Source: a virus. From it: a stretch of DNA of 36,348 nt. The position numbers and the translations under genes are program-made. The notes beneath the pieces were generated by a model. The model saw only the letters and a program-made list of their open reading frames with translations, was not told the DNA's origin and did no database searches. Below, one piece after another: positions 1 to 36,348 of this stretch (the stretch's first letter is position 1; every line of letters starts with the position of its first letter). The stretch is taken from positions 1 to 36,348 of the IMG/VR virus record IMGVR_UViG_3300001748_000009. One strand, 5' to 3'.

Positions 1-24
1 CCCTACACGACGCTCTTCCGATCT
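1..24 (+). other. Illumina sequencing adapter remnant
   Basis: These 24 bases are the 3' end of the Illumina TruSeq universal/read-1 adapter and finish with GCTCTTCCGATCT. They are not biological. The true sequence starts at about base 25. The contig end is therefore an assembly or library artefact, not a physical phage terminus. Confidence 0.97.
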
Positions 25-60
25 GTTCGAAATTACCCACAGCCGAGGTTGACGAAAGGA

Positions 61-180
61 CCCGAACATTTGTACTAAAGAACACTTGTACCACTCGCCC
101 TTAGTGGTACGTTTGCACTACAGAACGCCTGTACTATCGCCTTGAGTAGTACGTTTGTTCTGTTTTAGAACATTTGTACT
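61..180. promoter_or_regulatory. Left array of six LexA-like 14-bp boxes
   Basis: Six related boxes lie at 63-76, 79-92, 106-119, 122-135, 148-161 and 167-180. Each has two 4-bp arms (GWAC/GTAC type) around a 4-bp T-rich spacer, for example AGTACGTTTGTTCT and AGAACATTTGTACT. The first, second, fifth and sixth fit the published cyanobacterial LexA consensus RGTACNNNDGTWCB on one strand; the third and fourth differ at one position. Several start-to-start distances are 16 bp. No gene covers this region. If the genome circularises, the array lies upstream of the minus-strand late operon. It could bind host LexA or a phage repressor, or be a partition or replication iteron; the sequence alone does not decide. 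Confidence 0.7.
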
Positions 181-204
181 ACTCTCCGGACGTGCTGAAA
201 AGCA

Positions 205-239
205 CCCCAAGCGGTATCAACCGATACAGACGCAAGGGG
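205..239. other. Imperfect inverted repeat, possible RNA structure
   Basis: GTATC (214-218) and GATAC (223-227) form a short stem over AACC, enclosed by CCCC (205-208) and GGGG (236-239). On the minus strand it is followed by a short TTTT. It may be a weak terminator or a structured leader in the gap between the left module and the late operon. The stem is imperfect, so the call is weak. Confidence 0.3.
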
Positions 240-261
240 CGCAAAATTACAAGCACGCATT

Positions 262-283
262 AAAAAGGGGCCTTATGGCCCCC
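262..283 (-). terminator. Rho-independent terminator of left module
   Basis: On the minus strand a GC-only stem GGGGCC/GGCCCC with an ATAA loop is followed directly by TTTTT. It lies about 25 bp after the stop of the 59-codon gene and ends the leftward module. Confidence 0.88.
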
Positions 284-306
284 AGGTGATTTGATTTTGG
301 CTGGAA

Positions 307-486
307 TCAATCCCGACAAGCGGCGCGAGTGATTAGGAGACAGCCGACTGCGCCATGATTCAGAACGTCAGCCGTGAGAACGTCTAGAACTCTCTGCGCC
401 TCGTATGAGTCTGCGAGAGGGTCAGCGTAACGGTCGGCAATCCATTGAGCTAGACGGCGAGCCGTGGCCGTGCTGTGGGCTTTCAT
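307..486 (-). CDS. Small hypothetical protein, 59 aa
   Basis: An ATG at 486 overlaps the stop of the preceding gene as ATGA. The frame runs 59 codons, starting MKAHSTATARRLAQWIADRY and ending AACRD. The product is mainly helical and alanine/arginine-rich, with no membrane segment and no recognisable motif. The tight overlap with the upstream Cys-rich gene and the strong terminator just downstream argue that it is a real last gene of this operon. Function unknown. Its GC-rich codon use matches the neighbouring gene and differs from the rest of the window. Confidence 0.75.
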   Translation of the reverse strand: MKAHSTATARRLAQWIADRYADPLADSYEAQRVLDVLTADVLNHGAVGCLLITRAACRD

Positions 487-1175
487 GATGCTGCACCCGT
501 GATGGCGGCGTTAGCCTTGCGCTTGCCCGTGCCGTGAGCTTTAAACGCGATCACAACGCGTTTTCCTCGTTTCTGGCAGAGTTCACAGGACGCGCAGTCA
601 GTATCACGGCGTTGAGCAGGGCAGACCATCACGAGATTTCCGGCTGGCGTTCTCCATGCATTGCGCGACTCGTCAGCAGTGACAGCGAGCACGGCAGGCA
701 GTCCGGCAGCAATGGCAGAGTCTGCTGCTTTCTCGGTTTCCGTTGAGACGTTGACGGTTAGGCCGTTTCTGTTCGCGTAACGAAGAAGAGCGAGGTTTTC
801 TCCTAGGTTCAGTGAGTGATGTGTGTAGGTGTATGCGCGAATACTGCGGCAGGCTTTCACCATGCCCTTTATGAACGCGCGAGAGATTCTCCCGGCGGTG
901 TGTGGCAAGTCTCCGGCTTGATTCACGCGCGTTAGCTGCTGCCGTGGCAAGGATGCGAGATCGGCGCAATGATCACGGAATGAAACCCCACGTTCGGCGC
1001 GGGTGACCTTGCCCCAGTGGATCGCAAGGGGCCCCGACTCGGCATAACAGCCGTTTTCAAAGAACGGGCAGGATGGCGAACACGTCGCGCGGGATGACGT
1101 AGTGACAGGGATCGGGCCTGTCTTGGCGTTGCTGCTTACGCGGGTGAGATGAAAGCGAAGCTTAGAGAGAGACAT
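483..1175 (-). CDS. Cys-rich protein of uncharacterised phage family (DUF7227-like)
   Basis: A 230-residue protein with two cysteine clusters: C32, C36 and C43 in CSPSCPFFENGC, and C185, C194, C197 and C200. Conserved-looking blocks are TGPIPVTTSSRATC (residues 19-32), NQAGDLP (85-91), YTYTHH (115-120) and HGTGKRKA (214-221). From memory this layout matches a widespread family of unknown function in phages and proteobacteria (DUF7227; similar in feel to mycobacteriophage Gp88). The cysteines suggest a bound metal or iron-sulfur centre, which is inference only. The gene overlaps the 59-aa gene by 4 bp. It sits in a GC-rich module ended by terminators on both sides, consistent with horizontal acquisition. 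Confidence 0.85.
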   Translation of the reverse strand: MSLSKLRFHLTRVSSNAKTGPIPVTTSSRATCSPSCPFFENGCYAESGPLAIHWGKVTRAERGVSFRDHCADLASLPRQQLTRVNQAGDLPHTAGRISRAFIKGMVKACRSIRAYTYTHHSLNLGENLALLRYANRNGLTVNVSTETEKAADSAIAAGLPAVLAVTADESRNAWRTPAGNLVMVCPAQRRDTDCASCELCQKRGKRVVIAFKAHGTGKRKANAAITGAAS

Positions 1176-1193
1176 CGAAGGAAAGCGAAGGGT

Positions 1194-1220
1194 AAAAGGA
1201 AAAGCCCGCGCTAGGCGGGC
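1194..1220 (-). terminator. Terminator-like hairpin upstream of the Cys-rich gene
   Basis: On the minus strand a stem GCCCGC/GCGGGC with a 5-nt loop is followed by a T-rich tract (TTTTCCTTTT). It lies between the stop of the 64-aa gene at 1228 and the start of the 230-aa gene at 1175, so it may attenuate expression within the left module. Confidence 0.78.
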
Positions 1221-1227
1221 GAGAAAA

Positions 1228-1422
1228 TTAAAGGGGGAACAGCTCAGGGGAGAGACAACGGGAGCGGGTGATCATATCGGGCCGAACCTTGGCGACAATC
1301 TCGCGCAGTTCTGAGGCACGTTGAAAGGGACGGGGACGGCCGACGGGATGCCATGCCGCTTGAGTGATGCGACCAAAGGCGTCATAAGAGACGGTCTGGC
1401 GCAGGGTCTCGACTTGATACAT
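1228..1422 (-). CDS. Small hypothetical protein, 64 aa
   Basis: The frame stays open upstream to 1539, but the added residues cover a TATATA-rich palindrome that looks like promoter DNA, so I prefer the ATG at 1422. The product begins MYQVETLRQTVSYDAFGRI and is basic and arginine/proline-rich, without a recognised domain. A terminator-like hairpin follows its stop. It is the first gene of the left module. The 103-codon alternative start cannot be excluded, and the gene has no family support. Confidence 0.5.
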   Translation of the reverse strand: MYQVETLRQTVSYDAFGRITQAAWHPVGRPRPFQRASELREIVAKVRPDMITRSRCLSPELFPL

Positions 1423-1467
1423 AGCGAAAGGATCGGAACGGGAAAGCGAAAGGGAACCGTCCGACTC

Positions 1468-1479
1468 CCTATATATAGG
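1468..1479 (-). promoter_or_regulatory. AT-rich palindrome, possible promoter -10 region
   Basis: CCTATATATAGG is a perfect 12-bp palindrome about 45 bp upstream of the preferred start at 1422. On the minus strand it could supply a -10 element. I see no convincing -35 partner. The stretch 1540-1711 between it and the AT-rich hairpin holds no gene or clear signal that I recognise. Confidence 0.3.
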
Positions 1480-1711
1480 CCGGATTGGTGGCGATGCGAG
1501 AGAAAGCGCCGCAAATTGGGGCGGATTGTCGATTGGCACAGCGTGCGGCCTTTGTGTTCACTATCTCGCGCGGAGCATTGTTCAACATCAGCGAAACGAG
1601 CAAGGTGAGATCGAACCTAGAAAACCTGCGAGCGTTTGTGACGCAAGACGTGCGCTGCTGTTTGTTTGTAATGCAAACCTATTTTGATTGCAGTTTAGTT
1701 TGATTCAACAA

Positions 1712-1737
1712 TTAAATTAGGATTGCAGCTAATTTAA
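1712..1737. repeat. AT-rich perfect hairpin
   Basis: TTAAATTAG (1712-1720) and CTAATTTAA (1729-1737) form a perfect 9-bp inverted repeat around GATTGCAG. It lies in an AT-rich, gene-free stretch between the left module and two repeat arrays. No T-run follows, so it is not a normal terminator. An easily melted element beside iterons would suit a replication origin (inference). Confidence 0.55.
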
Positions 1738-1746
1738 ATAACAAAT

Positions 1747-1848
1747 AGTGCATTTGTACTGTAGAACGCTTGTACTACAGAACATTTGTACTGCAAGCAG
1801 TACGTTTGTGCCATTAATAATACATTTGTATCATAGTGCATTTGTACT
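1747..1848. promoter_or_regulatory. Right array of six LexA-like 14-bp boxes
   Basis: Boxes lie at 1747-1760, 1763-1776, 1779-1792, 1799-1812, 1818-1831 and 1835-1848. The first three have exact 16-bp periodicity. The 1779-1792 copy is identical to the 167-180 copy of the left array. The others are degenerate, with GTGC or ATAC replacing one arm. As in the left array, the spacer usually reads NTTT on the plus strand whichever arm carries GAAC/GTTC, so the element is directional rather than purely palindromic. No gene covers it. It lies upstream of the left module on the minus strand. Confidence 0.68.
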
Positions 1849-1877
1849 ACCTAAAACCGGCTTGTTTCCGTAACCCC

Positions 1878-1976
1878 TAAACCGAACCCTTGCAAGAACT
1901 TGGCACCCCATAAACCGAAACCTTGCAAGAACTGAGCACTCCTAAAACCGAATGCTTGCAAGAACTTAGCGCAAAA
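1878..1976. repeat. Three tandem 33-bp repeats with CTTGCAAG core
   Basis: Units at 1878-1910, 1911-1943 and 1944-1976 share a 5' AAACCGAA block, the palindrome CTTGCAAG (1889-1896, 1922-1929, 1955-1962; period exactly 33) and a following AACT. A decayed partial unit (AAACCGG then CTTG) precedes them at about 1853. The third unit overlaps the stop codon of the 252-aa gene. The array directly abuts the right LexA-like cluster. Possible roles are replication iterons, a partition site or a recombination site. There are no spacers, so it is not a CRISPR. Confidence 0.85.
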
Positions 1977-2724
1977 TATTTTCCCTAAATCTTTTGTTGA
2001 ATTCATTTGTGATCGACATTGCAGAGATATCAAAAAACTTGAATTTCGCACTATAGGTCGGCAGCCTTGTTTCAGTCATGATTCTGTATAAACTTCTCCC
2101 TCGCTGCAGGAAGACGCCAGGAGATCGATTCTGCAAATTTATCTCTTCAACCGTTTCCTGATTCAGGTAAAAATATCTGTTTTTTACATTGCGTGTCCCG
2201 CGACCGCGACGAATACTAGGAAGATCAGCAGAGCTGGCATTACGCAATGCAGCAAGAATTTGCGTGTATTGACCAGTCGACATGTTGCCGTATTTGTTTC
2301 GCCTGACGTACTGCGAGCTTGTAGGGACCATGATTCTGTTGGGTGCCAGCACAGGCCCTCCAGAACCCCGAGGATCAAGATCTGGAGTGTTGCCCAGAGC
2401 CTTCTGAAAACGTGTTCTATAGTGCTTCCCACCGCGTATTTGAGGATCAAGATATCGGCTGGGTGCGTTGCCCTTAGGAGCATCATCACGCACGAACACA
2501 CGTGCTTCCAAATCATCCCCACGCTGCTTAGGCTTGTCGTACAGAAAGCTGTTGATTGTAAAAGGGACAGGATTATTGAAAACACTTTTTGCCTCATCCT
2601 GTAGGCGCTTGCGTGTTTCAAATAATGATTGATTTAATGCAATGCTTGCTGCGCGAGGGATTTGAACTTTATCTAGCTCATTTAGCTTGCCGAGCATTTC
2701 TTTCGGATCAAAAGCAATGTACAT
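1966..2724 (-). CDS. Putative minor tail protein (lambda gpZ-like)
   Basis: A 252-residue protein. Its N-terminal part carries IPRAASIALNQSLFETRKRL (residues 22-41), and the C-terminus has a 'GRSLYRIM...LPTYSAKFKFFD' pattern. Both resemble the prophage minor tail protein Z family, which acts in tail completion or head-tail joining. The middle is rich in Arg, Pro and Gly. The ATG at 2724 has an AGGA-like ribosome site just upstream. The gene lies far from the structural operon, directly behind the terminator of rusA, so it needs its own promoter or read-through. The last codons lie in the 33-bp repeat. Family assignment is from pattern recognition and is moderate. Confidence 0.72.
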   Translation of the reverse strand: MYIAFDPKEMLGKLNELDKVQIPRAASIALNQSLFETRKRLQDEAKSVFNNPVPFTINSFLYDKPKQRGDDLEARVFVRDDAPKGNAPSRYLDPQIRGGKHYRTRFQKALGNTPDLDPRGSGGPVLAPNRIMVPTSSQYVRRNKYGNMSTGQYTQILAALRNASSADLPSIRRGRGTRNVKNRYFYLNQETVEEINLQNRSPGVFLQRGRSLYRIMTETRLPTYSAKFKFFDISAMSITNEFNKRFRENILR

Positions 2725-2749
2725 GATCCTGCCGCAATGTTTTCAGCAT

Positions 2750-2797
2750 AAAAAAAATTCCTTGAGATGGCCAGTTGCAAGCCACCTACAAGGAACC
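2750..2797 (-). terminator. Strong rho-independent terminator after rusA
   Basis: On the minus strand TTCCTTG (2795-2789) pairs with CAAGGAA (2764-2758). An inner stem GGTGGC/GCCATC pairs perfectly as RNA using one G-U pair, which fixes the direction as leftward. Eight T residues (2757-2750) follow. It lies 16 bp after the rusA stop and 26 bp before the next gene start. Confidence 0.93.
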
Positions 2798-2812
2798 CCT
2801 TTCGCTCCCAAA

Positions 2813-3238
2813 TCATAGCACAATGATTGTAATCAGTGCGCCTGGAAGCTCAGACCCGATGCAGTAACGCTTTTCAGCGTTGATACTCACGATGAGCGAA
2901 TCATCCTTGAGGAGCCCTGCATCAGTGGCAATCCCATCACCAACGGCCCGAATCAGCTTATCAAGATCAGGCTTGACCTGCATGTATTTAGGACTACTCA
3001 GCTTGAGCCCTGACTTATTGAAATGCGAGACTGGTCTAGGAAATTTGAAGATGACAGAGAGCGACACAGGGTCTGTGATCTGCATGCGAGGTTCTGTAGC
3101 GCGAATGACATCAGCGATTTGTCTGCGCCATGGCTTGAGCTTTTTTGCATTTGAATCGAAGAGATGACCGGATCTAGATACTGACTTGCTGCCCTGAGGA
3201 ATCGGAATCCCTTCCACGCAAAAACATAACGTCGTCAT
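2813..3238 (-). CDS. rusA: RusA-family Holliday junction resolvase
   Basis: A 141-residue protein of normal RusA length. RusA dimers cut four-way DNA junctions formed during recombination and replication. The N-terminus has the typical 'GIPIPQGSKS' block (10-19). The acidic metal-binding residues are in KPDLDK (89-94; D91, D93), D101 and KDDS (111-114), followed by INAEKRY. It is the last gene before the terminator in the leftward early arm. It fits with the exonuclease and annealing protein encoded a few kilobases away. The first 65 bp overlap the end of the preceding gene. Confidence 0.93.
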   Translation of the reverse strand: MTTLCFCVEGIPIPQGSKSVSRSGHLFDSNAKKLKPWRRQIADVIRATEPRMQITDPVSLSVIFKFPRPVSHFNKSGLKLSSPKYMQVKPDLDKLIRAVGDGIATDAGLLKDDSLIVSINAEKRYCIGSELPGALITIIVL

Positions 3239-3959
3239 AATATCTGAAGTTTAAACCAGCGGTTGGCCTCTTTAGTTTGGCAGATTTATAGATCGATGTG
3301 ATCTGTAGATAGTTGTCATCTGCCGCTTTTCTCAACGACTCATAGATTTTATTTGTCTCAAGGCAGACAATACGGCGTGGCTTTGCAATGCAGTAAGGAG
3401 GCTTTGTGTATTTTAAAGCAATATATTCACTCAGATCTACATCGCCAATGAGCGCATAGAGCTTATGATGCGGGATACCCCAAAAATATTTAGGGTTCTT
3501 TTTTGCGAAGGTCTTTACAGCGCCAAGGGTCACATATCTGTAATTTGATTTGCATTTGTATTGCACTTGAAGCCCTCGCTTTGTCCAGTACCAAACGCGC
3601 TCTTTTGAAATGCCAAGTTTTTTGGCTACATCAGATAATTTGATGTAGTTGTAAATTGGCCTCATATCGTAACCCAGCTCGTTTACTTTTGCTTTGAATG
3701 AATCGAACGACCTGTGAGGAAGACCCTTTTCTTTTGTTGTATTTTTAAAAGTCCTGTAAAAGAGTACAGACGGAAGGCAGTTAGCGTGATCGTGAATAAA
3801 TTGAATCTCTGCTTCAGTCCACTCCTGCCTGTTTTTGTCGCGCAACACCACAGAGCACTTGTAAGAACAAGTTTTCCGTGGTGAAACGCGATTTCTTGAG
3901 TCAATCGGAATAACAAAAAGCTTTCCGCAGACCTTGCACTTTCTTCGCGATGGGGTCAT
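3174..3959 (-). CDS. Zinc-finger/HTH/NUMOD1 DNA-binding protein
   Basis: A 261-residue modular protein. Cysteines 8, 11, 31 and 35 form a CxxC...CxxxC zinc-finger-like cluster. Residues 47-97 (WTEAEIQFI..., then LG) resemble a SANT/Myb-type helix-turn-helix. Residues 106-130 (KLSDVAKKLGISKERVWYW) resemble a MerR-type helix-turn-helix. Residues 196-240 (RIVCLETNKIYESLRKAA...) match the NUMOD1/IENR1 repeat of homing endonucleases. I see no HNH or GIY-YIG catalytic motif, so it may be a nuclease-less derivative working as a regulator, or a remnant of a homing endonuclease. It starts immediately after the stop of the 116-aa gene, and its tail overlaps rusA by 65 bp. Confidence 0.75.
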   Translation of the reverse strand: MTPSRRKCKVCGKLFVIPIDSRNRVSPRKTCSYKCSVVLRDKNRQEWTEAEIQFIHDHANCLPSVLFYRTFKNTTKEKGLPHRSFDSFKAKVNELGYDMRPIYNYIKLSDVAKKLGISKERVWYWTKRGLQVQYKCKSNYRYVTLGAVKTFAKKNPKYFWGIPHHKLYALIGDVDLSEYIALKYTKPPYCIAKPRRIVCLETNKIYESLRKAADDNYLQITSIYKSAKLKRPTAGLNFRYYDDVMFLRGRDSDSSGQQVSI

Positions 3960-4310
3960 TCACTTAACAGTCCAGAAAGGTTTGCCGAGTTTTTTAGGAG
4001 CAAGGCCCAACGCAACATTCGTGCTTTTTACTTCTTTAAGATTGTCTTCCGCAGCCTTGACATCCTCGCAGTCGGTGAAGTCATAAGAGATTCGTCCTGA
4101 GGAATAGATGTATACAACATCGTCATGCCGAAAGGTGTTCGGTGCGTCAGGATCCTGAACATCGTCAAGATCGCCTGCGACAGCATGAACGGCCAACTGT
4201 TGTTGCACAAGCTTTGATTCAGCTTCAAGTGCTTTAATTTGATCCTTGAGGTCTCTGAGCTGCGAAAGGAGAGAGAGAGCATTTGCAGTGTAGTTAGGCA
4301 TGGAAATCAT
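3960..4310 (-). CDS. Hypothetical coiled-coil protein, 116 aa
   Basis: Residues 10-40 (ALSLLSQLRDLKDQIKALEA) form a clear heptad coiled coil. The second half is a small mixed domain with YSSGRISYDF and ends KPFWTVK. From sequence type it is a small early protein that could dimerise. No enzymatic motif is visible. The ATG overlaps the preceding stop as ATGA, and its own stop abuts the next ATG, so it is firmly part of the leftward early operon. Function unknown. Confidence 0.75.
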   Translation of the reverse strand: MISMPNYTANALSLLSQLRDLKDQIKALEAESKLVQQQLAVHAVAGDLDDVQDPDAPNTFRHDDVVYIYSSGRISYDFTDCEDVKAAEDNLKEVKSTNVALGLAPKKLGKPFWTVK

Positions 4311-4510
4311 GATGAGATGGTGACGGGAAATGTTGTGTCCTGCATTACAGTGTTTTGATCACCAGACAGGGGTTCGGTATTGATCCATTGAATACGATTC
4401 CAAAGCGGAGCGTATTCTATGAAAGCCTTTTGTTTGGCTTCAAAAAAAGAATTAGCGAAGACGCATTCAAAGACGTTTGCGTCAAGGACTTGAAAATAAA
4501 AACGATGCAT
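4307..4510 (-). CDS. Small hypothetical protein, 67 aa
   Basis: The frame starts MHRFYFQVLDANVFECVF and has a compact alpha/beta pattern: an aromatic-rich strand, the helix FEAKQKAFIEY, then a strand with WNRIQWI. Short phage proteins with this 'strand - strand - AKQKA helix' layout are common but uncharacterised. It is linked to the next gene by a 4-bp ATGA overlap and follows the exonuclease by 48 bp. Function unknown. Confidence 0.65.
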   Translation of the reverse strand: MHRFYFQVLDANVFECVFANSFFEAKQKAFIEYAPLWNRIQWINTEPLSGDQNTVMQDTTFPVTISS

Positions 4511-4531
4511 AGGAATGCATTGCGAAGGGGA

Positions 4532-4548
4532 CTCAGCTCAGTGCTGAG
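4532..4548. other. Short perfect hairpin between exonuclease and 67-aa gene
   Basis: CTCAGC/GCTGAG with a 5-nt loop sits in the 48-bp gap. No T-run follows on either strand. It could be an mRNA processing or translation-control element; the evidence is only the inverted repeat. Confidence 0.3.
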
Positions 4549-4558
4549 CATAGGACAA

Positions 4559-5266
4559 TCATACATTCATATTGGCGGTTTGGATCATCTCGTACGCCTG
4601 AAGCCGCTTAGTCCAATGAGTCTCATGCTGTTTCAGTTCGTCGCCAGCGGCTCCTACGGGATAGGCCGGCTGATCAGGAAAGGCATAGAGCGCCAGAAAG
4701 CGATCAACCTGTATGCCGTAGTTTTCTTTCAAGCCCAATCGGTAGGCCTGTAGCTGGCACATGGCCTCGTTAGAGATCTGTTTGCTGGGCTTTGCCTTGC
4801 GGGGTGCCTTTGTCTTGAGATCAAGCAGGCAGAATTCCCCGTTGACCTTTATGAGCGCGTCCAGAGTGCCCGCAAATGGCACCAAACTTTCACTGCTGCA
4901 GACTTGATGCTCCGTACACACCACGTGATCAAGATGCTTCCACAGGTTGCAAGACAGGAGATGCTCGCACCAAGGCGCGATGTCCTCAGGAATTTCTGGG
5001 TTGTTGCCGAGTAGGAACTGCTCAAACCAGTCGTGTATGCGTGAACCGCGTCTAGCAGCTTCATTGCGCGTTTCCTCAGGGTCACCACCCTCTGCCAATA
5101 TTTTGGCTTTCCAACGCTTTAGCGCATAGCGTGTTGAGTCTGATTGTGTTGCACTCAAGATGCTCGTAACAGAGCTGTATTTGATGTGCGGCTTGTCTTC
5201 GTTGAAGTAATAGCGGGCCTGCCCTGCGGGGTTGCGCTGTATGAGTGGTAAAGGCTGCAGCGGCAC
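4559..5266 (-). CDS. PD-(D/E)XK exonuclease
   Basis: A 235-residue protein. Motifs in order: SVTSIL (32-37), GSRIHDWFE (74-82) with H78, E119 in TEHQ, GTLDAL (133-138) with D136, and CLLDLKTK (146-153) carrying the D-x-K signature. This is the RecB/Cas4-like phage exonuclease arrangement (PDDEXK_1). Such enzymes resect double-stranded ends so that an annealing protein can pair single strands; the plus-strand annealing gene at 6372 is the natural partner. The best start is a GTG at 5266, because an ATG upstream is out of frame. The start site is somewhat uncertain. Confidence 0.9.
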   Translation of the reverse strand: MPLQPLPLIQRNPAGQARYYFNEDKPHIKYSSVTSILSATQSDSTRYALKRWKAKILAEGGDPEETRNEAARRGSRIHDWFEQFLLGNNPEIPEDIAPWCEHLLSCNLWKHLDHVVCTEHQVCSSESLVPFAGTLDALIKVNGEFCLLDLKTKAPRKAKPSKQISNEAMCQLQAYRLGLKENYGIQVDRFLALYAFPDQPAYPVGAAGDELKQHETHWTKRLQAYEMIQTANMNV

Positions 5267-5303
5267 GAAGAGCAGGCGCTGATGATCGCATGTTAACAGG
5301 AAT

Positions 5304-5510
5304 TCAGAAAATGTCAGTGTCCTCCTCGCTTCTGAGCAAATTGCGATGCATGCGATGTGTGTTTTTCACGTTTAGTACATGTTTGCGCCAATCTTGTTCG
5401 CATTGCGCCCAGCCGCCCGAGGGTGTGTCGAGCTGCTCCAGCGTCCAGCGATAGTCAAGGTATTGACGCAGTGTTTGCCTAACTGAGCTGAGATCAAAAG
5501 CTTCTTTCAT
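5304..5510 (-). CDS. Small hypothetical protein, 68 aa
   Basis: I place the start at the ATG at 5510, just after the stop of the RHH gene at 5512; an upstream ATG at 5534 would overlap it. The product begins MKEAFDLSSVRQTLRQYLDY, then RWTLEQLDTPSGGW, and ends in an acidic tail. It looks helical and soluble, without a catalytic motif. Its position between the regulator/replication gene and the exonuclease suggests a role in early DNA metabolism. Function unknown. Confidence 0.65.
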   Translation of the reverse strand: MKEAFDLSSVRQTLRQYLDYRWTLEQLDTPSGGWAQCEQDWRKHVLNVKNTHRMHRNLLRSEEDTDIF

Positions 5511-5511
5511 C

Positions 5512-6183
5512 TCACAACAAATCGCGCAAGACATTATTTATAGCAGGCTCAGCAAATCCGTCTTTCGCCGTGAACACACGACTGGCAGGATGCTTGAACT
5601 CAGGCTGCTGTTGTTCCTTAGGTGCAAAACGCATGCAGTTCTGCAGCGTGATCCCCTTCCATTTGCCGTTAATCGCAAGTTGAATCTGATCTGAGACAAA
5701 CGATGCACCAAACTTGTTTTTGATTTTGCATAGCTCTGTCATCAGCAAGGACCATGCGCGATCACCTTTGCTGCCCTGCTTGATCTGCCAGAAATCACGA
5801 ATGAGATCCTCGTATTGAATCAGATCAGCATGAATTTCACGCCTTGCAGAGCTGCGAGACCCCTCCTTCCTAGGGTTTCCCTCAGACTCCCTTCCGACAC
5901 CTTCCTCCCCATCAGTGCCACAGGGGGGAAGAATTTTCGAAGAAGCATTTATAGGAGCTTCTTCAAGTGCAAGTTTTTTCTTGCTGTAAATCGTGTCATC
6001 TACACGTAGGTGGTCTTCCGCACCAGCAGAGCACGTGGCTAATCTAGCGACACTGTCAAGTGATCTCAAGTAATCCTCTATACACATGCCGCAAAAAGCA
6101 GACAGGGAGAGGCTTTTGGGCTTTCGAGATTTGAGAAATTCAAGAAAATCTTCCTGTAAATACAGGCAAAGGCGTTGTGTCAT
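5512..6183 (-). CDS. RHH-domain protein with replication-like C-terminus
   Basis: I start at the ATG at 6183: an open frame continues upstream to 6261, but those codons run through a 20-bp repeat array. From this start the protein has 223 residues. Residues 1-42 (MTQRLCLYLQEDFLEFLKSR..., then SLSAFCGMCIEDYL) fit a ribbon-helix-helix DNA-binding domain. Residues 60-115 are a low-complexity linker. Residues 120-190 (FWQIKQGSKG, AWSLLMTEL, NGKWKGITLQNCMRF) resemble the C-terminal part of DnaD-like helicase-loading proteins. The repeats just upstream are plausible autoregulatory operators. Both domain calls are from pattern recognition; the RHH is the firmer one. Confidence 0.72.
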   Translation of the reverse strand: MTQRLCLYLQEDFLEFLKSRKPKSLSLSAFCGMCIEDYLRSLDSVARLATCSAGAEDHLRVDDTIYSKKKLALEEAPINASSKILPPCGTDGEEGVGRESEGNPRKEGSRSSARREIHADLIQYEDLIRDFWQIKQGSKGDRAWSLLMTELCKIKNKFGASFVSDQIQLAINGKWKGITLQNCMRFAPKEQQQPEFKHPASRVFTAKDGFAEPAINNVLRDLL

Positions 6184-6196
6184 TTTGAGCCGTATC

Positions 6197-6285
6197 GGCA
6201 TGAAGTGTACTGTCTTGGCACGTTGCATGCCTTGACGACACGAAGCATGCCATGACGGCACGATGTGTGCTGTTGCGTGTCATGG
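6197..6285. promoter_or_regulatory. 20-bp-phased direct-repeat operator array
   Basis: On the plus strand, units begin at 6197, 6217, 6237, 6257 and (degenerate) 6277, exactly 20 bp apart. Most begin GGCACG or a near variant and carry GCATGCC or TGTGC in the middle and TGAC near the end. The 20-bp step is about two helical turns, placing sites on one face of the DNA. The array lies between the divergent early arms and directly upstream of the RHH gene. RHH proteins usually bind such direct repeats cooperatively, so this is the best candidate for the early switch. Confidence 0.75.
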
Positions 6286-6333
6286 AATCGAAACTTGCTG
6301 CAATCCCGGAACTTGGTGTTAGGCTATGCAGGT

Positions 6334-6352
6334 CAGAACTTCATACGTTCTG
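6334..6352. promoter_or_regulatory. Inverted repeat upstream of annealing-protein gene
   Basis: CAGAAC (6334-6339) and GTTCTG (6347-6352) form a perfect 6-bp inverted repeat with a 7-bp spacer, 19 bp before the ATG at 6372. It could be an operator or a 5' mRNA hairpin controlling the rightward operon. Confidence 0.4.
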
Positions 6353-6371
6353 TAGTCCTTTATTCACCCGC

Positions 6372-7034
6372 ATGAAACTCCCCTATCTCGCAGGCGTCGT
6401 CACAGAAAACGATGTCAGAAAGAAGGGCTCAGGGTCTTACGCCGCAGACTTCGTGTCTTGGGCCAAGATCATGCAGCTCATCAACAAGCACGCTCCAGGC
6501 TGGATGCCATGGCTTCTAAAAAACGAAGGCAGTCCAGTCTTTAAGGCTCCAAACGGCACTGCATATCTTCTTGTTTGCTTTGGAACCGACGTGGAGCGGA
6601 CCCCAGAATGGCCTCAAGCCATCATGGACAATCGCAACAACCCAATCCCTTATGACAAAGTCACGGCGCGTGACATCACTGACACTCATCGTCGCGCCAT
6701 CTGCAGTGCTGCTGCTGCTTTTTTCAGCCTTGGGTACGAACTCTGGGCAAGAGAGGAATATGCAGCTTCTGAAGCTGTGGCAGAGCCTCCCAAACTGCAA
6801 AAGCCCTCTACACCCAATCCCCCAGCCCCGCCTACAACTGAAGGAGTACGCGAAGAACTTGAAACTACTTTGATCGAGTTGCTTCAAACCAAATTGGCCA
6901 AGGGCGAAACCCTCGTCTACCTTGACACCAAAGCTGATCTCTGGAACCTCAAAAAAGGCGGCAGCCGTGTTCAGCAGATGAACATTGACCAATTACGTGT
7001 TTGCATTGATGAACTCTCAAGCAAAAAATACTAA
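6372..7034 (+). CDS. Single-strand annealing protein (Sak/DUF1071-like)
   Basis: The ATG at 6372 gives 220 residues beginning MKLPYLAGVVTENDV; the frame is open further upstream, but that part covers the intergenic control region. Near the N-terminus is SYAADFVSWAKIMQLI. The core includes IMDNRNNPIPYDKVTARDI followed by a helix with RRAICSAAAAF, as in the Sak/DUF1071 group of Rad52-fold phage recombinases. These proteins anneal single strands exposed by an exonuclease. A Pro-rich linker leads to a helical C-terminal segment. It heads the rightward early operon, and the RHH gene overlaps its end by 26 bp. Confidence 0.8.
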   Translation: MKLPYLAGVVTENDVRKKGSGSYAADFVSWAKIMQLINKHAPGWMPWLLKNEGSPVFKAPNGTAYLLVCFGTDVERTPEWPQAIMDNRNNPIPYDKVTARDITDTHRRAICSAAAAFFSLGYELWAREEYAASEAVAEPPKLQKPSTPNPPAPPTTEGVREELETTLIELLQTKLAKGETLVYLDTKADLWNLKKGGSRVQQMNIDQLRVCIDELSSKKY

Positions 7035-7194
7035 GAGCCGTCCTGTCACTGTCTTGATTGATGAGGATCTAAACTCATTTCTTGAGAAGGACATGGCTGC
7101 CAGCCTTCAGGACTCTGATCAAAAAACCTTGTCAAAAGGTGCTTTGATTCGCAAAATTCTTCGTTGCCACTACACCGGAAACTTCAATGTCTGA
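7009..7194 (+). CDS. Second ribbon-helix-helix protein, 61 aa
   Basis: The ATG at 7009 lies inside the end of the annealing-protein gene. The product begins MNSQAKNTKSRPVTVLIDED; the strand RPVTVLID is followed by helix 1 (EDLNSFLEKDMAASL) and helix 2 after KTLSKGALIRKIL. This matches a small CopG/Arc-like RHH repressor, with a basic N-terminus. It is downstream in the rightward arm while another RHH gene opens the leftward arm. It could bind the same 20-bp array or the 6334-6352 inverted repeat. The domain is fairly clear; the target is inference. Confidence 0.72.
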   Translation: MNSQAKNTKSRPVTVLIDEDLNSFLEKDMAASLQDSDQKTLSKGALIRKILRCHYTGNFNV

Positions 7195-7516
7195 CTATCA
7201 ATCTGCTTTCAGCGCCCCGCTCCAAATTGTTGAGAACCGCAACAAGCGCACTGAAAAATCTCCTTCGCACAGTGTCGTTTTCAACTTCACTCGTGAGGAG
7301 GCTATCAAGGCCGCACAGTGGTTCATGGCAATGGCTGAGCGTGTTGACACTGATAACACTACCTGCAGCATTTGGAACTCTGAAACCAAGTCCGCTGAAG
7401 AGTTTCCTGGCTTTGCTGTATGGGCAAGCCTGTGGGGCAAAAGCGGTCGGTTGTCGCCTCCTGTCGTAACCACTGTGACTGACGGTTCTGCGCCTTCTAG
7501 GGAACTTCCCTTCTGA
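7187..7516 (+). CDS. Conserved-type hypothetical early protein, 109 aa
   Basis: The ATG overlaps the end of the RHH gene by 8 bp. Recognisable stretches are VVFNFTREEAIKAAQWFM, then FPGFAVWASLWGKSGRLSPP, and a C-terminal tail ending SRELPF. I recall similar short proteins in other cyanophages but know no function. The terminal LPF superficially resembles the C-terminal tip of SSB, but no OB-fold is evident. It sits directly after recombination genes in a tight rightward operon. Confidence 0.7.
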   Translation: MSDYQSAFSAPLQIVENRNKRTEKSPSHSVVFNFTREEAIKAAQWFMAMAERVDTDNTTCSIWNSETKSAEEFPGFAVWASLWGKSGRLSPPVVTTVTDGSAPSRELPF

Positions 7517-7758
7517 TGTTCAATCTCAACACACTGATTCAGGATCAGATCCCACCTGCGCGAACTGGTCCTGGTCTTTCCTTCTGTACTGACAAAAATG
7601 CATGGACTTTTGACTATGAGCTTCATTTACGGGGCCAAGTGCCTATGCGTGGCAGCAAGCGTGCTCGCGACCAAAAAGATCTACGACGAATGCTTGAGAA
7701 CTGCTTCCCGCAGCAGATTGAATCATGCGTTGTGCTCAAGCGATACAAAAACTCTTGA
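7516..7758 (+). CDS. Small hypothetical protein, 80 aa
   Basis: It starts in a TGATG overlap with the previous stop. The product starts MFNLNTLIQDQIPPARTGPG and ends in a basic helical stretch (RGSKRARDQKDLRRML, then CVVLKRYKNS). The positive C-terminal half could contact nucleic acid; this is only inferred from composition. It belongs to the rightward early operon by tight coupling. Confidence 0.65.
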   Translation: MFNLNTLIQDQIPPARTGPGLSFCTDKNAWTFDYELHLRGQVPMRGSKRARDQKDLRRMLENCFPQQIESCVVLKRYKNS

Positions 7759-7779
7759 AAACAGGAGAAAGATTCCTGT

Positions 7780-7950
7780 ATGAACCCAGAAGAAAAGCGA
7801 CGAATAGAAAGGTTAATCAGAATTTTACATATTGAATATCCTGAAGAGCATTACTACACCCTTTCGCTAAGACTTCAAGCGCAAACAGGCATTACGCTTA
7901 CTGGCCGCAGAGTGAAAGAGATTTTAGAGCAACAATCCAACCAACCCTGA
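7780..7950 (+). CDS. Small HTH-like hypothetical protein, 56 aa
   Basis: A 56-codon gene with a good ribosome site (AGGAG at 7763-7767) and ATG at 7780. The product begins MNPEEKRRIERLIRILHIEY; the C-terminal part TLTGRRVKEILEQ looks like the recognition helix of a winged-helix or HTH fold. It lies between two well-supported plus-strand genes with only short gaps. It may be a small DNA-binding accessory protein; unproven. Confidence 0.65.
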   Translation: MNPEEKRRIERLIRILHIEYPEEHYYTLSLRLQAQTGITLTGRRVKEILEQQSNQP

Positions 7951-7963
7951 ACGAGCCTCGATC

Positions 7964-8404
7964 ATGAAGACTAGCTACAGTCAAGACATGCCATCACGTG
8001 ACCCCATGGCTGTCGATACACAGTTCATGTTCACTGAGGGGCACATCCGCCTTCTCATTTGGATGTGTGACGCGCACCAAGACTACCTTGACAGAGCTTG
8101 CGACGACATCCTGAAGCAGGGTGACTCACCAAGCGACAACCTCATGAACTGCCGTGAGGGCATTGCTGAACTCAAGGTATGGGCTCATCGACTCTTGGAA
8201 GCCCTAGAGGAAGATGATGACGAGGATGAGATGGACGACCCTGAATACGTTTCAGAGATCGATGAAACCGAACTATCCAAAGACGGCTTGGACGACGTTA
8301 GAGAAGCGTTGGACTTGCGGTGGCGGGTGCATCGAAACGCTGCAAGGCCCCCGAAGCATGACCCGCTACAGATGCTCCGCGCTTGGCTACGCTCGCTATT
8401 GTGA
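7964..8404 (+). CDS. Acidic hypothetical protein, 146 aa
   Basis: The last gene of the rightward operon. Two helical parts (about residues 25-70 and 105-146) flank a strongly acidic middle (EEDDDEDEMDDPEY). The basic tail has RAWLRSLL. The acidic stretch could mimic nucleic acid or bind a basic partner, but nothing specific is recognised. A hairpin follows directly after the stop and separates it from the converging minus-strand genes. Confidence 0.7.
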   Translation: MKTSYSQDMPSRDPMAVDTQFMFTEGHIRLLIWMCDAHQDYLDRACDDILKQGDSPSDNLMNCREGIAELKVWAHRLLEALEEDDDEDEMDDPEYVSEIDETELSKDGLDDVREALDLRWRVHRNAARPPKHDPLQMLRAWLRSLL

Positions 8405-8416
8405 CACATTGCATGA

Positions 8417-8437
8417 TGCTGAAAATTATATTCAGCA
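8417..8437. terminator. Hairpin between convergent genes
   Basis: TGCTGAA (8417-8423) and TTCAGCA (8431-8437) pair perfectly over AATTATA, 12 bp after the rightward stop at 8404 and 17 bp beyond the leftward stop at 8455. It is placed as a bidirectional terminator would be, but lacks a strong T-run. Confidence 0.5.
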
Positions 8438-8454
8438 ATACAATTGTGATGCAT

Positions 8455-8646
8455 TTAAGCGGACAAGTTTCTAGCAGCTTCTTGCATGAAATAAAGAGAT
8501 TTTCTTTTTTCCATGTAAAGAAGCTCTAAAACTCCTTTTGCAATTTCGTGCAGGCTATTTGCATCTTGTTCGATCATGCAATTTTGCATTGCCATTGCAA
8601 TTTTTTCTTTTTGCAATTCCTGCTCTAAAGGGAGATCTGGAATCAT
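8455..8646 (-). CDS. Small helical hypothetical protein, 63 aa
   Basis: Starts MIPDLPLEQELQKEKIAMAM in an ATGA overlap with the preceding gene. It is almost entirely helical, with LEQE near the N-terminus and LLYMEKRKSLYFM in the second helix. Size and layout faintly recall NblA, the small phycobilisome-degradation adaptor also found in some cyanophages, but the match is too weak to name it so. It may equally be a generic short phage protein. Last gene of the leftward late/lysis arm. Confidence 0.65.
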   Translation of the reverse strand: MIPDLPLEQELQKEKIAMAMQNCMIEQDANSLHEIAKGVLELLYMEKRKSLYFMQEAARNLSA

Positions 8647-8849
8647 TGCATTGACCTGAACGCTTGCTCTGCTGCTGCTTTAGCTGATGATTCGGTGTCA
8701 AACATTCCAGAAACATAATTTACTGTGCCATTAAGAATATACCATGCTCTGAAATAACCAGTACCATAACTTACGAATTGTGCGCCTGTGTCATTGTGCT
8801 TAAAAGGTGAAGGATTCATTTGGCAATTTAGCCTTTCCGCATCCCTCAT
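8643..8849 (-). CDS. Small hypothetical protein, 68 aa
   Basis: The open frame reaches 9029, but upstream codons run antisense through the HNH gene, so I start at the ATG at 8849. The product begins MRDAERLNCQMNPSPFKHND; its core reads FRAWYILNGTVNYVSGMFDT followed by a helix (SSAKAAAEQAFRSM). This strand-strand-helix layout recurs in small phage proteins of unknown role. It is divergent from the HNH gene with 33 bp between starts. Confidence 0.7.
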   Translation of the reverse strand: MRDAERLNCQMNPSPFKHNDTGAQFVSYGTGYFRAWYILNGTVNYVSGMFDTESSAKAAAEQAFRSMQ

Positions 8850-8882
8850 TTTGCGTACAATTTGTCTAGAAGGGAAGCGCGA

Positions 8883-9323
8883 ATGCACTCCTACGTTGAC
8901 GAGATTTATCTGGTCGGGCGACGGGAGTCTAAGAAGCGATTCCGATCTAAAATTTACGGGGCGTGGGGCGGCAAGTGCGCCTATTGTGGCGAGGTCGCTC
9001 GTTCCCTTGACCATATCTTGCCTAGGCATAAAGGTGGCCTGACAATAATAGAAAATTTAGCTCCTGCCTGCTTACGTTGCAACGGCCAAAAGGGCGCACA
9101 ACACTGGGTCACATGGTATCGCAATCAAGAGTTTTACGATGTAGAACGTGAAACCCTGATCTGGCTTTGGATTAATCAAAACCTACGCGAAGATTACTGT
9201 GAGTTGCCTAGCCCTTTCCAAGGCCTTTTCCCTGCTATAGAACAACTCGATTTTGCTGCCACTTATACAGAGGTAGACAATACGATTGTCGACAAACGAT
9301 TCCCTGACGATTGCGTCACGTAG
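8883..9323 (+). CDS. HNH endonuclease
   Basis: The ATG at 8883 is preceded by an AGAAGG ribosome site and gives 146 residues; a TTG at 8862 is the alternative. Zinc-binding and catalytic residues are C32 and C35 (CAYC), D43-H44 (LDH), N58 and C63/C66 (CLRCN). HNH proteins cut or nick DNA; free-standing ones in phages are often homing endonucleases. It is the only plus-strand gene inside a minus-strand block, and its last 141 bp lie antisense to a small gene at 9183-9332. This supports insertion as a mobile gene (inference). Confidence 0.9.
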   Translation: MHSYVDEIYLVGRRESKKRFRSKIYGAWGGKCAYCGEVARSLDHILPRHKGGLTIIENLAPACLRCNGQKGAQHWVTWYRNQEFYDVERETLIWLWINQNLREDYCELPSPFQGLFPAIEQLDFAATYTEVDNTIVDKRFPDDCVT

Positions 9324-9332
9324 TTTTTTCAT
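9183..9332 (-). CDS. Small hypothetical protein, 49 aa, antisense to HNH end
   Basis: The ATG at 9332 overlaps the end of dcd by 17 bp. The product starts MKKLRDAIVRESFVDNRIVY and continues with LCISGSKIELFYS and a helix (REKALERARQL). That strand-strand-helix pattern is typical of short phage proteins, so I think the frame is real although the C-terminal part of the HNH gene occupies the opposite strand. One of the two frames may be fortuitous in the overlap. Confidence 0.55.
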   Translation of the reverse strand: MKKLRDAIVRESFVDNRIVYLCISGSKIELFYSREKALERARQLTVIFA

Positions 9333-9846
9333 CCCAACTCCCCATAACCTTTGCATCATTGTTATAGCGCCCCGTAACCTCATAACTAAGGGCCGGAGTT
9401 GCGCTCATCTTGCTGAAAACCATTTGACCAATCTTCAATCCAGGATACAACGCTAACGGCCAATACTTTCGAGCGTTGATTAGCTCAAGCGTTAGAACGC
9501 TCCCAGACCAGCCAGGATCGCACCAGCCAGCCTGCGCGTGATCAAACCCCTCGCGACCTCTAGAAGACTTCAGGGCGAACATAGCGGACACGTTGTCGGG
9601 CAATCTGAAGGTTTCTTGCGTTTGCGCCAGCACGAATTGCCCTGGTCCAAGCCAGTAGGGATCAAGCTCAGTTCTTTCTGAAATGTTCAACCTTTCCATT
9701 TGACGAGACTCAGGAGTCTCAACCATTAATTGATCGCCAAGGAGCACGTCAATGCTGGCAGGATTTAGAAGTTCAGCTCTAAAAGGCCACACCATTTGAC
9801 GCTGCTCACACAGCTCCCTGATTTCCCAATCACAAAGAACGCTCAT
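9316..9846 (-). CDS. dcd: dCTP deaminase / dUTPase-fold protein
   Basis: The ATG at 9846 overlaps the endolysin stop as ATGA, so I prefer it to an upstream ATG at 9882. A 176-residue protein. Motifs: LNPASIDVLLGD (27-38), SSRGREG (94-100), AGWCDPGWSG (106-115) and LTLELIN (118-124) with E121 as the likely catalytic glutamate, then YPGLKIGQMVF. Dcd deaminates dCTP to dUTP, feeding dTTP synthesis, and works as a trimer in the cytoplasm. In a phage it boosts thymidine supply. Some dUTPase-fold members have other roles, but the Dcd motifs are well kept. Confidence 0.9.
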   Translation of the reverse strand: MSVLCDWEIRELCEQRQMVWPFRAELLNPASIDVLLGDQLMVETPESRQMERLNISERTELDPYWLGPGQFVLAQTQETFRLPDNVSAMFALKSSRGREGFDHAQAGWCDPGWSGSVLTLELINARKYWPLALYPGLKIGQMVFSKMSATPALSYEVTGRYNNDAKVMGSWDEKTT

Positions 9847-10574
9847 TGCAAAATGTAATTTTTTGCTCTGTTGTAATACCAAATCCTATCATCAATTCCG
9901 TTGTATCCGCCATTCAGCCTGCGGGTACATTCGTAGATGTCGCCTCGATCACATAGCGCCGCCCAGTTGTTCTCTTCAATCCAGCAAATCGCGCAAAGAA
10001 ATGGGTATTTGTTTGCTACATAATCAGTTCCTTCCATGATGCGATCATCTTTCATCCCATTTTGTTCCATCCACCTATCAAAACGGCTAAAGTTGTATTT
10101 GCCGGTGAGCTGAATTACACCGCATCCGCGATATTTATAGCCGTCACCAACGCCGTTTCCAAGATCGCTGCGATTATCGTACATGCGAGTGAAATAAGCA
10201 CGATCGCCAATTTCAGTCATGTACTTATATCCAGCAGTTTCATGACAAGTCTGCGCCACCAGCATTCGGCGTTGATTCAAGCTTGTCATTCCTGCTGCTT
10301 TTGTAAGACGATTCAAATCATTCATGAAAAGATCGTCAAACAATGCCTCGTTATGACCTGAAACCTGTGCAATTTGCCTGCGAGTTATGATCCAATCTGG
10401 AGCCCTTTCTGCAACTGGAGTGCTCCAAGTCTGATACCACTGCTGATCGCGATTAAATACATCAGGCGCTTTTTCTAAAATTGCGCTTTCTAGTTCCTGC
10501 AACGCTGCAGTTTGATGACCCTTTTGTTTGTAATACCTGAACAGATCAAGCAGCCGGATTGGGGTCATCGTCAT
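9843..10574 (-). CDS. GH19-type endolysin
   Basis: A 243-residue protein with a chitinase-like (GH19) lysozyme domain at about residues 85-243. The two catalytic glutamates are E112 in CHETAG and E121 in EIGD, the usual nine residues apart. Substrate-cleft motifs YKYRGCGVIQLTG and NGGYNGIDDR follow; the common RGRG is RGCG here. GH19 endolysins cut peptidoglycan glycan strands. The first 80 residues form a separate helical part, possibly cell-wall binding. No signal peptide is seen, so export would depend on a holin. ATGs at 10574 and 10568 both fit. Confidence 0.92.
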   Translation of the reverse strand: MTMTPIRLLDLFRYYKQKGHQTAALQELESAILEKAPDVFNRDQQWYQTWSTPVAERAPDWIITRRQIAQVSGHNEALFDDLFMNDLNRLTKAAGMTSLNQRRMLVAQTCHETAGYKYMTEIGDRAYFTRMYDNRSDLGNGVGDGYKYRGCGVIQLTGKYNFSRFDRWMEQNGMKDDRIMEGTDYVANKYPFLCAICWIEENNWAALCDRGDIYECTRRLNGGYNGIDDRIWYYNRAKNYILQ

Positions 10575-10824
10575 CGTGTGGTGATTGAATTCTCATGAAC
10601 CCGCCGAGAGGGGTTTCGCCTTGTTGGTCTTCTGTAAATTTAGCTCTGCGTTTGCTTCGTTCAAGCTCTAGATCAATCACTTCAGCCGCCTCGCTTACAG
10701 CATTGTCTAGCTTGTTTGGCAAAGTTGCATAAAATTTTCGCGCTTGCACAGCACGACGCAAGCGTTCACCATTGCTTCTTGTGTCAAAGCGCCAAAGCCA
10801 AACCCCGTCAGGCGGAATCAGTTC
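10546..10824 (-). CDS. Frameshift-accessed extension of the 49-aa membrane protein
   Basis: This 92-codon frame (ELIPPDGVWLWRFD... to ...DDDDPNPAA) has no ATG or GTG start: from its upstream in-frame stop to 10761 there is only one TTG. It lies exactly in the -1 frame of the 49-aa gene and is entered at an A AAA AAG heptamer (10824-10830). The peptide is charged and helical (ERLRRAVQARKFYATLPNKL), with an acidic tail and no cysteine. Frameshifting would give a 140-residue membrane-anchored protein, in outline like an inner-membrane spanin. Initiation at CTG 10821, ATT 10818 or TTG 10761 is the alternative. Its end overlaps the endolysin start by 29 bp. Confidence 0.6.
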   Translation of the reverse strand, partial: ELIPPDGVWLWRFDTRSNGERLRRAVQARKFYATLPNKLDNAVSEAAEVIDLELERSKRRAKFTEDQQGETPLGGFMRIQSPHDDDDPNPAA

Positions 10825-10967
10825 TTTTTTGCCTTGAGTGAGCGCAGTGCGGTAAACACAAGCTGAATCACAGAATTGTCACGCATAGGAGACAGGGCAA
10901 TCAGCTCGCTAGCAGCAGCAACAACAATCCAAAAAGCTGGATGGCTTAAAATTTGCTCGACGTGCAT
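10818..10967 (-). CDS. Small membrane protein, 49 aa (holin candidate)
   Basis: ATG at 10967, stop at 10818. The product starts MHVEQILSHPAFWIVVAAAS; residues 11-26 are a good membrane segment, 33-43 (VIQLVFTALRS) a second hydrophobic stretch, and the C-terminus is basic (KAKKN). Position between a membrane/coiled-coil protein and the endolysin suggests a holin or other lysis protein. I recall similar short proteins in cyanophages. Its last codons GCA AAA AAG AAC contain a classical -1 slippery heptamer directly before the stop, so a longer product is likely. Confidence 0.72.
   Translation of the reverse strand: MHVEQILSHPAFWIVVAAASELIALSPMRDNSVIQLVFTALRSLKAKKN
10824..10830 (-). promoter_or_regulatory. 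Putative -1 frameshift site A AAA AAG
   Basis: Read in the zero frame (GCA AAA AAG AAC TGA) this is the X XXY YYZ heptamer A AAA AAG, among the most efficient bacterial -1 sites (as in E. coli dnaX). The zero-frame stop is one codon downstream. Slippage continues as GAA CTG ATT CCG and stays open for 92 codons. A strong downstream stem is not obvious by eye; only a short CGCC/GGCG pairing is seen. Confidence 0.55.
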
Positions 10968-10994
10968 TTGAAGTAAAGACTCTTCAATCCAATG

Positions 10995-11249
10995 CTAGCT
11001 CTTATCGTTCGTTTTGCCCTCAAGAAGAGTTAAACGATTGTCGTGCAAATTTAATTTTGTGTAAATTTCTTTTCGATCTGACTTCATGTCTTGATGAAGC
11101 TCGTCAAGTTTGCCCGCAATGCTTTCAACCGCCATCGTCAACCTGATGACAGCTTCTCTTGATTCATTGTTTCGGCGGCTGAAGCCTGATGCGGTAAGGC
11201 CCGCGACACCTATTGAGGCACCCAACACCGCAGCGTAGATTTCGATCAT
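10995..11249 (-). CDS. Membrane-anchored coiled-coil protein, 84 aa (lysis-associated)
   Basis: Residues 3-21 (EIYAAVLGASIGVAGLTAS) form one membrane segment, followed by basic residues (SRRNN) and a long amphipathic helix or coiled coil (30-78, with KLDELHQDM). This N-terminal anchor plus coiled coil fits a holin-associated or spanin-like protein in the lysis cassette. XhlA-type haemolysins have the reverse order, so that label does not fit. It lies between the fibre chaperone and the 49-aa membrane gene. Confidence 0.7.
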   Translation of the reverse strand: MIEIYAAVLGASIGVAGLTASGFSRRNNESREAVIRLTMAVESIAGKLDELHQDMKSDRKEIYTKLNLHDNRLTLLEGKTNDKS

Positions 11250-11276
11250 TGGTGCGGCATCAACCTCAACTCAAGT

Positions 11277-11855
11277 CTACCCATTCGAAAAAATTGTTCC
11301 AGACGTTGTACTACCGGAAAAAGTTATGGTTTCTGAGCCGCTATCGCTAGAAGGCAATACCCCATCAGCAGAAGAATCAGAAGTAGCAAGGTTGGGATCA
11401 TTAAGCCAGATGCTGTAGTTGCTGCTGATTACATATGCTGCCAGCTCATCGGTGTTGGTGGTGCCTTCAATAGCTGCTTCCTTTTCGTCGCTTTTGGCGC
11501 GAATCTCTGCACGTTCAGCCAAAACTTCATCAGAAGCTGGCTTGCCATTAGGCTCAGCACTGCGAGTGATCATCCAGTCAGTAGGTGCTAGCAGGGTGCC
11601 AGCAGTGGTTTTAGTCTGCGCTACCCATTGCTCAACCAGTTGAGCGTGATCCTTCGGGATGAGTTGCCCGTCCTGGTCATAACCCCAGTAGAAACGCTGA
11701 TCCCAAACTGGATCGGGCTGCACCCATACAATGCCAAGCGCATCGCGGTCTTCCTGAGTGCTAAGTCGTAACCAGTTGCTGGGATACTGCACATCACCAA
11801 ACGTAAAGGCACGATCTGGTGGAAGAAGGCGATTGTCGGGAAGCTTGTAGGGCAT
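11277..11855 (-). CDS. Tail-fibre chaperone-like protein
   Basis: A 192-residue protein. The middle segment TLLAPTDWMITRSAEPNGKP followed by AERAEIRAKSDEKEAAIE resembles the C-terminal part of phage tail-fibre assembly chaperones, where a DWM...R motif precedes a long helix. The N-terminal half (LPDNRLLPPDRAFTFGDVQYP) binds or mimics fibre segments in such families. The C-terminus is Ser/Thr/Gly-rich and low-complexity, so it may be attached to the fibre itself. Location right after the fibre genes supports the call, which remains moderate. Confidence 0.62.
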   Translation of the reverse strand: MPYKLPDNRLLPPDRAFTFGDVQYPSNWLRLSTQEDRDALGIVWVQPDPVWDQRFYWGYDQDGQLIPKDHAQLVEQWVAQTKTTAGTLLAPTDWMITRSAEPNGKPASDEVLAERAEIRAKSDEKEAAIEGTTNTDELAAYVISSNYSIWLNDPNLATSDSSADGVLPSSDSGSETITFSGSTTSGTIFSNG

Positions 11856-11912
11856 GATCTCAGGGCGTTAGTAGCATTTTAGTGGAAAGACAAGGCTTGT
11901 TCACTTGTGGGG

Positions 11913-12002
11913 TCATCGAAGGCTTCTAATACCAAAACCGATAAACCATCCGATAAAAAGGCCGATCAACGCCCCAAAGCAAAATAAAAGATATTCAGTC
12001 AT
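11913..12002 (-). CDS. 29-aa single-pass membrane peptide
   Basis: The ATG at 12002 overlaps the fibre stop as ATGA. The peptide starts MTEYLLFCFGALIGLFIGWF and ends IRSLR. It is almost entirely one membrane segment with a glycine-spaced face (GxxxG-like repeats), and the basic tail suggests a cytoplasmic C-terminus. Such tiny peptides can be holins, antiholins or lysis regulators. Only the coupled start and the clean membrane profile support it. Confidence 0.55.
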   Translation of the reverse strand: MTEYLLFCFGALIGLFIGWFIGFGIRSLR

Positions 12003-14476
12003 CGGGCGCGGGATGTGGCGAATGGGTGCTCGGCGAAGGCGGCGTAGATGTAGGTGGCGCCACTGCTGTTGTATGCGGACAGTGCTGTGCGCAGCTTGAA
12101 TCCGTTACTGAGAATGTCGTGATGATAATTTGTACTTGTAGTCTCTTGCGTTGATTGATTGGGCATTAGCAGAGCATCAACGACATTGTATGTATTGCGA
12201 GCAGTATCGTGCATCACCCAGCTATCGCTGGACGCCGAAGAGTTTTTAATCATGATCCACCTCGGCCTAAACCCGGTATAAACAAACGTCCCATCTGTGC
12301 TGCCATTGCCGGTGTAGCTGCCAAAAGAAGAGTACCCGTCTACTGGGGCGAAGCAGTAGGCGACGTAATTTTGACCACTGCCGTTGGCCTGTCCAACAGT
12401 ATTAACTGTAAACACTGAAGATGTTGGATCTGTACTATTCCAGTATTCATTACCTGAAGCAGCACTAACAGTAAGATTTAAAATCAAACGATTTGCAGCA
12501 CCCGCTGCTTTAGAATAAACCGCCCAGTTTTCAGCGTTAGTTCTACTTTTGACAAGTATAAGCTCAGGTGCGGCATTCAAACCGTGCCCAATCGTTGCTA
12601 AAGATCCTGTTCCCGTATAACTAACAATCGAGAACCCCGCACTAGCATTAGCCCTCACGCTAGAAGTGATGCTGCCATCTGTGTTGGAGACTGTTGATGA
12701 ACCGGCGTCCCAAGTCCAGGCGACGTAGGTAGTTCCAGATCCATTTACCCTTCCTGCCGCATCCGTGCCAAGCGTAAATCCATCGGAATTAAAAGCAGTT
12801 AAACGATCTGTTTCAGTTCCCTCTCCTGCTGTTGAATCACTAAACAGCACCTTCGTAACACCACGGATCTGATCGAATATCTGGTGAGATAATGCGCTGC
12901 TTCTAGCCTTAAACCATATAAAATCAGGCGAGAAGTTCAGCCCACTAATGGTCTGCGTGCTGCCATTGCCCGTATACAGCGCCACATCCATCGCCGTGCT
13001 GCCGTCAGCAATCGTTGGCTCCGGCAGGTTGGTGGTGCAGAGTGCCTTGAAGCCGCTGGGGGCGGTGTAGGCGAAAGGGCGTTGGCCTGCGTTTAGTGAG
13101 AAATCAGTGTAATTAGAAGCATCGTTTGAATAAGGGGTGACAACTACAGCATACGTTCCAGACGCAATAGAAGTAAACTGTGCATTTGTTCCTGAAGCTG
13201 GATTGCCACTGTTTTCCCATACGCCATCTTTAGCCACCCAAACTTTTCCGGCGTCTAAATCAAAGGCGACTGATAGAACAGTTCCAGTTGTAGCGCCGCT
13301 GGTTGTCAGGTTAGTCAATGAAGAATTATTACGTTTATACCAAGTAGACCCATTGCCTCCAACGCCAAAGCAAAAAGCATCGGAAGCGTCGCTCGCCCTA
13401 TTTGCCAAGCTAGTTCCAACTGCTTTTATTCCAACCTCACCCGCCTGAAAGCTAGCGGCATACACAGGAGTGACTGCACACTCAAAATACCATTTGCCTG
13501 CTGACACACCGACAGTGCCGCGACAGGATTCATTCTGTGCCGTTCTTGTACTTGTTTTGATGTCCAGATTTCCGTTTGAAAGCGTAGGTAAACTACTGCT
13601 TCTATCAAGCGGATTCAACGTCGCATAATTCCCCACCACCTCACCACCAGCACCAGTGTCTGTCTGCGTGCCATTAGTGGGGGAGTCTACGAGGCTGTCG
13701 TTGCCTGCACCAGCAGTGACGCTGATGTTGTTAACGGTCCAAGTGTTGCTGTTCCCACTAGTGTCCGTCCCTAGTGCGGCGGCGGTGCTGTTATCGCTGA
13801 AGGGCAGGTGGAACCCGTTGGTGCCGTAGCTGCCGGTGTATGCGATGGGTTGCCACACGCCGTTGGTGTCGAACTCACCGAAGCTGCTGGGGTCTAGGGC
13901 TTGGCCGTCGATGAAGTGGACGTCGGCTAGGTAGCCGGAGAAATAAAAACCATTAGCCCAAGCACCTATCCTGTGCTCAACAGCAGCGTTAATCTGCCCG
14001 TCAAAGTTTTGCGTAGGATATTGCGTGACTAATAGCTGCGTTTGCAGCACACCATTAACATAGATCTTTATGCGATTAGAGTCTGTTCCTTGCGTTGTGT
14101 CCCACGCAACAACAACGTGATACCAAGCAGATAGATCTCTAAATACCGCCGAAGTTCGGATGTAAAAGTAGTTTGTCCCGCTACCTTGATATTGCTCAAC
14201 TTGAAGGGTGTCAGCTTGGAAATAAATAGCTAATTGGACTGGTGATCCACTGGTTGCGCCTGTGCCAAATAGATGTGTGTTGGTATAGCTGCTTGCAAGC
14301 GCACTCCTCTTCACCCACCCCGCCCAGGTCCACGTCTTCCTGTTGCCAGCCGATGCAGGTGTTCTGGACAAGAAGCCACTGTCACTACTGTTAAAACGCA
14401 AGGATCTGGAGATACCCTCAGCAGCAGCGGCTTCAGCAGGTTTTAGAAGCAGTGGGTTCGCAGATCCAGGAATCAT
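11999..14476 (-). CDS. LamG-domain tail fibre / receptor-binding protein
   Basis: An 825-residue protein. Residues about 25-215 form a concanavalin/LamG-like domain (TWTWAGWVKRS, WYHVVVAWDTT, IKIYVNGVLQT). A SPRY-like segment (KWYFECAVTP, then GEVGIKAVG) follows at about 315-450. The C-terminal part has repeated modules with DFIWFKARSS, LILVKSRTN and RWIMIKNSS, each followed by 'W...' and a YVAW/YVAY strand, a layout known in aquatic phage fibres. These domains bind carbohydrates, so the protein probably touches the host surface. ATGA overlap with the preceding fibre gene. Confidence 0.85.
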   Translation of the reverse strand: MIPGSANPLLLKPAEAAAAEGISRSLRFNSSDSGFLSRTPASAGNRKTWTWAGWVKRSALASSYTNTHLFGTGATSGSPVQLAIYFQADTLQVEQYQGSGTNYFYIRTSAVFRDLSAWYHVVVAWDTTQGTDSNRIKIYVNGVLQTQLLVTQYPTQNFDGQINAAVEHRIGAWANGFYFSGYLADVHFIDGQALDPSSFGEFDTNGVWQPIAYTGSYGTNGFHLPFSDNSTAAALGTDTSGNSNTWTVNNISVTAGAGNDSLVDSPTNGTQTDTGAGGEVVGNYATLNPLDRSSSLPTLSNGNLDIKTSTRTAQNESCRGTVGVSAGKWYFECAVTPVYAASFQAGEVGIKAVGTSLANRASDASDAFCFGVGGNGSTWYKRNNSSLTNLTTSGATTGTVLSVAFDLDAGKVWVAKDGVWENSGNPASGTNAQFTSIASGTYAVVVTPYSNDASNYTDFSLNAGQRPFAYTAPSGFKALCTTNLPEPTIADGSTAMDVALYTGNGSTQTISGLNFSPDFIWFKARSSALSHQIFDQIRGVTKVLFSDSTAGEGTETDRLTAFNSDGFTLGTDAAGRVNGSGTTYVAWTWDAGSSTVSNTDGSITSSVRANASAGFSIVSYTGTGSLATIGHGLNAAPELILVKSRTNAENWAVYSKAAGAANRLILNLTVSAASGNEYWNSTDPTSSVFTVNTVGQANGSGQNYVAYCFAPVDGYSSFGSYTGNGSTDGTFVYTGFRPRWIMIKNSSASSDSWVMHDTARNTYNVVDALLMPNQSTQETTSTNYHHDILSNGFKLRTALSAYNSSGATYIYAAFAEHPFATSRAR

Positions 14477-17076
14477 GAGACGTTCAAAATAGCTTGCGCC
14501 GTGATGCGACTGGCGCTCTCTACATAATAGGCAATAACATCAATAGCACTAGCCGTTGTGGTCAAAGTCGGTGCCGTACCACCAGCAAACTTCCAGTAGC
14601 TGCCAAATGCCAACGTACGCGATCCCGTACCGTCCTGTGTCACCACAATCACACCAGACTGTCCAGCCGTAAGATTGCTTGGGTTTGCCAGTGTCCGGTT
14701 ACCAGCAAGTGTCACGCTGAAATTATTACCAGTAGCAAAATCAGGTGTAATCGTCGCACCATCGGTCAACGCAATTACTGTTCCACGCTGCGCCTTGGTA
14801 AAACTCTGCGTTACCGCCAGACCCGCAACAGTTGTCGTTGCATCAGGCAGTGTGATGGTCCGATCAGCCGTGGGATCAACAACCGTCAGCGTGGTTTCAA
14901 AATCATCCGCCGTAGCACCTTCAAAGATCAGAGTGCCATCAAGTGTTACGTTGCCGATAAATCGTGCTGTGCTGTCAAATACTGCCGCACCAGTAACATC
15001 CAGCGTTCCAGGAATATCGACATTGCTAGTAAATTCAGCAGCGGTGCCACCGGCATTGGTTTGCAACAACTGACGTGCAGTGCCGAACTCAAGCTTGCTA
15101 ACGGCAATTGCAGCACTCGCATTGATGTCAGCATTAACAATCGCTCCAGCAGTAAGGCTAGTCACTCCAGCATTGCTAATCGTCACATCACCTGTAACCT
15201 CGACTGCGGCGGGAGTATTTAATGAGTTTCCAACGATTAGCCGCCCGCTATTCAATGCTTCAAGCTTGCTAAAAGCAATGGCCGCGCTCGAATTCACATC
15301 AGCATTGACAATCGTGTCATTAGCAATCATTGCGCTAGTGACAGTGCCAGTATCGCCGGTTGTTACGACATCGCCAGTAACATCTGGAAATGTAATTGTA
15401 TGATCGCTAGTTGGATCTTCAACCGTGATTGTCGTTTCATATTCATCATCTGTGCTGCCTTCAAAAACAATGACAACTCCATCGCCAAGATTTAAGTCAC
15501 CAGTCAGCGTTCCACCAGCTTTTGCTAATTTTTTAGTGTCAAGCTCCTGCAGTACAGCTTGAACATTGTTGCCAGTAATGTCACCTGTAGGCGTGACACT
15601 GATGTTTGCAGCGGTCTGACCGGCAATAGCGTTTGAAACGTCAACCAAGCTAAAGGTTGCGCCAGAACCCAATGACACCAGCATGTCAGGTGGTGCTAGT
15701 GCAACAGCAGGTGCAGCGCCGGAACCCGTACCAGAATCCGAAACAACCACGTAGTAATTCAGGTTGCTAACCGCAGGCGCAGGCAACGCAGACCCTGCAG
15801 TAAAACCAGCAGCACTACCAGCAGTGGTAACGCTTCCAAGCAAATTTGTACTGGCATCATATGTACCAGCCAGAATCAAATTTCCGCTGATAACGGTAAT
15901 TGGAACAAACGAGTTGCCAGTATGAACGTAAAGGTCTTCGTTCTTCTCATCATAGAAAAACTGGCCCTTAAAATCTGCCGCCGGAAAGGTAACAACATTG
16001 TCAGTAGCACCAGCGCCGCCAAATTTGCAGACAGAAGAATCACTAAGTTTTGCGCCAGTAATAGCGCCAGTGCCAATTAATGCGCTACCAATAGTGCCGG
16101 TTGTCAGCTTGCTGGTTGGCAGGTCAGGGATATCTGCAACTTCAATTGATGCACCAACACTGACGTGACCAGTGTCTGTAATTGTGACTTTGGTAAAAGT
16201 ACCTCCTCCAGCGACCTTGACCTCATGATTCAAGACGCCAACACCTGTTACCTCAAGGTCACTTCCAGGAGATACAGCACCTGCCGTTGAATCAGTAGCT
16301 ACTGGGATATCGCTAGACTCAACGTCTTTTGTATTAACAACTAGGCCCTTAGCGTTGACATCAACAAGCTTAAAAGTTCCGCCTGATGCGGTAATGTCAT
16401 TATCGATTTCAATCTTGCTTGTATCCATACGCAGGCCGTCGCCATCAACCTGAACGCCTCCTTTTGCAGATGAGCTAGCAGTTGGCAGGTCGGTGCCTAC
16501 AATCGCCCGATAACTAACAGCACCTGCAGCTCCGGTCGGTCCAGCGAGAAATTGTGCTGCAGCACTCGTGTCGTCAAGCGTAGTGTTGACAGTTACCTCA
16601 TCACCGCTGGTCGTCACTGTGACATTCACGATGCCTGCAATACCACCGACAACAGTGTTGACCGAGCCCGCAGCTTTGATGCTCACCCATTGCGAGCCAT
16701 CCCAGCAATAAATCTTGTCGTCATCAGTATCTAGCGCAATCTGTCCCGTAAAAGCACCAGAGGCCGGTAGAGTCGTGACCAAGTCAACAGTTGACTCATC
16801 AGCAAGCTTGGCCGCCGTGACACCATCAGCCGCAAGCTGGTCCGTATCAATTCCCCCGTCAGCAATTGCGGTCCCTGCAATATCACCTGCACTAAAAACG
16901 ATCTTCGCACCAGGAATGGTGGCATCAGCAATCAAGGTCGTAGCATTGCCGACCAAATCGGTAACAGTAATCCGTTTAGTCTCACTGGCACTTGAATCAG
17001 CCACTGCAAGCTGATCAGTTGCCGCAAGGTCAACTCCTGCAAGAGCTGAAAGCTCGCTGATTCTAAGATCCGCCAT
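14473..17076 (-). CDS. Large tail fibre protein with internal repeats
   Basis: An 867-residue protein. The N-terminus (MADLRISELSALAGVDLAAT) is a typical fibre attachment segment, followed by DKIYCWDGSQWVSI. Two copies of a collagen-free beta module (about residues 555-595 and 715-755; FEGSTDDEYETTITV versus FEGATADDFETTLTV) and several IVNAD-type repeats (SAAIAFSKLEAL, SAAIAVSKLEFG) show internal duplication. The end (GNRTLANPSN) resembles many phage fibres. The 44-bp gap upstream is AT-rich; I see no clear promoter there. It probably forms a trimeric side fibre paired with the LamG protein. Confidence 0.85.
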   Translation of the reverse strand: MADLRISELSALAGVDLAATDQLAVADSSASETKRITVTDLVGNATTLIADATIPGAKIVFSAGDIAGTAIADGGIDTDQLAADGVTAAKLADESTVDLVTTLPASGAFTGQIALDTDDDKIYCWDGSQWVSIKAAGSVNTVVGGIAGIVNVTVTTSGDEVTVNTTLDDTSAAAQFLAGPTGAAGAVSYRAIVGTDLPTASSSAKGGVQVDGDGLRMDTSKIEIDNDITASGGTFKLVDVNAKGLVVNTKDVESSDIPVATDSTAGAVSPGSDLEVTGVGVLNHEVKVAGGGTFTKVTITDTGHVSVGASIEVADIPDLPTSKLTTGTIGSALIGTGAITGAKLSDSSVCKFGGAGATDNVVTFPAADFKGQFFYDEKNEDLYVHTGNSFVPITVISGNLILAGTYDASTNLLGSVTTAGSAAGFTAGSALPAPAVSNLNYYVVVSDSGTGSGAAPAVALAPPDMLVSLGSGATFSLVDVSNAIAGQTAANISVTPTGDITGNNVQAVLQELDTKKLAKAGGTLTGDLNLGDGVVIVFEGSTDDEYETTITVEDPTSDHTITFPDVTGDVVTTGDTGTVTSAMIANDTIVNADVNSSAAIAFSKLEALNSGRLIVGNSLNTPAAVEVTGDVTISNAGVTSLTAGAIVNADINASAAIAVSKLEFGTARQLLQTNAGGTAAEFTSNVDIPGTLDVTGAAVFDSTARFIGNVTLDGTLIFEGATADDFETTLTVVDPTADRTITLPDATTTVAGLAVTQSFTKAQRGTVIALTDGATITPDFATGNNFSVTLAGNRTLANPSNLTAGQSGVIVVTQDGTGSRTLAFGSYWKFAGGTAPTLTTTASAIDVIAYYVESASRITAQAILNVS

Positions 17077-17120
17077 GTTTAGACCGGAAAGCTTTTAATT
17101 TTTATATGGCAAGTCTAGCT

Positions 17121-18017
17121 TCAATCCTCCTCTTCCAACAGGAGGTAGGAGCTGTCGTCTTGTTCAAGCGCAATCTTGTCCCCATCTTCCTGCAGCAGAT
17201 AGCGTCTAGCTTCAGTTAGAGCTTTGATCTTGATTGGTCCTGTAGTCACAAATTCAATACTGCTAATAACAACATCGCCAGGACGAAACTCTGTAGCAGC
17301 ATTTGTCACAATAGCGTCAAACTCCCACCAAAGCGCATCGTTAGTTTGCGTTGCGGCAAACGATCCACTTGCTGCAGACGTATTTGCTGATTTGATGTAA
17401 AACTTGGCATGAAATGATGATCCAATTTCAGTGCGAAGAATCAACTGCATTAAATAATGCGCTGGCTCTTTGCCTGTATTGTTTGCATAATCCCACTCAG
17501 CGTTTAACCTGCCACTACCGCTGATCAAGGTACTGTATTGCTGGCGATGTTGATCGCTTAATACAGTCACATCTACAGTTTCTCGACTTGTATTCAACTC
17601 ATATTCCGTAATTGCTGCGAGCAGACGTGAGTCTCGATCTCTAACTACTACACGAATTGGAATTGTGCGCGTAATCGCGTTCAAAGAAACAAGTCCTGTG
17701 CTTGAGCCCTCAAGACTGTTGTCAAAAGTGTCATATAACTTGATTCCCCCCAAGTCGTCAATAAATACATACCAATTCCCGCTGGCTTGCACCGTGTTGT
17801 TGTCCCAGCCTGCGGCATCAACAAAATCTAAAGTCGTCCCGTCAGTTGATGTAATTTCAATCAGATCACCAGTAATTAAATAACCGTCTTCAAAATCAAA
17901 ACTAAATCGATTTCGTGTTGCATTAACATCAGATCGATCGACACGAGATTCCATAGAACCTTCTAGCGATTTTCTAGTTAATTCAATGTTGCCGATATTG
18001 CCAAGAAAGATACCCAT
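17121..18017 (-). CDS. Putative tail protein, 298 aa
   Basis: No family is recognised securely. It is a beta-rich protein starting MGIFLGNIGNIELTRKSLEG and ending in the acidic repeat QEDGDKIALEQDD followed by YLLLEEED. That ending, repeated LLxEDG/LEQD units, is common at the C-termini of phage tail tip and fibre proteins. Coupled to the neighbour by a TAATG overlap and placed between a tube-like protein and the fibres, it is likely part of the tail tip or baseplate. Confidence 0.65.
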   Translation of the reverse strand: MGIFLGNIGNIELTRKSLEGSMESRVDRSDVNATRNRFSFDFEDGYLITGDLIEITSTDGTTLDFVDAAGWDNNTVQASGNWYVFIDDLGGIKLYDTFDNSLEGSSTGLVSLNAITRTIPIRVVVRDRDSRLLAAITEYELNTSRETVDVTVLSDQHRQQYSTLISGSGRLNAEWDYANNTGKEPAHYLMQLILRTEIGSSFHAKFYIKSANTSAASGSFAATQTNDALWWEFDAIVTNAATEFRPGDVVISSIEFVTTGPIKIKALTEARRYLLQEDGDKIALEQDDSSYLLLEEED

Positions 18018-18442
18018 TAGATTGTTACCCCAGTCAACGCACCAGTGCCTTGGAAGCTAATTTGAGCAGAGCTGACTTCTCCTACACCAACAGAATAGCT
18101 AACGCTTGTAACATAAGCAGTCAGACGCACATCATGATTTTTGTTTCCCTCAACAAGTCGCAAACGCAAATCAACAGTATCGCCGCTCTCCACCCCTGAA
18201 ATTTTTAATACTTTTTTTAGTGCTGTTGCCGCGTCATTACGCCCACCATCATCGTTGTAATACAACAAGGACGCACTGCCGCTAAACTCTTGCACGCCTG
18301 GCACATAAGTGCGCTGATCGTCTCCCAGCGTTGTTGTCTCCAACACCTCCAACGATCCAGTCAAAGACCAGTTCGTGACCTTGACCTGAGTGGTGCCATC
18401 AATTAAAAGACGGCCATCGCGGCCTGTATACATCTTGGCCAT
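18017..18442 (-). CDS. Tail-tube-like protein downstream of J
   Basis: A 141-residue beta-rich protein starting MAKMYTGRDGRLLIDGTTQV; the ending SSAQISFQGTGALTG is the typical last strand of tail tube proteins. The order of strands (KVTNWSLTG, FSGSASLLYY, VDLRLRLVEG) fits the tube fold. A separate, larger tube gene exists at 26678, so this one may form a specialised ring at the tail tip or a distal extension. Overlaps its neighbours by one base on each side. Confidence 0.65.
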   Translation of the reverse strand: MAKMYTGRDGRLLIDGTTQVKVTNWSLTGSLEVLETTTLGDDQRTYVPGVQEFSGSASLLYYNDDGGRNDAATALKKVLKISGVESGDTVDLRLRLVEGNKNHDVRLTAYVTSVSYSVGVGEVSSAQISFQGTGALTGVTI

Positions 18443-18822
18443 CAGAGTAGTGCCGCCACCAGATTCACTGTAACCGAGCTGATGCCTGGGCGCACCTGTT
18501 GCATTTGCGGAGCCAACTCATATCTCCAACGATTTCCCCAATATTCCGCGCCAATTGACTCTCCCTTGCCACCCCAGCCACGCTTTGCATTATCTAGCAA
18601 CGCAAAAGTCTGAAACGTGCCCTGCATTTCGTGGTAATGCTCACCAAACTGCTCAGCTTGCAAATCAGTCAGATTGCTGTAAACAAGCTGCAACTTCATT
18701 CCAGTGCGCTTGCTTCCGTAGAGAATACGAATCTCTTTGCCGTCTTGAGCACGGTATTTCTTGACTGGGAAATCACCAGCCTCGTAAGATCTTGCAGTCG
18801 GGGTAAAGTTGGGAAAGTTCAT
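18442..18822 (-). CDS. Minor tail protein, 126 aa
   Basis: Starts MNFPNFTPTARSYEAGDFPV and contains GKEIRILYGSKRTGMKLQL and LTDLQAEQFGEHYHEMQGTF. I recall similar proteins next to tip proteins in cyanophages; the FxPTARSYxPG start is characteristic of that group. No enzymatic motif. It overlaps the J gene by 4 bp and the tube-like gene by 1 bp, so it is expected to be a structural adaptor of the tail tip. Confidence 0.7.
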   Translation of the reverse strand: MNFPNFTPTARSYEAGDFPVKKYRAQDGKEIRILYGSKRTGMKLQLVYSNLTDLQAEQFGEHYHEMQGTFQTFALLDNAKRGWGGKGESIGAEYWGNRWRYELAPQMQQVRPGISSVTVNLVAALL

Positions 18823-21800
18823 TCCAGCACCTCAAAAATTTCAGGACTCAAGAGGTCATTCACAATTTTACTCGTTTGATCCTCAAAGACAGGGAAATGA
18901 CTTGCGGTCACATCAACCAACCCATCTTCGGCCAATCCGACCTCTTCAACAAGGTAAACGCCAAAACGTCTTGCGATCCTCGTAATGTTGACTAAGGCGT
19001 TCGCTAGTGTTGCGTCCGTCACTCGTTGATTTTCAATCGTGATCTCTTCAGTCACGACTGCTTCGGATCCTGGTCTATAAATGTGAGCAGTGTAAACACC
19101 GTCGGCTAGTGAAGCGGCAGACAGCAGTGACAGATCTTGACGAATCGCTCCAGTATAAAGAGCGTCGTACGGCGACACGGCAGTCTCAACCCTGATGTAG
19201 TTGCCAGGAGCAAGACCTAAATTGCTTGGCGTTGTCTTGAAGCGCACAACATGATCTACACGACGACGAATGCTTAGCAGATATCTTGCGGCAGCAAATG
19301 CGTGCGAACGACGAGTGCAGAAATTCGTCATATCAAAAACTTCCTGCTTTCCCGGATACCCTGGCTCGTTGTAGCGAACCATCATTGACTCCTCTACCGG
19401 CATACCGTTTGGCTTCATCGTGCGATATTTCATCACAGCACGAAAATCCTCGCGTTCATTTTGATCTAAGTATTCAAGCTCAAAGCTTCCCTCGATAATG
19501 TTTCCATCGTTGAAAATCTGCGTAATCGGTACACTCCTTGTGATCTGATGCGCCCCATCTGTCGGCAATGCAGGAACAAGGGCAAACCTGCCATTTTTGA
19601 TCACAAAGCTGCACAAAAACAACGGGGCAAGTTGTGTCAGATAAGATCTCAGATTGACTTGAGATGTAATTGCGCCATCAAACCGCATCCAATAATTTTT
19701 GATGAATTTTGCAGTTTTCTCAAACTCTGCTTTGTCTACAAGTTTTTCGCTGATCTCTTGAGCAACAGCGCGACCTGGCTGCGTCAAGCAGTAATAAGCT
19801 ACATCAGCAAAATTGTTAGTCGGACCGTAAACATTATCCTCAAGCCTCGTCAACGAAATTCCGTTTTTCAAATACACCTGAATCTGTCGTAAGCTTTGAA
19901 TTGAATTTAATGTCCGCAGCTTTAAGCCAATCATCGCCAAGTCGTTATAGTTGGCCACCGTAGAAGTATCTTCCGATTCATTCATGTAAACAATTTCGCA
20001 TTCTGGGCCGTTCTCGCAACTTCTGCTCACCTCTTGGTAAACACTAAGCTCTTTGATTTGACTAAACGCTTCAAACTCTCGAATATAGTCAGAGCGAGGC
20101 TCCCCCTGCCTGCAGCTAACGCCAGACGCACGCCAACGCATCGCCATCTTGCCACTTCTGCCAAATCTATGAGCGTACCAAGACGCACTGCTAATAGTTA
20201 TTTCATGATCATACGTTTCGCCTTCAATAACAGTTCCTTCTGTTGAGATAATACGCGCATCAGTAATTGCCCAGTATTTGGCTACATCATTTCTTGCGAT
20301 GAATTCTTCCGAATCGTTCTTAGCAACAAAGCCTCTTAAAAACATAGTAAATTTTACGCCCTTGCTAGTAAAAGAAAAAGTGTTTTCCCTGTATTCGTCA
20401 TACTTGGCTCGACTGCCAAAGATAGGATCATTCACATTCTTTAGGTTTTGCAAAAGTGTTTCGTAGTAAGCCATCGTATAGCCACCACCTAAATCCCCTG
20501 TATTGCCCTGAGCATCAACAGCGGTTTCTTGGAACATGTTATTGACAGTGCAAACCACAGGCCCGTAAGCGCGAGTAGCATCCCCAGATCTAAACTCTGG
20601 GTTTACAAGCAGTGCATCAATAGGTTCAACAAACGCATTGAACATTAATTCAAACGGGCCATACACTGTTTCCTCGCGTGTCCTGCGAACATCGCCGCTT
20701 GCATCTAAAGTAAATACAGTTTGATTCTCGTAAGACTTGTAGCGTGAAATGTTGGCAGAGTCTTTGGGAATCAACTTGAACTCATATTGCTTTTTGCTGG
20801 GGTGCTTGATCCTGATATAGTTGAATTTATCAATTGGCGCATTTCCTTGCACACAAAACAATGTGTTGTTCAAAATATCAAAACCTTCGTGAACAGCGTC
20901 ACCTTCAGTGGTGTCAACACCAGTCACAGGATCGACACCCTGCGGAGCCTCAACATCTTTCACGCCAAGCACAAAAAACATTGTGCGACGCATATATTTA
21001 TTCATTGTCGGTGTACTAAGATTAATCTTGTCCCTATCAAATCGAGTCAACTCACCGGGGGTTGGGATTGCATTAAAATTGCACAAACCATTTAATCTTC
21101 CCCATAGCTGACTTTTGATTCCAAGTTCAGTAACCTCTGCAGCACGAGTGTTGCGAACCTGACCGAAATCCACCTTATGAAGCGGATAGTAAGACATGCC
21201 AATGAAATAATTTCTGAAATCGTTATTTCCTTCTGAATGAATATAATTATCAAAACCAAACCTTCCGGCAACACCTATCTCTCTATTCGTACCTGTAAAT
21301 TCAATGCATTCCAGCTCATACTCGTAATCTCTGCCCGGAAGCCAAATATCGTTGGGGCGCTGAATAACCTTAAACAAGGCTCGGTTTATCATAAAAATTT
21401 CATTTAATCGCAACAAGTCATCGCCACGTTCACGATAAGAATTGATCGCAGAATTTATATCATCAATTGTGACGCCTGATTTGCTATCAAACCTTGCATC
21501 TTGTGCGCTCATCGTGTCGCCCTTAATGCGATAAACGATAATGTCGCCTCTAGTGATTTGCGTGACTTCAGGGTCTCCAGGGAAAAAATTGCCCCCATCC
21601 TTTCGTCGCACACCTAAAACACCCATCTTCAGTGCATAGCCCCTGCCAATACCAGGCATTCCCTGTTCACGCCCATCAGCTTCCCTTCCAGCAATCTTTC
21701 GCCTTGTATTGGCAATGCGATCGTTTGGGTCGTTCTTAAATAAATTTTGTTCATTCAATCTGGGCAGACTAACAACTTCCCAGTTCGGCCTATAGTGCCC

Positions 21801-22697
21801 ACCATTTGGCAAAGTCTGATATACACCAAAAGACGTAGAGTTTGTTGGGGTGCTTGCCATGCAAAACCCTTCGCCGTTATCGCTCGTCCCAGTAGGCGCT
21901 AAGAAATTACCGGCAGGTGCCGCATCTCCAGCGACAAGATCATCTAAGTCAAGCCTGTTTTCCCCGTTGCCGCCTTTGTAAAAGTAAGCAAAATTTGACT
22001 CATGAAAATTATCAATTGGCGTTCCACCTAGCATTACTGCTTGCACTGAAGGGGTAGTGTCCATTGGGGTCTGACCCAAAACACCAACAATCTTGATTGC
22101 TTGAAATGTGCCACGACTAAACATGCGAGACCAAACCAACAATGGTTCAACCAGCACTCCCCCACTGGCTGATGTTGAGTTTGCAGAATCGCCAGTGCTT
22201 GCTACTGGCGGCACATAACGTCCGAAAGGAATTGGTATAGGCGATCCCAACTGTGCGATTGCAGGCGCTGCATCAAAGCCGAGCGTGTTGTTGTATTTCG
22301 TGCGACCTTGCTGGCTTGGCAACGTACGCTGCTCAATTCCATCGCGTTCTTTGGGGCTCGCTACTGGCTTAGGCTTCGGCGCAAGCAGGGCAGCCGCACC
22401 ACTAACGACAACGCCTACAGCAAGGCTGATCAGAGCAGGAACAAGAGCTGGGCCATTTTGCACGTCAGGGATGTGCTCATACCCTTTCGGTAAATTCAAA
22501 CAACGCTCTCGAGCCTCTTCAACGAACTGTCTATACTCCTCTTCCGATAAGCCCAGAACTTGGATGAGCTGCCGTTCGTATGGAAGCAATGCATATTGAT
22601 ATGACTTAGCGGGCACCAAGCCACCTGCTCGGTCTGAGTGCAAAAATGAAGCAGGCCGTTGTTCCATACCACGCAAAAGCCTATTGGCCTTGCACAT
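18819..22697 (-). CDS. J-like tail tip / host-specificity protein
   Basis: Up to 1292 residues. Near the N-terminus is LLPYERQLIQVLGLSEEEYR, then a hydrophobic stretch (VPALISLAVGVVVSGAAALL), then the central part with PLLVWSRMFSRGTFQAIKIV. Position after tape measure, L-like and NlpC/P60 genes matches lambda gpJ, which forms the tail tip, closes the tube and contacts the receptor. The first about 67 codons overlap the previous gene. A GTG at 22616, preceded by AGGTGG, is an attractive alternative start that still leaves a 121-bp overlap. Confidence 0.88.
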   Translation of the reverse strand: MCKANRLLRGMEQRPASFLHSDRAGGLVPAKSYQYALLPYERQLIQVLGLSEEEYRQFVEEARERCLNLPKGYEHIPDVQNGPALVPALISLAVGVVVSGAAALLAPKPKPVASPKERDGIEQRTLPSQQGRTKYNNTLGFDAAPAIAQLGSPIPIPFGRYVPPVASTGDSANSTSASGGVLVEPLLVWSRMFSRGTFQAIKIVGVLGQTPMDTTPSVQAVMLGGTPIDNFHESNFAYFYKGGNGENRLDLDDLVAGDAAPAGNFLAPTGTSDNGEGFCMASTPTNSTSFGVYQTLPNGGHYRPNWEVVSLPRLNEQNLFKNDPNDRIANTRRKIAGREADGREQGMPGIGRGYALKMGVLGVRRKDGGNFFPGDPEVTQITRGDIIVYRIKGDTMSAQDARFDSKSGVTIDDINSAINSYRERGDDLLRLNEIFMINRALFKVIQRPNDIWLPGRDYEYELECIEFTGTNREIGVAGRFGFDNYIHSEGNNDFRNYFIGMSYYPLHKVDFGQVRNTRAAEVTELGIKSQLWGRLNGLCNFNAIPTPGELTRFDRDKINLSTPTMNKYMRRTMFFVLGVKDVEAPQGVDPVTGVDTTEGDAVHEGFDILNNTLFCVQGNAPIDKFNYIRIKHPSKKQYEFKLIPKDSANISRYKSYENQTVFTLDASGDVRRTREETVYGPFELMFNAFVEPIDALLVNPEFRSGDATRAYGPVVCTVNNMFQETAVDAQGNTGDLGGGYTMAYYETLLQNLKNVNDPIFGSRAKYDEYRENTFSFTSKGVKFTMFLRGFVAKNDSEEFIARNDVAKYWAITDARIISTEGTVIEGETYDHEITISSASWYAHRFGRSGKMAMRWRASGVSCRQGEPRSDYIREFEAFSQIKELSVYQEVSRSCENGPECEIVYMNESEDTSTVANYNDLAMIGLKLRTLNSIQSLRQIQVYLKNGISLTRLEDNVYGPTNNFADVAYYCLTQPGRAVAQEISEKLVDKAEFEKTAKFIKNYWMRFDGAITSQVNLRSYLTQLAPLFLCSFVIKNGRFALVPALPTDGAHQITRSVPITQIFNDGNIIEGSFELEYLDQNEREDFRAVMKYRTMKPNGMPVEESMMVRYNEPGYPGKQEVFDMTNFCTRRSHAFAAARYLLSIRRRVDHVVRFKTTPSNLGLAPGNYIRVETAVSPYDALYTGAIRQDLSLLSAASLADGVYTAHIYRPGSEAVVTEEITIENQRVTDATLANALVNITRIARRFGVYLVEEVGLAEDGLVDVTASHFPVFEDQTSKIVNDLLSPEIFEVLE

Positions 22698-22918
22698 ACC
22701 ATAATGTCCCCATCATAGGACGGAATTGCAATTCGTTTACCCCAACGAACAAGATCCCTGCCCCATTGTCTTGGTGTCATGCTGTACCAATCACGATTGA
22801 TGGATGGGGCTTCTATCTTCATGCGTCTTAACACTTCAAGCGTTAGCCAAATGCAATCGGTATCGCCATAAACGTACGGCGTCCCAATCAAATCAATGCA
22901 CTCAACGTAAACGGACAC
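22496..22918 (-). CDS. NlpC/P60-like tail assembly protein (gpK-like)
   Basis: Start is probably the GTG at 22918; an ATG at 22942 would overlap the previous gene more. The product reads VECIDLIGTPYVYGDTDCIW with the putative catalytic Cys in the DC pair, then RDWYSMTPRQWG and GLLHF with a candidate His. This is the NlpC/P60 peptidase pattern found in lambda gpK-type proteins that help assemble the tip and may cleave peptidoglycan. The last about 200 bp overlap the start of the J gene, so the very C-terminus is less certain. Confidence 0.8.
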   Translation of the reverse strand: MSVYVECIDLIGTPYVYGDTDCIWLTLEVLRRMKIEAPSINRDWYSMTPRQWGRDLVRWGKRIAIPSYDGDIMVCARPIGFCVVWNNGLLHFCTQTEQVAWCPLSHINMHCFHTNGSSSKFWAYRKRSIDSSLKRLESVV

Positions 22919-23405
22919 TTGAAGTTGTAGGCAAGCTGCCAACTAGACGACGATGCAAAGTTCGAGTTGGAATGTCTAAACCTGCTGCATCAAGCACACT
23001 GCTCAACTCAAGCCTCAATACCGTATCATCCCATCCGCCAGCAGTTGATTGCCCCGTATAAGTCAAAAGCTTTTGGATTACTTGGTTACTTGTGGGGCTC
23101 AAAATGTTTACATCCACCTCGGCAACGTAAGGCGTCACCCAAGTGTATTCATCCCTCAAAGTACGACCGCGCAGCGCCTCGCCAAGAATTCCGCGTGATA
23201 CTTCATTGTTGGGGAATGTTAATGTTGCAGGCTGCAAATCGCCCTGCCTTGTCGCACTGGTTCCAGAGAAACCAAATGGGACAAAATCATAATTAATGCC
23301 TTCATGCGAAATGTTTTCAGCAATGTAAAAATTTTGAAAGGCGTATTTAACATTTGCTCCGCCATCGTAAAGACGCAAATAATGCCCAAGAGCTAAACTC
23401 GTCAC
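22902..23405 (-). CDS. Minor tail protein (gpL/DUF1833-like)
   Basis: A 167-residue protein beginning MTSLALGHYLRLYDGGANVK with an ATGA overlap to the tape-measure stop. The segment ATLTFPNNEVSRGIL and the end VLRLELSSVLDAAGLDIPTR with RRLVGSLP match a phage minor tail family found between tape measure and NlpC genes (lambda L position; DUF1833-like). It probably joins the tube to the tip complex. The family name is from memory; the positional evidence is strong. Confidence 0.75.
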   Translation of the reverse strand: MTSLALGHYLRLYDGGANVKYAFQNFYIAENISHEGINYDFVPFGFSGTSATRQGDLQPATLTFPNNEVSRGILGEALRGRTLRDEYTWVTPYVAEVDVNILSPTSNQVIQKLLTYTGQSTAGGWDDTVLRLELSSVLDAAGLDIPTRTLHRRLVGSLPTTSSVRLR

Positions 23406-26008
23406 AAGCCTATCCTCCGGCGAGTGCCAGGACTATTGCGTAGTTTAGCCAATGCGCGGTTTTCACCACGGGTAGCGCCTTGCTCTGCAGCCTGCTGCAT
23501 TCCCTGTTGAAATTCTGCAGCAGTTACATAATCAACATTGTTAATCCGCTCGACAGTATAACGAACATCAATCGCGCCATTGCTCGTGACGTTAGAAGCA
23601 CCCCCAGCATCGACCTGATCGCCAAACGCCTGATTCCCGCTGGTTGACCCTGAAGGACGATAACGGTTCATTGCGGATGACAACTGATTGTTGTTGATGA
23701 CTTGGCCGCTGCCATTTTCATTGAGCCTGAGCAGCTCTGGGCCGCGTTCGCCCACCATATAAGTATTGCCAGGTGTGACGGTGCCGCCATCTGCCAAGAG
23801 GCCAGCCAAGCCTGCGCCCATGCCATATCCAGCGCCCAAAGCTTCCGTGCCAGAGACAGGGGTCTTGCCAAAGCCAAATGCTTGAAGAATAAACTTCAAC
23901 GCCAAACTTTTAATAATCATTTTGCCCAAATCTCGGAGCAAGCTTGACGCGAATTCTCTAAAATCAACACTACCACCAGACGCCAATTCCGTAATTGCAT
24001 CAGACAATCGACCCAAGCCGGTTTCTGTGAGTTGTTTTACAGCGTCAAAAGTGGTTCCAAGGCTTTTAGTGTAAGAATCAAACCCAGCCCTAACACCTTG
24101 CAGAGGGTCTTCAATTTTTTGCTGTTCCCTCAGCAATTCATTAAATTCACGAATTTTAGACAGTCTTTCATCTTCAAGCTTTAAAGTATCCTCAAGAACT
24201 TTTTTGCGAAACTCTAAAAGATCTTGCTCAAAGCTTGCTGTTTTTGATGCAAGTTGATTTCTTGTTTCTACAAGTTTGGTTTCGTCTTTAATCAAGGCCA
24301 AGGCTTGATTTTGAACATCTATTCCTTTTGCTTTATTTTCCTCAATACTTTGCTTGCGTGCTTCAATTTGTTTTTGCAGCCCAAGCTCAGCGACCTGCAA
24401 TGGAACAAGTTGACGCTGCAGCTCTAACTCAAATTGTTTTAGCTTGTTGCCTTCTTTACGTGCTTTTACAATTTCTTGATCGATTGAGGCTAGATTTTTT
24501 GACAGAATAGTGCGTGCAGTTGCTTGGAATGAAGCCTCAAGATCTCTGAAAGCAGCGTTAGCCTGCCGACGCAACTCCACCATCGGATCGGGTCCACGCC
24601 TTGTGCGAGGAGTTTTGGGCTTGGTGCTGTCTTCTGCGCTAGGCAAATCGCTTGGCGCTGAAGGAATAGGCCCGATAAAATCTGCTCTTTGAATAATTGG
24701 GGTATACCGTGCAACTATGTCTTCTGCAAATTTTCTCTGCAGAGGAGTAATATCAGTTCTTACAAGCGTTCTTTGTGCTTGAGCGAGTGTTTCTCTTTGA
24801 TTCTCAAGCAATGTGCCAATATTAGCCTCTTCAATAGCTTTTCCAGCCCTGCCAATTGCATCAAAAAGGTCAATGAAACCCTTAATAGCATTAGAAGTAA
24901 AGGTTTGAAATTGAGCCCCAAGCCTTTGCAATTCTGGAGCTACTTTTTCGTTTAACTCCTCAAGCACGACTGACAACCTATCACCAGCCGCATCGGGTCC
25001 ATCTGCAATTACTTTTGCGGTTTCTCCATATCGCTCAAAAATAGCCTCTGCAAAAGATTGGAAGTCTGCCAAGCTTACTTCGCCTCGTTCCAAAGCTTTA
25101 TCAAGCTCAGCAGGCGTCTTGCCAATAGATTCAGCAAACAGCGTAAAAGCACCAGGCAATCGTTCTCCAATCTGCTGGCGCAATTCTTCCGCTGAAACCT
25201 TGCCCTTACTAAATACTTGAGCTGTTGCAGTAAGAGCCGCGTCAACATCACCTAAAGATCCACCAGTTGCCCTTACTGCGGCAATAATTCCTCGAAACGC
25301 AACTTGCGTATCACGAAGTGAACCCCCTGCGCCAGAAACAGAAGCCTGAAGCTTAGTAAATTGCTTTGTTAATACACTTTGGGGAATGGCAAATTCTTTT
25401 GTCGCTGATTGAACAAATGCCAACGCTCGGTTGTATTCGTCTTGGCTGCTTGTGACCCCTTCAAGCGCAATTCTTAATTTGTTCAACTCAGCCCCATATT
25501 CCGCCACACCACCCAAGGCTCTTCTGGCACCACCCACTTGAGCGCCAAGCGCAGCCCCCACAGCAGCACCAGCAGGGCCGCCAACACCCAAGCCAATTGC
25601 ACCGCCCACAAGGCCTTCAGGCCCGCCAAAAATACCACCAGCAGCTATCGCGCCTGCACCTCTTGCAAGCCTGCCAGCACGCGATACTTGAGGTCTACGG
25701 CCTTCAGCTTTTTGTAATTGTTTGTCTAGTTTTTCAGCTTCTAAACGCGCTTCCTTAAATTCCTTACTGCCAATTTCAAGCTGCGCCGAAATATCACGCC
25801 ATGCATTGCGATAATCACGCAAGTTTTGAATACTGTTTTTTGATGTCTTTTGTACGTCTTTTAATTGACTGGCAACTTGTTTAAAATTAACGTCTACCTT
25901 TGTTTTAGCTGTTACTGCAAGCTTGTTCAACGCCGCCTCAAGCTCTTTCAGCTCACCCTTGCCTACAGCTTTGACAAGAACTTTCAGTTCGGTTGTTACA
26001 GGGGCCAT
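23402..26008 (-). CDS. Tail tape measure protein
   Basis: An 868-residue protein, the longest mainly helical one in the window. Residues 1-110 are coiled coil; 112-165 is a Gly/Ala-rich hydrophobic stretch; 230-330 contains LRQQIGERLPGAFTLFAESI, typical of lambda gpH-type tape measures; 480-640 is a long coiled coil; the end carries LADGGTVTPGNTYMVGERGP, the common C-terminal signature. The protein sets tail length and helps DNA entry. It follows the frameshifted chaperone pair by a 1-bp TGATG overlap. Confidence 0.93.
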   Translation of the reverse strand: MAPVTTELKVLVKAVGKGELKELEAALNKLAVTAKTKVDVNFKQVASQLKDVQKTSKNSIQNLRDYRNAWRDISAQLEIGSKEFKEARLEAEKLDKQLQKAEGRRPQVSRAGRLARGAGAIAAGGIFGGPEGLVGGAIGLGVGGPAGAAVGAALGAQVGGARRALGGVAEYGAELNKLRIALEGVTSSQDEYNRALAFVQSATKEFAIPQSVLTKQFTKLQASVSGAGGSLRDTQVAFRGIIAAVRATGGSLGDVDAALTATAQVFSKGKVSAEELRQQIGERLPGAFTLFAESIGKTPAELDKALERGEVSLADFQSFAEAIFERYGETAKVIADGPDAAGDRLSVVLEELNEKVAPELQRLGAQFQTFTSNAIKGFIDLFDAIGRAGKAIEEANIGTLLENQRETLAQAQRTLVRTDITPLQRKFAEDIVARYTPIIQRADFIGPIPSAPSDLPSAEDSTKPKTPRTRRGPDPMVELRRQANAAFRDLEASFQATARTILSKNLASIDQEIVKARKEGNKLKQFELELQRQLVPLQVAELGLQKQIEARKQSIEENKAKGIDVQNQALALIKDETKLVETRNQLASKTASFEQDLLEFRKKVLEDTLKLEDERLSKIREFNELLREQQKIEDPLQGVRAGFDSYTKSLGTTFDAVKQLTETGLGRLSDAITELASGGSVDFREFASSLLRDLGKMIIKSLALKFILQAFGFGKTPVSGTEALGAGYGMGAGLAGLLADGGTVTPGNTYMVGERGPELLRLNENGSGQVINNNQLSSAMNRYRPSGSTSGNQAFGDQVDAGGASNVTSNGAIDVRYTVERINNVDYVTAAEFQQGMQQAAEQGATRGENRALAKLRNSPGTRRRIGL

Positions 26009-26349
26009 CAGGGGTTCCTCTTGCTAAAGCAGCCCAGAGCCGCAAGTTCCATCACCTGTATCCCTTCAAACAAAGACACAGGATCTTTCACTGAATACAG
26101 TCTACTCAAGTAATCAAGAGCTGAGTAGTTCAGGCCAGTCAAACCAGCCATGCTTACGTTCCACTGGGTTTGCATTTTTAAAAATATCATTACTGTTTCC
26201 CAGTTTTCTTCTAAAACCTCAAAATCTTTTTTTACTGGTCGCAAGCCAGCAGCAGCAATTTGCTCGGGGGTCGCCCCAAGCGCCAATAAGTCAGATTCAC
26301 GCTCATCCACAACGCCGCCTTTTGCCCAATATTGAGCAGCGGCCTCTAG
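26008..26349 (-). CDS. Tail assembly chaperone, frameshift T part (DUF1799-like)
   Basis: A 113-residue extension read after a -1 slip at 26349-26355: LEAAAQYWAKGGVVDERESD onward. Its end GLTGLNYSALDYLSRLY with LFEGIQVMELAALG is the DUF1799 pattern of lambda T-like chaperone parts. It is translated as a fusion to the G-like protein (about 221 residues total). The fusion recruits tube subunits to the tape measure during assembly and is not in the finished virion. A GTG at 26310 could allow separate translation, but the conserved frameshift arrangement makes the fusion more likely. Confidence 0.88.
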   Translation of the reverse strand, partial: LEAAAQYWAKGGVVDERESDLLALGATPEQIAAAGLRPVKKDFEVLEENWETVMIFLKMQTQWNVSMAGLTGLNYSALDYLSRLYSVKDPVSLFEGIQVMELAALGCFSKRNP

Positions 26350-26672
26350 TTTTTTGCTTTTTCGCCCGTCAGGCTATCGGTGTAAGCCGTGATCAAGGCG
26401 CGAAGAACGTAAGGATCATCAAACAGTTGTTGCTTGCTATCCTCGCCAAAAGGCACTTCTTCGCCAGCTTCGTCCTTTACGTTTTCCCAGCCTTCAATAA
26501 TCTCATTGACCAAAGCGTCATCGCCTTCATCAATCAAATCATTAAAAGCGGAACGGCTCATTTTGCGAAAAACAGCCGTAAAAGTTTCTTTCTTAAAACG
26601 CCCGCCATCTACTGGCACTTCAACAGTGACGGGCCATTTGTAAGAAGAGCTTTTCTTGAGAACAAAAGCCAT
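26346..26672 (-). CDS. Tail assembly chaperone (gpG-like)
   Basis: A 108-residue protein: MAFVLKKSSSYKWPVTVEVP, then FKKETFTAVFRKMSRSAFND and a helical acidic C-terminal half. Position between tail tube and tape measure and the slippery heptamer at its 3' end identify it as the G-type chaperone, which coats the tape measure before tube polymerisation. It is made in excess over the frameshifted form. Confidence 0.88.
   Translation of the reverse strand: MAFVLKKSSSYKWPVTVEVPVDGGRFKKETFTAVFRKMSRSAFNDLIDEGDDALVNEIIEGWENVKDEAGEEVPFGEDSKQQLFDDPYVLRALITAYTDSLTGEKAKN
26349..26355 (-). promoter_or_regulatory. Programmed -1 frameshift site A AAA AAC
   Basis: The zero frame reads GCA AAA AAC TAG: heptamer A AAA AAC immediately before the stop. 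The -1 frame continues as CTA GAG GCC and is open for 114 codons to 26008, encoding the DUF1799-like part. This is the classical G/GT arrangement. Confidence 0.9.
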
Positions 26673-26677
26673 TGTGA

Positions 26678-27619
26678 TCAGGTGTAAACCAGCGTGAACT
26701 CGTCGTTACCAGAGGTGGTAGGCAGAGCCAAGTAATCAACCGAAAGATTGACCACGCCGTTTGTGTCTCCGTAGCTTACACCAGTAATGTCGGTTTGAGG
26801 CATATTCAAAGTGGTAATGTTTCCACCCGTGGCCCCAAGCGTGAACACACTGCTGCCTGTTGCAGTCGCGACGGCCTTGGCGAAATAATCAATCGTGCCA
26901 ACATCAGGGGCTTCAATAACAGCATTGCCGCCAGGAGCGCGATTTGTCATCACAACCGATTCGCTGCACATCAGCGGACGGAAAGTGAACTCATTGTTCA
27001 GCGCGAAAGAAAGGCTTTCAAGGCAAGCATCAGTTACACCGTGAAAAGTGTTGGTTGTGATGTTTGCATCGCTGACTTCAAGTGCTGCAGCCTGATTTGC
27101 GACGGTGAAGTCGCCAGACAGTGCAGTGTCATCAGGAGCGTTATACAAACCAGTCATTGTGAATGAAATGGTCGGCAGTTCACCTGCATTGAGAGTGAAA
27201 CTGGCGCTTCCACGACAGCCAGTGATCTTGTGACGAGTGCCGTCGTAAAAACAATAGATCGTTACAGAATCAAAAGTGCTGCTAACAGGCGCGTAAGTGA
27301 CGCTTGTATCAGCAACTGTTGTTTCAGAAAGCCCACAAGCCTTTAAAACTGATCCGTAAGCAGGTGCCGTACCTGCGGTTCCAGAACCAGAAAGCTCAAC
27401 ATCAAAAGTAACGCTAACGCGCTTATTAGCGAGAATAGTGCCTCTCGTGCTGTTTCCAATAAATCCTTGAAGAGCTGGGGGTTGAATATTGTCCGATTCA
27501 ATCGGAGTGACCTCCAGATTTGTCACCTGAATGGCGTCGGTGCCTCCGACTGGAGTTGGATCGGTTCCGTACGTTGATTCGATCTTTGCGATCAGAAACC
27601 TTTTGCGGGTCAGTGCCAT
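26678..27619 (-). CDS. Major tail tube protein
   Basis: A 313-residue beta-rich protein beginning MALTRKRFLIAKIESTYGTD. The stretch RVSVTFDVELSGSG followed by YGSVLKACGL and LPTISFTMTGLYNAP is the typical layout of phage tail tube proteins (TTP; 'phage tail tube' families). It forms the stacked hexameric rings of the tail. It sits between the small gene at 27498 and the chaperone pair, the standard position. The start lies inside the preceding small frame. Confidence 0.87.
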   Translation of the reverse strand: MALTRKRFLIAKIESTYGTDPTPVGGTDAIQVTNLEVTPIESDNIQPPALQGFIGNSTRGTILANKRVSVTFDVELSGSGTAGTAPAYGSVLKACGLSETTVADTSVTYAPVSSTFDSVTIYCFYDGTRHKITGCRGSASFTLNAGELPTISFTMTGLYNAPDDTALSGDFTVANQAAALEVSDANITTNTFHGVTDACLESLSFALNNEFTFRPLMCSESVVMTNRAPGGNAVIEAPDVGTIDYFAKAVATATGSSVFTLGATGGNITTLNMPQTDITGVSYGDTNGVVNLSVDYLALPTTSGNDEFTLVYT

Positions 27620-27722
27620 TTTGCTTTGGGGCGGTAGTTGTTGAGATCAGTTTAAGATCACCTGTTTCGGGGTCAAACAGATAGCTGCCGCCCGCGCCAG
27701 GATTAGGAACCTGCATTGTCAT
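27498..27722 (-). CDS. Small protein overlapping tail tube start, 74 aa
   Basis: The first half (MTMQVPNPGAGGSYLFDPET, then GDLKLIS) looks like a genuine small phage protein; PNPGxGGSY starts recur before tube genes in other siphophages (from memory). The second half, in a different frame from the tube gene, overlaps its first 122 bp and looks like a shadow sequence rich in Arg/Ser. Either the gene ends inside the tube gene as read, or a sequencing or frameshift event changes its end. Function unknown. Confidence 0.55.
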   Translation of the reverse strand: MTMQVPNPGAGGSYLFDPETGDLKLISTTTAPKQNGTDPQKVSDRKDRINVRNRSNSSRRHRRHSGDKSGGHSD

Positions 27723-27734
27723 ACTAGCAATGGT

Positions 27735-28160
27735 TTAGGCAGAAGTCAGGTCAGTTCTGCTTGAGCGATAGCGAACCAAAAAATCCTGAGAAATAACGCC
27801 CAAAGGTACGTCTGCTTCATACAGGCTAAAATCTGTCCGATCTGGTGTCAAATCAAGCGCGTATCCATTCAAGGTTTGATCTGCCATCAATAATGAATGA
27901 ACCTGCTGCGTATAAGTGTCGGACGCATCATCAGGCACATCTGCACGAATCAAGGTTGTAATCCTTACCCTCAAGGTCCAATCAAGCTTGTCGTAAAAAT
28001 TTGTGTCAATTGGTTGATCATTGACTGGTTCCACAATGATTGCAGGTACTTCACCACGCGCCAAAGGTTCCACACGGCTGCGATAGACCGTTGCACCAGT
28101 CGCAGCGTCAAGATTAGTTTTGATTCGTGCGAGTATCAGCTCGCGTCGTGTGTCAGCCAT
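27735..28160 (-). CDS. Tail terminator / completion protein (gpU-like)
   Basis: I start at the ATG at 28160, two bases after the previous stop; a frame start at 28193 would overlap it. The product (141 residues) reads MADTRRELILARIKTNLDAA, then VEPLARGEVPAIIVEP and WTLRVRITTLIRAD, the alpha/beta pattern of tail terminator proteins that cap the tube and bind the head connector. Its place between connector and tube genes supports this. Confidence 0.72.
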   Translation of the reverse strand: MADTRRELILARIKTNLDAATGATVYRSRVEPLARGEVPAIIVEPVNDQPIDTNFYDKLDWTLRVRITTLIRADVPDDASDTYTQQVHSLLMADQTLNGYALDLTPDRTDFSLYEADVPLGVISQDFLVRYRSSRTDLTSA

Positions 28161-28162
28161 AA

Positions 28163-28801
28163 TTATGCAGAAGCGACTTGAAATACGTTGCAAACAGCAC
28201 TGGGGGCTGTAGGTCTAGCGTAAGGGCTTGTTGTTGCATCAGCTCCACTGATTGAAATGTTGACGTCACTGGTTGCCCAAATCAATTCGATGTAATCCCT
28301 TGCATCCAAGGTCAAAGTGTGATCAAATGCAGCCGTCATGCGTCCAGGCACACCGCCATGACTCTCAATCACACTGACACTCAATGTTGTGAGCGGCACA
28401 TCACCCGCACTACTGCTATTGTTCTTTCTTAGCCAAAATGCGGCATCGTGAATTTGACTGTCGTCATTTTTCAGATGCAAGCCAATCTGAAATTGATAAA
28501 CGCCAGCATGATCAACTTTGATTTCAGAATTATTCAACAACGTGATTCCTTTTGTTAATCCAGCCACGGAATCGGCAAATGTCACTTCAGTTGGTGTATT
28601 TGCAGTTGCGGTTTGACTCGATGCACTAACAAATTCACCCCAGTATCCAGGAGCTCCACAGTACGGAAGCCTTAGCCACGTATCTTTCCCATTCCCAATT
28701 TTTCGATTTCCAGTGTCAGATTCAAAGCCGCATTCACCACTTTGCAGCACTGGATTTGTGGCCGCCCAGCTCGATCGCTTCTCGTACTTGAAAACGGCCA
28801 T
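28163..28801 (-). CDS. Mtd-N/C1q-like adhesin in the head-tail region
   Basis: A 212-residue protein. Residues 14-48 (NPVLQSGECGFESDTGNRKI, then GNGKDTWLRLPY) match the N-terminal attachment module seen in major tropism determinant and other phage fibres. Residues 75-212 (VDHAGVYQFQIGLHL, AAFWLRKNN, LDARDYIELIWAT) look like a C1q/TNF-type jelly roll, which usually forms trimers. Such proteins are surface adhesins; finding one between connector and terminator genes suggests a capsid or neck fibre rather than a tail tip part. Overlaps the previous gene by 1 bp. Confidence 0.7.
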   Translation of the reverse strand: MAVFKYEKRSSWAATNPVLQSGECGFESDTGNRKIGNGKDTWLRLPYCGAPGYWGEFVSASSQTATANTPTEVTFADSVAGLTKGITLLNNSEIKVDHAGVYQFQIGLHLKNDDSQIHDAAFWLRKNNSSSAGDVPLTTLSVSVIESHGGVPGRMTAAFDHTLTLDARDYIELIWATSDVNISISGADATTSPYARPTAPSAVCNVFQVASA

Positions 28802-29085
28802 CAGTCCTTGCTCAATAACAGTTCAGAAAAGATTCCGTCATCAACAGGGCGATTTTCCCTGACGGTATACGCTTCAGATGCAACAGTGATAGAAGAACCG
28901 CGAGTAAGAGCACTGACATCAGATGTTTTTGCAGTAAGCAAATACTCCCGACTTAATGCCATCCCACCCGCGATTACTTCCATTGGTGAATCCAAGATAC
29001 CCACGAATTCTGCACCAGCACCAATCTGGCAAGTAACGCCAAATTCGTCTGTATTCAGAAATGCGAAGGTATCTTGGAGTGCCAT
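28801..29085 (-). CDS. Head-tail joining protein (gpFII-like)
   Basis: A 94-residue beta-rich protein starting MALQDTFAFLNTDEFGVTCQ. The 'F..D...FG' N-terminus and the end VRENRPVDDGIFSELLLSK fit the lambda gpFII / stopper group, which seals the portal-adaptor complex and provides the tail docking surface. Two bases separate it from the previous gene. Confidence 0.78.
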   Translation of the reverse strand: MALQDTFAFLNTDEFGVTCQIGAGAEFVGILDSPMEVIAGGMALSREYLLTAKTSDVSALTRGSSITVASEAYTVRENRPVDDGIFSELLLSKD

Positions 29086-29087
29086 GA

Positions 29088-29468
29088 TCAGTCGTACTTC
29101 TTAGCAGCCAGACCGGTCACAGAAACGAAACCAGTACCAGTGCCACCAGCGATGGTCACGCTAGATTTGATGTAACGTTTCATATCGTTGGAGTTGACGA
29201 AGATCTTCTCCTGCAGGGCACTGTTGGCATCAGTCGTCGTGAAAGCACCACCGCTCACATCGGTGTAGGAACCACCTTCAGTGTCGGATTCGGTGAGCTT
29301 CACAGCGTAGGTAACGCTAGCGCCACCAGCAGAAGCGTCGAGCACGAAAGCAATATCGCCTTCGTAGTCATTCAGATCGATTGCAGAGCCGGTTTGGGTG
29401 CCGGTGTTAGCAAGTGCATTGGGGCGCACTGCCAGCAGATAGGTCTTGGACCCCAGATTGTGCAGCAT
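29088..29468 (-). CDS. Putative capsid decoration protein, 126 aa
   Basis: A small beta protein beginning MLHNLGSKTYLLAVRPNALA, with a DIAFVLDASAGG strand, VKLTESDTEGGSYTDVSGGAF and a RYIKSSVTIAGGTG end. Proteins with the 'ESDTxGGxYTDVxGGAF' core follow capsid genes in several siphophages and are thought to be capsid cement or accessory head proteins. The assignment is inferred from that pattern and from position. Confidence 0.62.
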   Translation of the reverse strand: MLHNLGSKTYLLAVRPNALANTGTQTGSAIDLNDYEGDIAFVLDASAGGASVTYAVKLTESDTEGGSYTDVSGGAFTTTDANSALQEKIFVNSNDMKRYIKSSVTIAGGTGTGFVSVTGLAAKKYD

Positions 29469-29685
29469 TGTTCTTTCTCCGTTTAGAAATTGGTTTTACG
29501 GGTGGAGTTGAAGGTGCCTCGGATTCAACGATAGGCTCCTCTTTGACAGAAGGCTTCTCAATAAACTTCTCGGCTTTTGCAATACCGATCAGGAATTGAG
29601 CTTCAGGAAGGGATGCCTCAATGACATCCCCAACCCGAACTACCGTGCTCCCAAGCATTGTTTGCTTCAGGATACGGATCTTCAT
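29407..29685 (-). CDS. Small head-region protein, 92 aa
   Basis: Starts MKIRILKQTMLGSTVVRVGD three bases after the capsid stop. The first 42 residues look like a compact beta domain ending in AEKFIEKP; the rest is a Pro/Ser/Lys-rich disordered tail with KRRK. The first part resembles short proteins found behind capsid genes in many phages. The last 62 bp overlap the next gene. Function unknown. Confidence 0.65.
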   Translation of the reverse strand: MKIRILKQTMLGSTVVRVGDVIEASLPEAQFLIGIAKAEKFIEKPSVKEEPIVESEAPSTPPVKPISKRRKNNAAQSGVQDLSAGSAPQCTC

Positions 29686-29688
29686 CTA

Positions 29689-32319
29689 TCAGAGGGTGTT
29701 GTTACCGCGAGAGAAGGACTCAGGATGGCGAACGGCGATGTCCACATCCTGCATTGCCACCACGCGAACAGTGCCGCTGGTGCTGTTGGTATAAGGATCA
29801 ACCATGAGATCCAGGCCGGAGAAGTAGCCCATCAGCAGGTCAGCAAAGTTGCCGAACCACAGATCGTTGCTAGCGACTTGGTTGCTCACCAGACCGCGAT
29901 AGCCGTTCACTTCACCGTTTTCAAAGATGTAGCTGGCCTGACCGGATTCCTTGACGGCAGTCTTCAGAGCACCGCGCATGGCAGCGTTCATCAGATACAC
30001 AGGGGAACCGAGCAGTGCGTTGGCAGCAGCCACGTCAGACTCAAGTGCAACAACCTCAGCAAAAGTCGGGGTGTTGTTGCTGAAGTCCTCGGTGCCAACT
30101 CCGGTGGTGTTCTTCAGACCAAGGGGCTCGCTGTTGGTGCCGGTGCCATACAGACCAGCAAGGTCAATCTTGAGTGCAAGCACTTGAGCAAGATCACGGC
30201 GAACCATGTTCTCCACATCAATGCTGGACTGCAGCATCAGGCGGCGGCTGTAATCGGTGAAGGCAGCCACGGTGCGGGGCATCATGGTCACCTGATCCAC
30301 AGTCTGCTGAGACTCGGTAGGAGCACCGGACTCGGCCACCCAGTAAGCGGTAGCAGCACCAGACTGACGGGGAATCGCGACGTTGCCGGTCAGGCCGGTC
30401 AGCACAGTAGCGCCAGCTTGATCCAGAGCAGAGGCGTTGCGCAGCAGATCGATGAAAGAACCGGCAAGCAGGTCAGTGGCGACGAGGTTACCACCATCAG
30501 CAGCAGTACCAACGGTCAGGTCGCGACTGAGCACTTCCTGAGGGATGGTGATACCACGGGACTGACGACCGAGCTTAACGGCAGCAGCTTCAGAAGCTTC
30601 GATTTCAAAACCAGCAGCTTCGCGAGCAGAACGATCAGCGGGATTGGCGAGATAGTTGATCGCACGCAGCCAGGAGAACTTGCGGACTTCCTTGTCGGAA
30701 AGGCCGATTTCACCAGCGGTGTTATCAACGGGCTTGACTTCGGAACCCATTTTTTCAATAAGAGCGGAACGGAGTTCATCGAGAGAACGAGAATTCATGA
30801 CGAACTCTTGAGCCAGCTCGATGTTTTGAGTGCGCTTACCAAGGGCAAGCATTTCAGCGGCTTCTTTTGCCTTAGCCTCAGTGGCCTCAGCGCGAAGAGC
30901 CTCCAGGTTTGGAGATTGATCTTCCATGGTGGAATTTGCAGTAGATGTGGACACGGCTGAGGCCGTAGACACGATCTCATTTTGAATGAAACCGCGACCA
31001 ATGCCAACAGTTTGATCCGCTGGCACGGTCACCAGCGAAATTTCAAACGGTTGATAGGAAGTAGCGCGATAGGTCACAGGATCTGTATTCCTATCTTCTT
31101 CCATTGCATTGATTTTGTAGCCGAAGCTGACATTCCTAATAATTCTATCTTTAATCAAGCCTTGCATCTCGCGACCGAGTTCATTATTCGCAAGCCTGAC
31201 TTTTGCATAGGCACGCTTGTCTTTGATGTATGCACGCTCAACAACACCAACAATGCGATCGGCATCGTGTTGATACAGCAGGGGAGCACCATCGTTTAGG
31301 CGCGAAAGATCCATCGCGTCATCGCTCATGCTGAGCACTTCCATACCGAAGTAACGCTCAACAGGCATTTCAGATGCAAAAGAAAATTCGTAAGTACGAT
31401 CTTCCTCAGGATTAAATTCGGTGCTGTAGGAACGCTGCAGCACTTTGCCTTCAAGGCTGCGAATCGCGGGGATCTTGCGCAGCTCCGAGAAACGATGACC
31501 AACGACGGTATCAGTTTCTTCACCATCGCGATAAACACGAATCAGAGCGGCGGGATCCTCTTCGTCAGCATTGATCGTGAAACTGGAATCAGGCACTTCA
31601 ATCACACCACTTGTTGCGATGCGAGTGATGCGCCCACGAGCAGTGCCACCGCTTGAGTCCCACTCAACAAAATCACCAACGCTCAGACTGCCGGGTTCAG
31701 CACGCAATTCACGCTCACCTGTTGCCTCTTCAAATTCCATCGGGCTGTAATCATGCTCACTCAGCCAATCACGGGCTTCAGTGGGCGTAAAGCGATCAGC
31801 ATCAAACCGAATAGCCTGCAATTCTGACGTGCCACCCTTGATACCGTAAATTGCATCAATACCTGCACCAAACTCATCGTTGACGCGACGAATACGATCG
31901 TATTGATCAGGGTCCGTCAGACGAGCGGCATGTTCGTTCGGATAAGGTCTTTCTTGAATGTCAGTCATGGAAAGATCACGGGCGTTTTTGATGGTTTCGG
32001 CTTTTGCGCTGCTCCATGATTGACCAGCATCGCCACCCCATGCAGCCCATGCTACTCGCCCTGGCGATGGGTATCCATCTTCACCAGGACTAAATCCTTC
32101 AGCTTGTTTATCAACTTCATGACGAGCGAACCATGCCGCCATTGTGATTACTGTATCTGGAGATAATTCGTCACCGGAAAGAATTTGACTAGCTCTTGTA
32201 CGTGCAACGTCTGTACCACCTGCTTCACCATCGGCTTTCCAGTCGCGATAACGCTGCGCTTCTTCACGCATACCGGCGGTAGGCATCAGATCAATTTCAG
32301 CGCCATTGACATTAGCCAT
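29689..32319 (-). CDS. Prohead protease - scaffold - major capsid fusion
   Basis: One 876-residue frame. Residues 1-105: a phage-type N-terminal module (TVITMAAWFARHEVD, then GRVAWAAWGGDAG). 165-195: a small module (FTPTEARDWLSEHDY). 213-262: Tudor-like (SVGDFVEWDSSGGTARGRI). About 308-445: HK97-type protease with H351 in YQHD and S398 in VSFGY. 468-525: coiled-coil delta/scaffold. About 540-876: HK97-fold capsid (VAIPRQSGAATAYWVAESGA). The protease must cut the capsid free. An internal ATG at 30927, just before the coiled coil, could add a scaffold-capsid product. It starts in a TGATG overlap with the portal. Confidence 0.9.
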   Translation of the reverse strand: MANVNGAEIDLMPTAGMREEAQRYRDWKADGEAGGTDVARTRASQILSGDELSPDTVITMAAWFARHEVDKQAEGFSPGEDGYPSPGRVAWAAWGGDAGQSWSSAKAETIKNARDLSMTDIQERPYPNEHAARLTDPDQYDRIRRVNDEFGAGIDAIYGIKGGTSELQAIRFDADRFTPTEARDWLSEHDYSPMEFEEATGERELRAEPGSLSVGDFVEWDSSGGTARGRITRIATSGVIEVPDSSFTINADEEDPAALIRVYRDGEETDTVVGHRFSELRKIPAIRSLEGKVLQRSYSTEFNPEEDRTYEFSFASEMPVERYFGMEVLSMSDDAMDLSRLNDGAPLLYQHDADRIVGVVERAYIKDKRAYAKVRLANNELGREMQGLIKDRIIRNVSFGYKINAMEEDRNTDPVTYRATSYQPFEISLVTVPADQTVGIGRGFIQNEIVSTASAVSTSTANSTMEDQSPNLEALRAEATEAKAKEAAEMLALGKRTQNIELAQEFVMNSRSLDELRSALIEKMGSEVKPVDNTAGEIGLSDKEVRKFSWLRAINYLANPADRSAREAAGFEIEASEAAAVKLGRQSRGITIPQEVLSRDLTVGTAADGGNLVATDLLAGSFIDLLRNASALDQAGATVLTGLTGNVAIPRQSGAATAYWVAESGAPTESQQTVDQVTMMPRTVAAFTDYSRRLMLQSSIDVENMVRRDLAQVLALKIDLAGLYGTGTNSEPLGLKNTTGVGTEDFSNNTPTFAEVVALESDVAAANALLGSPVYLMNAAMRGALKTAVKESGQASYIFENGEVNGYRGLVSNQVASNDLWFGNFADLLMGYFSGLDLMVDPYTNSTSGTVRVVAMQDVDIAVRHPESFSRGNNTL

Positions 32320-33815
32320 CAGTCTTCATCCTCATGGATTTCAGGGTGTGGGGTATCTTCAACTGGTGGATTTTGTGATTGACCGGCTTTATCAACGGCG
32401 CTTGGGTCGGAGTCAAGAACAATGCCAAGTTCATCCATTGTGGCAAGTTCATGCGCACGTTGACGCATCACTTCTTCAAAATCACCACCATGCAATGCAA
32501 TGACTTGTGATAGCGTCATGACACCCGAACGAATCAAAGATTTATAGGCTTCTGCTTCTTTCTGTGGGTCAACAAATTGAGCGGCGGGTGCAATCCATTT
32601 CGCTTCAAAATAACGATCAGGATCCATGTCAAACGCAGGCATTTGAATCACGCCTGACATCACCGCCATCTCAATCCATTTCTCATAAACAGGCTGACAC
32701 AGCTTGTCAATCATGTACTGCTGCAACGTCTTGTAATGAGCGCGAGTTTCAATCAACTCAAGACGTGAAGAGCTGTAGTTGCTTTGCGAAAAGTCCGAGC
32801 TGACCTGCGTGTAGGAGCAACCAACGCCAGAAGCAACAGCACGCAACATCTGTGCTACGAAAGGCGTAAAAGCATCGTCAGGACGAGAAGGCGAGAAGAA
32901 CTGCATCTCTTCACCTGGCGCAAGACGACGAATGCTGCCAGGTGCGAAATCAAGAACGGATTGATCGTCTTGAACGCCATCTTCAAACAATTCCTGATCA
33001 GGTGTTCTGACAAAACCCATCATTGCCGAACTTGCACGAGCAGCGATGATCTCAGCCTCCTCATACCCACGCAGGTTGTTCAGACGCATGATCGCGGAAG
33101 CAAATGCCGTTACTCCACGAGTTTGATGCGGGCGATCAACGGAATACAGATGAATGATCTGATCGGCAGGAATGCGAGTGCGGCGCTTCTTAGCAATATT
33201 TGCGTAGCTGAACTGATAATCGCCAGGATGATATTCAAGGAAGTGGTAAGCAACGGGGCGACCCCATTCGTTCAGCTCAACACCCATCCTGACGCGATTG
33301 CCATTGGGCTCAAAGCCGGTGTAATCATCGTCAAGCAGATCTGACTCAATAACCTCAAGGCCGAACGGAATCCTGCTGTCACCAAAAGGCTGACTGACAA
33401 GGCGCACAAACACCTCGCCCGATTCAATCATGCTTGAAATGCAGAGCTGCTGAATCTGCGCCCAAGACAGTGTGCCACCAGCGTGACAGTTATTTGCCTT
33501 TGACCATTTCTTGAATTCATGTTCAACAAGAGCATTAAGCCGCTCATCAAGGCGACCACCGCGAATCATTCGAATCTGCGCTTGATGCTTGATGCCTTGA
33601 CCGACAACATTGTTCTTGACCGCACGCAGGGCAGCCTTGGCGAAATCTGAATCGCGTACCAAAGCGCGAGCACGATTGCGCAGAATCCGAAGACTGTTCT
33701 TGATCTCCGAGTCTGCACTTGTACCTTGACTCACCCAATCGGTTGTGAGGCGATTGACCGTAGAACCAGCGTAATTACGCCGCTGAACTTTGCGCTTGCG
33801 ACTGAACGGCCACAT
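32319..33815 (-). CDS. Portal protein (lambda gpB family)
   Basis: A 498-residue protein with the N-terminal RILRNRARALVRDSDFAKAA and GQGIKHQAQI patterns and the central VYSVDRP/RGVTAFA block of lambda-type portals (here LYSVDRPHQTRGVTAFASAI). Portals are 12-subunit rings at one capsid vertex through which DNA is packed and ejected. The position between the gpW-like gene and the protease/capsid gene is standard. The C-terminal tail is Pro/Glu-rich and disordered. Confidence 0.93.
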   Translation of the reverse strand: MWPFSRKRKVQRRNYAGSTVNRLTTDWVSQGTSADSEIKNSLRILRNRARALVRDSDFAKAALRAVKNNVVGQGIKHQAQIRMIRGGRLDERLNALVEHEFKKWSKANNCHAGGTLSWAQIQQLCISSMIESGEVFVRLVSQPFGDSRIPFGLEVIESDLLDDDYTGFEPNGNRVRMGVELNEWGRPVAYHFLEYHPGDYQFSYANIAKKRRTRIPADQIIHLYSVDRPHQTRGVTAFASAIMRLNNLRGYEEAEIIAARASSAMMGFVRTPDQELFEDGVQDDQSVLDFAPGSIRRLAPGEEMQFFSPSRPDDAFTPFVAQMLRAVASGVGCSYTQVSSDFSQSNYSSSRLELIETRAHYKTLQQYMIDKLCQPVYEKWIEMAVMSGVIQMPAFDMDPDRYFEAKWIAPAAQFVDPQKEAEAYKSLIRSGVMTLSQVIALHGGDFEEVMRQRAHELATMDELGIVLDSDPSAVDKAGQSQNPPVEDTPHPEIHEDED

Positions 33816-33816
33816 A

Positions 33817-34395
33817 TCAGATGAACCTCACGCGAGTAACGCCAGGATTGCCGAGACCTTGCTTGACCTTTTCGGCGCGACGTTCGCGATCTACTTCGGC
33901 TTTCAAGGAATCACGCAACTGCAGCAATTCTGCCATCTTATAGCGTTTTAGGCTTCGTCCACCGATCGTGTATTCCTGAACAACACCGCCTTGCGCAAGT
34001 GTGCGGATTGCTGCCTCAACATAGTCAAGGTCGATTTGTGCTCGCGTGCGATCGTCGAACGCACCTGGAGTTCCAGAATATTCAAGCGTTGCCTTGACGC
34101 TAAACTGTCCTCGACCAGCAGTGTGCTGTAATGATCCTGCGGTTGCAATTGCCTGCCAAGTCCAAAGTCCTGCATCAAATCCAGCGGTAGTAGAGGACGG
34201 CACGGTCACTCGCCAACCGTCAGACTCTGCTACACCACTGATCGTGGAACCTTCTGAAGCAGTGTTCGTGCGAGCATACCAAGACAGTGTATACGTGCCA
34301 CTGTCAATTTGATTGCCAACAGAATCATTGAAAGCAGGTACGTCAAAAATGACGGTGTCACCTGCGTAGATCGTTTCAGGAACGCGAATCGTCAC
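33817..34395 (-). CDS. gpW-like head-tail connector with N-terminal beta domain
   Basis: A 192-residue protein. Residues 120-175 (DLDYVEAAIRTLAQGGVVQE, GGRSLKRYKMAELLQLRD) match the gpW-type connector/head-completion pattern, normally a protein of only about 70 residues. Residues 5-105 form an added beta-sandwich resembling an Ig-like domain (GDTVIFDVPAF, YTLSWYARTN, LWTWQAIATAG). gpW binds below the portal, so the extra domain is probably displayed at the neck. ATGA overlap with the terminase, one base from the portal start. Confidence 0.78.
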   Translation of the reverse strand: MTIRVPETIYAGDTVIFDVPAFNDSVGNQIDSGTYTLSWYARTNTASEGSTISGVAESDGWRVTVPSSTTAGFDAGLWTWQAIATAGSLQHTAGRGQFSVKATLEYSGTPGAFDDRTRAQIDLDYVEAAIRTLAQGGVVQEYTIGGRSLKRYKMAELLQLRDSLKAEVDRERRAEKVKQGLGNPGVTRVRFI

Positions 34396-36296
34396 CAGTT
34401 CGTTACAAATGACTGCCGCTGCCGAGAGATTCGACGACGACGCAGGGGTTGTTGGTCTGATTCTACCTGTTTTTCAGCTATTTGCTCACCCCCTTCGACC
34501 TTGTCTTTGTTTTTCCTGAATTGCTCAAAAATAGTGTGGCGATTGTAGCGCATGTAAAGAAAATTTAAGGCAGCATAGGAATAAACGAAGCAGTCAAGAG
34601 CCTCGTTTCTATCGCCAGCTTTTTTCTTCCACTCTCGGACTGCAAAGCCTTTGACGTATCGAACGACCTGTCTTTCGGCGGTTAGTTGCTTGAAATACTC
34701 TGCTCCCGCCTCTGCGTGAAAATGGATATAACCAGGCCCGACCTCGTTGTGCTTTAGTCGGCCAAACAGTGTTGTTTTGATTGTGTCAACGCCGACAGGG
34801 AAGACTTGTGCTGAGTTTTTTAGAACTTGCCCTTTGTAATTGATGTCTACCTTGCTTGGCTTGCCAATTGGCGGTTTGTTCCGTTGCGATTGGCCTTTAA
34901 GCGCAAAAACATTCTTGGCTTGACGCTGTCTGCAGTATGCATAAACCTCAGATGTAAAGTGACCTCCAGAGTCAATACCAACCGCGGAAACCTTTATTTG
35001 CCTACCGTCAGAAGTTGGGTAAGTGCGATTGATCACATCATCAACTTGATCCCATAGCTTTTTGCCTGCAGGGTCGCCATATATTTCGTTATGCGAAATT
35101 AGCCAAGATTCTTCACCCTCTGCCCATGCATACATTCCAATTGCAACCCGATTATCTTGAACATCAACGCCAACAGTGAGAATTGATGCCTTTTCCGGCA
35201 CCTCGCTGGCTGGGTAAAATTCAGCCCTTTCACGTAACCCTTCTGCCCCGAGCTTTGCGCCAACTTCTTCCTCCCACGTTTCGCCCAGCACAGTGTTGAC
35301 AAAGGTTTTAAGCAAAGGCGCGTCGTTTTTCGCACGTAAAAACTCTCCGACAATCTCTTCCCAACTTTTCCAGCCCAACGGCGAATAAAGGCTAGACAAG
35401 TGAAATCCAACAGTGCGGGGATCTTCAGATGTTGCTGTTGCACGCCATTCCCCACGACGCAGCATCTCGCTTTTATAGTGCTCTTGTATATGCGTGCCGC
35501 ACGACTCACACACATAAGCAGCAGTTTTAGGATCAGAATCGCGCCACTGTATATTCTTCCATTGCAACCACTGCATGTGATCACAATGTGGGCACGGGAC
35601 AAAGAAACGGCGTTGATCACTCGCGAGATACTCTGTCTCAATTCTGCTCATATCCTTTACGGTGGGTGTTGACGTAAGGATAATTTTTCGACGTGAGAAA
35701 GTAGAAGCGCGGCGCTCAGCCAATGCACAAGGATCACCCTCGCCGTCAACGTCGGAAGGAAAAGCGTCAACCTCATCAAGCAAAACCCATCGACACGGAG
35801 CAGAACGCAAACCAGTCGCAGAATTTGCGCCCGTCAACAATAAAATACCTCCAGGGAACTCTTTTGAAAACATCGTATTTCCCGAATCTCTACTTCTAGC
35901 TGGCGCTACCTTTTCGGCCAAACAAGGAGTCTCATGAATCAACGAATCAAGTCGCTGCTTACTCAACCTTTTAGCCATATCAATCGTAGGCTGAACAAAC
36001 ATTGCGGGGCCTGGCGCGTGAGCAATCATGTACCCCACAACATTGTTGATCCCCTCGGTCTTGCCAAGCTGAGCACCAGCCATGAACACCACTTTTTGCA
36101 CAGGGCTGCTGGACGACATGCAATCCATGATCTCCTTTAGGTAAGGAGTCCTGTCAGTACGCCACGGTCCTGGCTCGGCGGAAGCCTTGTTGCTCAGCAT
36201 TCTGTACTGATCAGCCCACTCCGAAACCGTCAAGTCAGGATCAGGGCGAAGCCCGTCTAAAAAAGCTTCTCGATACAGGGCAGCTCCGTCACGCAT
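34392..36296 (-). CDS. terL: Terminase large subunit (lambda gpA family)
   Basis: A 634-residue protein. ATPase: Walker A AGAQLGKT (73-80), Walker B VLLDEVD (171-177), coupling motif TSTP (208-211). A zinc-finger-like pair CPHC (235-238) and CESC (263-266) follows. The nuclease domain begins at about 370 with VGVDVQDN (D378). This motor packs DNA and cuts it at the ends; gpA-type enzymes usually cut at cos sites. The ATG at 36296 overlaps the preceding stop (ATGCGTGA), which supports the start. Confidence 0.95.
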   Translation of the reverse strand: MRDGAALYREAFLDGLRPDPDLTVSEWADQYRMLSNKASAEPGPWRTDRTPYLKEIMDCMSSSSPVQKVVFMAGAQLGKTEGINNVVGYMIAHAPGPAMFVQPTIDMAKRLSKQRLDSLIHETPCLAEKVAPARSRDSGNTMFSKEFPGGILLLTGANSATGLRSAPCRWVLLDEVDAFPSDVDGEGDPCALAERRASTFSRRKIILTSTPTVKDMSRIETEYLASDQRRFFVPCPHCDHMQWLQWKNIQWRDSDPKTAAYVCESCGTHIQEHYKSEMLRRGEWRATATSEDPRTVGFHLSSLYSPLGWKSWEEIVGEFLRAKNDAPLLKTFVNTVLGETWEEEVGAKLGAEGLRERAEFYPASEVPEKASILTVGVDVQDNRVAIGMYAWAEGEESWLISHNEIYGDPAGKKLWDQVDDVINRTYPTSDGRQIKVSAVGIDSGGHFTSEVYAYCRQRQAKNVFALKGQSQRNKPPIGKPSKVDINYKGQVLKNSAQVFPVGVDTIKTTLFGRLKHNEVGPGYIHFHAEAGAEYFKQLTAERQVVRYVKGFAVREWKKKAGDRNEALDCFVYSYAALNFLYMRYNRHTIFEQFRKNKDKVEGGEQIAEKQVESDQQPLRRRRISRQRQSFVTNW

Positions 36297-36348
36297 CGGT
36301 CAATCGCTCCAATGCTTTTCGCATTTCTTCAGACAATGATTGATGGAT
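36289..36348 (-). CDS. Partial gene upstream of terL, probable small terminase C-terminus
   Basis: The window edge leaves the last 19 codons and the stop: IHQSLSEEMRKALERLTDA. The peptide is a charged amphipathic helix, as expected at the C-terminus of small terminase subunits, which bind the large subunit. Its TGA overlaps the start of the terminase gene. Identity rests mainly on position; the N-terminal DNA-binding part is outside the window. Confidence 0.6.
   Translation of the reverse strand: MHQSLSEEMRKALERLTDA

Follow-up and report, generated by a model that had tools for sequence, protein, structure and literature searches.

A window of 36,348 nucleotides from a cyanophage-like virus (the whole of IMG/VR record IMGVR_UViG_3300001748_000009) contains an array of 10-bp half-sites that ends at the start codon of a ribbon-helix-helix (RHH) gene. 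We propose, with a probability of roughly two-thirds, that the half-sites are iterons for an RHH replication initiator that the phage itself encodes, and that the array is an origin that probably also autoregulates the gene. This proposal is built on features established by computation, namely the array itself, its 10-bp phasing across the RHH gene family, the covariation of its sequence with the RHH beta strand, the exchange of array and strand as a cassette and the kinship of the C-terminal domain with phage initiators.

The gap between the RHH gene (5512..6183, minus strand) and the divergent gene for a Sak-type single-strand annealing protein (6372..7034, plus strand) is 188 bases long and holds the array. 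A sequence-only reading of the window had reported units at 6197, 6217, 6237, 6257 and 6277, and these units read exactly as claimed (GGCATGAAGTGTACTGTCTT, GGCACGTTGCATGCCTTGAC, GACACGAAGCATGCCATGAC, GGCACGATGTGTGCTGTTGC and the degenerate fifth, GTGTCATGGAATCGAAACTT). The four full 20-bp units identified by the repeat analysis (6197..6276, plus strand) are dyads of the GGCA-N7-TGCC type, each made of two inverted half-sites (GGCACG/GCATGCC) running back from the ATG at 6183. In steps of ten from this ATG, the coding strand reads TCGTGCC / GGCATGC / CGTGTC / GGCATGC / CGTGCC / CAGTACAC / CATGCC. Because the half-sites alternate in orientation, the 10-bp half-site is the basic unit and the 20-bp unit is a dyad. 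Therefore, the reported 20-bp units are real, but the array is better described as about ten half-sites covering about 6184..6292 (unstranded) rather than 6197-6285, with the ATG-nearest, degenerate half-site lying flush with the RHH start codon.

Within 6190-6300, self-identity is 46/91 at lag 20 and 34/71 at lag 40, with secondary values of 0.44 at lag 5 and ~0.35 at lags 25 and 35, versus ~0.25 at most other lags. The top 60-base run at lag 20 contains 38/60 matches, which none of 2,000 dinucleotide shuffles of 6140-6340 equalled (maximum, 28), in agreement with the claimed 20-bp phase. The maximum at any lag from 5 to 44 in 30 whole-window shuffles was 36, and the array as a product of chance is excluded. 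A weight matrix built on the four units scored them at 19-23 bits in a window-wide scan; the next best score (13.1) was the array on its opposite strand, and no further full copy of the 20-bp unit was found within the window. Other tandem repeats in the window lie at 69-157, 1754-1795 and 1873-1970, with periods of 43, 16 and 33.

The likely binder of the array is the 223-aa product of the RHH gene, which consists of an RHH domain (residues 1-46; 6046..6183, minus strand), a disordered linker and a helical C-terminal domain of the replication-initiator type. The start at 6183 assumed previously is supported, as the arrays of relatives likewise end at the start codon. The 26 extra codons that the array would overlap from the farthest start were counted correctly, but that start is a GTG at 6261 and not an ATG. 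The AF2 model predicts a strand-helix-helix topology for residues 1-46 (helices at 11-20 and 27-46; block pLDDT 85-96 over residues 1-40), disorder to about residue 110 and confident helices at 119-186. Residues 1-9 are modelled as extended with high pLDDT, and the strand received no DSSP label, as expected because a single chain was modelled. This predicted fold is that of the RHH (MetJ/Arc) superfamily. The beta strand RLCLYL (residues 4-9; 6157..6174, minus strand) has R4, C6 and Y8 as its DNA-facing residues, and across the family these positions co-vary with array class. The window's protein matched no Pfam family (E 0.5) and no PHROG; a PDB sequence-profile search gave nothing, nor did Foldseek against PDB or BFVD at E 0.001, and the 7 members of A2 matched no RHH Pfam model at E 1. 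An initial scan with the protein as the query gave 8 pattern matches and no relative, and no full-length relative was found in the 'phages' collection.

Loci were gathered from the neighbours of annealing proteins, by a linker element and by searches for relatives (in one of which 80 of 116 relatives were kept). The resulting table comprises 97 loci with the RHH gene, the window included, of which 45 remained after dereplication at 85% upstream identity; 44 of these entered the partial Mantel test, 43 the leave-one-out test (two single-member classes being left out) and 39 the AT-patch test. A contig whose RHH gene was already listed under a different locus id counts only once. The g5 contigs L057 and L060-L065, seven in number, stand outside the table as near-copies of L058; their proteins were inspected, as were the arrays of L057, L060, L061, L063 and L064. 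L088 has no profile match, and L007 is truncated by the contig end.

In the 90 bp before the RHH gene, the mean identity over the 45 loci is 0.37, 0.33, 0.30 and 0.33 at lags 10, 20, 30 and 40, versus ~0.25 at most other lags. This stretch is 10-bp phased on average across the family, in line with the same-face layout postulated for the array. Direct repeats alone are a poor measure of phasing where half-sites are inverted, and a test that scores both orientations was used instead, in which 28/45 loci scored at <=3/300 shuffles and 34/45 at <=15/300. Relatives that keep the RHH gene without upstream repeats had been named as the case that would speak against the array as a binding site, and most loci are not of this kind. 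Eleven of the 45 fail the test (L010, L067, L069, L070, L084, L087, L109, L142, L143, L155 and L158). Among them, L087 carries GTGTC at 21-bp spacing and fails because of this period, which the both-orientation test still misses. Counts of the G[GA]CAC core within class g0 are in favour of an array in the window, L010 and L087, but not in L003 and L071.

Six or more classes can be told apart by half-site sequence, and class tracks three residues of the RHH beta strand, those that face the DNA. Strands of the type R-x-N/C-x-Y/F go with GTGTC/GTGCC, V-x-K-x-T with GGTnACC, x-x-F/Y-x-R with TGCAAGCA/GCTAGC, R-x-E-x-Q with CCCG, R-x-D-x-R with TTTCCGCAAA and R-x-T-x-T/A/S with TTGCATCACA. The strand class was recovered from the array alone in 43/43 leave-one-out trials (shuffled labels: mean 6.7, maximum 17), with classes that were named from strand sequences after some arrays had already been inspected; the Mantel test works from raw residue identity and not from these classes. 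When RHH-body and C-terminal similarity were removed, array similarity still correlated with the facing residues (partial r 0.50, 0/2000 permutations), and the partial Mantel test on 44 loci gave 0.52 (0/1000 permutations). The corresponding controls were -0.03 for the region from -260 to -180, 0.08 for buried strand residues, -0.23 for the E1 region described below and 0.19 for the gene start. RHH domains read DNA with the N-terminal beta strand, according to an excerpt of PMC6514445, and the pattern found here points to base reading by alternate residues of this strand. Judged from these comparisons of sequences, specific binding of the array by the RHH protein is highly probable, as the sequence-only reading had supposed for the adjacent protein. 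The co-variation between repeat unit and protein that it asked for was also found, but it lies in the beta strand and not in the RHH helix.

The array might instead be read by another protein, either a host factor or the product of a second small RHH-type ORF (7009-7194 of the window), which is also present in g1/g2 relatives and lies upstream of the annealing protein in L004-L017. The strand of this small protein is nearly constant across two array classes (KTVMLQ[IL]D in 23/24 g1/g2 occurrences and KSVMIQLD in one), and a host factor would not account for the way in which the array covaries with residues of the 223-aa protein; we find such a reader barely credible. A GTCTCAA/TTGAGAC inverted repeat adjoins the small RHH gene in relatives.

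In some near-identical phages, the stretch of array plus strand is the only difference. Between L107 and L112, DNA identity is mostly 80-100% in both flanks but 33-53% in the stretch between about -103 and +40, and L143 and L138 show a like drop in array and strand between their flanks (mostly 33-53% versus mostly 80-100%). Comparison of the x-x-F-x-R and R-x-E-x-Q classes gave 68% identity for the RHH body, 64% for the C-terminus and 0.16 for the array, whereas the values within the x-x-F-x-R class are 68%, 59% and 0.43. A mosaic found later, L231, combines an R-x-D-x-R strand (ADLRI) with the other C-terminal type, and its array, TTTCCG, is as the strand predicts; L067, L108, L117 and L127 are additional mosaics. 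These sequence relationships indicate that array and strand are exchanged between phages as one cassette. The alternative that they travel together by common descent, without contact, could draw on the adjacency of the array and the RHH codons and on the gene-start DNA, which also tracks the facing residues (the partial 0.19 above). The effect is, however, limited to facing and not buried residues and disappears in E1 as well as 100 bp farther out from the gene. Moreover, array class switches repeatedly on the C-terminal-domain tree (13 changes over 30 rows, among them the window, a row misplaced in the group-B tree through a tail match to LRD), and mere common descent is very unlikely.

The C-terminal domain (5515..5829, minus strand) is common to the RHH gene product and gp28 of cyanophage KBS-S-2A (NC_020854), which PHROG places among O-like initiators (E 1.2e-17); the match between gp28 and the last 104 residues of the window's protein is weak (30.5% identity, E 1e-3). 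The gp28 gene, annotated as a hypothetical protein only, contains five 19-nt CCCAAAAGG-type repeats (L002, 16652-16787). The other C-terminal type, that of group B, matches PHROG families for replication initiation (best 2.6e-10), primosomal proteins and DnaD-like loaders, the annotated 'replication initiation protein' of the Prochlorococcus phage MED4-184 and the 'DNA replication protein O' of E. coli phages. In the cultured cyanophages KBS-S-2A and MED4-184, the same two C-terminal types follow winged-helix-like N-termini (in MED4-184 by sequence reading). The domain therefore appears to be kin to O-type phage replication initiators, clearly in group B and weakly in the window, and this kinship supports the earlier suggestion that a replication-type domain is fused to the RHH domain. 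No helicase, primase or polymerase family was found among the PHROG matches of the 29 window ORFs scanned, and therefore the phage should need those of its host.

The same evidence bears on a centromere-like partition site, at which the RHH protein would be a ParR-like adaptor on parC-type repeats. ParR proteins are RHH proteins that bind 10-, 11- or 20-bp repeats, as stated in part of PMC9426499, and the ParR/parC system resembles the present one in placing an RHH protein on 10-20-bp repeats. The two differ in that neither a ParM nor a ParA family appeared among the PHROG matches of the 29 ORFs, and the C-terminal domain here is a different one that matches replication initiators instead. A partition site is extremely unlikely.

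The linker contains two segments that are conserved as DNA, as judged from synonymous codon identity: E1 (6016..6060, minus strand; TTGACA...GGTGCGG), just after the RHH domain, and E2 (5869..5901, minus strand; GGTGTCGGAAGGGAGTCTGAGGGAAACCCTAGG). In group A (11 rows), this identity is 0.94-1.0 in E1 and 0.77-0.93 in E2 against a mean of 0.57; in group B (30 rows), E1 reaches 0.93/0.89 against 0.68. The group-B E1 pattern matched 67 IMG/VR stretches, and 67/67 lie in the RHH gene. L117 and L127 retain the TTGACA that opens E1 despite a different codon frame. E1 and E2 are candidates for an origin element or a recombination joint. An RNA or hairpin role of E1 was rejected (z-scores against shuffles were mostly between -0.8 and 0.7, with a minimum of -2.0); Rfam searches on three loci gave two sub-threshold matches only, and two E1 patterns found no match in GTDB species genomes. 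The exact E2 19-mer also occurs at 36-54 of L059, in the linker of an initiator-like gene of a GC-rich phage with another N-terminal domain (by reading); by estimate, ~0.4 such matches are expected by chance in the collection. E1 is followed by an AT-rich patch at which GC reaches the minimum of the fetched locus in 27/39 loci, all types included; in type-B relatives, whose genes mostly have 50-60% GC, the patch has 13-25%. In the window, the most AT-rich 60 bp of the linker (5932..5991, minus strand) are unremarkable, with a GC of 0.32 and 34 other places equally low.

The RHH gene leads an operon that also includes exonuclease and RusA-like genes. The window, L087 and L081 have the annealing protein on the divergent side, and so does L112, where it lies behind the small RHH gene; in L134, L137 and L142, the genes on this side look terminase-like (ORF reading, without a profile test). 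The array belongs to the RHH gene, without a fixed pair of arms, and the control of both early arms that had been suggested is not supported as a conserved function, since the array accompanies the RHH gene whichever gene lies divergent to it. Autoregulation of the RHH gene is likely from the position of the array. A sigma-70-type promoter before the array was rejected as a general feature, because 1/45 loci passed versus about 3 expected. In the window, the promoter scan gave no significant site before the array and one weak site inside the RHH gene; the array precedes the RHH start codon, and neither scan gave a significant promoter site that it would overlap. A conserved CTTGCC ... CTGGCTAATCT-like segment lies ~50-110 bp before the RHH start in L130, L137, L142, L164, L176 and others, just before the array, with GGCTAA in 11/21 loci of classes g2-g4. 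This segment fails a 4-of-6 test for a -10 hexamer, and its layout looks promoter-like. Elsewhere in the window, a 261-aa ORF (3174-3959) with a zinc-finger-like N-terminus (by reading) has weak NUMOD1/MerR-type Pfam and weak excisionase PHROG matches and is possibly a homing-endonuclease-like gene.

RHH proteins are classic autorepressors. The array could accordingly be an operator and nothing more, through which the RHH protein represses the early operon that encodes it, and perhaps also the divergent operon, with the origin elsewhere and a C-terminal domain that acts without the array. The position of the array at the start codon in the classes inspected and the leading place of the RHH gene in its operon would fit such a role. 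However, an operator has no need for long arrays, initiator kinship, an in-gene AT patch or the DNA-constrained elements of relatives, nor for the build of the cultured relative, in which an O-like protein (KBS-S-2A gp28) is combined with repeats, and no promoter before the array passed the test. We regard an operator alone as unlikely. The operator proposed in the sequence-only reading thus stands as a likely binding site of the RHH protein, but the comparison points beyond it to an iteron-type origin. GC skew, read by eye along the window, shows no switch or other origin signal at the array.

In the iteron origin that we infer, N-terminal RHH dimers would occupy the 10-bp half-sites one after another along the same face of the DNA, paired per 20-bp dyad, and would coat the stretch ahead of the start codon. 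The disordered linker would carry the C-terminal domain of the O-type initiator or helicase-loader kind, which may recruit the host's replicative helicase to the AT-rich linker DNA close by, where the strands would open. Occupancy of the array would also repress the RHH gene.

Phage lambda is a close known parallel. Excerpts of PMC3985674 and PMC7466680 describe O as a dimeric initiator that binds four 19-bp imperfect inverted repeats (iterons) and wraps DNA into an O-some, and ori-lambda as having an AT-rich region and a helicase brought by a partner. Several dyad iterons of ~19-20 bp (four 20-bp dyads here) and the kinship of the C-terminal domain with O-type proteins are shared. In contrast, the DNA-binding domain here is of the RHH type and not a winged helix, the array stands on 10-bp half-sites before the gene and ends at the start codon whereas the lambda iterons lie inside the gene, and the loader-like domain is within the same protein. 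A candidate counterpart of the AT-rich region, the patch after E1, is the locus minimum in the 27/39 loci mentioned above, but not in the window. KBS-S-2A gp28 and the MED4-184 initiator share the two C-terminal domain types, gp28 with in-gene 19-nt repeats in the lambda arrangement, but their N-termini are winged-helix-like and the repeats are in the linker, not upstream. In the PLE satellites of Vibrio cholerae, the DNA-binding domain of RepA co-varies with the ori, the C-terminus is conserved and swapping is repeated, according to parts of PMC8263062. The present family shows the same combination of a DNA-binding part co-varying with repeat DNA, a conserved C-terminus and swapping; PLE, however, has a RepA_N-type domain, is a satellite in another host and has neither an RHH domain nor a 10-bp array.

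RHH proteins are known as repressors, antitoxins, relaxosome and partition factors. Among titles and abstract openings of the full-text literature on ribbon-helix-helix proteins, we found no RHH phage replication initiator, and an iteron origin read by an RHH protein would, if true, be a new build of phage origin. We lean towards regarding these phages as a replicon class in which the origin is read by an RHH beta strand, and not a winged helix, on 10-bp-phased half-sites, and array plus strand form a swapped specificity cassette of ~150-200 bp. Origin swapping in PLE satellites may allow escape from the origin-cutting nuclease Odn, as part of PMC8263062 states. The parallel may point to origin-directed conflict among cyanophages, and a PLE-like pressure behind the swapping here is a guess by analogy. 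If true, the presence of at least six specificities in one family would constitute a natural recognition code for RHH proteins, and the matched sets of strand and array would make this code for beta-strand DNA reading directly testable.

Follow-up and report, generated by a model that had tools for sequence, protein, structure and literature searches.

Among double-stranded DNA phages, most of the programmed -1 frameshifts known affect tail chaperone and capsid genes. The tail-assembly chaperone gene G/GT carries a heptamer just before the 0-frame stop and yields a minor product with a C-terminal extension, and T7 gene 10A/10B and the C3 podophage capsid gene (GGGAAAG) also give a minor extended form through a -1 slip; in another phage, GGGAAAG has been reported to act as a frameshift signal (PMC7881722). 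E. coli dnaX shifts on A_AAA_AAG at tandem Lys codons, where Shine-Dalgarno-like and stem-loop elements act as defined stimulators, and the shift yields the shorter of its two products. According to PMC5009743, A_AAA_AAG is much more shift-prone in E. coli than the other heptamers compared, in agreement with the high efficiency claimed for it in the first-pass annotation of the present locus, and the slippage is linked to the sole lysine tRNA reading both codons. In phage lysis genes, reading-frame events were reported for MS2 and a lactococcal lysin (cited in PMC10885494 and PMC5009743); in MS2 a frame error starts the overlapping lysis gene, whereas the cyanophage slip would extend a membrane protein, and neither case is presented there as the lengthening of a membrane protein through a conserved slippery heptamer.

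We analysed a 36,348-nucleotide virus stretch, referred to as the window (IMG/VR record IMGVR_UViG_3300001748_000009, positions 1 to 36,348), in which a 49-codon lysis-cassette gene is very probably decoded in two ways through a programmed -1 frameshift at A_AAA_AAG. The minus-strand ORF 10967-10818 (ATG at 10967; product MHVEQILSHPAFWIVVAAASELIALSPMRDNSVIQLVFTALRSLKAKKN) matches phrog_22542 (E 1.1e-31, function unknown) and encodes one hydrophobic segment (PAFWIVVAAASELIALSP) and, after it, a basic amphipathic stretch. Its 3' end reads AAG GCA AAA AAG AAC TGA, placing the heptamer at 10830-10824 in the 0-frame phase and the TGA (10818-10820) one codon past it. The first codon after a -1 slip is GAA (10824-10822), and the -1 frame runs without a stop for 92 codons until the TGA at 10548-10546 (extension 10546-10824, minus strand; ELIPPDGVWLWRF...GETPLGGFMRIQSPHDDDDPNPAA), giving a predicted fusion of 48 + 92 = 140 aa. 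The in-frame heptamer at the gene end and the 92-codon frame open to 10546, both read in the first-pass annotation, were confirmed in the sequence. That annotation also stated that the frame has no ATG or GTG and that TTG at 10761 is the first candidate start: the TTG is indeed the earliest ATG/GTG/TTG, but a GTG lies four codons past it and an ATG codes the Met of GFMRIQ, so the absence of ATG and GTG holds only for the part able to start the whole domain.

Under the proposed mechanism, most ribosomes would stop at the TGA and release the 49-aa single-span membrane protein, and a minority would slip -1 on A_AAA_AAG, both Lys-tRNAs re-pairing, and continue translation to give a 140-aa protein that combines the same membrane segment with a 92-aa domain. 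The heptamer and the tandem Lys codons are those of dnaX, and the relevant kind of host is similar in having a single tRNA-Lys (UUU), the only tRNA-Lys among the 36 tRNA genes of a Cyanobium genome taken as proxy host, from an assembly that may be incomplete. Unlike in dnaX, the frameshift product would be the longer one. G/GT shares the phage gene, the stop-adjacent heptamer and the minor C-terminal extension but serves tail assembly, whereas the gene described here encodes a membrane protein of a lysis cassette; the T7 10A/10B and C3 podophage genes likewise encode a capsid protein and not a membrane or lysis protein. The window also contains a second apparent -1 frameshift, in the classical G/GT arrangement just upstream of the tape-measure gene: a 108-aa gene (26346-26672, minus strand) ends GAA AAA GCA AAA AAC TAG, with A_AAA_AAC as the heptamer, and its -1 frame (KKLEAAAQYWAKGG...CFSKRNP) extends to 26008.

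As a bare word, AAAAAAG occurs in the window at chance level (12 found, 11.9 expected), and the case therefore rests on comparison across loci. Homologues were collected from isolates, IMG/VR alignment scans, a pattern scan and a bacterial-genome scan, giving 179 distinct homologous loci; the isolate nearest to the window is cyanophage KBS-S-2A, which matches 35% of the cassette query at 70.6%. Three of the four IMG/VR alignment scans used search patterns confined to the membrane segment and were therefore unbiased towards the slip site; in the first scan, one of two patterns held the KKxLIP peptide, but not its codons. An in-phase A_AAA_AAG was found in 145 of the 179 loci, and 142 of these 145, representing 59 clusters (defined at <85% nucleotide identity), have -1 extensions no shorter than 30 codons; the cluster counts are not fully independent phylogenetically. 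Heptamer and 0-frame stop are separated by 0 (9 loci), 1 (135) or 2 (1) codons. Phase, stop-adjacent position and conservation over 59 clusters place the slip site above chance. In 137 of the 142 loci, neither ATG nor GTG occurs in the overlap or within the first 15 codons of the extension. We also considered an internal start in the -1 frame and rejected it: the residues right after the junction are conserved, and a start codon is missing there from most loci. The alignment of homologous cassettes, suggested as a check in the first-pass annotation, showed that heptamer, frame relation and missing start are all conserved.

The codon carrying the first A of the heptamer is free in its amino acid, with eight types among the 145 loci (GCA 55, GGA 41, CCA 20, TCA 8, CAA 7, GTA 6, ACA 4, GAA 4), and has A as third base in all of them. 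In the first 90 loci, the same amino acids elsewhere in the gene have A-ending codons in 8-56% of cases, and two thirds (67%) of the Lys codons elsewhere are AAG. This strict xxA AAA AAG choice would be left unexplained if the -1 frame were a separate gene with a coupled start at the overlapping CTG (aaCTGa) and no frameshift. CTGA overlaps are common, 117 of the 145 heptamer loci stop with TGA, and the homologous domains of S-CBS2 and of a Cyanobium contig do use a GTG at the overlap, all of which would suit such a restart. The other 28 loci stop with TAG (14) or TAA (14), and S-CBS3 (CTC TAG), L082 (CTC TAA) and the T7-like S-B28, WH11-B and 7B11-B (AAG TAA) have no CTG yet keep heptamer and extension; no ATG was found in the overlap of any domain-bearing heptamer locus. 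We therefore rejected the CTG restart, which we consider very improbable, on the evidence of the TAG- and TAA-stop loci that have no CTG, and we retain the frameshift reading.

Natural replacements and losses of the heptamer are informative. Five loci carry an alternative slippery heptamer, A_AAA_AAC at the slip position in L192 and G_GGA_AAG, the heptamer of the C3 podophage capsid gene, in L243, S-EIVl, L268 and L270. Upstream of the site, L243 shares 92-97% identity with A_AAA_AAG loci, but it combines G_GGA_AAG with a 75-codon LIPADGRW extension; in L268 the contig breaks off 23 codons into the extension. L192, together with L188-L191 and L194, is found in contigs binned to Crocinitomicaceae, Hyphomonadaceae, Blastopirellula, Rhodobacteraceae and Planctomycetota genomes, which are either mis-binned viral contigs or a sign that the host range of the gene family is wider. 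If RNA polymerase slipped on the A run, mRNAs with an extra base and the same fusion would result; the six or seven consecutive A's are compatible with this, and polymerase slippage is used for dnaX in Thermus (PMC5009743). However, most loci have a run of just A6, whereas known cases have longer runs (A_n, n > 7; PMC3711429), and neither the conserved phase nor the closing G would be needed. Because the run is short and the G_GGA_AAG variants in four loci have no long A run, polymerase slippage is disfavoured, with hardly any probability in our estimate, against ribosomal frameshifting.

Where the -1 domain is lost, the heptamer is lost too in several lineages, with Lys-Lys retained. L122 and L170, which share 70% identity, have no -1 domain and spell Lys-Lys as AAG AAA, and the endolysin ATG directly overlaps the stop of their membrane-protein gene. 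In the S37-C6 clade (L014, L313-316, L321-323, L325, L330, L332), a homologous extension is absent and Lys-Lys is still encoded, by AAG AAA or AAG AAG. A Fisher test of heptamer against domain among Lys-Lys loci, run on clusters that are not fully independent, gave 7e-7. Domains found without a heptamer have their own start, the GTG in S-CBS2 and in the Cyanobium contig and an ATG in S-CRES1, and no locus among the 179 has the domain in the -1 frame with neither heptamer nor start. As exceptions, the heptamer is kept in L317 and L319, where a stop ends the -1 frame after just 12 codons, and in L244, where the extension is an 18-codon remnant; in L317 and L319 this may reflect recent decay or an unrelated use. 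The family has the features of a frameshift gene, i.e., an in-phase X XXY YYZ heptamer near the stop, a conserved -1 frame and no independent start.

The extension evolves under protein constraint. Its median dN/dS is 0.15 (152 ungapped pairs), indicating purifying selection; between the window and L001, dN is 0.15 and dS 0.93, with 19/6/37 differences at codon positions 1/2/3. In the main family, a conserved LIPxDGxWL starts directly at the junction. The window extension is a distant match to phrog_3316, a family of unknown function from cyanophages (E 2.5e-5), and shares with it the C-terminal region GETPLGGxMRLxSPW. Stand-alone homologues of the C-terminal part were found in S-CAM7, MA01, S-CRES1 and S-CBS2, and hhalign aligned the extension to such stand-alone cyanophage proteins with a probability of 96.6% (E 5.8e-10, 44 columns). 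The stand-alone gene lies two genes after the annotated endolysin in MA01 and S-H34, and after the annotated lysin with two further genes between in S-CAM7. A PDB sequence search with the extension gave only weak troponin-T coiled-coil matches. Databases leave the -1 frame unannotated (KBS-S-2A) or start it late (S-CBS1, S-EIVl), as could be expected if the overlap were accidental and the frame a decayed or non-coding remnant; the dN/dS with its third-position excess, the conserved residues directly past the junction and the hhalign match leave that explanation practically no probability, and the frame is protein-like, as had been claimed from the window alone. In GenBank, S-CBS1, S-CBS3, S-B28 and S-EIVl (L006, L011, L015, L016) have late or implausible -1 starts or omit the membrane ORF.

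The gene neighbourhood is that of a lysis cassette. The endolysin gene (9843-10574, minus strand) encodes a protein of the GH19/SPN1S-endolysin type (phrog_181, lysis; PWe2 endolysin 9ms7, E 1.3e-18; 4ok7), and its first 29 bases are shared with the end of the -1 extension. It is directly followed by a dCTP deaminase gene (9316-9882, minus strand; TIGR02274, E 4.3e-31). Upstream in the cassette, an 84-aa membrane/coiled-coil protein (10995-11249, minus strand) matches phrog_26178 and, weakly, the hemolysin family phrog_937. In siphoviruses the membrane-protein gene follows the tail-fibre genes and precedes the endolysin, and in T7-like cyanopodoviruses it lies just upstream of the terminase small subunit, the place of T7 holin 17.5. 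The Pfam and NCBIfam families gave no match to support a lysis function of the slip-site gene, and Pfam silence carries little weight, since no cassette protein, even the endolysin, was matched by Pfam.

The site, its phase, the open frame, the purifying selection on the extension and the conservation with informative replacements are observed at these loci, whereas slippage in the cell, its efficiency and the function are inferred. A conserved downstream stem or pseudoknot, which the first-pass annotation had proposed as a stimulator to be sought by folding, was looked for and not found: RNAalifold gave 0 pairs, the downstream folding energy had no excess (z-scores scattered around 0), and an Rfam search gave no match. 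Hairpins apparent by eye (CCTGC-TGATG-GCAGG in S-CBS1, ATTCCG-CCTGA-CGGGGT in the window) are not conserved, and inspection by eye revealed no Shine-Dalgarno-like stimulator upstream. The site differs in this from dnaX, and the slip efficiency may therefore be modest; membership among frameshift genes is not barred, since a stimulator is common but not obligatory.

The flanks of the membrane segment contain 0 K/R on the N-terminal side, where the protein is acidic, and 4-7 on the C-terminal side. These charges predict an N-out/C-in topology, and the extension is therefore predicted to be cytoplasmic. The first-pass annotation had likened the long product to an inner-membrane spanin in outline. 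The single N-terminal membrane segment, the charged extension and the cassette position would fit an envelope-spanning, spanin-like product of a real frameshift, and recognised spanins are missing from many cyanophages (PMC6139136). An inner-membrane spanin, however, has an N-in/C-out anchor with a periplasmic coiled coil, the opposite of the topology predicted here by the positive-inside charges; no lipobox ORF for an o-spanin lipoprotein partner was found within 8400-12100 on either strand; and the domains homologous to the extension are found in stand-alone proteins of other cyanophages. We did not retain this comparison and consider a spanin-like long product improbable.

The short form, a small hydrophobic protein with a single span encoded beside the endolysin, has the layout of a single-span holin, and a holin-like role is plausible from gene position and the single hydrophobic segment, and would be the most economical reading. 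The long form would carry a cytoplasmic domain and be minor, which would suit a protein that adjusts holin assembly or connects it with the endolysin. It is a serious possibility, at a little under even chances, that the short form is a holin or holin-like protein and that the minor long form assembles together with it and either controls when lysis occurs or couples the membrane lesion to the endolysin. In lambda, one lysis gene gives two related membrane products, the holin-antiholin pair S105/S107. The cyanophage gene is similar in this respect, and the ratio of its products could set timing, but S105/S107 arise from dual starts and differ at the N-terminus, whereas here the difference would be a C-terminal extension made by a -1 frameshift. 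More tentatively, the locus may be a recoding lysis timer, in which slippage efficiency at one heptamer fixes the ratio of a short holin to its extended, co-assembling partner.

We found no published description of the slip site in the open literature, where subscription journals are mostly outside coverage, and no mention of it in the accessible parts of PMC10885494, PMC5009743 and PMC3711429; the earlier remark that no programmed frameshift is described at this point of a phage lysis cassette agrees with this. A deeply conserved slip site in a lysis cassette represents an additional class of recoded genes, and the second half of this widespread cyanophage gene escapes standard annotation; the frameshift would correct the annotations of S-CBS1, S-CBS3, S-B28 and S-EIVl. 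The slip site is a testable handle on the lysis of marine cyanobacteria, and protein-preserving point changes (AAA AAG vs AAG AAA) occur naturally. The recoding timer, if true, would be a form of dual-product lysis control that is conserved in both cyanosiphoviruses and T7-like cyanopodoviruses, unlike the known dual-start or separate-gene antiholins.
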